In this document: positions 1 to 64,000 of the stretch, piece by piece
Layout of the letters: each line of letters opens with the position of its first letter
How positions within the stretch are numbered: position 1 is the first letter of the stretch
Origin: Mortierella sp. BCC40632
Taxonomy: Eukaryota > Mortierellomycota > Mortierellomycetes > Mortierellales > Mortierellaceae
Direction: 5' to 3'
Assembly: GCA_011634665.1 (NCBI GenBank)
Contig: WAEK01000009.1
Location: 1,169,501 to 1,233,500 of the forward strand
DNA: 64,000 nt
Notes under the pieces: generated by a model
Databases searched by the model: none
Seen by the model: the letters and a program-made list of their open reading frames with translations, nothing else
Told to the model about the DNA's origin: nothing
Translations under genes and position numbers: made by a program

Positions 1-1453
1 ATTTGTGGTTTGGCATTTTGTGAAAGGGCATTTTGTGAGAAAGAGGTGGGCCGTTACTGAGAGCAATTGCAGTTGGTTGAAAGCCGAGCTGTGCTTGAGA
101 GTGAGGGAGGGGAGGAGGGGGGAGTCAAGAGGGAAATTTATGCGGGGGAAGGAAAAATGTTGCGACGATGGTGGAGGAGAAGAATGCATGGCGCCTCCTT
201 TTATAATTTGTTTTCGCTTTTGGCCTTTGCTCGCTGTTTTGTCAGCATGAGCAATAGGCTGGGGGGTGGGGGTGCACCAATTGCTATTAAGGTTGCGGCG
301 GTTGGAGCACAAGTGCACGTCATTGCACATCTGAGCACGTTTGCTCGATGGAATGCAGGGAAGGCAAGGTGGCCAGCACTGTACACGAAGGCATCAGACT
401 GAGGACAGCAGCGCCAGCAAGCGCTATTTGTCGACACAAGTCGTTCCGCAGAGGTTTGTCGGGAACTAAGTGACAAGAGATATCCGCCTACTTTCTCTTT
501 TCCTTTTTGCCGCGCCTTTTTCACCTTTTCTTTTGCAGGAGCAGTAGGATAGGCTCTGAGGCGCTTGCAGTGCTCTGAAAAGTCTCTTTTTACCTGGTTG
601 GAACCCAAAAAAATAAAAACCAACCAGCTGGCATAGCTTTAATGACTCATTGCTGATGAACTGACCCATAGAGTTTTCATGGCTCTCAAACCAATCTCTG
701 GTAGGGTGGCCATGAGGCTGAATGGAATGGCATTTTATCGTGGGAAGATATATTCAATTTGCTACGCCCTTTGCCCCCTGAATTCATCACGCAGTCCCCA
801 AGAGCGATAAACGCCTTTCCCTTTCTTCTGGATTTTGTTTGTCCTAAGAGACTCCATCGCAAATTGGTGGCGTCTACAATTCTACGATAGACGTGTGCGA
901 ATCAGGCCATCTGCTTTTCTTTTTCTTTAGAAGAAGAAAAAAAGAGAAAAGAGAAAAGAGAAAGAGAAAAGAGAAAAGAGAAAAGAGAAAAGAGAAAAGA
1001 GAAAAGAGAAAAGAGAAAAGAGAAAAGAGAAAAGAGAAAAGAGAAAAGAAGAAAGAAAAAAAGGGAAAAAGAAAGAAAGAAAGAAAGAAAGAAAAGTACT
1101 GAGTAAAAAGACTTCAAGTCTGCCGCTTTTGTTCGACTGATGTTTGATCGGTAGGTGGGGATACCACCACCACCAAACCAACCAAACCAAATCATGTGAC
1201 GCCGATCATATTGGGTGGCTTGATTGTTATTGGGACTCCTCCTACACCTTGTAGTCCTTCTCCCTCCAAGGCGATTCCCGAGCATTCCAGCGGACCTGAC
1301 AGGAAGTCAAAGCAACCAACCACTCCATTCTTCTTTCTTTCCAGTGTCGAGCAAAGAGAAGGGGCGACAGCACATCATCACCACCAAGGTCTATCATTTC
1401 CTCTCCACGGTTCCCTCCTCGACATTCCTTCTATTTCTTCATTCTGTTCAACA
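1..1453. other. Left intergenic region with GA-rich microsatellite
   Basis: I found no gene I can support here. The short ORFs on both strands have low-complexity or unremarkable translations and no recognisable domain. Positions about 930-1096 are a purine-strand microsatellite of AGAAA/GAAA units, which creates long Lys/Arg/Glu or Phe/Leu/Ser artefact ORFs. The last 200 bases form the CT-rich 5' leader of the mL44 gene that starts at 1454. Confidence 0.5.
930..1096. repeat. (AGAAA)n / (GAAA)n microsatellite
   Basis: Tandem AGAAA units grade into GAAA units, all purine on the + strand. The array is simple sequence and not coding. Confidence 0.9.
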
Positions 1454-1682
1454 ATGGCTGGAATTTTGCGTTCGTCAATTGCCCCTCTGGTGCGCTCTAG
1501 CGCCCGTGTCGCTGCCGTCCGAGGTTCGTTCGTTTTTTTTTTGTCTCGCTTGGGAAATCGAGTCTCTCAAACATCAGTGGAAATGGAATTCGTAGTTGTT
1601 TGCGGGCGACTCTTTCAAGACCAATGACCTGTTTCTCTAACCATTGAGCCCTTCTTCCTTTTTTTTTTTTACCTTATGCCCG

Positions 1683-1720
<38 letters not shown>

Positions 1721-3119
1721 GCACACCATGGGTTTTTTTTCCTGTCCTAATAGCTGTCCCATCAGTTTTTGCTCGCACGTTCCTTATCGACCTCAAGAGC
1801 ACCAGGAAACCACAATCGAAGGATGAAAAATCAACCTCAGCATCTTCAGAATCGACGACGCCCACTTTGCCTTACAGGATAGAAGAGGTTCCACCCGCAG
1901 TGTCGGCATTTGCTCACCGTCTTGGATTGAACCACTTGAACGACCAGACTCTGTTGATGCGCGTTGTGACCCACCCTAGTTATGAGCGTGCTGGAATCCA
2001 GACAAACGAGCGCCTTGATTACCTTGGTGAGTGAATTTTTGCTGGATTTTTTCGGATCACATCCTCAGATCGAACCTACGGAAGGGTAACAGGGCAGGAC
2101 CTTGGCCCCCTTGGCAATGTCTAAAAGGCAGGAGCTCTGGTCCAGGAAGAAGAGCAAGCAACGGATTTAGGAGGGAGAGGAAAAGAAGAAAGAAAGACTA
2201 ACCTCACGCGATCCTTGCCTATATTGCTCATTTTCGTTCAACAGGAAATAAGGTGATTGACATGTATGTCCTCGAGCATCTTCACATCAAATACCCCAAG
2301 CTTCCTCTGGAAGCACTGAGGGAAGCTGCCTATGCCTACACAAGGAAGAGCACTTTGGCTATGATGGCCAAGGAATTCGGTGTTGCTGACGTTGCCCGCT
2401 GGACCCATTCCAAGGTAAATGTTTGGAGAATTCACATGGAACAGGACCGTGGAATCACTAGGACAAACACTCTTTACTGTGGAGTTCGTGTTGTTGACGC
2501 GCCTACCCTCTTTTCAACCTATCCCCTTCTTCCCCTTTTGTTTTATTGGAAAATGCAATTGGAGACACTCTGACTTTTCTACATCTTACTCACTTCATAC
2601 CCTCCTTTTCCGTGATCGGGAAACTCCGACTCTACTCTTCCATAGCCTGAGATGGTCTACCAGCTTCCTGTTGCTTCAGTCCATGCCTCGATTGTTCGCG
2701 CTATCGTCGGAGCTATCTATAATGACCAGGGCCCTCTCAAGGCTCGCGCATTTGTTCACGCTCATTTCCTCTCCCGTGAGTTTGACATCAAGTCCTTGAT
2801 CAAGATTGAGGATCCCAAGCTGACGCTTTCTTTCTTGATGAAGCGTTTGGGTCGTGAACGTCCTGTGGCTCGACTCCAGGCTGAGACAGGTCGTCAATCC
2901 AAGGCACCTGTCTTTATTATTGGAGTCTATTCAGGCAAGGAGAAGTTGGGAGAGGGTTTCGGATCATCGTTGAAGATGGCCGAGCACAGAGCCAACGTGG
3001 ATGCCTTGACAAAGTACTACATGGAAGAGGTTAAGGATCATGGATTGCCCTCAGATATGGAGGCAGATGGAGCGTCATACATCCCAACCAAGGTGGGCGA
3101 TACGCAAATCATCGTGTAA
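1454..3119 (+). CDS. MRPL3: Mitochondrial large ribosomal subunit protein mL44 (RNase III-like)
   Basis: Structural protein of the mitochondrial large ribosomal subunit. Exons deduced from GT-AG signals: 1454-1523, 1766-2026, 2245-2414, 2646-3119, giving 325 residues, close to the size of human MRPL44. Exon 1 encodes a basic, Ser/Ala-rich N-terminus typical of a mitochondrial presequence. The middle carries a degenerate RNase III fold (THPSYE and NERLDYLG in place of the catalytic signature, then a helical stretch around VASVHASIVRAIVGAIY). The C-terminal 80 residues are a dsRNA-binding domain (VYSGKEKLGEGFGSSLKMAEHRA). mL44 proteins keep the RNase III fold as a structural element, and the canonical acidic signature is not intact here. 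The yeast orthologue is MRPL3. The gene is convergent with TAF7; the 360 bp between them holds A/T homopolymers. Confidence 0.88.
1688..1717. repeat. (TC)n microsatellite in mL44 intron 1
   Basis: Uninterrupted CT dinucleotides lie inside the first intron of the mL44 gene, upstream of the acceptor at 1764-1765. They may simply extend the polypyrimidine tract. Confidence 0.9.
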
Positions 3120-3162
3120 TAGGAATATTATTACATAGGAAGGAGGGACGAAAAAAAAAAAG

Positions 3163-3193
<31 letters not shown>

Positions 3194-3479
3194 GCATGTT
3201 GACAAGTTACCCCCTTGCAGGAACGTGGAACAACTGTTGTTTTTTGTCGGACATGGAGGAGACACGGAAATTTCTGTTGCATCGATGAGTGTGCCACTCG
3301 CGTGCCACACAGTCTTTTTTTTTTTTTTTCTTTTCTTTTCTTTTTATTCTTTATCGTTAAACATAGAGCTGAGGTCATTTTTTTAGTATCATCTTCAATG
3401 AAAGTATGCATTGCAAAATAAGAGCTAATGTTGAAGAGCTTTGGGAAGAAAGAGAGGGAAAAGGGGGAGGGGGGAGAGT
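3120..3479. other. Convergent intergenic spacer with poly-A and poly-T tracts
   Basis: This spacer lies between the 3' ends of mL44 (+) and TAF7 (-). It holds an A-rich tract near 3152-3190 and a T-rich tract near 3315-3345. No gene is seen. Confidence 0.6.
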
Positions 3480-5832
3480 TTATTTTCCTTTTGATTTGGT
3501 ACCATCTTTGACTTCTTCCAATTGCATTGTCTTGAGCTCCAGTTCTTTGCGCAGGTTCTCCAGGATGGAGCCAAATCGCCTCTGTAGTGAGAATCCAAGG
3601 AGAGAGAGAGAGAGAGAGAGTGAGAGACTATATTAGTATTCGTAGTCGATGCTTTTGACAGAGTCCTATCAGAGCAAATCATTTGTAATCGTATGCCAAA
3701 ATTCCAGATCGGTGGCCCGATCGGGCGTGATTTCATTACTCTCAAGATATCATTTGGTGCTGACCGAAGCTTATCCTCGTTATCCTTGACCTTGGCATTC
3801 AATTCCTTAATTTCGTCCTTGAGCAGTTTTTCCATTTGAGCACTCTCCTTGTCGTCTTCATCCTCATCCTCATCTTCATCGTCTGATCCGCTCTCATCAT
3901 CTTCGTCTTCCTCTTCTTCATCCTCATCCTCCTCTTCGTCCTCGTCATCCTCTTCAGTCTTTTCAACTTTTCGTGTTCCTCCTGCTTGAGAGCCTCCTGA
4001 GGCTGTATTTTCTCCGCCTGCCGAAGATAATCTGGCAGCAGACTTGCCAGTGTTAATGTCTGGTGTTGTTGCCAGTCTAGCAGGTGGCATCGCTGCTGAT
4101 CCAACACTGCCCTTGGTACCAGAGCCACTCGTTGCGCCGCCACCGCCAATGCCTGCTCCTACTCCTGACAAAGATCTGAGAGTGCCAGGTGCTGCTGTTG
4201 ACGACGACGCTGTGCCTGAATTTGTAGCAGGGGCTATGGAAGGAGATGGTCCTGGTGCGGGTGTACTGCTATCCTCTGCTTCTTCATCTTCCTCAGAGGA
4301 GTTTTCTCCCGCATCAATATGGCGCTCAATCTCAGCCATAAAGGCAAGGTCATCTTCCTCATCTTCGTCTTCGTCTTCTTCAGCCTCGTTCTCATCCATT
4401 TCCATGTCACTCGCGCCTCCAGGTGCAGGAGTGGCGCCATCTTCAGAGTCCGCGAGGTCCATCCCTTCAATATGCTCCCTGATCTCATACTGAACCTCTT
4501 CTGCTAGCGTATCTTCTTTCAGTAACCGCTCAATCTCATTTTCTACGCCTTCGACAGCCTAGCGAGTAGATGGACAAAGCATAGTTGGACAGGTAGAAAT
4601 AAATAGGAGAGCTACCAACAGCCAGAGTAGTTATCTGAAACCAGTCTTTGTTGCATCACAGAGTAGATCAAGTGCGAATATAGGCCATACCACTTTGGAG
4701 ACACGCTTCCTGAATCGTCTCTTTCGGACATTCTTTAGTGGGTTAGTTAGACCATCGGGCCAAGCATAATCACTCATCTTTAAAGGCGGCAGTGTAGGGT
4801 TGAACGAGGACTGTGATGGCTGTAATTGAGGTGGTTGTAGCAGTTGCTGGGAGTGTGTGGTCGAGGTCGACCCATCCTGTTTCTCAGTCTTGACCTCCAC
4901 GTCTTCCATTGGAGTGTCATCAACGATGAGCATTTGTGAGATATCTGCAATTTTGTAGAACTGCTTTGAATTTAGAGTCTTTTGCGCCTCAACGATCGTT
5001 GGTAGATCCACAAGTTTGGTCGAGAATCGTTTGCCCTCAAATGTAAAAGTGCCCCTCCTGGCGTCTATGGTAAGTCAAAGTAGCCTGTTTAGAAACAGCT
5101 AGAGTCCATTTCCTGAAACAAAACAGAATTCAGCCTGTCTCTCCTCCTTTATATATTTAAGTGAACGGCTCATTAGCACTTACCAAGGAACTGCATGATG
5201 ACTGACTCGTCAATATCGCGTGCCGTAACCTTTTCTCGGAATCGATCACACATCTCCCCAGGGGGTAACCTCAATATGAACTGCTCCTCAATGCTGACCT
5301 CTGGCTCATCTTCGTTGTCGTCATCTGAATCCTTTGAGCCTCGCCCACCTACTCCCTCATCATCATCTCCATGAGCAGCAGCAGCTGCTGCGGAACTCGC
5401 TCCTCTTCCAGCTCCTGCGCGATTACGACCGCCTGAGCCTCCACGGTTTCCTGAACGTCTGCCCTGTCCCGAACCCGCGCCACCATTTGCGCTTCTGCCA
5501 ACGCCACCAGCGCCACCCCCCGCCTTTCTCTGAGAATTCTTAGATCGCCCCTTGGAGGATGATCCTGCAGCAGCACCTGCAGCAGCAGCAGCAGCTAGTT
5601 GTTTTCTTGGTGCAGTTCCTGGCGCGGCAACAGGAATGTGTAGAGGTAATGAGTGAGGTGTTCCTGACCCTGATCCCAACGATGACGAGGAGAGCGTGGT
5701 TGCGGATGCATACGTTCCAGAAGTGGAAGGACCAGGCGTCGATCTTCCTCCGGCGCTCCCTGAGAATGTTCCAATGGGTTGTGGGTATACACCTGCCGGA
5801 AATCCTTGTCCAGAATCCGATGGGTTCGACAT
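3480..5832 (-). CDS. TAF7: TFIID subunit 7 (TAF7)
   Basis: Component of the RNA polymerase II general factor TFIID; TAF7 binds TAF1 and restrains its acetyltransferase activity. Exons on the minus strand: 5832-5184, 5064-4694, 4558-3740, 3581-3480, all phase-consistent, 646 residues. The first ~170 residues are Ser/Gly/Ala-rich and disordered. The TAFII55 N-terminal domain begins at EEQFILRLP near the end of exon 1 and runs through FTFEGKRF, KLVDLPTIVEAQKT and FYKIADISQMLIVDD in exon 2, closely following the metazoan TAF7 pattern. The C-terminal half has a long Asp/Glu tract and a terminal helix (RFGSILENLRKELELKTMQL). The start ATG at 5832 is the first in frame before the disordered region. 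It is tandem to RPT5, with 121 bp between the RPT5 stop and this start. Confidence 0.88.
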
Positions 5833-5953
5833 GCCTCCTTTTGGTTTTTGAACAAAAAGTCGAAATGCACAGAACAAAAAACGATGCCATCGCTTAGAGG
5901 CCTTTGTGACTGTCGTATATTTTTTTTTTTTATTTAACTCTTGACACCGTCCT

Positions 5954-7999
5954 TTAAGCATAGTATTGGAGGCTAGTCTTCTTCTTGGCCTGGACCTCTG
6001 CAATACCCATCAAAAAGTCATCATGGGTCAATTGTTCAGCACCCCGTCTGAGGGCTAACATACCAGCCTCAACACAAATAGCTTTACATTGTGCTCCATT
6101 GAACTCGTCACAGCTCCGAGCCAACTCAGCCCAGTTGACATCCTCAGAAACATTCATCTTGCGACTGTGGATCTGAAGGATTTGTGAACGTGCCTCCTCA
6201 TTGGGTGTAGGGAACTCAATCTTGCGATCCAAACGCCCTGAACGGAGCAATGCTGGGTCCAGAATATCGATACGATTTGTTGCTGCGATAACCTATTGGA
6301 CACAAACAAGAAGATCCTATTGTCAAACCTCGTATCTTTCCACTTTTGTTTGACAAGCTGGTAGAAAGCCTTGCCCTCTACACACACATTCGCACAAGGA
6401 TATAAAAAAGTACTCGCTGGCTTACCTTGATACCGTCATCACTGCTAAAACCGTCCAACTGATTCAAGAGTTCCAACATAGTTCTCTGTACTTCACGATC
6501 ACCCGTCTTGTCACTGTCGAAACGCTTCGTTCCAATGGCATCCAACTCGTCAATAAAGATAATTGTTGGCTTCTTTGCCTTGGCCAACTCGAATGCGTCC
6601 CGAACCATTTTGGCTCCATCTCCAATGAACATTTGAACCAAAGACGTGGCTGCCAACTTCAAATACGTCGCCTCAGATTGAGCCGCACAGGCTCGGGCAA
6701 GCAAGGTCTTGCCAGTACCTGGAGGGCCATACATCAAAACACCCTTGGGAGGCTTGATACCCAGGTTCTTGAATCGTTCTGCGTGTGTCATGGGCAAAAC
6801 AATGGCTTCGACCAATTCTTCGATCTGCTTCTCCAATCCTCCGATATCACCATATGTTTCTGTTGGTTTCTCGTCCACCTCCATAGCCTTGACACGAGAG
6901 TCATACCTAGAGAAAGAGGTGGTTCAATGATTCAGTATTCATACGACAAATTCATTCTTTTTCCTCATCGTGTCCTTTAAAATGGATATGATCGTCGAAT
7001 ACTGTGAAAAAGTTGATCGTCTTACTCAGTGGGAAGCGTGTCGAGAACCAAGAAACTGTCCTTGTTCACTCCGATAAGATCGCCTGGCTTCAAGGTCGCG
7101 GGGTCGACCAATCCGATCAATGGCAAAAAGATGGTCTATAGATCGAGTAAAAAGAAAAGAAAAAGAATGTAGTTGAGTAATAATATTCAAGGGTTCCGTA
7201 GTATTCCTAAAGCTGCTCTTTACTAAACGCCTCCCCTTCCTCCCTTATTGGGTAAAAAAGTTGGCAGAAGAATAGAGTCGTCTTACCTGTCTCGTGGATG
7301 TCTTGATGACCGCGCACTTTCCTTTTCTGTTGGCATCCAAGTCCATCGCTGCACCATCCTCGTCCTCCTCGTCTTCGGGATCAATATCGAGAAGCTTTTT
7401 TTTTTTTTGGACGTATAAAAAAATGCAAGGTATTGAGGGGGGAGGGATGTTGATGAGTATTTCTGAGCCATAGGTCTGCTTTTCCAATAAAAGATGTTCT
7501 CTTCTGCACGCAAGGAACAGATAAGTAGAGCGTCAATAGTGAAAATAGACAGAGGGCCCTTTACCTCAACCACATTGCCGACCAGGTACGGAAGTTGCTT
7601 ATTCAGCTTGATCTTATCCTTGTTGTCCTTGATTCGTTCCTTCATTGTCACTTGTTCATATTGGAGACGCTTGTTCTCGCTCTTCATGACCTATAGTACC
7701 CCCATGATATTGTCGTTTAATCGTTTTGGGTTAGAGAAATAATAATAATAAACCAAGGCTGTACTGGACCCAAAAAAAAAAAAAAAAAGAGGGCGAACGC
7801 GTCGGTTCAGGGCACAGGATGCCTACACTGACAAGCCGAGTAGTCAGTAGACAGGTCCATCCCGCTTTACCTTGATGTCATTCTCCAAAAGTCGCGTCCG
7901 GTTGATGATTTCCTCTGTGTTTGCTCTGAGGATGTCTGCTCCAAGAAGTTCTTCCTCTGGAGAGGTCTCCCAAAGTGATTTATCCTCAAGAGTCGCCAT
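5954..7999 (-). CDS. RPT5: 26S proteasome regulatory ATPase Rpt5 (PSMC3)
   Basis: One of the six AAA+ ATPases of the 19S base that unfold ubiquitylated substrates and open the 20S gate. Exons: 7999-7871, 7690-7565, 7394-7287, 7135-7026, 6906-6426, 6292-5954, giving 430 residues, the usual family length. It has an N-terminal coiled coil, an OB-fold region ([18 protein letters not shown]), Walker A GPPGTGKT at about 218-225, Walker B IIFIDELD at about 273-280, the second-region-of-homology sequence [25 protein letters not shown], and the C-terminal HbYX-like tail ending QYYA that docks into the alpha ring. The tail [10 protein letters not shown] points to Rpt5 rather than another Rpt. All introns keep phase; intron 2 ends next to a poly-A tract at 7395-7409. 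Confidence 0.94.
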
Positions 8000-10608
8000 G
8001 GTTGCTGTGTATTAACTGTCGGTCAGAAGAAACGCCGCGTGTGTAATGTAGGTGTCTCGCAAGATGAAATGAGCGGTCTGGCTACTGTCCAATGGTTTAA
8101 ATGTCTTTTTTGAATGCAGAAAGTAAGAAAGTGAAAGGGAAGTTGCAGGCCACAGAAGGACAGAACCGCATTGCGTACACCAGGTTCATGACAATGGACG
8201 CCCAACAATGGACGCCCAATCTACGTCACCGAATTTTTTCTCCCGTACAATGACACGACCAACAGCACCCAACTACCAAACCTACTCTCCTATACCATTT
8301 GTAATAAGGAGTTAAAGGGCTACTTTATTGATCTCGTGCTATGGCAATATAAGCTGGCGCCTCAAGGATATTGAATTACGCAGACAGAAGTTGATAGACG
8401 ATTTGCTCCGCAAATCCCAATTCTCGCTTTGGAGCAGACCCACACGGTTGAACCTTAAAGTGATAGACTTGTCTATTGGGGTTTATGGATTCAGCTAGAT
8501 GGTTGCAAGTGCTTAGAGGAGATAGACTGGCGAACATGGATAGATTAGCCAGCCCCACAAGGTAAAGTGAAGACTTGCGTCCACTGTTATGTCGAGGTTG
8601 AGGTAATGATAAGGCATCGGTAAAATCGCTGGACGCAACGGATCAGAGCTGCCGGGCTGCGCTGGAAAGTCTATTAATATTTATATCTGCAGGTATTTGG
8701 CACCTCTTGCCTACAACCGGATGTTAAGCATTGGCTTTACCAAGTGTTAGCGCCGTATGTTAGTATGAGTGGGAATGGTCCTTCCATACTTTTCAAACTC
8801 TGTGCTTTCGTTAATTTCAAATCCTTGATCTGCTCTCTTACTGTGGCAAGCACTTCAAAAATTCCCTCTAGGTTCTTGATCCTCTCTTTTGCCAGCTGAA
8901 CATCAAGGTGTGGTACTACTTTTCTAATCCAAAAGACTGGCAAGTCGCCTGTTGCTGCGGATGTCTGGAAATGCCTTCATGAAAGTCCTTAGTAAAATGT
9001 GCCAGACTGGTAGCAGAATTGCTTAAGTCGACAGGATCAGCTCTTCTTTCTTCCTGATATGGAATCTGTACCAATATCTTGTGTACAGAATTGCCAATTC
9101 AGATAACTGGCTTGTGGTAGCTAAGCGTTCAAAGTGATGCTGCTTTGGATCCTTCGATGCTGGCTCTTTTTCTTCTTGCAGAAGAATTCCAGGGAAATTC
9201 GACAGGCTGTACATTTCCGCACTTCCGGTGGGAAGGACCTTGTGCTGGTTTTGCTTTCTTCGTGCTATTCTTCAAGCGTACCTTATGAGAGCCATTTATT
9301 TTTATTTTTATTTTTCAAGAAAGATAAGCGTTGGCTACTGGTCATCAAATGTCTGACTGTCTCCCTCAGTTTACCCTTCGTCTACATATTCGTTCCACTA
9401 GTTGCTACAAATAATTGTAGCACTAAACATTACCTCTTTCCATTGTTGTAAAATCCCCGTCTCCAATGACGAGTACAGGCTGAAGACCTTCTTTTCTGCT
9501 GTCAGCCGCTGTCCTGATCAACACACCGACCTCGGGGCCTTGTCTTGCTCAGTGCTTGGCCACCTTTAATCCACATGATCCATAGACTTTCTTAGTGTGC
9601 TGTTACACCCATAGAGCTGCTGACATGCGCACAATATGCTTCATGGGCCTCAGTCAATAAAATCAAGTCGCTTGTTTTGATATCGGTAATTTCTGCAACA
9701 TTCACGATGTCATTCACAAACTCCTGGACGAAAATTCATGTGTGTCGCGAGAAAGAAATGTACTCGATTTCTGCTTACTTTGGCTGCTGAACCATATCAG
9801 TGTCAGTGTGTTAGTAATGCCAGGATCACCTACCACGATCATACACTCCTTGGTGCCTATGCCAAATATCCTCCGACTTCGTCTTTGACTGCCTGGAGAA
9901 GGAACTGGAGCTTCGGCCGACTTTAATTCTCCTTATAGCCACACCCTTTACTCTTGCTTCGCCTTGACTTTGCTTTGGCCGACTCGTACAAGCAGGCTGC
10001 CAACTGGTTGCTTCTGCAGCCATCTGTGCACATCGTGCCCCAGTCAGCATACTTGGACCCTACATGTCCTTTGCCATCACTGCCTTAGATCATTTGTTCC
10101 TCGACATAACACTAGACTGCTCCTTTTAGCTGAGATACCATCGGTTTCCCTTGCCTTCCCCTTTGCCTTCCCCTTTATCGCTGATAATACCGTTACTGAC
10201 AGTTCTCTGTATTACCGGTATCCAGACATGTCTTTTTCTGACCTATTTCTTTCCTCTGTTGTTATCACTGCTGTTACTATGCCCATCCATATTGAGGCGC
10301 ATCCCCCGAAGGGAAGCTCAAAAATATCGCAGCTGTGAAAGCAAGTAAAATGTTGACCCGTCTGTAGGCAACCACTCGGCTACCTTTTTTTTTTTAACTC
10401 TGACAAGAAAACCGAGGCAGCTTCTTTCTACTCGTCGTGGAGGAGGCCACTCGTTTTTGGCATCCCTGGCATGTTTTCGTCACACCCTCTCGGGGGTCGG
10501 GGGCAAAGCCTGTGTACAAGACAAACCCTTAACGGGTGTCGGACACCAACCCTGTCGCAGAAATGGTAACCATGAAGCAAGAAGGAAGTGAACCACTCAG
10601 AGTGCCAA
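8000..10608. other. Repeat-rich gap with decayed sequence
   Basis: I see no intact gene. Positions about 8330-8580 on + read as broken LRR-like peptide (LNLKVIDLS followed by stops), possibly a relic of the LRR/F-box family. Positions 9101-9190 are a decayed 28S rRNA fragment. On the minus strand, 9910-9450 contains two short motifs resembling Fanzor RuvC segments (see findings). The last ~200 bp lead into the F-box gene. Confidence 0.4.
9101..9190 (+). pseudogene. Decayed 28S/25S rRNA gene fragment
   Basis: The + strand reads gataactggcttgtgg, then gcgttcaaagtgatgctgct, then gatccttcgatgctggctct. These match in order the highly conserved nuclear LSU rRNA segment that follows the peptidyl-transferase loop. 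Several positions differ, mainly as C-to-T and G-to-A. It is only about 90 bp long, so it is a fossil insertion and not an rRNA gene. The same LSU segment recurs at 53200. Confidence 0.7.
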
Positions 10609-12186
10609 ATGTCAACGTCGTCCATCTTCGAGATTCCGGTCATCCAGGATGAAATCGTTTCCTACCTCCCTCCTCTTGCATTAGTGGCTTGCATGCGAGT
10701 TTCCAGGACCTGGAATGAGGCGTTTGCATCTTACTTCTGGCGCAGCGTGGACGTTCCAAACCAAAAGACGTTTAGCCGTATCAAATCCAAAGAGGCCTTG
10801 TCATCTTTAATCGTATACAAGCCCTTTATTCGCTATCTCAAACTGAGCTTCCTGACTCAACTACAAGAACTGGACCCGCCTGCTTTCCGACCTGACTCTG
10901 GACTCTTCGAGAACCTGAGGTGCTTTGAGTGGACTCAACCTAACGTTGTTCTTTTGCCGACCAGAGAGTATCTGACAGATGCATTGACGCTGATCGATCT
11001 TCACCCCAGGCTCGAAGAAGTGTCGTTGACTATTAGCCGGATCCTACCCGACTATGCAGATCAATTTTGCCGTGTCTTTCAAAACCATCAGGGTATAAAG
11101 CGTCTCAGGGTAAAATACCGCAATGGTCCAGGGCTAAAGGTGGTCAATGACTTGGTCTTGTCGGCAGCGTCCATGAAGCAACTAGAGCAACTCCATTTTG
11201 TGTATGCTTACGATGATGTTTGCTGGGGCGGAGACGACAATACCGAGATCATGTGGACGCCCTTGAAGGGTCAACCCCAGTGGTCAACATCAATTCGAGA
11301 CATTTCAATTGTCCTCGAAGATGGAGATGTATCTGAGCCAGAGATTGTCCTTCCACTCTTGAAGCGTTGCCCACGCCTAGAGAGGCTCGCTTTCCCTATC
11401 TATTATGATGGAGACGACCTCGCTGAACTGCAAAACATCTTAGCGCATCATTGCCCAAAAGTTCAACACTTGGCTCTTGGTGAGATAATGGGTTATGAAG
11501 ATCAGGACATTGCACAAGTCTTGGAAAGCTGTTTGGCGGGACTACGCTCATTCAAGGCATATGATGGTCTACTGATGGGTGAAGTGACAGGGCGAACACT
11601 TGCTCTTTATCATGGTAGCACTCTTGAGACGCTAGATTTAGCGGACAATGCACGATGGCCCAGTCACCTATTCTTGGACTTGGTTCATGAGCTTCCCAAC
11701 CTGCGGATCCTCAAGGCTTCATTGGATTTCACGACATATCACGAAGGTGTACCAGTGGAATACGACGGAACAAGGTTTGGACGGGACTGGCCATGCCGAA
11801 GGCAGCTAAAGACCCTGTACTTGGCATTATTCCGTGGATCAGATGCAGAGGAGGAAGAGCGCTATCGGCCAGGTGGTGATAGTTTGACGGACCGGTATAT
11901 AAACTATATGTATTCCCAGGTTGGAGCCATGGCCCAACTGCAGGAGCTTGCTTTAGGCGGGTGGATGCTGCTACTGAGGAGCGAATGGGGACTTCATCGA
12001 CTGGCAGGGCTGGAAAAGATGAGGGTCTTGGACCTGAGAGACCATACGTTTGTGCGGCTCACGAGCGAAGACGTGCTCTGGATGGCTGAACACTGGCGCA
12101 GACTAGCCCAGGTCTGGGGACTGCGCTCCTCTCGTGAGACGGTCAGGCTTTGGCAGAGCAAGCGACCCAGCATTGAGTTCTATTAG
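10609..12186 (+). CDS. F-box protein with leucine-rich repeats
   Basis: Intronless gene of 525 residues. The N-terminus has an F-box (IFEIPVIQDEIVSYLPPLAL, ACMRVSRTWNEAF, WRSVDV, about residues 4-45), which binds Skp1 in SCF ubiquitin ligases. The rest consists of irregular leucine-rich repeats (LEEVSLTISRILPDYADQF, LERLAFPI, VQHLALGEI, TLETLDLADNARWPSHLFL, MRVLDLRDHTF), which normally recruit the substrate. I take ATG 10609 as the start; upstream in-frame sequence begins only with a GTG at 10588. Such single-exon F-box/LRR genes are strongly expanded in Mortierellomycota, so the substrate cannot be guessed. It resembles the LRR protein at 32320-34134 in style but not in recognisable identity. 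Confidence 0.82.
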   Translation: MSTSSIFEIPVIQDEIVSYLPPLALVACMRVSRTWNEAFASYFWRSVDVPNQKTFSRIKSKEALSSLIVYKPFIRYLKLSFLTQLQELDPPAFRPDSGLFENLRCFEWTQPNVVLLPTREYLTDALTLIDLHPRLEEVSLTISRILPDYADQFCRVFQNHQGIKRLRVKYRNGPGLKVVNDLVLSAASMKQLEQLHFVYAYDDVCWGGDDNTEIMWTPLKGQPQWSTSIRDISIVLEDGDVSEPEIVLPLLKRCPRLERLAFPIYYDGDDLAELQNILAHHCPKVQHLALGEIMGYEDQDIAQVLESCLAGLRSFKAYDGLLMGEVTGRTLALYHGSTLETLDLADNARWPSHLFLDLVHELPNLRILKASLDFTTYHEGVPVEYDGTRFGRDWPCRRQLKTLYLALFRGSDAEEEERYRPGGDSLTDRYINYMYSQVGAMAQLQELALGGWMLLLRSEWGLHRLAGLEKMRVLDLRDHTFVRLTSEDVLWMAEHWRRLAQVWGLRSSRETVRLWQSKRPSIEFY

Positions 12187-12587
12187 AGGCCCATGCCCCG
12201 GAACCGTGACTGTCTAGGCTAACGATAGATACTCACGTACACACAATACAGCTGACACAGGATTGGCTCCAAGCCAAGGGAAGGTCCGTAGGGAAGATAG
12301 AGAGGGAAGGGCAGGGAAACGGGCCCGCTCTCTGCGCATGGACGGGGGTGCATCTGATCTGCTCTCTTTTTTTTTGTCGCATTTCTCCGCACCTTGCATC
12401 TTTTTTTTTTTTTTTTTTTTTTTTCTTTTTCTCTTTCCCTTTTGCTCTCTTCCACAACCACAACCACACACTCTCTCTTTACACTCTCTTTCTCATTTCA
12501 ACCCCACTTCTCTAACCAGTCTCCATCTCTTTTTACACATTTGTCCACCAGTCTTACTCAACCTCTGTCTGCACATCCGCACTCCAG
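12187..12587. other. Intergenic and CT-rich leader upstream of TAM41
   Basis: This stretch holds a poly-T run at about 12400-12424 and a CT-rich leader typical of promoters in this genome. No gene is seen; the ORFs on both strands are low complexity. Confidence 0.5.
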
Positions 12588-15235
12588 ATGCTCGCTCCGC
12601 TCCTGCTCTCCACTGTATGTAACCGCACGGATAAAGTTGCATCGTGCCACACGCGGCATGTCTCTTACCCTCCCCAACATATATGAAAAAGAGTCAATGT
12701 TTCCTAACCCTGATTCGGATCTGCTTCCGCATTGCTTCCGTTACTGTTTCCGTTGTTGCTTCCGTCGCTGTCCCTGTTGTTTCCGTCTCCCCGACCCAAA
12801 CCTCTCTCTCTCTCTCTCTCTCTCTCTCGCTACTATCAACCCTTTCCATATTCGGCCGCTTTTATTAGCCGGGTGCTCTCGCCCGATGCCAACAGCAGGG
12901 ACTCCGGCATGTGGTTGCTTGGCTGCCCAAGGATGTCGTCAGTGCTGCACACTACTCTACACAGAATCATGACTCGGCAAAGTCCTCGGGTCCATCCAGA
13001 CCACTTGTACAGACTCCTCAGCGCCGCCATCTCAGCGGAACTAGTGCACAGGTCGAGAAGATCAACAATGGAACCAACATTCATCAGCAGATCGACATGA
13101 GCAACTACAAGATCAACAATAGCACCAACAACAATCTCCATAACAATGTCATTCCCAATCACCCTAGTCCGCCACCTCCACCTCCAACAGTCGCTACTCG
13201 ACCTGCAACCTCCCCTGTCAGACTGCGTCGGCCCAACTTTATCAAAGACTTTGAGGTGCCACCAGACATGTCTAGATTACCTCCCAAGTTTGGTGACAAT
13301 CAGCACATTGACATTGATGCAGCCATGTGGGAGCAACTCAAGTCGGTTGTCGACACGTTCCACCACAAGGCTCCAATCCGGTATGCATTTGCCTATGGTA
13401 GCGGTGTCTTTGCACAGAACGGATATGATCCCAAGGTAAAGAAGGCGCCATCCTGTATAGTAGGGGCACTGGATCGTGTAGGAAGGAGGATAGTGGAGAG
13501 AGGAGTGATGTCAAGGATGGACGTGTCTATGCTCCTTTGGCGCCTCTTTACAGCCTCTGCAAGAAAGAAAAAAAGGGTCCGGATTGAAGTGGCCTCGACC
13601 CATTCTTCTCAACTTCTACTTTCTCCCTTGCCCCCATACTTCTCCTCTCCCCACGTTTTTTTTTCGTTTTAAAATATTTTATTTTCGGTGTTCCCTCTTC
13701 TTCCGCAAAGTGGACCGTTGCTGGGAATCGTCACGCTCCAGAGGAGCAGAGCCCACACACGACGTGCTCTTTTGCTCCGGGGACAGGACAATGGAGACGC
13801 AGAGCGAGGAAGGGGTCCCGATCTGTCTGCTAACCCACACCCACACACTTATCTATCCTTCTCTATCTCTCGTGATACTCCTCCACTTTATCAGAAAAAG
13901 CCAATGGTCGACTTCATCTTTGCCGTGTCGCACCCCCAGCACTGGCATGCACTCAACATCCAGGCCAACCCACATCATTATTCGATGTTGGGAAAAATTG
14001 GCAGCAAGGCTGTAGCAACAACGCAGGAGAGCTTTGGAGCAGGAGTCTACTTTAATCCCTTTGTCGAAGTGAATGGCATGGTAAGATAGAAGAAATAATG
14101 CGCAGATTAATCCTCCTTTCTTCCTCTCACTTGCTCCCTGCTCCCGCATGGACCCAGGGAGATGCACTCTCGCATGATTATGCTCACTGTCAACAACAAC
14201 AGCAACAACAACAACCCCTGCCTTTTCTCACATCCCCTATTTTTCTCTTTTTCTTTTCCTGATAGACTGTCAAATATGGAGTCGTGTCTATTGATACCCT
14301 ATGCAGTGACCTGTTGAACTGGGATACTCTCTACCTCTCTGGACGTCTCCACAAACCAGTAAGTTGGTAGTTCATGTCTTGCATGTTCTGGAGAGGGAGG
14401 GAGAGAGAGTACCTGCTCTCTCTCTCTCTTTTTTTAGGTCGTACTCGAATGATTCACACTCTTTTGCTTTATATTTGTTTGACTGGCAGGTCAAGATTCT
14501 CCTTGATGATCCAAGAACAAGGCTCTCGAACCAGGTCAATCTGTTTAATGCGACTCGCGTGGCTCTGCTCTCGCTCCCAAAACAATTCACGTCCGAGGAA
14601 CTCTTTACCAAGATTGCAGGACTTTCCTACTTGGGAGATTTTAGAATGAGCATTGGTGAGAACCCACACAAGGTTCAAAACATTGTCCGCGCACAACTCT
14701 CTCAATTCCATCGACTCTATGATCCCTTGTTGGCCAATCTGAGCAATGTGACAACGTTGAGAGAGGGATTTTTGGAACAAGACGATAGTCCAATTGTCAA
14801 GTCCAGAACCTGGCACAAGTTGCCCCCTCGTTTGAAGCAAGGCGTTTTGTACCGATACCACTCGGAGATTTCCAAGGCCGGTCTTGATATTGTCAAAGGT
14901 AAGAGGAGTCCGCGACCACCGAAACAGCGACAACTACAACAGCAAAAAAAAAAAAAAAAAAAAAGCGAAGACACAAAAACATTGGTTTTGTCTAGTCACT
15001 GATAAACGTAATATGCTCTCCTCCCTTTCTTCGTCCTTGATCAGAGGATGGCCAGGAACTTCAGTCAGTGTCAACAGCGCCTCACCTGGACAAGTACATT
15101 GCTAAGACAGTCCATTCAATTGTCCAGATCCCTGCCTTGACTCAGTCCATCAAGGGCATCGCCACCGCAGGCGTCGTCAAGACCAGCAAATATGGTCTGG
15201 AGAAAATGGGCAAATGGTGGACTCGCAAGCAGTGA
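12588..15235 (+). CDS. TAM41: Mitochondrial phosphatidate cytidylyltransferase Tam41
   Basis: Makes CDP-diacylglycerol from phosphatidic acid and CTP on the matrix face of the mitochondrial inner membrane, the first step toward cardiolipin. Exons: 12588-12614 (27 bp), 12869-13435, 13895-14080, 14266-14358, 14490-14898, 15045-15235; 490 residues. The tiny first exon is inferred: ATG at 12588, nine codons and a consensus GTATGT donor join in phase to an exon opening PGALARC, giving an Arg/Ala-rich presequence. The nucleotidyltransferase-like core shows YAFAYGSGVF, then MVDFIFAVSHPQHWHALN (the acidic motif and the Tam41 signature), GAGVYFNPF, KYGVVSIDTLCSDLLNWDTLYLSGRLHKP, and the C-terminal segment ending GLEKMGKWW. 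A Pro-rich, Asn-rich insertion precedes the core. The internal exons are certain; exon 1 is less so. Confidence 0.87.
12802..12829. repeat. (CT)n microsatellite in TAM41 intron 1
   Basis: CT dinucleotides within the inferred first TAM41 intron, about 40 bp upstream of the acceptor. Confidence 0.85.
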
Positions 15236-15390
15236 GAAAAGAGAGAAAGAGAACAAAATCCCAATCATGCACAGAGATGACTTTAGAGGATCCAAGTAAT
15301 CCATTGCATTCTTTGCATTGTACGCTTTTCTTTCTATATTTATTCTTTTTACTTTCTTTCACTTTTCCTCTCTATCTTTTTCATTTCTCT

Positions 15391-15426
<36 letters not shown>

Positions 15427-16092
15427 CTGTCCTCTCCCATCCTTCTGCTTCTCGGCCTCTTTTTCTGTCTGGCACATTTATCGTGGATGAGAAAGGCGGG
15501 AGCATAAAAGAGAACAACATTACATACAGGAAGAAAGAAGAAAAAAAAATGCCTCACACATAGACCATTAAACATATGACAACACGCTCATGCTTTTTCA
15601 ACCTTGCAACCTTAAAAAAACTCCCTCTCGGATGAACACTTTTTTCTTTTTTATCGTTTCTTTCCAACCTTTGATAGCCGCTGTTGTCTCTACTCCAACT
15701 AGCCCGTATTCTTCTGATCATTGTGATACACTCTTTGATTTTCATCGCATTTGTTCCCTTTCGACAGATCCCTCTCCAACCTCTGTGTCATAGTCTAAGG
15801 AAGGAGCTCAGATCTGTGGAGATTGAGAGTATTCTCAGCCGTTTGACAGCCCCTCTTCTCCAATCCTCCTCGTTTGCTCAAAGGATCCTGTCAACCTGCC
15901 AAGCTCTGATTGAGGGCAAACCATGGACTCAAGTTTTGGGCGACTGTGCAGTGTTGACACAGGACCCGACCTACCCATCCTTCGCTCCTTTCCTCCTATC
16001 CTTGCTCAAAAAGTTGTCTTTTTTTTTTTTTTTTTTTTTTTTTTTTGGAGAATGTGCTAACCATTTCCAAACTAACTACGTCAATCCAGGTT

Positions 16093-16124
<32 letters not shown>

Positions 16125-16263
16125 TTATTTTTGAAGATATTGATGAAAGTGTGTAATAAACGGGCTATACAGATGAAAAACAATAGTAATAAAATATAAA
16201 CATATACACAAGAACGATCCACATAAAATGAAAGAAGAATAGTCCAATTTGCTCATTTTTTTT
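15236..16263. other. Convergent spacer with homopolymers and TTTC repeats
   Basis: Lies between the 3' ends of TAM41 (+) and the DUF2461 gene (-). It contains a poly-T run at about 15392-15426, another at about 16018-16045, and (TTTC)n at 16091-16126. Short ORFs here have no recognisable domains. Confidence 0.55.
16091..16126. repeat. (TTTC)n microsatellite
   Basis: Nine or so TTTC units in tandem in the spacer downstream of TAM41. Confidence 0.9.
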
Positions 16264-17852
16264 TTATCCTATCCACTCGTTCAGAATGTGAATAAAATCA
16301 ACACAGGCATCATAAGTAGTGAGAACCTCCTCCAGGAATCCAGGGCTCACCGCCTCCTCATCAGTAAACCGTCGTCCGATCGCAAAGCTTTTAAGTTTCA
16401 GATACTCATTCATGGGGTCATCCTTTTCAAACCCCACAGGTCCATTCTTCAAGGATGGTCCTGGTTGGAGTGCATCGATTCCTGTGAGACCTCCTTTGAG
16501 TTGTCGGATCGCATCTGTGTTCAAAATCTCTTTGAAACGCTCTGCTTCATTTGATATCCCAAGTCGAACTCGATGCAGGACAGGGCCTGATGGATCCCAA
16601 CAACCACACCCTGCAAATGTTTCGCCGTTGGATGAAAGTCCGAAGTAATATCCTGCTGCAATTGACTAGAGAGAGAAAGAGAGTGAGAGGAGTGAGAGTG
16701 CGAGTGTGAGTGAGAAAGAGAAGTAGAAGTAGATACACGACCGCGCTTTTTGCAATCTTTTTTTTTTTTTTTTTTACACTCTCCGCAACCCGAATGCTTT
16801 CACATCTCTCTCTTTCTCTCACCGTTCCCTTCTCTCATAAGAAAACATACCTTTTTGCCTCCCTTGGAGAAATAACAGGCAAGTTGGCTTTTGTAGGGAC
16901 TCTTATCATTAGAGAACCGAACATCTCGATAAATCCGCATCATAGCATCCTTGGGTTCTTGATCCAACACATTTGGGTCCGCCTCCATAAGCCCTTCCTT
17001 GACCATCCGAATGAAATCCATAAAATCGGCCTTGGCGGAAAGCCATCGTTCTTGATGAATCATCATATACTCTCGATCGTTGTTCAACTTGAGATCTCGA
17101 ATAAATTCAAGTGTCTCGGGTTGGATCGCATCTGCCACAGGTCCATTCTTGGGGTGTGGAATCTTGAGAGGTGAGACCAAAAAAGATTTTGAAGGAAGGA
17201 TGGTCACTTTGGATTTTGTAGAAGACGAAGAAGAGGAGTTCGTCTTGGAGGAGCTGCCCTTGGATTCCTTTTTAGGAGTGGGTGATTTCTTCTTGGTCGT
17301 GGTTGTAGTAGAAGTCGTCTTGGTTTTTGTGAGAGGTTTGGAGGGTGTGGCCTTTTTGGCGGTCCTGCTTCGACGAGTATTGACATGAGTATCCTCAAAG
17401 TCATCATCATTTTCGTCATCATTGTCCTCGTCTTCGTCATTGTCTTCGTCCTCGTCGTCGTTGTTTTCATCTTTGTCCTCATCCTCATAATCGTCTTGAT
17501 CACTTTCATCCTGCTCTGGCTCATCGTCTTCATCTTCCTCCTGTTCCTCCTCTTCAGATGAATCTCCGCCTTTGGTTCTCTTGACAGCCTTCTTGGCAGG
17601 CCCAGCTTGTTTTGTGCGTGGTCGCTTCGTGGTGGTTTGTCTGGACTGGGTCAAAGTTGTATTTTTGGTGGCGTTTTTTTTCACGCCCACTTTCTTAGTT
17701 GTCGCTGCTACTGTTGCTGCTCCTGCTGCCGCTCCCCGCGTGGCTCGAGTTGAACTGCCTGTGCTCTTTGGTTTGTTATCTGCACTGGCTGCTTGTGTTG
17801 CCCTTGTAGCCCTTGTGGCCCTTGTAGGCCTAGTTGTTGCAGAGGGTGCCAT
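16264..17852 (-). CDS. DUF2461 family protein with acidic disordered N-terminus
   Basis: Two exons, 17852-16851 and 16665-16264, with a consensus GTATGT donor; 467 residues. The first ~215 residues are low complexity: Thr/Ala/Arg repeats, then a long Asp/Glu tract, then Lys/Thr/Ser-rich sequence, suggesting a disordered and probably nuclear segment. The C-terminal ~250 residues form the DUF2461 domain: LEFIRDLKLNNDREYM, HQERWLSAKADFMDFI, MMRIYRDVRFSNDKSPYKSQ, AAGYYFGLSSNGETFAGCG, and a closing helix with AIGRRFTDEEAVSP. The motif RDVRFSNDKSPYK is characteristic of the family. Its biochemical role is not established to my knowledge, so I assign none. It is convergent with TAM41. Confidence 0.85.
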
Positions 17853-18204
17853 GAGGGGAAAGTGGGATTCTTCTTCTGCGCAATGGATTGAGCTGGGTTT
17901 ATATTAGAGAGTGAGAGAGGGAGAGCAATGGAACTATTCAGCCACATTTTTATTGGGCAAGACATGCTATTGCCTTGTCCTTCTTTGATGGTGTGAGCAG
18001 GGTAAACGACCTGGCCTCTTTCTGGAAGGAGAAATGCACTGCATCTCAAGAGGATGGCGTGAGTTCAATAGAAAGTCATCAGGGGCCGATGGAAGCTCAT
18101 CTTCATTGCCATCGCTGAATGGAGTCAAAGAACAAATCGCAAAAATATCAACAGTCTCCACTGCACATTTCCTCTTATGATAATTGTAACGTTTCGAAAG
18201 TGCA

Positions 18205-18287
18205 CTATCCCTTCGTCTGTTTTGGAAGCGAAAACGCTTCCAATTTTTGCGGGTGTACTATGTGACTTGCGACAGACGAAGGGATAG
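18205..18287. repeat. Nested inverted repeat, possible miniature transposon
   Basis: Arms ctatcccttcgtctgt (18205-18220) and acagacgaagggatag (18272-18287) are perfect 16-bp inverted repeats. Inside is a second hairpin, ttggaagcg/cgcttccaa with an AAAA loop at 18222-18243. Both ends contain TA just inside the first base, which would suit a TA-targeting miniature element of about 80 bp. No transposase is nearby. Confidence 0.6.
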
Positions 18288-18329
18288 CCAAGTCTCAAGG
18301 CAATCTCAGATTACGACACCTACTCTGAA

Positions 18330-18600
18330 CGAGAGCATAGTCAAGATACTGTTTGATTGCAAGAATGACTTGAACTTGGGAACTTGCGATAGCAATGAGA
18401 GGCCCTTGACAGTCGATCGTTCAGCACCAAGATCATCACCACAGCGCCTTTGCGTGTAAAAGTCAAGGCCAAGGCCTCTACCCTCAGCGATAATAGGACA
18501 GCAAGCCCGCGTACCTCCAGCTCCAATAGCACCGCGTTCAGATGGACCGACTTGCTCCGCTGCGTTTTCACAGATCTTCCTCGTAGAAGTTGATGACTTG
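18330..18600 (-). pseudogene. Decayed fragment of PD-(D/E)XK-like gene family
   Basis: Read on the minus strand, two frames together recover the family C-terminus seen at 53428-53826. One frame gives KSVHLNAVLLELEVRGL. A shifted frame then gives PIIAEGRGLGLDFYTQRR and, a little further, LGAERS. The copy at 53428-53826 has KSVQLNGATLLDLEQRG, PIIAEGRELALDFYTLRR and LGAGRS in the same order. The frame change between the two blocks and the missing N-terminal part make this a non-functional relic. Confidence 0.7.
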
Positions 18601-19888
18601 GATTCAAATATGACGATTTCCTATTTCCACTCGTTGCCCACCTGGATCCATATGTTCAAATCAATTTTCCGTCCACATGTTGTCGGCGTTGTTGCACCAA
18701 ATTCGCATTCTACCGAAAGACGGGTACCGGCGCTCGCTTTCCTGTAGAAATCACTAACAGGCAGCTAGGGAAATGGCAATAAATAGATCTATCTTTTAAC
18801 TACTCTATGCTCTAATTCTAACAGTAGTGAAGAAGAAACATATGTAGTGACAGGAGTGAGCACTGTCCAAGGTTAGTCTCGACGCAATGAGGGACGGAGA
18901 AAGGAAATCCAAGGAAAACCAAGAAAAACCGACTAAAACTTTGTCAAGTCCAAAACAGATAATGGGAGGGGGGTAGCATAGATCATTTCGAGTCAGTCAA
19001 GCCGGCACTGGTAGCTGCCGAACAAGAAAAAAAGAAAAGGAGAAAGGAAGGAGGTCTAGCAATGGCTGATGCTCTTGCGGATTGCTCTTGACCCTACGAT
19101 CGTTGAAATTATCCTGCCTTGGTCCAAGAAGCGAAAAGAGCCTTAAAAAATTGCATTGCAGGCTGGTCGTCAGGTGCATTTCGATGGCATGGAGCATGTT
19201 GCAGGTAATGCAAAAGTCCTTTGACCCAACAGGTTGAAGAGGTGACATGTTCAGCCTGCTCATGGTCTTTTATTATTCTATTTTTCTACCTAGTCGTTGA
19301 TACTCTACGACATCGCCTTGGACACAAGTTCTCCTCTATAAAAGTAAATCCAGTTGATATTCTCTACCCATTTGCGGGAAGACTCTTATTGAGGCATCAA
19401 AGGGAAGCGTTGTAGGCAGGGTCCAGTCGGTGTCAGGTAAGTCAGCGAGATAAAGACAAAGTGTTTGGTATGCTTACTTCTGTATTAAAGAAGCTACAAA
19501 CCTCCTGTAGCCGACATCGAATCTAGATTTCGAGCTACTTAGACCCGACGAACGGGATGTTGAAGACCATGGCGCATGCTGAGATGATTACGTGCTCTAA
19601 AGTTGGTAATGTAAATAGAGCGAACTTAATCCACAACAGAGGTGACTGGATAGTCTGGGTGGTGGCGTACTTGGCTTTCTTGGCACGAGTACGCTTGGAA
19701 TTCACATTGTCTTGTAGGAGTCTCCGTTTCTTCTCCTGCAGTAAAACGAAACCAGGCTCGCATTATCGGCTCTTGTAAAGGTCAAGGTAAAATACCTTCA
19801 AAAGCTCAGCAAGCAAGTTCTTAACCGTCATGTGTGTCTCCGACTGATGGTCAAGTCTTGAGAGCCGTGACTCGGCTATAATCTCCTT

Positions 19889-19956
19889 GGTTTTATTGTC
19901 TAGTATCATAAACACGATTTAGTGAAATCGTGTTTATGATACTAGACAATAAAACC
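19889..19956. repeat. Perfect 32-bp-arm palindrome with 4-nt loop
   Basis: Left arm 19889-19920 and right arm 19925-19956 are exact reverse complements, separated by the loop AGTG. The arms begin ggttttattgtctag and end cacgattt. I see no target-site duplication directly flanking it and no adjacent gene, so it is neither an obvious terminator nor an obvious miniature transposon. Confidence 0.95.
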
Positions 19957-20912
19957 CAAATGACATTTAGGCAAGTACATGACGTTCCCTAAGATAATGA
20001 AAGTTACCGACTGTAATATCATATTGGTCACTGCCAGGTTTTGGAACAATATCATCAGAATGGTACATGACGACCGATGTAACGAATGTCATGTAGCCAT
20101 ATTTGAGATCACCATAGTCGCAGTCAACTCCCGGCCAGTTGGGAACAGAGTCACTCTGATGTACCTGATGGACCTAAAGATGCAGGGCCGCTAATGACGA
20201 GATGTTTCTACGTGATTGAAAGCAATCTTGACATTCATTACCTTCCGTATCTGAATTGCGGTGCCTGAGTCCGATCACTGAGTAAGACAGGGTAATTCTA
20301 CATGCGAGGGGGTGGGGACGATTACAAAGAGTACGGGAATGATAAGAAGAGGAAAGAGAACAGCCACGACGAGTGCGGTGGCCTACAAATGATGGTTGGG
20401 TAAACAAGCAGCTTCAGGACAATAGATACACTAAGCATGTTGCTGAGGTGGGATGTGGCCTGGATTCCAAGCTACATGTCTTTGGACTTTTGTTTGCCAA
20501 CTCGACAACCAGACATCCATTGCTACAGAGCTCCTTTTTCTATATCCTAGTGATCTGAACCAAGACATGGTTGACCACGGTTGTACCAATAAATTTTTAA
20601 GCGGCTAATCTGGCTAACCGGCTAACCCCAGTTGGGGTTAGTTTTGATTTACCACTTTTAACCATTTCATCAATCCCAACAGCTCCAAACACTAGTTGAA
20701 TGGAAGGGTGATAAAGAAGGCAAGGGGAGAATCGAGAAGAGTTATAGATATCTCTTGCTAACCTCTTCTCTTGACCTCATTGACATCGCCCCTAGCCATT
20801 ATTAACTCTCCCTTCCCTCTCAAAAGGAGCAAAGGCAAGTATTTTATTGATAAAGTATGTTCAAGCAATATCATAAAAAATAAAAGCGCAAAAAAAAAGA
20901 CTGCTTCGTCAT

Positions 20913-21236
20913 TTAGCCACGGCAAGTAATGCCCCTCAGTCTGTTGTCGCACCGGTTGGTGCAGCCTCCGTGGTAACAGTGCGATTCGCAAACGGTACCA
21001 CCTTTTTTCTTGCACCAGGCCTTGACTCCATCGATTTGGCTTTGAGTCTTAACGTCACAGTAGTCGCAGTTTTTGCCAAAGATGTTGCATTTCTGGGACC
21101 AGCGTCCCGAGCAATTAGACGCGTTGTTAATGCCCGCAATTATTTTCGTACCAATGCAGGCACTGGAGCGCGAGCAGTACTGCAGAGCTTGAGCTTGAGC
21201 CAAGAGGAAGATGGCGAAGAGAGTAATTTTCAACAT
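20913..21236 (-). CDS. Small secreted cysteine-rich protein
   Basis: Single-exon ORF of 107 residues with ATG at 21236. It opens with a signal peptide (LKITLFAIFLLAQAQA), leaving a mature chain of about 88 residues with twelve cysteines, compatible with six disulfides. Cysteine context includes QYCSRSSAC, KCNIFGKNCDYC, KAWCKKKGGTVCESHC, GGCTNRC and a final TCRG. I do not recognise the family. Size, signal peptide and cysteine density are those of secreted effectors, antimicrobial peptides or other small apoplastic proteins, but no function can be assigned. It is isolated between two gene-poor gaps. Confidence 0.7.
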   Translation of the reverse strand: MLKITLFAIFLLAQAQALQYCSRSSACIGTKIIAGINNASNCSGRWSQKCNIFGKNCDYCDVKTQSQIDGVKAWCKKKGGTVCESHCYHGGCTNRCDNRLRGITCRG

Positions 21237-22152
21237 GATAACTGGAGCACGGAGAGGTGGACTTGATAAGGAATCAGGAGTGAGTTGGCTTGAAGGCGAG
21301 CAGGAAGGTCTAGGGCGTTCTTGTTAGGCGTTCTTTCCAAGAGAGGGTGGGTTGTGATGATTTTATGGTAGAGTTGGTGTGAAGGAGGGTTTTTACACTA
21401 TGTAGGAGTGCACGGATTTTGAGGAGCTGGATTTTAGGACTTTTACCAAGAGAAGACTGAGGAGCTACTACTGGATCATAAGCCTTGATCACTTTAGTCT
21501 GTTAGTCACCCATCGAGGTTGTGGATATACAATTGTCCTGATCTAGGTTGGTTAGTTCATAAGCTTCCGTCCTGCTGATCATGGTTGTTGGACAATGTTT
21601 TGGGCGCATATCCTATATCTTATTGCTGGGTGCGGGCCTTGTTTTTTGGGCGCCATGGTGCTTTGTAAGAATTCTGTGTAGTAGACACCCTGGAATTTGG
21701 CGAGGACTTGGTGTCTTAGGCGCATACCTGCGAGGTCGTGGATGTACCTGTGTGGAATTATTGAGGTGGTTGATGAAGCTAGATTTTAGTAGGCACAACA
21801 ACACGCCATGGAAGGAAAGTCTCTAATTTAGCAGAGCTTACCCCAGGCCACCAGGACCCCTCACACCTACCTGTTGCAAGCCACCCCTTCCTTTCTTCAA
21901 TGGTAAAAAGATACCCTAGTCTCCACCAATGGTTTAAAGTATATCTTCAAACGTCCTTTCTATGTTCCTCCCTTCCACCTAGTGGGCAAGGCTGCCTAAC
22001 GGGCTTCTGAGCGAATCTTTCCGAGGGCACCAATGCTACTGTTGTTGCTGTTGGGTACCATCGCTTCCGAACTTGGAGTCGATTTTTTTATTTTATTTTT
22101 TTCATTTCTTTCTCTCTTGTTTTCTTTTTTCTTTCGTTTTTTTCTACGCTAC
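21237..22152. other. Intergenic region upstream of the Cys-rich gene
   Basis: Serves as the upstream region of the Cys-rich gene (-) and the 3' flank of TSC1 (-). T-rich from 22083 to 22145. No gene is seen. Confidence 0.5.
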
Positions 22153-25100
22153 TTAAAACATCCGCACGTTCCTATACATCTTGGTTGGGTCCACAAGGGG
22201 TCCCATCCCGCTAATCAACCGAGCTCGCTCCCGCTCTCGTTCTTTCTCTCGCTCGGCTTTACTCTTTGTCTTACTTCCTCCTCCTTCGCTGGTCTCACTC
22301 GTCTCTGCTCCTTCTTCCACAGTCGTTGTTAACAAAGATCCTCCAGCATGACTCCCTTCACCACCTCCAGTACTCCCTGTCGTGCTCACATCCGAGGCGG
22401 CTGTCACATCTGACGCTCCACCGTCTGAAACATGTGACATTTGACGTTTATACACAACTGGCGGCAAGAATCCTCCTGCTGCTGCTCTTGCCGATGACGT
22501 TCCACTCCCCGCTGTTGATGTCGAATCCGCACTCTTTCTAGAAGAGGTCTGATGACCTACTCCGAAATACGCTGGGTTGTTTCCAAGCGCATACGTGCCT
22601 CGATCCGTATGGGCCCGCTCCAGGGTGGAAGGCGCTGGCAGCCACTTTGATCGGCCACTGGCCTTTGCCTTACCCTTCCCTTTTGCTGCCTTGGAGAGCG
22701 CCGAAGACGACGAAGCGCCGCCCAACATTGGGCGACGCGCATGTGAGCTGGTGAGATCGCCCTCCGTTCCAGATCTCCTTAGTATGGGCGCGTGTCTCGT
22801 GTCCGATTCCTCTTCATCCTCGGTTTCATGTCGTCGGTGACTGTACCGTCCAATCATCCCACTGTCATCTGTGTCATCCTCAGTTCCTTCATGATGCATC
22901 ATCCGCATAGGTCCCTGACCCGCAGGGATTTGGGGGACATTTCTTGGCTGCGAAGGCATTGGATTCGAATCTACCTGTTCTTCAGGCCTCCCGATATCTC
23001 TAGTACCACCGCCACTACTACTACCATGTTGTCGCATATCAATTGCACGGGATGTCTCTAATTGAACCTGGAGCTCGAGAATACGATCCTCTAGTTGCTG
23101 GTTCCGACTGGCCTCTCGCGCAAGACGGTTATGTGCCTGCTGAAGTTCTTGATCCCACCGTTCTTTTTCACGTACCATAAACTCTTGGATCGTGTTCGCT
23201 TTCTGATTCCTGTTTGATCCAGCAAAGCTACTAGAGCGACTCATTGCTATCGGCCAAGAGGAAAGGTCCTCACGATGACGATCCATGACCCGTTCAAACG
23301 TGGCTGTTTGTCCAGCAACACCCGTTTGATAATCGCTCAGAATTGAAGCCCTACGTTCACCTTCCCCCACAGGACTATATCCTCCTTTTGATCGATCGAC
23401 AGAGCTTTCATCTTCTGATGGAGATTCCATCGAGGGTCGATGCGAGAGCATACCAAAGTCGCGGCCCTCACTTATTGTCATCTGGATACGCATGTCATCC
23501 ATTGCCTGAGACTGTTGACTGATCCGGCTACGAAGAACTCTGGACTCTTCCCTCTCTGCAGCCAATAGGTGCTCCAACTTTTGCCATTGACTGACTACAA
23601 TCTCCATTTGTCGCTGAAGCTCCTGTCCTTTAATTTGTTCTCCTTCCCAGAGTACGAGTTGTCGAGTCATCTCTTGGATCCGCTTTTCATATTCTTCCAT
23701 AAGTTTTAGCCTGGGTGAAAGGTCCTCGATTTTGTTTTGTAAATTAAAAGTCCTAAGAAGCAAAAAAAAAAAAAAAAAAAAAAGTTAGTGTCAACAACTT
23801 GTGTATCACTTGATTCAAATGATCTCCTGCTAAGATTCACATAATAGACTGTCCAAGTGTTCCTATCCTACCCTTTTCGCTCTTCAATAAGAAGCCGTTC
23901 CTGGATCTCTTGTTGTTGTCGAGTATCACTAATTTCCAACTTCAGTCGATCGACTTCATGGTTCAGCGTTTTTCGCTCCTCTCTAAACATCTGCAACTTG
24001 CTCTTAAGTTCTGTATCCCAATGCGTTTGTTTGACTTTTCGTTGATTCAATTCGTTCCTGTCCTTCTCCAACAATAGCTTCGTCTCATGAAGTTGTGCTT
24101 TCAATGACCGACACGTATTGTACAAAGTCTGGCGCTCGGCTTCGACACTTGCATCAACAACATGTGCTCGATGCACCTTTGAGATTTGTTGGATATGCTG
24201 CTGTTTCAGGAACAATTCAAAGTTGAGCTCATTCCTTGCCATCAATAGATCCCGCTCCAGATGAACAATCATCCTACGGTAATCATGGTTGAGCGCTACC
24301 AGTGTCGACAGTGCTGGGTCCTCGTCTTCTGGGATCAAGGAAGATGGATGTTCAGACTCGGGATTCTCGCCTATGGGTATATCGGCTTCGGATAGATGGG
24401 TGGCTACACCGGCCGCTGGCGGTATGTTGGGTTGACCCTCAGAGTCCTTGGTCACTGATTTAGATGGCCTGCGGAGATTGACCAAGATACTCTCCCCAGG
24501 GTTCCTTCTGGCGATTTCCAAAAGATATTCATCCGGGTCTAGACCACGCAATGCTGTAAAGTTCCGCAGAATATGGCTCATTCTTACTTCTTTGGACTTG
24601 CGTCTCGTTCTGAGAGAAGGCATAGAGTTGGATCCTATGTGCGTTCGGGATCCAGTGTTCGTCATACCTGGCCGGACACGTGCTTTGCTACCCTCCAGAA
24701 TAGGTCGTTGAGCTAAGGTACTCTCCTGGCGGGATGCTCCTGGAGTGATCGAATCAGAATCTTCAGGCTTGACTAGATCAGAAGCAGTGTTGGTCTCTGT
24801 AGCCTCGCCTTGTCCCTGCGGCACCTTATTCTCTCCATCATGTGAAGACGACGCGTTGGATTCTGCTATGTTCTCTTCGGTGTTCAATCGAGCTTGGTCA
24901 GTGCTGGAAGTGTGGTCGCCCATCAGCCCCTCGTCTTCGGATTCACTTTCGCTTTCTTGGTTAAAGATACTCTTCTTGTCCTCTTCGATTGACCGGAGTG
25001 CTGGTCCCGTACCCAACATACTGCCTGAAAACCATACGTCAAGCCCAACGCACATGGCAACAAGTTCCATTGGTTCGAGCTTTTGCCATCGCGTCTTGTT

Positions 25101-25508
25101 CGCAATTTCCTGTTCGCAGGACATGAAGAGCAAATCTGGATGAAGGGAATGTCGTTTGAACAAGGGTTGGACTCGTGCTTTAAGCATATCTTCGTCAACA
25201 GAGATAGAGTTGACTCCTGAGATTCCCATATTGGGTGAGGGTACGCTAGGACCAGGAACAGAGCTGTTGTCAATCTCTCCCGAGTCATTTACACCCGAGC
25301 CTTGCTTGGGCGACCCCGCACGAGATTGTGTTTTAGAAAGATATTGCCGAGGAGCGCGCAAAAATTGAATGAGGTTACAGGGGAACATGCCGTAGAGAAA
25401 CGAAAAGAGTGCGATTGGGTCGGGTGCTCCATCTGAATTGCCCCCAGGCACTGTAGGGCCTGACATTGTATTATGACGTCCGAGAATCAAAATGGCGTTA
25501 TTAGTATG

Positions 25509-25543
<35 letters not shown>

Positions 25544-27628
25544 ACATCTACAACCAAACACTTTGTTACTTCGTTTAGAGTGTCCTTACCATGACGACGC
25601 CAACGTATTCCGTAACTATATAAGGGGATGTCTTCATACTCGACATTGTCCGATAAAGATTCCAGAATAGAAGATGGGTTACTTTTTGAAGTAGCCTTTG
25701 TTTCCTCATCATCAAACTCATCGAATGACTGCATCGTCGATCCTATCGTATTGCTATTTCCTTGGTTTGAGAGGGCTGAGAGTTGATGCATAGATTTTGG
25801 CCAACAAATGATCCTTGAGAGGATAACAAAGAGGTCTGGAAGACGATCGTTCAACGTAGCCGGGATCCTGGGCATCAGCATAATCAACGTCATAAGTCCT
25901 AGTGACACAATGACAGGCGATGTGTCGTACTAAACAAGTACATCATTCGGGATAAAATATGGTGAGTACAGAATCCCGAAGAAGAGCTTAAACGAAGCAA
26001 GGTAGACAGTGTTGCGTACCTTTAGTGAAAGTAATAAAGAATCAAAGAGTGGTGTGGCTAGGATTTGATGCAGATGAACGCGCTATTTTGGTACAAAAAA
26101 GCCCCCGGAATAGGATATGCTGTTTGGTTAGTCCAGAGGGATGCAATAGATACAGACGTAATACCACTGCCGTTCGTGCTAGTGTCTTTACCTGCCGTCG
26201 AATGAATTGACAAAGAAGATTGAGAATTTCCGCCCGGAAGTGAGCGCCAACAAAATAGGTGTAAAGACAACTGAAAAAGTCTTTGACTCGTCCGACATTA
26301 CTTCCATAGTTCAATAACACAATCTCCAGATTCCGGACCAGAATGTCCTTTTTGCGTCTCGAGACTATGTAAGATTTGGAGAGTAGTCGTTTTTGATTCT
26401 CTAAATCTTGCATCAAGGGCTGGTTCTTTCCAAGAAGTGGTAACGCCATTGAGGGTAAGGACAACGAGCCAATTGAACCACGTCCTGACTGACCAGGATA
26501 GCCGGATTTGGTCCGCATCCAAGATGCCGAATTCTCCGTCTTGTCCTCTTCTGCAAGTCGGTGGTTTAGTCGGTGAGTCGCCTTGATATACTTTCGGAGA
26601 ATGAGCTGGGGGATCGGTAGGGCTGACGCGGCCAAGGCAGAATCGAGTTGACCTTCTTCATCTCCTGCGACAAGAGCTGATCCTGTTCCAGACTGGCTGT
26701 CCCAGAGTGGATCTCGGACCATACATTCGACCACTAGCTCTCTGCAGGCCTTTAGCGCTGATTTCTCCAGCTTAATCTCCCCATGCAACGAGGGTTCAAT
26801 GAGTCGGTCCCACCAGTCAGCAATGATGAGCTGCGGCGTCAGAAACGGGAGGAGGTGTGTCAAGTAGACAACCATTCGGCTCGCCAAGCTTGCAACCGAG
26901 ACCGAACCACCTTGTCCGTGCTGAGTGTAAAGGGTGACGAGGTGTGCAGAGAAACGTTGTGATGCTAGGGGGATTGCTGTGCTCGTGTTCGGAGGCTGGA
27001 GAACCGGTGCGCTCGGATGCATCATAGGCGAGGACGATGCTGGTAATGCTACCGTTGCGGACGTGCCAAGGTTAGGCGTGGCAGACCCCGAGTGCTGACC
27101 TGGTCCTCCAGTAGTAAGTACAGGTGATCCCGACGCAGAGACACTCTGTGAGACTGGCCCAGAAGATTCTGGAGAAGTAGAAGCTGGAGAATCCCCACTT
27201 AGCCTGTGAAAGGCAAAGGGCAGGCTGCCTACGTGAGTCGGCAAGGACGCGTTGCCTGGCAAGGACGTGTACCAGAGTTCGTTTGCATGGCGCTGCCCAG
27301 GTACTGAGGCGGGAATGCCGCTGGGTTGACTTGGAGCTGAAGTGGCGGCAGGTGCGGAGGGCACAAATGTCGGTGCAATGGTACCAATCCCTAGGAGACT
27401 ACTGGCATGTGCTGCTGCATTGGATGGCGTCAATGGAGAAGTATGTTGATGAGGATGGTGCGGAGGGTGGTGAGTGTTGCTCTTGACGAACCGATCGATG
27501 TAAGCTTGGATCTGCTCGCGCTGTGGGGTACTGTCACTGTCTTTGCTCCTGTCTGTTACCACATAGGCAGCCAAATCAGCGGTGATGACCCGGTAAAGGT
27601 CCTTGACGGTCGGCGCAGAGCCAGACAT
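22153..27628 (-). CDS. TSC1: Hamartin (TSC1) homologue
   Basis: Scaffold subunit of the TSC complex, which with TSC2 acts as a GAP for Rheb and restrains TORC1. Exons: 27628-26192, 26082-26020 (63 bp), 25929-25590, 25459-23872, 23752-22153; phases agree and give about 1675 residues, longer than human TSC1 (1164). The N-terminal hamartin domain is clear: LASRMVVYLTHLLPFL, KKDILVRNLEIVLLNYGS, FRAEILNLLCQFIRRQ, TPLFDSLLLSL (small exon 2), SPVIVSLGLMTLIMLMPRIP, and ALFSFLYGMFPCNLIQFLRAP, the hamartin hallmark. A long acidic/Ser-rich linker follows, then coiled coil from about 24250 to 23050 (LERDLLMARNELNFEL, KSKLQMFREERKTLNHEVDRL), and a Ser/Gly-rich tail. The start is ATG 27628; a GTG lies five codons upstream. 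Head-to-head with ATG101. Confidence 0.88.
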
Positions 27629-28129
27629 GGTTGCCAGGCTCACTGAAGGCGCGAGAGACTAGGAACGGACAGACGGGAGGGAAAGAATGTACAATGGCAA
27701 ATGGTGGAAAGAGAAAAAAGTGAGACGAGGTCGACTGAATGAATGACGGTAAGCCTCGTCGTGTGAGGGGATGATGAGGGTAAAGGATGAAGCTGAGCGA
27801 GAGACAGAGAGAAGGACGTTCGTTCACGTCTTTAGCATTGGACAGTCAGAGGAACAGAGGAGTAGAACAGCTAGCCATCTAATACAGACCATGGTCAAAT
27901 GCCCTTAATATATGTCGCGATCGAGAGTCACGCTCCTCCTCCTCCTCCTCCTCCTTCTCCTCCTCCGATGGAGCTTGCCACCATGGGCATGGTGCTCTCA
28001 AACAACGAACCATCGACAGGACCAGTATCACCAGCGTACTCCCCATCCCTCTTCCTCTCAGCTCTCCTCTACCCCCGATCTACCCCATCACTCTAGACTC
28101 TAGTCAACACTTGCCATCATTCAGCAGCA
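27629..28129. promoter_or_regulatory. Shared divergent promoter of TSC1 and ATG101
   Basis: This 501-bp interval separates the start codons of TSC1 (-) and ATG101 (+). It is CT-rich toward ATG101, with a (CTC)n run at about 27931-27965. No other gene fits. That it acts as a bidirectional promoter is inferred only from the gene arrangement. Confidence 0.5.
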
Positions 28130-29287
28130 ATGAGTCATTACCAACCTGTCACCTTTCCCGTTGAGCTGGTACATTATCACCTCAAGGCCATCGCGGTGTT
28201 TCATGAACAAATGACACTGAGCAAAAACAGTTCTCCGACTAATATGAACTCTATTCTTCTTCCCACTATACACAAAGACGGTCGAGAGATCATTACTCCG
28301 AGATGTTCTTAGCGCCATCCTCCACACGATTCTCTTTCATAGAGTTTTTGCTAACATTCGACCCAGGGACATTGATATTCTTGACATCATCACCATTGTA
28401 AGGAAACCCCGCCTCCCTCCGTTCGCAAAAGGAATAGGCTGAAAAAAAAAAAAAAAAAAAAAAAGTACCCAACTAAACATTAGTTCGACCTTACCTTGCT
28501 TGGATTTCTGTTTACGGAATGTCTCCTAGCCTATTATTGATGACCCAGAACTGGACCGGCTAGTGGAAGAGAAAGTCATGGTCTTCATGAAAGCTGTGGA
28601 CTCTACGCTACAGAACAAGGGCCAGGTTAGTCCCCTCTCTCTTTTTTTGGTTAGGAACGCTAGAAAGGGAAAGCCGTGGCCACGGTGAACTGACTGACGT
28701 CAGGGAGATAATTCTAACCAGAGTTTCTAACTCTTTTTTCTGGTAGATCGGTCTCATGTTTTACGAAAAGAAGATAAAAAAGAACTCCTGGTTTACCTCT
28801 TCATCTGATGTCTGCTGGGAACAGTGGGCTATTACCATCAACGTGGTAACCAATTCAAACGAAAAAGGTACAGCTACCATCTGCCACCATCGGATGGAGA
28901 TTTTTACTTTTCTGGGAACTTTAATCAATATATGCATTGCTCAATATCTATCTGTCTCCAACGGCTATACTAGAAAAACAACGCTCCATCAAGAATACGG
29001 AAAAGGCTCTTGCTTCATTATTCCTAAGCATCCTGAGAACCGTGAATGAGCGGAAGGATCACATTCCACCGATCACCACCAGCGACGGAAACCCATTTCC
29101 ATATCAGGTATGAGTCCTTGGGATATCGAATCGAATCTGTTTTGGTTAGGCAGAGTGACTGATCATCCCTCACTTGTATTGGCTCCATGACTTGTCCTAG
29201 ATTGTCATCTCCAATGCAGCAGACACTTGGGGGTCCATGTTCAAGCGAATTCTAGACCCTTCGACGCCCGCTTCGCCCATGAGTTAG
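28130..29287 (+). CDS. ATG101: Autophagy-related protein 101 (ATG101), HORMA domain
   Basis: HORMA-domain partner of ATG13 in the Atg1/ULK autophagy-initiation complex. Exons: 28130-28168, 28278-28397, 28530-28625, 28747-28867, 28974-29107, 29201-29287; all phases agree and give 198 residues, close to the 218 of human ATG101. Evidence: RDVLSAILHTILFHRVFANI (helix A of the HORMA fold), PELDRLVEEKVMVFMKAV, GLMFYEKKIKKNSWF (human LEFYQKKKSRWPF), CWEQWAITINVV (human WEVWTVKVHVV, with the Trp-Phe finger region just before), and a C-terminal segment near IPPITTSDGNPFPYQ and MFKRILDPS. ATG101 is present in most fungi and animals but absent from budding yeast. Head-to-head with TSC1. Confidence 0.87.
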
Positions 29288-30128
29288 AATCGCCATATCT
29301 CCCCCAACACAAGAAAATAGACGTTGTGTTAACAATGGGTAGTTTTGACGGCAGAAGCATGTCCACTGACTTGCTTTTGTCATTGCTCTCTAACATGATA
29401 CGCACGGGCCTTGGCAGATCTCCTCTGCAACTCAAATCGGTGGGACCTGAGAGCGAGGTTATTACAGCGAAGATTTTCCCTTCCACTCAAAGTGAGTGTG
29501 GGGTGCAGGTAGTCAAGGGTAAAAAGACTGCGCAACGGCTGCAGAGAAGCGACAGAGGACTGAAGAGGGCTATGTTCGTAGACATTGGAATGAAAGGGCA
29601 ATCCCTCAAGAACTGGAAGCTATTCATGGCGAGACAGGGCCGTAAACGCAGTAAAAATAATAACCTCTGAGCAGGATTCCAGTCTGAGCGGCCAACAACG
29701 CTCGACGCGTCTGATACTGAGAGAAGCGCCTAGTCAAGACTGAAAGCGTCTCTTCCCATCCCTGCATCGCAGGGTCTCGGGGAAGGAGGAAGAAGGGGGG
29801 AGGTTGAAGAGAGGGGCCCTATAAATGGTGGTAGCTATCCCTGCTCCAAAAGGGTCTACTGCAACATTGCACTTGCACCCTTGCCGGCTTCCAAAGCTTG
29901 AGATCGCGTCCCTCCAGCCTCTCTCCCATCACCTGTCGCACACACCTACACACACTCTCTCTCTATCTCTCTCCATCTCTCTCTATCTCTCTCCATCTCT
30001 CTCTCCATCTCTCTCTCTTTCTCTCTTTCTTCCTTTCTTCCTTTCTTTCTCAGCTATCCCTGTCCAACTTCATCATTCGAGACCCAGGGTCCAGGGACAA
30101 CTCACCCATTTAGTCTCTGTCTCCAAAG
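29288..30128. other. Intergenic, CT-rich leader of the LIM gene
   Basis: A modest ORF at 29227-29670 overlaps the ATG101 end and shows no recognisable domain, so it is not called. Positions 29955-30050 are CT microsatellite and CTTT-rich sequence in the leader of the LIM gene. Confidence 0.5.
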
Positions 30129-31319
30129 ATGATGTCCTCTCGCCCATGCTCAAACTGCAAGAAAACTGTCTATGTGACAGAGAAGATGGATGCTGAGGGG
30201 AGATGGTACCACCGTGCATGTTTTAAGGTACCTCATCTACTATCTCATTGAAACTCGCCCATTCTCTCATACTCTCATTTTCAATTGCAGTAAAGTCGGT
30301 ACACCATGAAACACTAGCGATTAACACTTCTCCTTGACTTCAAATCCATCTTCATCAAATTCGGAATTCAGTGCATGGCCCCCGACTGCAACACGTCGCT
30401 CACTCTCCGAACCTTCCACATGGCCGCTCTGGACAATAAGGAGGTGGATCCTCTCACCAACCGACCGCTCAAGCTTCTCGTCTGCAAAGACCATGTGCCC
30501 ATGCCCAAGCATTCACTCACGTCCAATGCTCTGTCAATAAAGCACCCGACCTCAGTGCCCAAGCCAGCTCCACCAGGACTCTACCGATCTCTGATGGGCG
30601 ATCGAGGCACCAGGGATGGCGGAGAAATTGACGCAGGTGCCGCCGCAGAGCGACCTCATTCGCCTCGGTCCCTTGCTGAGGGTTCACACGGACAGATTTT
30701 GAAGAACATGACAACCCATCAAGAGCTGAGTTCGGATGAACAACCATCTCCCACAGTCCATAGCGACTACCTTGCCAACTCGAACGCAGACTCGCTGGCC
30801 GTCTCTCGTACCGAGAATGAAGAAGCCCTAGACCCGACCAAGGATGACCGCTCTTTCCGTGAATTGCCCATCCGACATCGTGACTATGAATCGAATGAAA
30901 AGGACAGCGAGGTGGATGAGACAGAGAACAGCTTTACGACCAAGGAGACTGCATCGACCAATGGTGCTTTTGCAAACAAGCTGGAAGAAACACTGTTGAA
31001 CCGCAGTACCACCATGTCTGAAAAGGACGAAGATATCGAAGTCTCGCTCGAGACTCCCGAGGATGTAGCCACACGTATGAAACACAATCAGATGAAGGTG
31101 GACCTGTCGAACGAACATCAAGTTGAGGAAGCCGAGATCAAGGCTCCTCATGGAGAACAGGAAGAAACCAAATTGGTTGACCTTGCCTTTAGTTCCAAGT
31201 TGATGCAAAACAAACACAGCCTTGGCGAGGATGAAGAAAGCAAGACCGTTGAAGAAGACGAATGGGACTCGACGCCTGTGGATGATTTTAGCCGACGTGA
31301 GCCTGTGGCAGGACTGTAG
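30129..31319 (+). CDS. LIM-domain protein with acidic disordered tail
   Basis: Exons 30129-30227 and 30372-31319, phase 0, 348 residues. One LIM domain fills the first ~80 residues: CSNC, then WYHRAC, then CMAPDC and VCKDH, the eight zinc ligands expected for a LIM double zinc finger split by the intron. The remaining ~260 residues are Glu/Asp/Lys/Ser-rich and predicted disordered, with DEWDSTPVDDFSRREP near the end. LIM domains are protein-protein interaction modules. The layout of one N-terminal LIM plus a charged tail recalls small actin-associated or CRP-like LIM proteins, but that is only a comparison and I assign no function. Confidence 0.8.
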
Positions 31320-32319
31320 GTGCGCGTTGTGGACACTTTTTATTCGCAATAAAGTAACTGAAAAAAAAATAAGAAACGAATGGAGGATGGAGAGTATAGG
31401 GACTAACATTAACGAATATCACTGTATCTGATGACCAAGAGCACACGAAAGTGCTATTGGAACGATTGTAGGAGATTATCCTCAAGACCCGGTCCAAAGT
31501 CCAGTGATCGAAAACACTCATTTCTATGTCATACTTGGTGTACTCTTTACCATACATTTTAGATGGTTCGCATTCTCACTTGTATCATTTCCATCTGCCT
31601 TAATCCTGAGCATAGCCAAAAGAATATAGACAAATAGACAAATTTATAACATTCTGGAAAATGTCGAGTAGAATTGCGAAGACAACGCCTTGCTTGGCGG
31701 AGAATCAGCGGAATCGGCGGACTGCTGCATGCATCATGGAGCTTTTCCTTGATCAGGTTCTTTTCCTGTGAGGCTCCTCTTTTGTGTAACATACGGGCGA
31801 AGCACATCCTCAGATGATAGGCCCATGCCACCTGACAATGGGCGAGCGCAAAGTAATTGTGGTAGATCACAAATATAATATATTCTTCCCCTCCCCCTTT
31901 TCTTTTTTCCTTCCTACTTTCTCCTTTCCCCCCCTCTCAAGTTTCTTCACAAGCTCTCACTCTTTGCCCATCAAGATATCCAAGTTGACTCCATGCCTCA
32001 ACATTGTAAGATGAGTGGTCTTGAAAAAATCCACTTTTAAGATACTACCACTACCAGTGCGATGATCCTTTTATTGTTATTGACAGTATTCTCGGTAGGT
32101 GCTCGAGGTAAGCAGAGGTGTAACCATTTGGTTAGAGCTCATAAAACAACGTTGTGAAAAACTCAAGAGTAAGAGAGAAAAGGTGGGGTGTGAAGGATGA
32201 GAATAGGCTACGCATCAGCGCGTAGCGGAACGGCAGGCGGTGGAAGCTGTAAAACAGAAGAAGAAAAAAAAGGTTTCCAATCTTGGTACTAACTCCTTCT
32301 TTTTGAATTCTCTTTCTCA
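31320..32319. other. Convergent spacer, no gene seen
   Basis: One kb between the 3' ends of the LIM gene (+) and the LRR gene (-). The short ORFs are unremarkable and no structured repeat is seen. Confidence 0.5.
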
Positions 32320-34134
32320 TCATCTAGGATATCGAGAATCTGCATTCCTGCTTGACAATGATGCTTTAAAGGCCTCTGAAAACTTGTGGAATCGCGGTTC
32401 AGACGGCAAGCAAATGGTGCGAAGACGTGGCCAGGTATCTAAAATAAACGCAATGCCCACCTCGAACGTATCATCCGCTCCATGAGCACATGCATGGAGC
32501 CGCTTGATATGTTGCCGCTTGATCGAAGACAAGTCAAGTTTTTCGAGTCTCTTCAGTCCTGTCAAAAACCTAAAGGATCTCTCCACATTCCAGGGTTTGA
32601 TCGAGGATTGGGACTCGAACGACAAGACCTTGAGCTCAGGCAGCTCATTAGCAAAGCGCAGATATAACCCGTCTTGGTCCAGGTCCGAATATGGCTCTCC
32701 ATGTCTCGAGTACAGTTCCGGAATCATTACTAACTCCTCAAGGTTCCTGCAGACCCACGGGCGATCGTAGTCGCTACCAATCTCGTTGACCTCTTGGGAG
32801 CCAGAGAGATATCTGCGCAAGTAATTTGGTGAGACGGGAAGTACTAGGGATCCTTGTCCTCCAAAAACCTCAAGTTTTATGAGATTAGGGGACGATTGCA
32901 TGAGTTGGTTCACGAAGCAGCGTCGAAGTGACGCTATTTCGGGCGCTAGGAAGCAGTTGAACAGCTCAATACTGATCAAGGTACCTGCCCGATTGAAGAT
33001 GGCATCGATGATCTTATGATCAAGGGTGCAATTCCGAAGAACCAGCTCTGAGAGGTTCACAGCCCCATTAATGATTAGGTCTGACCGAGTATTTCCCTCC
33101 ACACAGAGATATTCGAGCTTGCTGAACCACCGGGGTTGCTCTGTGTTGTCTTGGGGAGGAGTCCAACGATGCGACAGGGGGTCAGCGCTTTCACGACAGG
33201 GTTCAAATGTGAACTCTTCGAGCTCAGGGAGACCTCCTGCAAATTGAAGCAGCTCCTCTAGTGACATCCCTTGTGCCTTGGTAATCCAAAGCCTTTTGAT
33301 TGGGCTGCTTGGGAGAATAGACTTCGTTGGTCGGCCATTCCTATCATCGGTTGGGTCGGTGCTGGGCGGGTCTTCGAAAATGCATCGATCGAGATTGAGC
33401 ACCTGGAGCTTTGGACTGTTTTTCAACAAGTCGTAGAGGAACGTCCTCCTGGCGTATCGACCCTGGCTAAAGTAGGCTGTTTCTAATACAGGCCATAGTG
33501 GAGTACCATCATTCTTAAGCGGATAAAAGTGCTTTCCGGTCTCGTCTAGTTGACCCCATTCCATGAAGCTGCCGGTGTTTGGGTCAAGGGAAAGCGTCTG
33601 ACTTAGTTTCATGGCCACGACCATCGTAGCCCTGGTCAAGGCATCGGCTACAACATTCTGTCGGTGCTTGTTCGACCAAGGCTCAAACCTGCCGTCATGA
33701 TACTCTCGCTTCTCAAGTCGTGTCATGCGAGCGAGTTCAAAATTGATCACTGTTATGCTTAGAAAATCAATAATGGTCTTCATGAGGACGAGGATGTAAA
33801 GCGAACCGGTCTTGAGGCAACCGTTGAAGCCCTCTACCCTGTCCATATTCCAACCCAATGACGAGAGTACATATCCTTGACGGAAGCCCCACTCGCGGTA
33901 GTCAAAGCTGAGAGGTATCTTGGAATAAACCTCATTGTATTCTCGGAAAAGGTGGATGACGCTCTGGTTGACCGCTTGATCGAAGCTAGCATCTTGGGCC
34001 TTGGTACTGCTTGCTTTAGGGTACTCGTCGTCATTTACGTCGATGCTTACTAAGCTCGACCAGTCAGAGTGTCTCACAGTAGTCTCGCCTTGGGATGCCG
34101 AGAGCTCAATGGGAAGAATTACTGATTGATTCAT
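32320..34134 (-). CDS. Leucine-rich-repeat protein, F-box-like family without clear F-box
   Basis: Intronless, 604 residues from ATG 34134; the frame extends upstream only through a GTG. The N-terminal third has no recognisable F-box. The rest carries irregular leucine-rich repeats: LQVLNLDRCIF, IKRLWITKA, LPELEEFTFEPC, LEYLCVEGN, LSELVLRNCTL, LISIELFNCFL, LIKLEVFGG, LEELVMIPELY, LPELKVLSFESQ, LKRLEKLDLSSIKR. This is the style of the expanded F-box/LRR families of Mortierellomycota, so it may be a divergent substrate adaptor or a family member that lost its F-box. Function unknown. Confidence 0.7.
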   Translation of the reverse strand: MNQSVILPIELSASQGETTVRHSDWSSLVSIDVNDDEYPKASSTKAQDASFDQAVNQSVIHLFREYNEVYSKIPLSFDYREWGFRQGYVLSSLGWNMDRVEGFNGCLKTGSLYILVLMKTIIDFLSITVINFELARMTRLEKREYHDGRFEPWSNKHRQNVVADALTRATMVVAMKLSQTLSLDPNTGSFMEWGQLDETGKHFYPLKNDGTPLWPVLETAYFSQGRYARRTFLYDLLKNSPKLQVLNLDRCIFEDPPSTDPTDDRNGRPTKSILPSSPIKRLWITKAQGMSLEELLQFAGGLPELEEFTFEPCRESADPLSHRWTPPQDNTEQPRWFSKLEYLCVEGNTRSDLIINGAVNLSELVLRNCTLDHKIIDAIFNRAGTLISIELFNCFLAPEIASLRRCFVNQLMQSSPNLIKLEVFGGQGSLVLPVSPNYLRRYLSGSQEVNEIGSDYDRPWVCRNLEELVMIPELYSRHGEPYSDLDQDGLYLRFANELPELKVLSFESQSSIKPWNVERSFRFLTGLKRLEKLDLSSIKRQHIKRLHACAHGADDTFEVGIAFILDTWPRLRTICLPSEPRFHKFSEAFKASLSSRNADSRYPR

Positions 34135-34401
34135 GGTGGCAATTATCGGTGGCAATGGTAGATCGGTTTGGGGTTGGATGAGCGTTCGAGTGAAATAGGC
34201 GCGCAGCTGGAGTAGAGCCAAGAGGATGAAGAAGGAAATAGACACTTTGGAGGAGAGAGAGCGTGTATGAGGTGAGAGAGAAGAAAAAAAAAAAAGGGGG
34301 GGCGTGGCTCTATTTTAACCAAGGATTGAGGAAGGAGCATGGTCCCACTCTACACTCGAGAACAAACTCACAGCCTGATAAACAACTGAACAAGAACCAG
34401 A

Positions 34402-34433
<32 letters not shown>

Positions 34434-35749
34434 GGTCAAAGCAAGTCATTCAACTCTCAATGTAAATCTACCAGAAAATCCTCTTTCCCCTTTATTATTA
34501 CTATTAAAATTCATTACTTTTCTGTTAATTGGCTCGCATCAGGTTTGACCTGAGAGAAAAGCCCAGATTCTTTTTTCTTTTCTCTACTTGAAAATGCCCT
34601 TGTGCGACCAGAGACTCCAAAGGAGTAATTTGACTGGCTCTTGCATCCCCTTTCGAGTGTCGTTGCCATCTCGTCTAGGTCCCTTATGCCCTGTATAGAA
34701 ATATGCGGCGGCAGCAAGTCGCTTTTGAGAAGTTGGCGAAGCTCATTCTGGCTTTTCCATCTCCTTTCACCCTCCTTCCCCCCAACCCTTCTCTACTCTT
34801 TCTCTTCTTCATTTTCTTCGTTTTCTTCCACTATTTGCGCTCGGCATTGGTTCATGGTTTTGGTCCCGCACTTCAGATCAACAAGACATGAAGACCATGC
34901 TTTCATAATATCATGCCTAGGGGAAAGAGAGAGTGAAGGAAAAGTTCATCCGCCAAGGGATGTACGTCCCAAAATGTATGTAGAAAGCATGTCCTGTTAA
35001 CACAAATGTCAAGAGAGATAAGGAAAAAAAGAGAGAGAGATGGACGGTCGAGAAATATATATTCGATAGACGCAGATTATAAACGAAATCGGTAACCCAT
35101 GTGAAAGACTCTAAACTCAATACTTTTTCCTTTAATCGGCTGAATTGTTGAGAGCACATCAACAGGGGGTGATGGGCGAAGTATTAGATGAGACGAAGCG
35201 TGACGAATCAAGAGCGTGAACTAGAAGTGAAACGTTAGCCAAGTGAGGCGAAGTTGTGGCGAAGTTGTGGCGAAGTTGTGGCGAAGTTGGGGCGAAGTTG
35301 GGGCGAAGTCGGGGCGAAGTCGGGGCGAAGTCAGGGCGAAGACTGGCATAGTCAGATGAAGCAGGGCAAAGCACGGCGTAAAGCATCACGAGCCAAGTCT
35401 AGAACCAAAAGAGCAGTCGACCAAAAGCTCCAAATCGAAATGCAATTGGTCCGCTTTGCCCAAACCATGGCAGTTTTCTCACCTTGCAGGGACTAAGACA
35501 TTAGGGGAAGAGAAGAGTGGTAAGGCTCAATCTCTTTGCACCCAGCGTCAACAAAAGAAGAAAAAGAATTCTACAGGTAAACCCCTGAAGTCTCTTATCG
35601 TGAAAATGCCAATCTCTGCGATCCACTTGGGTTCAATTGAACAGACTCGGATACCAACCACCAAACTCAATGATCACTTTACATATTTTTTGAGTACCTG
35701 AGGGATTTTTTTTTAAAGATTTGGAGAAGCAACAATAGTACATCTCGAT
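34135..35749. other. Intergenic region with poly-T and an 11-bp tandem repeat
   Basis: No gene is supported. It includes poly-T at about 34408-34433 and the tandem array at 35248-35346 described separately. Confidence 0.5.
35248..35346. repeat. Nine-copy 11-bp tandem repeat
   Basis: Nine contiguous 11-bp units, starting as gcgaagttgtg and drifting stepwise through gcgaagttggg, gcgaagtcggg and gcgaagtcagg to gcgaagactgg. Neighbouring units are most alike, as expected for slippage or unequal exchange. The unit length is not a multiple of three, so it is unlikely to be coding. Confidence 0.95.
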
Positions 35750-37753
35750 TTATTCGTCCTCCGAATCACTAAGTAGGATGGGGCGTTTGGGTCTGATCCG
35801 CCTTGAACCAATCTCGGCATCATCATCCTCTGGCCCTTCCGCCTGACTCTCCATCGGCTCTCCAGATGAGGACTTGTGTAAGCTCTGTTGCAACCCACTA
35901 GGTTTATGAGATGGCTCTTCCGAGGGGAGTTGGCTAAGACTGAGATGTAGTTGGATTGGCGCGGGATGTGTCGGTAGTGAGGACACAAAAGACGCGTCCA
36001 GGTCGGGTCGGGGACCAGGTTCGTCTTCCAGAAGAGATTCTTCCAGTACCGAGTCTGGAAGAGTTAATGTCAATGTAGCCGAGTCTTCTGGTCCTGTCAT
36101 TGCTTCATCTGTATTCCGCGTATCTCCCATCATCTTCAGAGCTCGGTGTGAAAAGAGTGGTTCATCGTCCTCTTCGACATCACTGTTGTAGTTGAAAGGG
36201 TCAATCTCATTCTTGTGTCCTGGGGTTGTGTCAACATGTTCGGAGTCCTGATCCATGGCATCCACCGACCGCTTTCCTGATTTAGATATCGATATCCGCT
36301 CACTCGCACCGAGCTGTCTATTGCTGGAATTGCCTTCGCCTGTGTCTTGGTTCATCGACACTCGCATCCGGCTTAACGTCTTGGAGTAATCATCCAGATC
36401 ATCGTCTTCATCATCCAACATGGCTCGCCGCATGGCTGCTGAGGGGTCGTCTATTGCCTTTTCTTTACCCTTTCTGGAGGTTGGTGCTGCAAATAAGCTA
36501 GGTTGGGAACTAGTGCTCGTGCCAGCAGAAAATAATGGATATTGTGAAGTCGAGGAGGATGGCTCGGAGGATGCGGTCGAAATTCCCAGCCCCATATCTT
36601 GACCTTTTCCAGCAGCAACTTCCTGTTCCCGGTTGTCCCAGATCTCGTTGTGTTGTCTTTCTATATCTTTCTCAGCGTGTTCGATTTCATTCCTAGCTTC
36701 TCTTTCTGCCTTCTTTTGATCCCAGTAAGCGTCTCTCCAGCCATTCATCGTTGACTATGAGTCCAGGAAGATAGTTTGAACAGTTAGCACTCAAATGTAG
36801 ATTGATAAGCCCTCTGTAGAATCCTGAAGAAGCGATTTTTTTTTTTTTTTTTTTTTGCTCCACGATCTAGATCATCCTTGCTACTTACTCTTATTTGTTT
36901 GTCTGATTTGCATTTAGACTCGGCCTGGATAATAAAATCTCGGAATGTGGCTTTTGGGAAAAGATTATGTGCCCATGTTTGGTAGAGTCGCATCAAATCA
37001 GCCAGGTTATTTTTCTATTGTTATCCCAGGTCCAGAACAAGCCAAAAGCAAGAGGAAGAAAATTAGGAGAGAGTAAAGCAGATGTTTTAGAGTAGGAGCT
37101 CTTTCTCTTAAGATTGACTGCTGGATCAGACCAAAGACACATACTGCATTCTGGTTCTTTTCCGTGGAATCTTTGTACTTTTGGCGAATCTTGAATCGTT
37201 TACCGTTCTCAAGTAGCAGTGGAAGCCCTCTCTCTCCTAGCAGTCTATATTACACGATTCAAGCGTCCTCTGATGTTAGCTGAGGCAAATTACTCCATGT
37301 TGCCACCGTTTTCTTCCACTGAGTGCCTTTTAGTCACTGAGAAAGAATGAGGGGATAAAGAGGGAGTAAAATGAGAAACGATGCAGGCGACGATAGAGTG
37401 GGTAGCTGACCCTACTTTTCAGAATCCAGTTTAACCAGTTTGACTCTCTTCTTGACTACGCTGACCTTGGACAAATCTTCGTTCGCTTCCGCTCCAGTGG
37501 TTCCTGAGCCAATAGGTCGTTGTCTCGCTTGTCCTTGTTGTCGACGACTTTGTTCATACATCCGCTCTTGCTGCTCCTTACCCATTTGAAGCATGGTCAA
37601 GAAATCTTTTTGTGGTGGCAACGCCGAACTAGAATTGGAAGAGCCTTGAGCAAGACCATCCTGTCGGTCAGCCTCGCGCATCATTTGATCTTCATAGTCA
37701 TCGTAGTTGTCAAATGTCTCGAAGGGCTCGTCCTCGAGTTGAATGTCATCCAT
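35750..37753 (-). CDS. CSM3: Replication fork protection complex subunit Csm3/Swi3 (Tipin)
   Basis: Partner of Tof1/Swi1 (Timeless) in the complex that stabilises stalled replication forks and mediates checkpoint signalling. Exons: 37753-37416, 37244-37145, 37014-36889, 36754-35750; phases agree, 522 residues. The Swi3 domain spans exons 1-3: VKKRVKLVKLDSEK, LLGERGLPLLLENGKRFKI, then LADLMRLYQTWAHNLFPKA and TFRDFIIQAESK, matching Tipin/Swi3 (RLLQFYQFWAHDLFPKANFRDF in the family). The N-terminus is acidic (EDEPFETFDNYDDYED). The C-terminal ~300 residues are acidic and disordered, ending in a Ser/Asp/Glu cluster (LLSDSEDE) typical of CK2 sites. The assignment rests on the conserved domain and is good. 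Confidence 0.86.
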
Positions 37754-38307
37754 AGTGGTCGAGAAAAAGGTTGATAGGTCAGACGGGAAGGGAGAGGGGG
37801 AGGGGGTATGTTAATCTCGCTTTCTGTCTGGATTAAAGGAATGTGAATCAACCTCACTCGCGTCTGAACCTATTTTGTTTTGGTGTGACTGAATGGACTG
37901 CGAGTCTTCCTGTATCAAATGCTCGTTGCAGAATAGCAAATACACCGTCGCCCTTTTTCTTTCTCTATTCGCCGTCTGCAAACATCATTTGTACGATCTC
38001 TATTTATCAAGGATCCCTTTTTTAGACGAAAAAAGGGACCTTTTTTTTTTATTTGGGTAGAGAAGAGAGAGCGAGAGCGAGAGATAGAGAATGGGAAAAA
38101 AAGAGAGACGGGGAATGATTGGAGGGGAGTGTGTATAGATTGTCAGTCAACTCCTTTAATAGGGATCCAGACGGGTGTGTGTACAAGTAATGCCATCGTG
38201 AAAGGGAGTAGGATGAGAATAAAGAGTCAACAGGAGGGGGGAGAATTGCGAAACTCTTTTTTCCGTCTCTTCTTGTATTCTCGTTAAATGCTTTGTAGAT
38301 TGACAGC
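37754..38307. other. Spacer between CSM3 start and ATP5 stop
   Basis: Promoter side of CSM3 (-) and 3' flank of ATP5 (-). No gene is seen. Confidence 0.45.
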
Positions 38308-39973
38308 TTAGATAGACTCCTTGAGCAAAGCATTGAGCTTGTTGACCTTGGAGGAGACAGACAAGTCAATGGTCTTGTCACCGACCTCAACGACCAAACC
38401 ACCGAGGATAGAGGGGTTGACCTACAAACACAGAACACAGCAATCACCGGAACAAAGAAAAAAAAGTCAGGACAACTAGGATAGTACTACCACGAAAAAA
38501 GAGAGCAATGTGCGTTCCTGAGATCCCTTTGAAATGCGAATGTCTATACCTTGTTGGAGACAACGAGGGTCTGCTTGGCGGTGACGAAGGAGGACTTGGT
38601 GAGGAAGCCCTTGATCTTGTTGACATCCTTGGCATCCAGCTCCTGTAAACGAGTTTAGATAAATGCAAAAGTAATCAAGTTGCGCCAGAAGAATGTCGTT
38701 TAGTATACTTGATTTCCATTCTTGCAAAAACTTGGATCATTCTACACCCATCGCACAAGTACAAAAAAAAATATATAAAATAATTGATAACGAACCTTGG
38801 CAGAGGTGATGGTAACCTGGATCTCACCACGGTGAGCAGCCATCAAGGACTCGAACGAGTTGATGACCTTGACGGTATCATAGAGACGGCCGTTCTCAGC
38901 CAAGGTATCGAAGAAGTTCTTGGTGAGGTCGTTGTACTTGCCAGCGGAGAGGAGCTGCTGGACACCAGCCTTCTTCTCAACACGGTTGATGGTAGGGTTC
39001 TCGAGGAAGTTAAGCAGCTTGGCATCCTTCTCGACAACGCGCTTGACCTGCTTCAAGTCAGCCTCAACAGCCTCCAAAGCCTGCTTCTTGGCAGCGGCAG
39101 TGTAGAGGGCAGTAGCATAGCGGCCGTCAATGCCGAAGAGGACAGTGGGAACCTTTGGTTGATTGATCAGAAAGAAAGAGAGAATTGTCGAAGAGACAGA
39201 GAAACGGATCATATTAGAAAATATTCGTATGGTGGGGTTGGAAGCAGATAACTGTGGGGTTTTCGGGTAGAGTTTCGTGATTTAGTCGCGTCTCCTCAAG
39301 TAAAGGTGGGTAGCTCGCTGATCAAATCGATAGAGCCACGTCCATGTAAAAAGGATGTCCTGCACATTACAGCTCCCTGCTCGGTTCCTGAGCAATCAGC
39401 CATTATGAATCAACATGACGCGATCCTGCTTCCTGTGCTGGGAGAACAAGTCAGCAGGCGCTTGAATACGCAGGTCTTGCGTTTCTCTCACTCCTTTCTT
39501 TTCATTTTTTTTTCTTTTTTTCTTTTTCCCTTTCCCAGATGATCATCGTGACGGCACTGAAGAGAAAAATGGTTGGGCCCCGATGACTCTGCTGATTGTC
39601 GCGATAAAAAGTAGATGGTCCTTTCATTACCTTAACGGCAGAGGTGGCGTAACCACGGGTGGTCTAATGGTGGAGCAGAATAAAAAGGAAGGGGTAAAAT
39701 AGAGGAAGAGATGGGGGATTAGTGAAGGACTCGATCCTGTTAATCATTGTTAGTGGTAGAGTGCAGGATGGAGAGGTGGATGTTGAGCATTGTGGGAGAT
39801 TTAGGGTGAGGTGGTTTCCAGCTGAAAGATCAAAGTCGACAGTTCGAAGGTCAAATGTCTGTAGATGGGTGTAAATCAGAGGGGGAGTAGGCTGGAAGAT
39901 GATGGAAGGGTGTGATGACGGGAGCGAGTGAGCCCGCGCAGAGACGTACTTGGAAGGCACGGGAGGCGATCAT
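38308..39973 (-). CDS. ATP5: ATP synthase subunit 5 / OSCP
   Basis: Oligomycin-sensitivity-conferring protein, which joins the F1 head to the peripheral stalk of mitochondrial ATP synthase. Exons: 39973-39950 (24 bp), 39663-39631 (33 bp), 39152-38796, 38642-38550, 38421-38308; 206 residues, the normal family size. The two short exons encode the presequence (MIASRAFQ, then TTRGYATSAVK, ending in a typical matrix-processing context). The mature part has the OSCP pattern: FGIDGRYATALYTAA, LLNFLENPTINR, LTKNFFDTLAENGRL, FESLMAAHRGEIQVTITSA, and the C-terminal LGGLVVEVGDKTIDLSVSSKVNKL, the family signature. It lies head-to-head with the C2H2 gene 369 bp away. Confidence 0.94.
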
Positions 39974-40342
39974 GGCGAGATGCAAGAGGCTGATGGGGAT
40001 TGATGGAGAGATGCGATCAGAAGGGCAAGGCGACGAGAATCGGGAATTATAAAACAACAGAGGCTTGTCCCGCAACCGGCTACAGGCGGGATCTGGACAG
40101 GGTGAAGCCAACACAAGGGAAAAAAAAAATCTCGTCACGGGATAGATTTGGATCGTATGCCCAACTCTATGCTGTGCCCAGAGAAAAAGCTCAGACAAGA
40201 CCCCAACGCGCATTCGGCCCTTTCTTTCAGGACAAAGTCGTTGCAGGCCGGATTCGGGACCATCACCATCCTTCCGAGAGACACACCCACAGCTTTGCGA
40301 AAGCACCTCCCAACCTAAATATACTCTATTGTTGAGACAGCA
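39974..40342. promoter_or_regulatory. Shared divergent promoter of ATP5 and the C2H2 gene
   Basis: 369 bp between the two opposed start codons. No further gene and no clear known motif recognised. The promoter role is inferred from gene orientation. Confidence 0.45.
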
Positions 40343-42240
40343 ATGGGCACCCATCCGGAAGGATCACATCCACCAGAGTCGGATCAGTCCCAGGGTTCCC
40401 ATTCTTCTTCAGCATCCACTTTGGCCATCTCAGCATCGGCTCTCTTGGGATCATCAGCCTCTCAAAGACCCAGCAGTGCAGATACGATATCAGAGTTATC
40501 GTCTATTTCAGTGCCAGCACAACAGTTGGACCAGGCTACAATTCTCAAGCAAGAGGAAGATGATGGATCCCCTGAAGGACTCAACCAGTCAACCATTGAG
40601 CTCGAGTCAACCAAAGACTCAACCAACGGGGCAGTAACAAAGAATAATAGGGCGAACGAAGTAACTGAGGATAGTGGAGAGGAGAGCAATGTTGACGAAA
40701 TTGACCCAACAGCTGAGGAGGATGAGGACGAGCAAGCATCAGAACAGGAGATATCGGACGCAAAGCAAGGGGATTCCCTCTCGATCGACAAGGATTCAGA
40801 GAATACAAGGAACCAATCAACATCTGAAAATGTGGTCATGAAGGAAGAGCCACTTTCGTCTGATGATGAGAACGAGGATGAAACCTCATCCATGCTGATC
40901 TCTCATGACGATGAGGATAGCCACCTCCCTAACGAAACTGTATGTCGATGGAAAGGTTGCGGAAAGGTCCTTCCTTCACTTGCCGCACTTGTGGTACATT
41001 TGTCCGATGAACACATTGGTTGGAAGAAGGCAGCCTATACATGTGAATGGGAAGGTGAGTTTTGCGATGCGTAGTTCAGTTATTGGAATTTGTTATTTTT
41101 GTGGAGACAGGAGCACGCAGATTAACAAGAACCCGTATACTTCTCGACCTTCACTCTCCAGGATGTTCACGACGTCCAATTGCTCAAACTACTCGCTTTG
41201 CGCTGATATCCCATATGAGAAGCCATACAAAGCACAAGCCCTACGACTGCCCTGTGCCAGGTAATCATCAATCTTTTTGTTTGTTGCCACCATCTCAATT
41301 TGCCGTAGCATTCAGCCGAAGTATTCTCTGGCAAAAAAAAGACTCGCTTTGACTTTTTCTTTTCCTTTTCTTTTTCTTTTATAGAATGCGACAAGAGTTT
41401 TAGCCGCTCAGAGTATGTATCTTCCGGTCATATATTTCATCTTACTTATTACTGCTGTTTCTATAGAGATATCATACTCAACCTCTCTTTTCAATCATAC
41501 ATTTTCATAGTGCTATGGCAAAACATCTCAAATGTCAACATGGAGATGTTCCCGAAAGATTCACAGGTCGAAAATCTCGCGGACGGTATACAATGAAAGA
41601 TCCAGCCGCATCATCAACCTTGCTTCATGACTCGACTTTTGGAGCACGGAAGCGACGCCACCATGAATCTCGATCGGATGCTGAACACTCGTCATCTTAT
41701 CTACCAACAAAGCTCCGTAAGCTTGGCAGTGGTATAGGGAGAGATGACTATGGGGCCCAGAACAATCGGCGGGACAACACTGATTACCATCGACGGTTTG
41801 CACAAACTCTACTTCAGACCCACATGAACCCAAGTGGTCAAGGATCAGGCAGTCGAACCCGTGCGCCGGGTCTCCATGCCTTTTCAGGTTCTAATGGGCT
41901 CAAACAAGCCAATGGCAACCATCACAATGGCGATAACCCAGAACGAGAAGGGCATCGAAAGCGAACCACTACCAACAATAGTCACGACAATAGCGATGAT
42001 GCAGAAGATAGTGACTTTGCTGTTGATAATGGACAGTCGCCAAAACAGCGATACAAGATCATGAAGGCCAAATTCCGATATATTTTCAACGAGCGTGAGT
42101 CGCTTGAGGCTGAGTATGAAGAGATGAAGAAGAAGCTACTCCGGTTACGGGTCGAGCGTGAGTTGCTACTTGATGCACTTTTGGAGAGTCAACAACAGTA
42201 CCAGGATCCTGCGCTACAGAGGATCGAAGATAGCGAATGA
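40343..42240 (+). CDS. C2H2 zinc-finger protein, possibly Iec1/INO80-associated type
   Basis: Exons: 40343-41054, 41162-41260, 41385-41412 (28 bp), 41511-42240; phases agree, 522 residues. The N-terminal ~190 residues are Ser/Glu/Asp-rich. Tandem Gli-like C2H2 fingers follow: CRWKGCGKVLPSLAALVVHL with HIG, then TCEWEGC to RFALISHMRSHT, then YDCPVPECDKSF to AMAKHLKCQH. The spacing and the TRFALISHMRSHT plus CDKSFSRSDAMAKH pattern resemble the fission-yeast INO80 subunit Iec1 and related chromatin zinc-finger proteins, from memory and not from a search. The C-terminus is basic, then Asn/His-rich, and closes with a coiled coil (YIFNERESLEAEYEEMKKKL). I am sure of a nuclear C2H2 protein and less sure of the INO80 link. 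Confidence 0.75.
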
Positions 42241-42742
42241 TACTCTTGTTGGACCTCTCTTGCTGTACTTTATTGTAAAACTTAATTGACACATAAAGCC
42301 GACGATGGGTATTACATCGTAGCAAGTCTACAGGGTGTGGACCATTCGATAGCAAACTTGTTTGTGATGAGCGAGAATTAGAGTACACGTCAAGCGTGTA
42401 AAAATAAGCAGAGAAGCTCTGAGAGATGTTTGGGGTTTTCTGTCATGATTCTTTTCTCCTTTCTCTCCATCGCTCCTCTCTCTCCATCGCTCCTTTCTCT
42501 CTTTCACTCCTTTCTTTCTCTACATTGAGCCTCTTTTCTCTCTCTTCTTCAACTTCTCACCCTTCAAATGCACTACACTAACGTCTTACATTCAGCGTTG
42601 TTCTTGTTCCGGTAAAGAGTGCGCAGAGCTAATGCAGCTCACAATCGTCCCTAGTCAACTTTCTTCTTTTTCTTTTTCTTTTTCTTTTTTACGTATATAA
42701 TGGATCGAAAAAAGTGAAATAGAGTGCGAGATGATTTTTTTA
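42241..42742. other. Convergent spacer, no gene seen
   Basis: Between the 3' ends of the C2H2 gene (+) and BUB3 (-). Pyrimidine-rich at 42460-42560 and 42660-42690. Confidence 0.5.
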
Positions 42743-44068
42743 TTACCGGGCAGCAGCAGCAGCAGCAGACGAGGCTGACGATGGCGGCAAAATCTTGGGT
42801 CGAGCCTCTTGATCGGATATTGACCTCAAAAAGATCTGATCTGGCGCATGGTCCTTCTCTCCCTCGTCAAACGTGTACGAACTAGCAATGGCCAGTGTCT
42901 TTCCATCACAGGACCAGGAAAGGGACGAAATCGAGGTCGGGTATCGCTGGTACTGTCGCAGTCGCTTTTTGTTGAACCCATCCCAGAGTGTGACACCACC
43001 ATCGGAGCCTCCAGAGGCAAATGTTCCATGACTAGAGATGAGATTTAAGGGGAAACAAGAGTGTTTGTCTTATGCGTTAGATATCAGAAACTCATATTCA
43101 TTCCTTTCCGCTGCAATAGAAAGGGAAATAAAGGTATGAATGATGAAGCATCATATTCGCCGACTAGGTGTGACTTACATAGGATGGAAAGCCAGGGCAT
43201 TGACAGGATAGATTGTCTCCACGCCGTCCACCATCTGACGATGACACTTGAACGCGTATTTCTTTGCCTGAGACTCTGCACTTGGGTCAAAAAACTCGAC
43301 CGCAACTCGACCCTCGATCGACGATGAGGCATATCCTTGTCCATCCCGCATACAACGCACAATCCTAGTCTGGTACTTGAGCGAACTCTCGCGCCTTTGA
43401 AGCGTCTCCTTCATATTGCGGAGATCATAGATAAAGACATGACGGCCTGCCATTGCTACCACAAGCTTTTGGTCATAGACATCGAGTGAAAAGATCTTTT
43501 CTGGCTGATGGTATTTTCCAAGGTTGTGGGGCGAGCTTCCCTCACCACCACTGTTATGATCACGGTGATCCCATGTACAGATGGTTTTGTCCCAAGATCC
43601 TGTGACCAAGAAGTCTAGTAGAAAAAAGGAGAAAAGGCACAGCGTTTAACAAAAGTGAGACAAAAACGACACTTCCCTTGTATCATTGCTCCGTCGTGGA
43701 CTGAGCATAGCTCTGAAAAGAAAGAACAACGTACTGTTGGCTGTGCTGTAGGCCATGGCGCGGACAGCGTCATCGTGGGATCCCAGAATAGCACTATGTC
43801 CTGTTACAAAATCGTGCCTAAAAGAATGATAAAACAAAAGGTCGGAATTAAAAATAAATAAATAAGTAAATAGAAAACAAAAGGCTAGATCTATCTCACT
43901 CTACAAAACTCTGGTCAAAGAGCAGCTGGAGCTTACATCTTAACAGTCCTGTCGAGTCCACCACTGTATGCACTCATTCCTTCTCCAAAGCAGCAGTCGA
44001 GGACAGCAGCGTCATGAGAGTATTTGGATGTTTGCTGGTTCTTAGAGATATCGTACAGTGCCACCGTC

Positions 44069-44107
<39 letters not shown>

Positions 44108-44372
44108 TGTCCCGAGTTCCAGGCGATCAGAAGCAATGGGAGAACAGTACAGAGGCAATGGTCAGTTTGAATTGTAATGATCCAGAGTCATCCTAGGCAT
44201 TCCTTTCTTTCCATGATGAACAATCATTCTTCAAAAAAAAAAAAAAAAGGCCTCCAGCTGATCGCACCTTGTCCCAAGAGGAGACCATCAAAATCTCGGG
44301 CTTGGATGGATGGAAGACAACTGCAGAGACAGCGTCATTGGGTGGTTCGAAGAGCTCATATTCTGATGCCAT
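42743..44372 (-). CDS. BUB3: Mitotic checkpoint protein Bub3 (WD40)
   Basis: WD40 beta-propeller of the spindle assembly checkpoint that binds phosphorylated MELT repeats of Knl1 and recruits Bub1 and Mad3/BubR1. Exons: 44372-44268, 44067-43937, 43817-43735, 43614-43179, 43031-42743; phases agree, 347 residues (human 328). Blades visible: [133 protein letters not shown], and [25 protein letters not shown] with EFFDP is diagnostic of Bub3/Rae1-type propellers, and the gap before YPVN fits Bub3. A short polyalanine run ends the protein. Head-to-head with IPMK. Confidence 0.9.
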
Positions 44373-44675
44373 CCTTGCGTGTGGTGTCCAATCGATCGTC
44401 GCCTTTTGGTGTCCGTACGTCCCTGTTGAGCGAATCAAGAGGAAGAGAAATGGGAAATCAACACAACTTGGAGTATCTTTGGAAGAAGTGGGGTGCACGA
44501 TTCTTTTTTTACTTTACAAAAGTCAGCCCTCTGTCCCTCCCTAGATTGAAATCAAGCCCCATCTCCTTATCCACAACGGAACAAAAAGCAACCCTTCGGG
44601 CCAGAGGCTCGGCTTAAATAAGGTAACGTCGAACACTCCTCCTCCCATCTTGTCTCCTAACAAAAAAAAACAATA
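44373..44675. promoter_or_regulatory. Shared divergent promoter of BUB3 and IPMK
   Basis: 303 bp between opposed start codons; no known motif recognised. The role is inferred from orientation. Confidence 0.45.
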
Positions 44676-45885
44676 ATGAAACTCAATCCTCTAACCAATC
44701 AAGTCGGCGGTCATGCAGGTGTCTTGTCCATGGGCGAAGAAAACGAGATCATTGTCAAGCCTGCCTTGCCTCAGGAACACCAGTTCTACGAGGAGGCTGT
44801 CCTACACCCCGAGCTTCAGGCTTGGATGCCCGCATACTATGGTTCGCTGACCCTCACTCGTCAACAGCCTGCCATCCCAGCGGACACCAGCGCTTCTGCT
44901 GCTGGTGACACCGAAAACGTCAGTCCAATTATCAAGGCCCTCAATGGGTTTGCGGTCAAGGATATGCTCCCCGAGTCGACCGAAGCGACAACGATCACAG
45001 AAACAGCAAATGCAACTAAAGAGGGTGTGGATGATGAGTGTCTCTGTTTAGAAAATGTTTCTCATGGGTTCAGGAAACCCTGCGTCCTGGATCTCAAACT
45101 CGGCACCCAGCTCTACGATGACAGCGCTCCTGAGGAAAAGAAAGCCCGTCTTGGAGCAGTTTCAGCCAACACCACCAGTGGAAAACTTGGCATCCGGCTC
45201 ACAGGGTTCCATGTACGACTCGATAAGAAATCATTTGCTCTCTATCTTGATCCCGAGACATGAATGTGAACATCTAGTATTACTCCATGACTAACCGATC
45301 CTTCTTTCTCTCCCTTTTTCGATCAAGGTGTACAACCAGGAAACGGATGAGTTTACGAAATACTCCAAGGCGTACGGCAAGGCCCTAAAGGAGGAGACGA
45401 TCCTCGACGGTCTCCGTGCCTATTTTGCTGCCAAGATCGGACCAAAGCGCATGCGACTAGTTATCGAAAGGTTTGTCAATGATTTGGCAGATTTCCTCGA
45501 GGTCATCAAGGTTCAGGAAGTCCGGATGCGATCGAGCTCACTTTTGTTGATGTACGAAGGAGATGCTGAGGCCTTTGACGAAGGCCTCATTCTGGAGCAG
45601 GAAAAGATTGCCGCCGTCGTGTCGAGAGCCCAGGCTCATCTCGAGGGATCTGGAGAGGAGCAGGACGACCGTAACGGCGAAGATGAGGATGTGGACGAGG
45701 ACGATTATGAGGATGAAGACGACGATGAGATCTCCCAAAAGGTGACCGACATGCGTTTGATTGATTTTGCCCACTCAACGTGGACTCCGGGTCAGGGATC
45801 CGATGACGGTGTTGTGCTAGGAGTTCAGAGTGCCCTTAGTCTCTTTGAAAAGCTTTTGCAGGAGGACTACCCAGAAGACTCTTGA
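44676..45885 (+). CDS. IPMK: Inositol polyphosphate multikinase
   Basis: Phosphorylates inositol trisphosphate and tetrakisphosphate toward IP5; the yeast orthologue Arg82/Ipk2 also acts in transcription complexes. Two exons, 44676-45212 and 45328-45885, phase 0, 364 residues. The N-terminus has NQVGGHAGVL, the family's glycine-rich start, then YYGSLTL. The inositol-binding PxxxDxKLG motif is PCVLDLKLG at about 135-143, followed by KLGIRLTGFHV and VYNQETDEFTKYSKAYGKAL. The SSLL motif (SSLLLMYEG) is at about 249-252 and the catalytic IDF motif (RLIDFAHS) at about 324-326. An acidic insertion (EDVDEDDYEDEDDDE) precedes IDF, as in yeast Arg82. All key motifs are present, so the enzyme should be active. 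Confidence 0.93.
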
Positions 45886-46082
45886 TCCAACCGGAAATTA
45901 CCCGCCTTACTGCCTTATTCTACCAAATTATCTATAGATCGACCCTTTTGTCCTAATTTAGTGTCCATGCGACGCCTTTTATAGTTTCTTTACAGGGGAG
46001 GGGGAGGGGTTGCAGGGCTGGATCTATCCAAATGATCTATTTGTTGTTGTTGTTGTTGTTTTGTTTTTTGGTTTCCTTGCTT

Positions 46083-46697
46083 TTAATCGCACCGTCCGTC
46101 TGCGGGTCCATCTTTCCAGCGCTCATCCAGCTTTTCACAATCAAAGATCTCCTTGCCGAGCATCTCGTTGACCTTGTTGTGCATCCCACACATCCACCAA
46201 GAGAGCTCCTTGCGTGAGCCAACCTTGGGTGGGTCTACCTTCATCTCTTCCCGCAAATGTTCCGCACAGTGACCGCAAGGGTAAAACTGAGAGAATGAGG
46301 ATAAGAGCGATTTCATGGTCTTTTGCTCGAAATCAGAAGGTTTCTCAGGATAGTAGGCTGACATGGTGTGGAGGAAGGTCCAGGTTGCACGACCAAGGAC
46401 CTCGCGATCGGGCGGACACTCATCTGGGGTTGAGGACAAAGGCGACGAAGCTGCTGTGGCGACGGTGGCAGCTGCTGTGGCAGCTGCTGTGGCCTTCGCA
46501 GTTGATCCAGTGCTGTTACTCGACGTGGCCTTGTTTCCACTGTTCTCGTTCGCCTTGGCTGATTTGCCGATGTTTTTCCAGCTCTTCCAGTCTGTGCATG
46601 TCCGGCAGGGCTTTCCATCAGGGCCAAGCACCATCCCAGGAGGAAGGGTAACAGGGGTAGGGTTAGCGGAAGAAAAGTCGGCTGTGGGTGCGGGCAT
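46083..46697 (-). CDS. ERV1: Mitochondrial FAD-linked sulfhydryl oxidase Erv1/ALR
   Basis: Intermembrane-space oxidase that re-oxidises Mia40 in the disulfide relay, passing electrons through FAD to cytochrome c. Intronless, 204 residues from ATG 46697. The N-terminal shuttle has CRTC (residues 31-34), followed by a Ser/Thr/Ala-rich linker. The ERV/ALR domain has RATWTFLHTMSAYYPEKP, the active-site YPCGHC (C141, C144), the segment HLREEMKVDPPKVGSRKELSWW that positions FAD, and the structural pair C170 to C187 (CX16C). All expected cysteines are present. Convergent with IPMK, with about 200 bp between stops. Confidence 0.94.
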   Translation of the reverse strand: MPAPTADFSSANPTPVTLPPGMVLGPDGKPCRTCTDWKSWKNIGKSAKANENSGNKATSSNSTGSTAKATAAATAAATVATAASSPLSSTPDECPPDREVLGRATWTFLHTMSAYYPEKPSDFEQKTMKSLLSSFSQFYPCGHCAEHLREEMKVDPPKVGSRKELSWWMCGMHNKVNEMLGKEIFDCEKLDERWKDGPADGRCD

Positions 46698-49600
46698 GGT
46701 GTGAAAAGACAGGTGCAAAAGCTCTTTCTCTTTCTCTCTCTTAGTACGTGGTTATTGCGGCTCAAGGCTCTTTCTTCTCAGTTGTCTCTTTGGGAATGAG
46801 TTGAGAAAGAGAGAGAGAAGAAGATGAATGTCAGGGATCCCGAAGAATGGTAAGACAACAAAGGATTGATTTGTAATGTCTAACCACAACTACGCAATTT
46901 CGATTTCGATTTGGTGACTGTTCCTCCCTTCCCTGGTCCCAGAGAGTGGGACAGAACGATCGATCCAGCCAGCCTCTGTCCCTTGTCCTGTCCCTGTCCC
47001 CAGGACAGAACAGACGGCACGCACGCCTGGCTCGTTGGTGATGGATCGTGATCCACGCTTTATGGATATGAGGTTCATATTACCTCCTGTGAGCTCGCTC
47101 ACTGTCATTGCTTATGTCGCTCCATCAATAACTTATCATGGACTAGTGGCATTCTACCCATCGGGACCAGACTGTTCCATCAACAATAGATTCTTCATTC
47201 CATCCCTCGTCCTTCACTACCACAAAACCGAGCTAAAAAAGAGGACTGGAAAAACCCGCGATTGGATCATGAGCTGGTTGTCTGGAAGTAAACCCGTAAT
47301 TGCGAGATGGAGCCCAGCATCAGTGTTGCGCATTTAGAATGCAGCGAACGCCCAGTTTAACCTTGGCGAACAAGTGTTTTGGGCGAGCAGGAGAGCTATG
47401 GGTAAAAAAAAAAAAAAAAAAAAAATGAAATTGGACAAGGGATGGATGATTGTGCCCTAAAAAGTGCCAAACCTTATCCACCCGCCATTGCGCACTAGAC
47501 CTACGATGAACCATCAGCAAAAGGCCGTTAACTGGATGTTCTCGCAAAGCTCCGTTCTTTGTTCCGACCAGGCAACCAGCTTCTCTGTACACTCTCTCCT
47601 GGTTAGGTTATATAATCAATCAATGAACCACCCCATGGTCTCCACCGTGTTGTTCTTGCGCCTCTATTTTTTTTTTTTTTTTTTGCTATTGCTGCTGCTG
47701 CTGCTGTTACCTTTCTCCTGCATTGCCTCCGCCCCCTCTATTATCTTCGGTCTCTTTCTCTTTCCTCTCCCCTACGGCAATGAAATTCTAGGCCTCCTTT
47801 TCTTCCACTCTTTCTGGAAGAGAGACCCTTTTCCTACAGAATCTACTGGGGTGAAAGATAAAAAAAAAAAAAAAGGGTGTGGATGGGGTGCCAACTTCTC
47901 AGGGATGCAGGGCATTCGCCGGCCATTGACCTGTCTCTTAAGAACGTGAGCACCGCTGTACAGTGTCAAAGGTCGCTGCCTGTTTTCCCGGAGTATACGC
48001 TATTTCCAGCATGGACCAAGTGTCGGCATGTGGGCTCTCAGGGCTCACTGGAACTCTCTTGCACACCCACTCGTTCATAGATGACGCCCCGCGCCAGTGG
48101 AGCCAACTCGAGCCTTTACCAGAGATGGCCGCCCGGAAGGGGCACCAGTAGGCCCCATTGGATGCGCCCTATTCGATAGTTGATTGCCATCAAAAAAAAA
48201 AAAGTCAACTCAGCTCAGCTCTGGAATGAACTCTCTCCTTTCTCCTTCCTCCGCCCTTCTCGACAGAACATACAACACTTGAGTGAGCCATCGTGACAAG
48301 GACTACGAGAGCCAGGGACTACGGCTTCACTTTTACCGGTACACATTTCACGTCCCTTTCCTTTTTCCTCTCTCGACTGTCGCTGTGTATGTTCACACAC
48401 ACAGGTACACAATCAAGACGCCTCTTCTCTCGTACTCACACATACGCTCTTTCTTTTCCTTTCTGTTCCGTTCTTTAAAAATGTGTTCGACAGTGGCGTG
48501 GCGCTCGATCGATATCGATGAGCCGTCTGCCATGCATTGCCAGTTGGAGCCATGGGATCCTCTTCTCCTTCCTCCCTCGGGGATGGATGTATTCAGCTCC
48601 CCTTTGATATTCCTTGCTGCAGGACATCTCGCCCCCCTCCCCTTGCTACTCTCGATTGGAATTGTGTAAAATGTGTTGCACCAGTCCGAAAGGTTGGTCC
48701 GAGATGGTTGTTTGAAACGGACCGCTGTTGCTGCATCGGGTAACAGTCAGAAGCCCGCCAACATATGGCTTTGGTAGGCACGTTAGTCCCCGTCCTCTAT
48801 GTCCGTCCTGGACATTGATATTCCTCGTTCTATTTCTGTCCGAGGAGCAGGAGCAGGAGGAAAGAAGAAGAGGCAAGTAGCAGACGCGTGCAAAGCAAGG
48901 CGCGACGTGAAGCATCCAAGGAGAGCTCACCAGAAGCAGCTTCAACAAAAAGTGCACTAGCCCATCAACAGCGTCAGCCCATGTCAAGGTATTCATGGCC
49001 ACACAAACAACCACAGCCCGTCCAACCGGAAAAAGAGAATGGGAGAAAGAGGCGAGGCAGAGAGAGAAGAGAGGGGGGGGCGAAAAAAAAAAAAAAAATG
49101 GACACGCTGAGATATAGGCGCATGCAACCCACTGTCGGTCGCAATGGCTACAGATCATTGGCTACGACTAAGGCCATGCCGTGCCATGTCGTTGCCATAT
49201 GCTGCTGTTCTATTCTGGACACAGTCTGAACCCGCCCGCGGGGAGAATATGTATTCCAGCTAGCTTCCTTCGGTGCTGTCTTTTTCTTTGGCCCTCTGGC
49301 GCTCTCTCTCTCTCCTTTTTTTTTTTTTGTCTCCCTTACTCCATTCTCTTTTTCTTCTTCTTCCTCTTTTCTTTCTTTCTTTTCTTCCTCTCTCTTTTTG
49401 ACCGTCGTCCTCCGTACTTGACCCATTCCACGTCGTGAGCGTCCCTTCTCTTCTTCCGTTGTTACGCACCCACCCGCTGCATTCTACTGTACACCTCCTC
49501 CTTCCTCCTGCCTTTTATTTCCCTCCTTGACCTTTCTCAGCCTCATCACCACTCCACTCTATCTCGGCCAGATACTCCTCGTCCCCCCCCCTCCTCTCGT

Positions 49601-49747
49601 TTTATCCTAACCATTTCTATCCTTCACTGCCCCGAAGACCCCTGCAGTCGCCATCGTCATCACCATCCATCTTCCCTCACACGACCACACCAGCGGGAAC
49701 TCCTCTCCACCGTCTCCCCTGCCTCCACTATCTCGTTCTCCCGGCAT

Positions 49748-49750
<3 letters not shown>

Positions 49751-49801
<51 letters not shown>
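49751..49801. repeat. (TC)n microsatellite
   Basis: About 25 uninterrupted CT units in the leader region. Confidence 0.95.
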
Positions 49802-49804
<3 letters not shown>

Positions 49805-49985
49805 TCTTCCTCTTTTCCTTTTTTCCTCTCCTTCTCTCTCCTATATACTTTCTCCAGTCATTGTCCCCTGTTGTGTCCCATAAAAGAGTATATTGCTTCA
49901 ACCAGCGCCAGCCAACTGCCCTGCTTCGCTGCATCGAAATCGGAAGAAAAAAAACACACACCACGGAGAGAGAACGTTCTCACCT

Positions 49986-50007
49986 TCCAATTGTCTAGAC
50001 AATTGGA
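49986..50007. repeat. 22-bp perfect palindrome
   Basis: The sequence tccaattgtct followed by its exact reverse complement has no spacer. It contains tctaga at its centre and caatt in each arm. It could be a dimeric transcription-factor site or chance. Confidence 0.8.
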
Positions 50008-50639
50008 GCCACAAAGACAGCTCGACGTAGCCCAAGGTGAGTAGTGAGAGAGGGTCTATTTGGTTAATTGCTTGTGTCATCAGACATGGCGTAGATAGGC
50101 CCTTCTTCCTCGACGACTCTATCCGAGCTGCATTTGACCTGGCCACATCCAGACAACCTGTCTGCCATCCGACCAATAGGACGGTAGCCTAGGCTACTCG
50201 CCCTTCAGAACCACAACTCTAAACATCCAGGCCTTGATGTGCGGCCCGAGAGTCGAGTTTTTTTTTTTTTTTTTTTTTTTTTTTCTGTGCTCTGTGTTCT
50301 TCCACAGGATGGATCCCTTTAATTCGATTCCTCCCTTTGCATCTCCCTTCTCTTTCTTCTCCTCGATTCCATCCTCCCACCTTTTTTTTTTACTGCACTT
50401 TCCTCTCTCTGTCCACCTCTCCCTCTGTCCCCCATCCCCCTTTCCCATCTTCCACACACATACACACTCACTCGCTCGCTCGCTCACCCAAATTCAGATA
50501 CACTCACACTTAACACTCTTAAAAGGACCCCAGTTGAACTGGAGATACTTTCTGGTAGAACACTTTAGACCAGACTCGCCGTACCCTCAGGACTAACCAC
50601 TTCTCTCGTTCTTCTTTAATACCTCGATGAGATAGTATC

Positions 50640-50644
<5 letters not shown>

Positions 50645-50687
<43 letters not shown>
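50645..50687. repeat. (CT)n microsatellite
   Basis: About 20 CT units, 170 bp upstream of the acidic secreted protein gene. Confidence 0.95.
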
Positions 50688-50690
<3 letters not shown>

Positions 50691-50859
50691 ACAGCCCACG
50701 ATTATTTTTTGTCCGCTTTACATTTTCAACTTACCAACTCGTCAACCTCCCTCTCTTCCCAACCCTCGCCAACCCCTCACACTTCCCAACCTCCACTCTC
50801 TCAATCTACCCTAACCCCGACCTCGCCCTCAGACCTAGACCCAACACTACAGGACCAAT

Positions 50860-51825
50860 ATGAGGCATCCAAGGAGTTCGACATACCTTGCCTTGATCAC
50901 TTTTGTTCTCCACTGTCTCGTCCTCACCCAGGGACGAGCCCTGGATCAGGTTGCTGCGGGCGAGGGGACAAAGATCGTTGACCGTTCAGATTCGCCCTCT
51001 CTCGTCAGAACAGAGTCCCACACCGAACGATTGCCCAGCCTTCGCCAACGTCGCAGGAGTCTCTTTTCCCATATCAACGACGACCGAGCAATCGACCATG
51101 GTAAAAATCACAAGGACAAGGAAGACGAGGAAGAGATTGAAGTGATTCGGTTGCTTGTCCGCAAACCACTATTGGGCTCTCGCAAGACAACAACAACAAC
51201 CACAAAAACACCAACCAATGCCAAATCCAAAGCCAAAGAGATGCAGGGCGATTCCTATCGTGTGACACCCAACCAGGAGCCCATCCTAAGCAACGACAAC
51301 AACGATGCAGATGACTATGTCGAGGAGGACCACCAGAGAGGTGACCATGATGTACGGACGGTGATTGAACCCCGATATCCCTCAATTGACCTGTTTGAGG
51401 ACGATGAAGACGATGAGGTCTTTGCACTGAGCGAAGGTCAAGATGGCGTTCTTCGCAAGGCCTCAACCACAGATGCTACAGACAATACTAGCTCAACAAA
51501 CAACGGAGAAGAGCCGGAGTCACAGGTCTGGATGGTCGATGAATGGGAGGAAGATCTGGAAGGTGACATGGATGAGTTGATCGATTGGGCCGAAGACGAA
51601 GACGAAAACTTTATGGCCAAGGCTCTTCCTGGGATCATCCTGGACAGGAACATGCATCGTGAGAAGGATGGCGTTCAGACCGGTCAGGCGGATTCGTCGG
51701 TGTTGCGAGTCAAGATCATGGGCAACCACAGACTCAGGGACCAAAATTCGATCCGCAACTTACTCCAGGGCGAAGAGGACTCACGCCGGTTCCAGCGCTA
51801 CTTTTCCAAGTCCTGGCTCTTTTAA
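50860..51825 (+). CDS. Acidic secreted or lumenal protein, unknown family
   Basis: Intronless, 321 residues. The first ~27 residues form a signal peptide (STYLALITFVLHCLVLTQGRA with AxA-like cleavage context). The mature chain is highly acidic and mostly disordered: KDKEDEEEIEVIRLL, a Thr/Lys-rich run, DLFEDDEDDEVFALSEG, WMVDEWEEDLEGDMDELIDW, and a more ordered tail with FQRYFSKSWLF. There are almost no cysteines. I recognise no domain. Dibasic and arginine-rich sites (LRQRRRSLF) could be processing sites. It might be a secreted or ER/Golgi-lumen acidic protein; no function is claimed. Confidence 0.65.
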   Translation: MRHPRSSTYLALITFVLHCLVLTQGRALDQVAAGEGTKIVDRSDSPSLVRTESHTERLPSLRQRRRSLFSHINDDRAIDHGKNHKDKEDEEEIEVIRLLVRKPLLGSRKTTTTTTKTPTNAKSKAKEMQGDSYRVTPNQEPILSNDNNDADDYVEEDHQRGDHDVRTVIEPRYPSIDLFEDDEDDEVFALSEGQDGVLRKASTTDATDNTSSTNNGEEPESQVWMVDEWEEDLEGDMDELIDWAEDEDENFMAKALPGIILDRNMHREKDGVQTGQADSSVLRVKIMGNHRLRDQNSIRNLLQGEEDSRRFQRYFSKSWLF

Positions 51826-52394
51826 GCATTGCTCCTGGATATTGGTTCGTCTAGACAGGAATAGGAAGTAGACTACTGTGGTCTCTCTCCTCCCCTTTTT
51901 TTTCCCTTCTCTAGCGCGCCTTGTTTTCCCTTGATGTTCTCACGAAGGTGGATGGGAGGGAGCAAAAGGAAGTGGAGGAAGTCTAAGGTCTCGCGAGCAC
52001 AAGATACACGCCGCATTTGCTTGGGTTGGTGAAGATAATCCGCCAATCTGCACCTATGCTTCTGGACATTCTACTGCAACTCGCTCTTTTTCCCCCCCCT
52101 TCCTTGTTTGTCTTTCTCCTTCTCCTCCTCCCACCCCCCTCTCCATCTCCCTGTTGTTATTTCTTCTTACTGCAAGCTCGTTTCGCTCCCTACCCCCAGG
52201 AAGCGTCCGAGCGAGCAAAGCCCTCACACTGTAAATATCCATCTGGGTTTTTTCTTTGGCCTTTTGTAAAATCCGATTTCTTCTATAATGTTGGTTCCTC
52301 AATATTTCCCCTTTCCTCTCCTTTCTCACCAAGAAACATCTCCAACGATCTTGTTCGCATCGTTACTGGTTGTCACCCAGGGTTTCGTCCTGAG

Positions 52395-52397
<3 letters not shown>

Positions 52398-52436
<39 letters not shown>
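52398..52436. repeat. (GA)n microsatellite
   Basis: About 19 GA units. Confidence 0.95.
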
Positions 52437-52439
<3 letters not shown>

Positions 52440-52881
52440 ACCTCCGAAAGACTCTTTCCTTGGTAAACCTCCCTTGTATTGCCCTATCTTTACTGTTGTG
52501 TCCAGGCCTTGTTATTTTACAAAGGTCCAAAGACTCAGCCCAAAAACACTTGCTTACTCTGCATTTGATAACATTGGATAGACATGGTTTTAAAGCAGGG
52601 GGGAAGGAAAAGGAGAGGGGTTTTGAAACCACAGGGATTTAGGCATAACAGTTTGTTCGTTTGCTTTAAAAAAAAAAAAAAAAAAAAAAAAATACTTTGA
52701 CGCTTGCTTTAAGCGTTCCTGTTATGGCTGGATCCATGGTACCTCTCCTCCTCCTCTATCACTTTATCTTCAATTATATTCCTCTGTCATGACGTTCTTT
52801 TTTTTTTTTTTTTTTTGCGAAGAATAAAACAATATATATTCAATAATAGCAACAAACAAAGACAATGATGCTACTTGGCCA

Positions 52882-52883
<2 letters not shown>

Positions 52884-52926
<43 letters not shown>
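52884..52926. repeat. (CT)n microsatellite
   Basis: About 21 CT units. Confidence 0.95.
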
Positions 52927-52929
<3 letters not shown>

Positions 52930-53199
52930 TCCAAACTCTCCTCGGCTTTCAACTCTCCCCTCCCTTCTTCCCCTCTGGGGATTGGAATCAGAATTGATTT
53001 GGGAGTTTTTTTTTTCCTTATTTGATCTTTTAAGTATAGAGACTGCGACCCTATAAACGCTTCTCTCTTTTATAACCTATTCAAACCCCCTATAGAGCCA
53101 CCCCTGCAGCGCGTTGCCTGACTACCTCTTTTGCCCAATCCTATCAACCGATCCCATCCACATTGAAAAAAAGACCGAAGTTAACTAAGAGGGGTTTAA

Positions 53200-53353
53200 C
53201 AATAATTGGCTTGTGGCAGCCAAGTGTTCATAGCGACGTTGCTTTTTGATCCTTCGATGTCGGCTCTTCATATCATACTGAAGTAGAATTCAGTAAGCGT
53301 TGCATTGTTCACCCACTATTAGGGAATGTGAGCTGGGTTTAGACCGTCGTGAG
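53200..53353 (+). pseudogene. Decayed 28S/25S rRNA gene fragment
   Basis: The + strand carries, in order, ggcttgtggcagccaag, catagcgacgttgctttttg, atccttcgatgtcggctctt, tagaattcagtaagcgttg, ttgttcacccacta and gagctgggtttagaccgtcg. These are landmark segments of the nuclear LSU rRNA 3' part (the peptidyl-transferase-adjacent region). The match stops abruptly after ccgtcgtgag. Against the conserved eukaryotic sequence as I know it, differences are few and mostly at CpG dinucleotides changed to TpG or CpA. It is about 150 bp, so it is a fossil insertion and not a functional rRNA gene. Confidence 0.85.
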
Positions 53354-53427
53354 GTTTCAAGATCGAATCTGAACTACCCACTTACCACAAAGGCCAGTAA
53401 TACATGTAGGGAGTCTGATTTCAGGAA

Positions 53428-55193
53428 CTACTTCAGCTGCGCCTCATGTGATGGTAGCCAGATTCGGCGCAAAATAGATCGGCCTGCTCCTAGGACATCG
53501 TCGCACCTGCGCAAGGTATAAAAATCCAACGCCAATTCCCGCCCTTCTGCAATGATAGGATAATGGTTGCTAATGTCAACCCCTCGCTGCTCCAAATCCA
53601 GGAGAGTAGCTCCATTGAGTTGGACTGACTTTTGCTGCTGCTGAAGGCACATCGCATCAGACGAAGTAGTAGTCTTAAACTCGTACACTGCAATCTCGTT
53701 CTTCCAGGTGTGATCGGCATATACTCTTACGCTTAAATCCACTTTTCTGCCGCAGATGTACTTGGTTGTCAAGCAGAACTCTTCTTCAACCATGGCACGG
53801 AAATCTTCAGCAGCGGCCGATATCACCTCTCCTCTACTAAAGACACATGAATGAAACTAGATTAATTAGTCAGTCGGTAAACGCATTGCTCTTAGTGCAT
53901 TTTTGAATTCAACCTACGGTATGACACGGATAAAACTGCCTTGAAAAAGCAAATTCAAAATGCTGCTCCACACAAGAGACAAAGACGTGCTCAGAGTGAG
54001 GTGGTTCGAGTTGCTTGTTCTCCAATAGCGAACAGATATGATTCACGGCCTTCAATGCGGTCATAGTCGCTTTCTGTTCCTTGTTCTTGGGGGGACCATC
54101 TCTCGCTGACTTTGCGAGTAACTCTCAGACCTTGACCTGCAGTCCCACTGATGTTATCTCCGCTAGTGAATCGTTATCTTGATCGGGTGCTAGTGCGTTC
54201 AGTATCTCTTCTAGCAACGCTTCGACGGTTGGGAGCCTTGAAGAGAGTGATGGCACTAATGACTCAGTCTTGATCCTGGGTGAGAGCGTGAACCCTTGTG
54301 CTGCTGGTGAAATCGTGCTGATAATACCAGATAGAACAGTGCTGTATATGCAACGTTTTCGTTAGCGATAAATACGGTTTTAAGAAGACATGTAAACAAT
54401 CATTAAAACTTTTACTTACAGCGTGTCCTTGTTGGTCTCATTTTTTGATTCAAGATGGGCATGGGCGCTCTTGAACATCTCACCAAAATTGGAGGATGCG
54501 AAAGACCGCGGAGCCTCAGGAAGGGATGCTGTTTCCCTTCGTGTCTATGGATGCATAGACTGTGAGGTTTTGATCGAGGTATGTGCCATGGATAGTGAGG
54601 GCAAGATCATGCTTCACGAACCTTCTTGAACATGTAGTTGATAAGGTCATAGAATGGGGTGGCTTGCGCTCTCCTGAGTTCGACCTCAATGATCTGTGTA
54701 TTGTTGCTAACGAAAGAACAAGTAACGATCAATATTATAACGGGACTTCGGTTGCAATAGAGCTACCTTCGTCGTCTTTCTCCCTCTCAATGTCGCTCAA
54801 GTCCTTAATTATGTCCAAGCGCCGCCTGCGTTGTTGCCGTTCCAGTGTTTTGAATGAGTTTCGGTCGATGGATTCACTTGCATATGGCTCCGCACCCTCC
54901 ACCAACTTGGCTGCCGTCCTCATTGCTGAGTTCTGTGTACGATGGTCTAGCCAGAACTGATGCGACTTGTTGGTCCTCCAGGCTTCAAACGAAATCCGAA
55001 AAGTATTCACACAGTCCAGACAGAAGTCACCTTTCTCCAACAGACGAGAGTAACGCTGATATTCGTCTTGAGAGTGATGACCGCCTGCTCTGAACTTATC
55101 AAAATAGAGCTCTGGTGAAATCCCGTCGCCGCTGCGGATCCAGTGCAACTCTTCATCAGAAAAGATAATTGGAGAGCTCTTCGTCCGCGGCAT
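53428..55193 (-). pseudogene. Broken gene with PD-(D/E)XK-like C-terminus
   Basis: A multi-exon minus-strand gene can be followed from ATG 55193 (PRTKSSPIIFSDEELHWIR, with a basic helix FKTLERQQRRRRLDIIKDL) through 54690-54430, about 54330-53920, and a last exon around 53840-53428. The last exon has GRKVDLSVRV followed by EIAVYEFK, an Asp...Glu-x-Lys spacing that fits a PD-(D/E)XK nuclease core, then KSVQLNGATLLDLEQRG, HYPIIAEGRELALDFYTLRR and LGAGRSILRRIW. Two breaks are visible: an in-frame TGA at 54127-54125 within the third block, possibly a CpG decay of an Arg codon, and a frame shift near 54630 in the second block. A second, more degraded copy lies at 18330-18600. The nuclease assignment is tentative; that it is a repeated, decaying family is well supported. 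Confidence 0.6.
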
Positions 55194-55569
55194 TCTATCT
55201 AGTGCAGTAACGAAGGGGCACATTAATCGACGACCTGTGCTGAACAATTAACAAAAGATATCAAAGGTTTGAAAGCTAACATGCCAGCTAGCACACAAGA
55301 GCCAAGAGAGTAAATTCAACTTTGAGCAACTACCACAATCGAACTGATTGTGTAGGCCAAGGATGAAATGCGCCAAAAGGCCGGAGTGGTTTTTACAAGA
55401 TGCTCCCATGACAAAACGTCACAGTGGCACGGAGTGCTGTGATGTCTGGGGCCAATAGAGATGAGCCTCCTATGACTCTACCTTCTGCTGAGATGAGTTC
55501 ATATTACCTTCGCAATAACAACAGAGGGCGAGTGAGGGCGAGTGAGAACAAGAGAGAAAGTGCGATGGT

Positions 55570-55581
55570 GAGAGAGAGAGA

Positions 55582-55668
<87 letters not shown>

Positions 55669-55723
55669 TGTGTGTGTGTGTGTGTGTGTGTGGATGGATG
55701 GATGGATGGATGGATGGATGGAT
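55570..55723. repeat. Compound (AG)n-(TG)n-(GGAT)n microsatellite
   Basis: About 48 AG units pass directly into about 13 TG units and then about eight GGAT units. The array ends about 80 bp before the left end of the Fanzor element. Confidence 0.95.
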
Positions 55724-55802
55724 GAGGTGTGAGAGAACGATGGAGTGGAGCATCAAAAGATGGGCGCAGCACAGGAGCAAACAAGCCACCGATTTCTTAC
55801 TA

Positions 55803-55848
55803 CAGTCCGGCGTCAAAAGGTGTACAAAAATTGTACAGCTTTTGACAC
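55803..55848 (+). repeat. Left terminal inverted repeat, also a hairpin
   Basis: Begins CAGTCCGG. From 55812 to 55846 it is itself an imperfect palindrome: gtcaaaag, one unpaired G, tgtacaa, an AAA loop, then ttgtaca, G, cttttgac. The AAA loop matches the reverse complement of the right-end TTT loop, so the two ends are inverted copies and not direct copies. Confidence 0.88.
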
Positions 55849-55978
55849 CCTCTCCAACAAACTGATTGGCTACGAAATTAAGCTAACTTCGTGACGCCAC
55901 TTTTAATACAAAATACAGCTTGCTCTAGCTCTATCTGTGTAGGAGACACTCGTCTTCTTATTCACACCGTCCGTCACC

Positions 55979-58900
55979 ATGGGTTTGACCGATATTTCAC
56001 AGATGCTGCGGGAATTAGATTGCAGAGGTACTCCTACAGACCCAAGAGACCATTGTGAGGTGCATGTGGACCTGCTGTCCTGTTACTTTGGATTTATTCG
56101 GGCTTGCGACTTCAGGATTACCCGCAAGCTTTTAAAGGAGAACCACTCTCTGGACACTTTGCAAGCGTTACGGATCGAACGATTGACTGCTGCTCTCGAC
56201 TCGAAGCTTTCTAAAGCATTCAATAAAAGCGCAATCCTACATATCGACGGCAACCCTACAAAGGAAAAGGAACATGCAAGATCCCTACGCTCAGCGATCT
56301 ACAAGCAGCAGAACGACCGCCTGGAAACGCAAATTGACGATCTCAACAGGCGCTGCTCACAAATCCTGAATTCTGCGCCAGACAAGCTCATAAAATCACA
56401 CATGAAAAGTCTCCGCAAGAGCTTCCGCAAGATGTTACATGCGTGGCAAAGATCTTTTCGCATCGACGACGATATGCGGCGTCGACTGGGTGCAAAGCTT
56501 GCAGCAAATGGGTGGCAGCTATGTGAGCGGGATCCTACGTCCAGGATCTGTGTTGGCGAGGCAGACCTTTGCTGCGCCCAACTCGCCGCCCAGAAGAACG
56601 GTGAAGGCCGCGGTCCCATTGTAGTAGCCTCAGGAGACTCAGATTTCCTCGCACATGACAACATAACTTTACTTCGCCAGAATGCCAGACGCCGGACCGA
56701 GTATCGCCAATTTACTCGGCAATATGTGATCGCGACGCTCAACATGAATAGGCCACGGTTAAGACGCTACACCAAAAGGAACCAGCATCGTGAGGAAGAA
56801 TTCCCTCTCCTTAACCCGGACATCTGGAAGGTGCTAGCAACGGTGTGTCAAAACGACTATTCAACTAACGTCAAGGGCTACGGCCCAAAGAAGAACTGGG
56901 CGATTCTTGGTCAGTTTTGGGACCGAGAAGGGGTAGACACACCCCAGGAATTGCTAGCAGAATACGAGAAAGATATGGCAAAGAGAAAGTACAAAGGCGA
57001 CCCGGTCGTTGTCCCAGACTTTTCTTCATCCGCACGGGTGTTTTTTGACCGCACGGAAACCTTGCTACCACCTTCCTCCTCACCACCCAATGCTATCCCT
57101 CATCATGATGTGATTCCTCAGGTGATGGCACTCTATGGGCGTTCGATGACCATGCTAAAAAAAGAGTTTTGTAAAGGTCCACCCCATACACTACAGTCGG
57201 ATCTCAAGAAAGCCAAGTATACGCGACACTTTCGAACAAGTAACAGCCAGTTCAAACCCCGTTTGATTAAGTTGCCACAATGGAATGAACCACCGCCAAG
57301 ACCGCCATCGAAAGTTCCCACCCCCCCTACAGAGCGAAAACCTCAAAAACAATCTCAACAGGTTAGTGTGCATCCGAATTGATCAGCACGCATACAACTT
57401 GCGCAGCTATGATACTTATCATCGCTTTGATACCATCAGGAGCGCGTTAAGGCTAGCATCAACAAAGATCATATCAGTGAGTCTGCCCCTCCTGACAAAG
57501 GAAAAAAGAGAAAAGTAGAGGTATGACAGTAGATATTGGTAGTGCTTGCCGTGACTTTCCACCAACCACACGTGTTTTCTCATTCTCTCTCTCTCTCTCT
57601 CTCTCTTTTTCCTCTTTTTTTTTTTTTTTGTTGATAGGAGCCAGAGCAGGGCAGTCCCTCAAGTAAACCCAAGACAAAACGATCAAAACCTAAAGTCGAC
57701 AAGACGAGCCGCGCATCAAGGGAGACAAATTGCCGACAGGAGAGGATCGCCCAGGCAGCCGCTGAAGGGACGGATCTTAAGATCCAAGAACGCTGCCGCA
57801 ATCTTGGATCAATTATCAACGACGTGTTGAAATCCCTCTGCGAGACGGTAACTCTCCAAAAGGTGACACCCGTCATCTACTGACGACCCACATGGCGGTG
57901 AATCTAAGACCTTCGGTGGAGGCATACGTCGCAGCCGGTCACGCATTGGACTTCAAGCAATCGCCTGATGATGACCAGTCTACACTTTGTGACCATGTCA
58001 TATCCGCCCTGAAAGAGGATATCGAGGACACTCTCACCCAAATTTCACGACTTTACACGGATCTCAGACGGATTTGCATTTATGCTACCGAGTATTACAT
58101 CTCCAAGATTATGGCCGAGCATTCCGACATCGGACACCGTGAACAACGGATGCGTGCCTTCCAGGCCGTGTTGAAGGGCCAAGATTTTTTCCGGGCACTA
58201 GCCGTTGCTCTGTACAGTCCTAGCCGAATGAGAGATGTACGAGTCAAAGAGGATTCAGCGCTGGCAAGACAGATTGCAGCCACATTTGAACTGGATTTTG
58301 GTGCTGCCGCACAGAAAGTTCTCGAGAGAGTTCGCAAGCTGCTGGATGGCACTGTCCATATGCACGTTATCGAGGAGATCGCCCGTAATACTAGTGACGG
58401 GATTCGAACTCAGGCGCAACACTTTATCACGACCTTAAAGTCACGGGTAAGTTGTTTCTTTGACAGAGCGGTGTAGCTTATCAACTTGCCTGTATCTAAC
58501 CGTCTTCAACCTTTTCTAGGTGATTGAACAAGCTCCCGAATGGGCCAACACCACCGGAAAGCCGATGCTGGATGCAATTGACAAAAATGGTCAAAGCAAG
58601 CGAGACGACCTTTTGTCCACCAATTGGTTTCTGAACTCCGTTCTTCCAGAGGACTGTCGAATTGCCCTGTACCCCCGATCATCCTGGAGCAACGCCTTTG
58701 TCTGTCTCAGTGAGGCAAACATAATCCACTCACTCAAGCGCAGAAGACTGACGCCGGAAAAAAAAGCATTGATCCCGGTGTATAATCACCTCTTTGGCAA
58801 AGGCACAGCGTATGCTGAGCACCGTGGCCAGCTGATCTACGACCTCTTCTTTGGAGGCACAAAGACGAATTACGACCGGACCACAGCGGTGGCACATTCA

Positions 58901-60342
58901 CTCCACTCTGACCGAACACCAGCAGTCTTGGACTTGAGTGAGCCGAGCCTCAGCACTGTAGCACACAAGGTTTGTCATGGTGTAGACCGAGCTGAACAAC
59001 GGCTTGCGACAGCCGAGTTCAAGAATGCCATTAAGCAGGACATCGTGTCGCGTGGTGAGGAGCCCCATCACAGCAAAGGACGTCGTCTCAAGTACATACT
59101 AGAAGGGACTCTCCAAACGAATGGCCAACAGGTCAAAGTGCAGGCGGCTCATTTGTGGCATAGGTGGCCCAGGAAGAAAGTGGCCGACACTGGCAACTCA
59201 TCTTCAGTGTCCTCAACGACCTCTACACTCTCCACGCTCACCTCCGAGGGCCAAACAAAAGACTGGAGACCAGAACACCGACAATCGCACATCGATTACA
59301 TTCAACAGTGTCCCCTGACCAGGCCGCCGTGCAATGTCTATTTCCCGGCCAGTCAGAATTCATTGTTACGGCCGTTGATCCAGGAGCTAAAAAGTCAGCA
59401 TGCTCAGCAACGATTGACACACTCGACCCGGATCATGTCTCGATCGTCGATGTCCCAAGGGCAAACCTATCGTTCGCTGAGGAGCTCTACAGGAAAAGGC
59501 TGGAGTATGCGAGGCAGAACGCCATCTACGATGGCAAGGACATTCACACGATTGAGTGTGAGCTGGTAAAATTCACACTACCGCCTCCACATGCTTCGCC
59601 TCTTGAATCTTTTCATCAAGTCTTTGCAGAGGCGAAGACGAACATGACGACTCATATTGAGCGTGAGCTCAAAGCAGACCCGGTCCTTAGCGATTTTTAT
59701 GGGTCACCTCGGTTGCGTTTCTGGCGATACCAGAAGGAGCAAGGCAGACGGGCGGACACTGGTCGAGCTATAGCCAGCCTTCTCAAGAATGCCCAAAAAA
59801 AATCTCTGGTCAAAGCTCAAGACAAAGAGGAGAGGCGGGCACTCTTAGCCATTGGTGATGGTAAATTTGGGAGTTTGCCGGGTATTCATGATAAGTCGGG
59901 AGGCTTTCGTTATCAACTTATCCAAGAGGTGAGAAAGCTTTTTCAGCTGTCGAGACAAAAATATGAAGTGGATGTTCATATCAAACTGTCGTTAACCCAC
60001 TGGGAATAGGCCAAAGGGAGGGCAATGGTAGTGGTTTTGGTCAACGAATTTAGGTCCTCTATAACTTGTAGCCGTTGTCGTGGACCTACCAAGGCCTTCG
60101 GCAGGAATCTCATCTGCTTGAGCCCAACGTGTGGTGGGGCACGTACAGAAGAGCAGAGCGCGATCGCTGGTCTGAGTTCCACCACTGGTCCCATGTGCGA
60201 CAGAGATCACAATGCGGCACTGAACTTGGCGCGAGCAAGCCTGCAACAAATCCAGGAACACTCTTGGCCAGTTGAGCTGCAGCGGGTCAGGGCAATAAGT
60301 CTGGAGAATGACGGTGCCATTTTGGCAAGTGCCGACGTATAG
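55979..60342 (+). CDS. XPG/FEN1-like nuclease joined to Fanzor (TnpB-like) nuclease
   Basis: Deduced exons 55979-57361, 57440-57520, 57638-57847, 57922-58446, 58520-59154, 59208-59928, 60010-60342; about 1295 residues if spliced as one protein. Residues 1 to ~330 are an XPG/FEN1 domain: D31 (VHVDLLSCYF), D90 (LHIDGNPTKEK), E194 and D196 (VGEADLCCAQLA), D220 and D222 (VASGDSDFLAH), and D293 in the H2TH-like CQNDYSTNVKGYGPKK. Exon 2 ends in the NLS-like KGKKRKV. The last ~740 residues are Fanzor: helical WED/REC-like region, TLQTNGQQVKV, RuvC-I Asp in VTAVDPGAKK (codon 59377), LLAIGDGKF, RuvC-II Glu in VLVNEFRSS (codon 60046), zinc ribbon CSRC...CLSPTC, and RuvC-III DRDHNAALNLA (60199-60231). 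Weak points: the 57848-57921 intron and a 53-bp intron at 59155-59207 with a GTGGCA donor. Confidence 0.8.
57892..60342 (+). CDS. Alternative model: separate Fanzor ORF
   Basis: If the intron at 57848-57921 is not used, the XPG frame ends at TGA 57881-57883 and an ATG at 57892 opens the Fanzor part (AVNLRPSVEAYVAAGH onward), only eight bases later on the same strand. The Fanzor product would be about 748 residues, a normal size for the family. A stop and start this close would be odd for two fungal genes with their own promoters, which favours splicing or reinitiation. The downstream exons and domains are the same as in the fused model. Confidence 0.45.
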
Positions 60343-60510
60343 GCGTTGGCGCAAAATTTACGGTGTAAGTGCCTCAATTAGTTTGTTCGTCAGTCAATCA
60401 AACTACTGACTATTCTAACCCTCTTTTTTGCTTAACTTCCAACCAACCACAATGCTAGGATGAAGTGTCAAAAGGAGTACAATTTTTGTACAACTTCTGA
60501 CACTGCACTG
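60343..60510 (+). ncRNA. Predicted guide-RNA (omega-RNA) scaffold region
   Basis: In known TnpB and Fanzor elements the guide RNA is made from the region between the nuclease stop codon and the right end, with the guide lying just past that end. Here this is the 168 bp after the stop, closing in the right-end hairpin. If the rule holds, the guide would start at about 60511 (tacggatgctgtaactcctt). This comes from position and family knowledge only; no covariation or expression evidence is available. Confidence 0.3.
60465..60510 (+). repeat. Right terminal inverted repeat, also a hairpin
   Basis: Ends GCACTG, then TA. Positions 60465-60503 form an imperfect hairpin (15 of 18 stem positions pair) with a TTT loop: gtgtcaaaag...gtacaa / ttgtac...ctgacac. 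It is the inverted counterpart of the left end. Confidence 0.88.
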
Positions 60511-60512
60511 TA

Positions 60513-60886
60513 CGGATGCTGTAACTCCTTCCCACGCATCTCAACCTTGCAGCTCCTTCTGTCCACCAAGCATTTTCTCAGTCTCTGCCATGCACTCTCC
60601 CTTTTCTCGTCTCTTTGCAATGTCAATCTCCTCACTCATTTCCTCTCATCTCCTCCCTTGTTTTGACCGCTCCAACGCTCTCTTTTGACATTACTTTTTC
60701 GTTTGTCTTTGCCCTCATTCTTTTTTGCCACCATTTCCACATTTTTCATTGGGCCTTTGCCACCGTTCTCACGACTTTCCATCCCTTCTTCCTGTTCCTT
60801 TTTAATCCCATCCTTCTCTTCCATTTCTCGCTTTCCTCGCACCTTCTTTCTCTCATCCCCTTCTGCTCCTGATGCTTCACAACGCC
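60513..60886. other. Pyrimidine-rich leader of the Crinkler gene
   Basis: CT-rich sequence between the Fanzor right end and the Crinkler start codon, likely the Crinkler promoter and leader. No other gene is seen. Confidence 0.45.
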
Positions 60887-63800
60887 ATGACTGACAGCTC
60901 CTTCACTCTGTTCTGCCTCGTGGATGGAGAGAAGACTGCATTTCCAGTCGCGATTGACTCCTCCAAAACAATCGGTGAACTCAAGAGACTTATCAAGGAC
61001 GAGAAGCAATTCGACTTCCTGGACATTGATGCTGACAATCTCTCTCTTTGGCGTGTCTCTATTCCTGTTCTGCCAAAGAATGACCGCAAAGAGCTCTGGC
61101 TTGCCGATGTTCTGTCTAAAGAGGAGCTCGATGAGACAGGTGACATTGCTGATGTCTTTCCTGAAGCACCACCCAAGAAGACAATTCACATCATTGTCCA
61201 GCGGCCTCCTCCTCAAGGTAATGACACGCATCCGCTGATTGATCCTGCTAGCATGAGCTTGTTCACCCCGCTGACCCTATTCTTTCTCATATCTAGTGCA
61301 TGCACTCGTCCCCGCTCGATCACCAGCACCGCCGTCGGAAGCATAAGTGACCGAAACATGTAAGAGAAGAGCAGGATCATTCGAGTTCTGGTTTACTCAT
61401 TCTTGATGGAATGGAATGCGAACATATTGTTTGCCTGCTAGTCCAAATACGCATAGAAAAGATCAATAAGGAGTTCTTCCAGCCAGGAACTGTTATTTCA
61501 GACTTTCTTCGCATGTTCGTGGAAGGCGAGATCTCTCTTCCTGAGGCAAACTGCTGTGTCAAAGGATTGCCAAAGGCATGGTTACGATCAAGCTCCTTTG
61601 CCCAAAAGTCTGCTCGACCTGCTCTGTACCTACTGCACCCAACGCAACCACATCAGACAACATCAACAACGACATCTCCATCAGTGGCAGCCCTAGAAAC
61701 GATCAGCAACCTCCAGAACAACGACTTGATCACTTTCTTCGGCGTGAGTGGCTGTGGGAAGACTCGAGCTGTTGTTGAAATGCTTGCACAGACATGGGGA
61801 TTCTATCTGAACAGCAGTCAAGATGACCGAGGCTCAAAGGATGTCGCCACTTTGTTCGAATCAGCAATGCAAATGCCGGAGAGATATATGTCGTCGGACA
61901 GAGTACAGAATGGGTTTAATATCCAGGCGATCACGGGCTGTCTTCTCATTGCACGCCTTTTGGTCCTACAGTACTGTCTGAGTCTTGGCCGCCGTGACAA
62001 ATTTTCTTGTGACCGCTGGATGCTACTCCAAATGTGTCCGGGAGCCTTTGAATCCACTGTACCGGATATATTTGACAGCATTTTCCGGGTCCTACTTGAT
62101 GGCTATCACAACCAGAAACATGCGACTTCTTTTCCCAACTTGGAGCGCTTACTGCAGGCTCGATTCCGCTTGGTTCAAGGCCTGCTCTCCTCGTACACCT
62201 CTGACTCTCCACCTAGCAAATTTCTCATTATTCTTGATGAAGCCCAGACGCTAAGCAATCATGGAAAAGGTTTCTTCGTGTCTCACGCGGATTCCAGCGA
62301 CTTGAGATCAATTCTATCCCCTATCATCCACGGATTGAGGAAGATTTCAAACGACACTCAGAGCTACTGTGTGGTGACATGTGGTACTGGGATTGGCGCA
62401 GATGAACAGGACGTCCTGCAGGACTCAGGCGGCATTGGAAGCAGTTGGGAGCAGGTCAACCGCCGTATTGTCGACTTTCCGGGCTGGGAAACCGTGGACC
62501 AAGTAGCAATGTACATCAACAATATCGGTGGTCTGTTGTGTGGGGACGACAAAGCCAGGCTTCACACATAGATACCGGAAGCAGCCGTTCATGAATTGTT
62601 TTTCAGGCTTCGAGGTCGTTTTCGTCCAATCGTCTCGACAATCGAGGAGATTATCGCCAAAGGATGCCCGTCATACTGGAAGGAGGTTATCGAACAAAGA
62701 GTCCACTCACTCGTGCGCTATCCTGAGCGTTTCCCAGTGCATGGGAAGCTTTGCTCTGATATCAAGAGGATGCTTAAAAAGGTCGCCAAGGATCCAGCCA
62801 GGTTCAAGGATGCCGTCGACATAATGCAGGTTCTCAGACGGACTGTTGTCTCTCGAGCCTCGCTGGGACTCCCCTGGAGCCTGCGAGGAGAAGAGCCAAT
62901 CTTGGTCGAGAGTGCTTTCGCCCGTCTCCGCGCTACTGCCGACCAGGCCGCAGCAGGGAAGACGATCAGCACGATCATCGACGAGCCATTCGTGTTCCAG
63001 GCTGCCTACAACTTTATCCGGAATGAAGACGAGGGATTCTACAATTACTTCAGAGAACAGTACCGAGACTTGCAGGATCCTCCTTCAGAAGGGAAGATCT
63101 TTGAGCGCCATGCACCCTTAGATTTGATCTACACTTTCCATCAGAAACAGCTCAAGCAGGAGTTGTTCTCGATCCCCAAACCCCGTACACCTGAAGCCAC
63201 CCAAAATTCCCATTCCCTCTTTTGAGCCCGTCATCTTCCCTCGGCATTTGTTTGACTATCCAGCAGCGATCGTCGGATGGGAAGGCTATGAGTGGGGAGA
63301 TTGGTATAAGAAAGCACTGACGATGCGAGATTTTTTAGAGGCGCACTACAGGCATGACTCGAGAAAGGATGGTTGCGTGGTGCCACCATTTTACTACCCT
63401 GAGCTGTCTCCTTCAGGACCCGACATCGTTTTTATTTTGCGAATCAACAATGAGCTCTACCCCGTGTTTGTGCAGACGAAACTTCTCAAGGACATTTATC
63501 CAGGAGATGTGGAGGAGGCTCGACTAACTGTCCATCACGGTAGGATCAAGGACTATCTGTCGAACTTGGACGAGTACTGCCCAGGTGGAAAGTATTTGAG
63601 CTTTATCTACGTTCATCCCACAATCAATAAGACTCTACGAGAAGGCTGGGATAGGGATAAACTTTGGGACATGGAGCCTGAGACTGGAACTGATCGTAGT
63701 CGTGCTTCCACGGATGTTGACGAACCATTGATGCAGCTTCTCATAATCATTGACGGGGGCAATATGCGGGATTTTAGGCCTGAAGGAGTGGTCGATTTGC

Positions 63801-63889
63801 TTGACAGCGTGAAGGGAACCAAGCGAGTCAGTGACCAAGCTGGCTCGTCTGAAAGGGCGGAAAAGAAACCCATGTTGGAGAAGCAGTAG
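60887..63889 (+). pseudogene. Crinkler (CRN/CR-type) effector-family gene, broken
   Basis: The first ~105 residues form the ubiquitin-like Crinkler header: LFCLVDGEKTAFPVAI, TIGELKRLIKDE, DADNLSLWRVSIPV, and the closing IHIIVQRPP. An intron starting at 61218 (GTAATG) is needed; the acceptor at 61442 keeps the frame open, whereas using one at 61296 meets TAA at 61344-61346. Next comes a P-loop NTPase: KEFFQPGTVISDFLRMF, Walker A FFGVSGCGKTRAVVE, LIILDEAQTLSNHGKG (Walker B), and VTCGTGIGA. The C-terminus (63248-63889) has a restriction-endonuclease-like motif, GPDIVF with VFVQTK (D...QxK), common in CR-type proteins. Breaks: in-frame TAG at 62569-62571 and a frame change between about 63180 and 63250. 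Such proteins are thought to act in host or rival nuclei; this copy is probably inactive. The second ATG (60887) is preferred over 60872. Confidence 0.75.
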
Positions 63890-64000
63890 TGAAAACGAAT
63901 AAACGAATTTTGCAAGCTCTTTAGTAACACTAGCCGCTCTATTTCACATGGACACATGGATGCGACAATAGGATGATTTTATCAGACAGTTCGAGATTAC
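63890..64000. other. Right edge of window
   Basis: Downstream flank of the Crinkler gene. Nothing recognisable. Confidence 0.4.

Follow-up and report, generated by a model that had tools for sequence, protein, structure and literature searches.

Among described elements, SPu-1 is about 2.1 kb long, lies between TA-flanked inverted repeats and encodes one 633-aa protein (PMC3627910, PMC10432273). The element reported here, of a group we call family A, is likewise a TA-flanked inverted-repeat element in which no transposase was found and which carries a RuvC domain and C4 zinc ribbon as in SpuFz1; the target-adjacent motif also ends in TA, being CATA for SpuFz1 and, as we propose, ACTA for family A (PMC3627910, PMC10432273). 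It differs from SPu-1 in that about 300 residues of XPG/EXO1-like nuclease, followed by a linker, appear to be fused in front. A second nuclease also accompanies Fanzor in PGv-1, a Mariner element with a transposase, a GIY-YIG endonuclease and a Fanzor1 (PMC3627910), but there it is separate and of an unrelated family, and a transposase is present. PpFz1 of Parasitella has, in a RuvC insertion, an FRI domain that binds cyclophilin (PMC11423790); it resembles the XPG-Fanzor proteins as a fungal Fanzor1 with an extra domain, and as a structural match to the relative P0014 discussed below, and differs in that its extra domain is the cyclophilin-binding FRI. The XPG half itself resembles EXO1, FEN1, RAD2/XPG and GEN1 in its fold, its metal-binding acidic residues and a lysine/arginine pair. 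These are cellular repair enzymes, none of which, to our knowledge, is joined to an RNA-guided nuclease. Viral Rad2/FEN1-like proteins also belong to this nuclease family, among them the poxvirus G5 family (a family E XPG gives a weak Pox_G5 match, E 3e-4, under the cut-off) and ranavirus ADRV 12L, which aids recombination and break repair (PMC9146916). Unlike in the XPG-Fanzor proteins, a join to an RNA-guided nuclease was not found for them in a fusion-profile scan of viral contigs (104 stretches fit a pattern, 0 were relatives) or in BFVD, where matches bear Fanzor/TnpB-like or XPG-type names and no join of both. Nor did our literature searches find a paper describing an XPG-Fanzor fusion, which agrees with the first-pass annotation.

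The window, a stretch of 64,000 nucleotides from Mortierella sp. BCC40632, contains the following features.

55803..60510, no strand assigned: XPG-Fanzor element of family A, 4708 bp, delimited by inverted-repeat bounds and copies elsewhere
55799..55802, + strand: left flank ACTA, in which TA is the target-site duplication and ACTA the candidate target-adjacent motif
55803..55848, + strand: left terminal inverted repeat with inner palindrome GTCAAAAGGTGTACAAAAATTGTACAGCTTTTGAC (palindrome by eye)
55979..57361, + strand: exon 1, XPG/FEN1/EXO1-like 5' nuclease (461 codons) and linker, from frames, profile and residues
57362..57637, + strand: predicted XPG-to-Fanzor intron, 276 nt, GTTAGT..GATAG, phase 0, from splice-site reading
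57638..58446, + strand: exon 2, N-terminal part of Fanzor, frame broken near 57856 in the window copy
58447..58519, + strand: predicted intron, 73 nt, GTAAGT..TCTAG (by eye)
58520..59928, + strand: exon 3, middle of Fanzor and RuvC-I, frame broken near 59312 in the window copy
59377..59379, + strand: RuvC-I aspartate codon (AVDPGAKKS)
59929..60009, + strand: predicted intron, 81 nt, GTGAGA..AATAG, containing an in-frame stop
60010..60342, + strand: last exon, RuvC-II glutamate, C4 zinc ribbon (TNB) and RuvC-III aspartate, from Pfam and motifs
60046-60048, + strand: RuvC-II glutamate codon, from motif reading
60205-60207, + strand: RuvC-III aspartate codon, from motif reading
60343..60510, + strand: 3' region, where known Fanzors would lead one to expect the omega RNA scaffold
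60465..60510, + strand: right terminal inverted repeat with inner palindrome, a hairpin in the RNA fold
60511..60512, + strand: right TA target-site duplication, from comparison of copies

That both nucleases lie within one TA-flanked inverted-repeat element, as first proposed, was borne out. The 46-bp terminal repeats are 85% complementary across 48 nt when the TA is included (55801-55848 and 60465-60512), and the genome holds four full-length copies, the window copy and three others at unrelated sites, each flanked by TA and 97.9-98.6% identical to it. The TA duplication and inverted repeats are as expected of a Tc1/mariner element, for which repeats that start with CAGT are typical. ACTA stands at all five readable family A left ends, against a background in which AC directly precedes 281 of the 5014 TA sites of the window, and is proposed as the candidate target-adjacent motif of family A; since groups B and C have no conserved motif beside the TA among 12 left flanks, of which about 8 are distinct, it would be a signal of one family. 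In family D, two of the four copies share flanking DNA, which blurs the left end. The fold signal for an omega RNA in the 3' region (z -1.4) was not significant against chance.

The XPG reading frame spans 55943-57382, and those of Fanzor occupy 57638 to 60342, with an in-frame stop (60007-60009) inside the likely 81-nt intron. Most simply, the two halves are parts of one spliced gene, a fusion which in family A is based on splice-site reading. It is distinctly unlikely that they are two proteins, encoded by adjacent or alternatively spliced genes and only co-transposed, as might be supposed from the four family A homologues in GenBank (P0001-P0004), modelled as XPG proteins of 257-468 aa without Fanzor, and from the 54 of 120 listed Fanzor relatives in which no XPG part was detected. 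Against this, 50 of those 54 are shorter than 1050 aa, and the records of many carry a partial label; in three families (L055, L053 by eye, and the window) the two halves are connected by open frames and introns; and in family A no Met was seen by eye in exon 2 of Fanzor ahead of the conserved stretch resembling group B. The window copy shows a single-base deletion near 57856 and another near 59312 when set beside the three other copies; barring an assembly error, both interrupt its frame. Because all four full copies carry at least one frame lesion each, family A may be dying in this genome. In family A, variable sites number 10, 9 and 18 at codon positions 1, 2 and 3, and the XPG exon has 14 codons with synonymous against 21 with non-synonymous changes, counts too small to argue for selection. 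A weak Pfam match to ArlX (E 5e-4, below cut-off) in the frame at 57555-57827 has its start within the low-complexity tract that precedes exon 2.

Judged by its sequence, the N-terminal half is an XPG/FEN1/EXO1-family nuclease, for which nuclease function is predicted. All seven acidic residues named in the first-pass annotation (D31, D90, E194, D196, D220, D222 and D293) are present, together with K97 and R104 at +7 and +14 from D90. The single window sequence matches Pfam XPG_I_2 at E 2e-4, below cut-off, and found no related chain in the PDB, and P0005 found no PDB match by sequence; a profile built from 8 relatives did find PDB entries, RAD2 at E 1.1e-8 and FEN1 with a best E of 3e-6. Structure prediction for the window XPG exon from 5 sequences gave no usable model (pLDDT 40.8); the folds come from a fused relative, P0014. 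The AlphaFold2 model of P0014 provided both predicted folds, PIN/XPG and RuvC-type: its N-terminus is a PIN-like fold of the XPG/RAD2/FEN1/EXO1 family that covers the EXO1/FEN1 core, matching known 5' nucleases at only 13-18% identity, and its later part resembles Fanzor (SpuFz1 E 2e-9, PpFz 7e-8, GtFz 9e-8). The whole model superposes poorly on SpuFz1 (rmsd 18.5 over 664 columns, TM 0.24/0.44) despite the good E-value, and a further structure search returned no Fanzor chain among the 50 matches listed, which fell almost wholly on residues 2-303. As the EXO1 and FEN1 matches to the XPG half are tied, the comparison gives no preference for resection over flap cutting. The weak XPG_I_2 match, and the joining of the domain to a presumed RNA-binding effector, could be taken to mean that the XPG half acts on RNA, in trimming or maturing the guide RNA or as a regulatory PIN-type domain; we consider this unlikely, because the residue set of a DNA 5' nuclease is kept, lysine and arginine included, and the structural model covers the EXO1/FEN1 core.

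The C-terminal half is, on its motifs, a Fanzor with predicted RNA-guided cutting. AVDPGAKKS, VNEFRSS and DRDHNAA supply the RuvC D-E-D (59377, 60046 and 60205), and the Cas12f1-like_TNB zinc ribbon that had been reported after the XPG lies just above the Pfam cut-off (E 5.7e-6, 26.8 against 26.3 bits); the C4 ribbon (PF07282) is followed by RD, reading DRD at 60199. Of the Fanzor frames here, a profile made from other families' Fanzors reaches just the one with RuvC-I, and weakly (E 0.0018). In counts drawn from 43 proteins chosen for having an XPG part, the nine XPG columns (the acidic residues, K and R) are complete in 24 of 27 relatives and all three RuvC columns in 35 of 38.

The search for the same order in other genomes found XPG then Fanzor, as single predicted proteins, in 66 of the 120 GenBank relatives listed and in 42 of the 46 listed of at least 1050 aa; the order holds in every two-part relative listed, and these come chiefly from Mortierellomycota, plus one aphelid. 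Neither outcome that the first-pass annotation named as contrary, a failure to predict a PIN/XPG or RuvC fold (here judged on P0014) or relatives invariably without the XPG part, came about. With L053 as query, the Fanzor search matched that one protein alone, and was probably blunted by low-complexity stretches. Within this genome, 32 of the 48 zinc-ribbon (PF07282) matches have an XPG match no more than 6 kb upstream on the same strand and 16 have none upstream, while 29 of 71 merged XPG loci lack Fanzor evidence. XPG parts of different families share only 25-29% identity, and XPG goes with Fanzor in families whose ends differ. Long joint evolution of the two predicted nucleases is supported.

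How the element moves bears on what the XPG half does. None of the 12 family A frames scanned matched a transposase family in Pfam, and the absence of a DDE/D transposase among them is why we do not class the element as an autonomous mariner. The first-pass annotation had suggested that the XPG may act on hairpin ends in place of a DDE transposase. Palindromes do lie just within both family A ends, XPG-family enzymes cut branched DNA, and the family A end pattern (up to 3 mismatches) has 12 genome matches, all marking the termini of family A elements or their remnants, with 0 in the reversed-pattern control; mobilisation by a transposon with the same ends was considered, and this search found no such element. 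On contig 6, two family A ends enclose 14.4 kb with a piggyBac-like and other nested elements, which added little to this question. That the XPG half is the mobilising enzyme nevertheless seems quite improbable. XPG-Fanzor elements of groups B and C share their terminal repeats with L060, a 2-kb element with a piggyBac-like DDE_Tnp_1_7 transposase, whose ends also hold palindromes (by eye), and the XPG is therefore probably not the transposase, though this evidence bears less directly on family A; XPG pairs with Fanzor in families with unlike ends; and SPu-1 is already a Fanzor-only element without a transposase (PMC3627910). The B and C ends are flanked by TA and not TTAA, with the proviso that TA was in the search pattern for part of the data and one independent flank set remains. 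Duplication of TTAA is typical of piggyBac.

The other part of the first suggestion, that the XPG may process the Fanzor product or aid homing, fared better: XPG and Fanzor stay together in families whose ends are unlike, which makes a part in Fanzor cutting or in homing the most likely reading. The fused gene structure, both folds (in the relative), both sets of catalytic residues and multicopy TA-flanked mobility are each supported by sequence and model. In the mechanism we envisage, excision and insertion would be performed by a transposase supplied in trans. The Fanzor half would load an RNA made from the right end of the element and its flank, with the guide portion taken from the right flank by analogy with known Fanzors, and would cut the matching empty site, beside ACTA in family A. 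The N-terminal 5' nuclease would then act on the break, by 5'-end resection or by trimming 5' flaps, and so favour repair that uses the element-bearing chromosome as template and copies the element. On balance we favour this reading, in which an XPG/EXO1-like 5' nuclease and a Fanzor, joined by a linker, make up a cut-and-process unit for keeping or homing the element, and the retention of the XPG active site among proteins averaging 42-45% identity points to break processing and homing. The same anatomy might serve a weapon, in which the exonuclease degrades the cut target and destroys rival elements or empty alleles and does not promote copying, since a 5' exonuclease on a programmable cutter would widen gaps; a guide from the element's own flank would however be expected, from known Fanzors, to target its own empty site, and we regard the weapon as very improbable. 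More tentatively than for the cut-and-process unit as such, and with a little less than even confidence, we suggest a single-protein RNA-guided homing machine, in which Fanzor cuts and the fused EXO1-like nuclease immediately resects the ends, so that the break must recombine with the copy that bears the element.

Programmable nucleases have been joined artificially to enzymes that resect ends; our literature search on such engineering returned nothing. If the homing machine is real, it would be a natural counterpart of these constructs. XPG-Fanzor fusions are candidates for RNA-guided nucleases that also process the ends they create, and a fused nuclease of recombination-repair type offers a lead on what Fanzor does for eukaryotic transposons. 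The sequences and models suggest that, among RNA-guided transposon nucleases, some come equipped to process the breaks they make, and many hypothetical proteins of Mortierellomycota genomes thereby gain a proposed function.

The frames, terminal repeats and active-site residues on which the first-pass annotation had based its proposal of an XPG-Fanzor mobile element are all present in the window. This element (family A) carries 46-bp inverted repeats at its ends, each with an inner palindrome, and encodes an XPG/FEN1/EXO1-like nuclease followed by a Fanzor:

55803-60510, XPG-Fanzor element of family A, between TA dinucleotides
55979-57361, exon 1, XPG
57362-57637, likely intron between XPG and the Fanzor exon

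A microsatellite, (GA)n-(GT)n-(GGAT)n, occupies 55570-55725, directly left of the element.

The first four XPG relatives to be recovered belong to Lunasporangiospora, Podila and Actinomortierella, which makes a Mortierellomycota host likely. In the genome assembly (49.9 Mb, 62 contigs; the window is 1169501-1233500 of contig 9), contigs 4, 20 and 24 contain three more full copies of family A with 97.9-98.6% identity, their sites being unrelated. Single-base deletions near 57856 and 59312 set the window's copy apart from these three, whose lesions differ from its own; the deletions may represent decay or assembly errors. When the family A end pattern was run on the whole genome with up to three mismatches, there were 12 matches and none to the reversed pattern used as a control. 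Eight are the ends of the four full copies, and the other four (two on contig 6, one each on contigs 22 and 24) belong to decayed or nested remains. ACTA precedes all five readable left ends (the four copies and one on contig 6), the background rate being 281 of 5014 TA sites preceded by AC on both strands of the window, and the right flanks of the same five elements read TAcgg, TAgat, TAcag, TAcat and TAgaa. Such left-only asymmetry is as expected if a target-adjacent motif lay to the left of the insertion, with ACTA as the candidate; a passage of PMC10432273 gives the SpuFz1 motif as CATA.

Several observations bear upon whether the two halves form one gene. By eye, the Fanzor exon following the 57362-57637 intron offers no methionine ahead of its conserved start. 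In L055, a locus of a distant family in the same genome, the frame from XPG to Fanzor is open across three introns of 90, 92 and 132 nt, with one frame break left further downstream, and in another family (L053) the halves are joined by eye across a phase-2 intron in a copy with a frame break inside XPG. A linker motif between the halves also looks alike in two families (RPWKEPP in L055, QWNEPP in exon 1 of the window; by eye).

The one-gene reading is supported by the agreement of gene models deposited by others. The C-terminal half of the L055 Fanzor, used as query, matched 125 GenBank proteins, 120 of them listed. An XPG profile (A1) built without any of these 120 matched 62 of them; when 43 of the listed proteins went into the profile instead, both parts were found in 66 of the 120, and in none in reverse order. 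By length, both parts occur in 3/30 listed relatives below 700 aa, 8/25 of 700-900 aa, 13/19 of 900-1050 aa and 42/46 of at least 1050 aa, many of the listed proteins, long and short alike, being flagged partial. Pfam XPG_I and TNB (the Fanzor C-terminal zinc ribbon) are found together in P0043, P0044, P0050 and P0053. Among those examined, the named sources are Mortierellomycota, apart from P0125 of the aphelid Amoeboaphelidium occidentale, which has both parts and all the catalytic residues that are testable given its shorter N-terminus. Two XPG-Fanzor proteins, P0073 and P0052, bear the database names 'Elongation of fatty acids protein 2' and 'putative transposase'.

Across the whole genome, 32 of 48 hits to the zinc ribbon (PF07282) follow an XPG match on their own strand by no more than 6 kb, and 29 of the 32 do so by 2.6-3.5 kb; XPG lies downstream or on the opposite strand at 5/48. 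The 32 paired hits correspond to 30 XPG loci, since one XPG on contig 1 and one on contig 7 are each shared by two hits. Beyond these 30, 12 of the 71 merged XPG loci, including the window's, pair by eye with a Fanzor protein match, and the other 29, which include short fragments and several of 500-900 bases, are without Fanzor evidence in these two comparisons. No such preceding XPG was found for 16/48 hits, which may reflect decay or true absence. Pfam XPG_I matches six places: four strong, with no PF07282 hit nearby and presumably the host's own repair genes, and two weak, which are XPG loci of the Fanzor-associated kind and both among the 29 unpaired. One of the PF07282 hits lies on contig 9 (G000:C9:1162148-1162324), ~7 kb before the window begins.

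Other XPG-Fanzor families of this genome have different ends. CAGT ends mark family A; groups B and C have TATCCC ends in common with L060, whose 2 kb encode a piggyBac-like DDE_Tnp_1_7 transposase; family D showed no inverted repeats, and its right end is common to four copies. Group C elements (~7.1 kb) have an extra frame of ~360 aa upstream of XPG, with no Pfam match over 328 aa. Between family A ends, L051-L052 holds two repeated frames with a different kind of zinc ribbon (DEYQTSKTCVFC), together with a piggyBac-like transposase and Ty3-like fragments.

G000:C18:869300-871550, L060, piggyBac-like transposon with terminal repeats common to B/C XPG-Fanzor elements
L044 148-1227, reverse strand, extra frame of group C, also in parts of L035, L046 and L048
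G000:C6:1119800-1134400, L051-L052, between family A ends

These unlike backgrounds of families A, B/C and D indicate that XPG goes with Fanzor and not with a single type of transposon, and this favours a role of XPG in Fanzor's task.

In open-licence full text (subscription papers and preprints may differ) we found no paper joining Fanzor and XPG, nor any combining Mortierell- with Fanzor or with both TnpB and transposable elements, or combining XPG domain with the terms transposon and fungal. TnpB and XPG co-occur there in one paper, listed as dealing with Cas12a R-loops.

Taken together, the gene structure, folds, residues and mobility predicted for XPG-Fanzor are supported by sequence and models. 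The Fanzor half would make an RNA-guided cut at the empty site, and the XPG half would carry out 5' processing. A viral Rad2-type protein, according to the abstract of PMC9146916, promotes recombination and break repair, a parallel to the XPG half in function only. The XPG residues are those found in DNA 5' nucleases, so break processing is a likelier role than RNA processing; it is also likelier than transposition, since groups B and C share their ends with the piggyBac-like L060.
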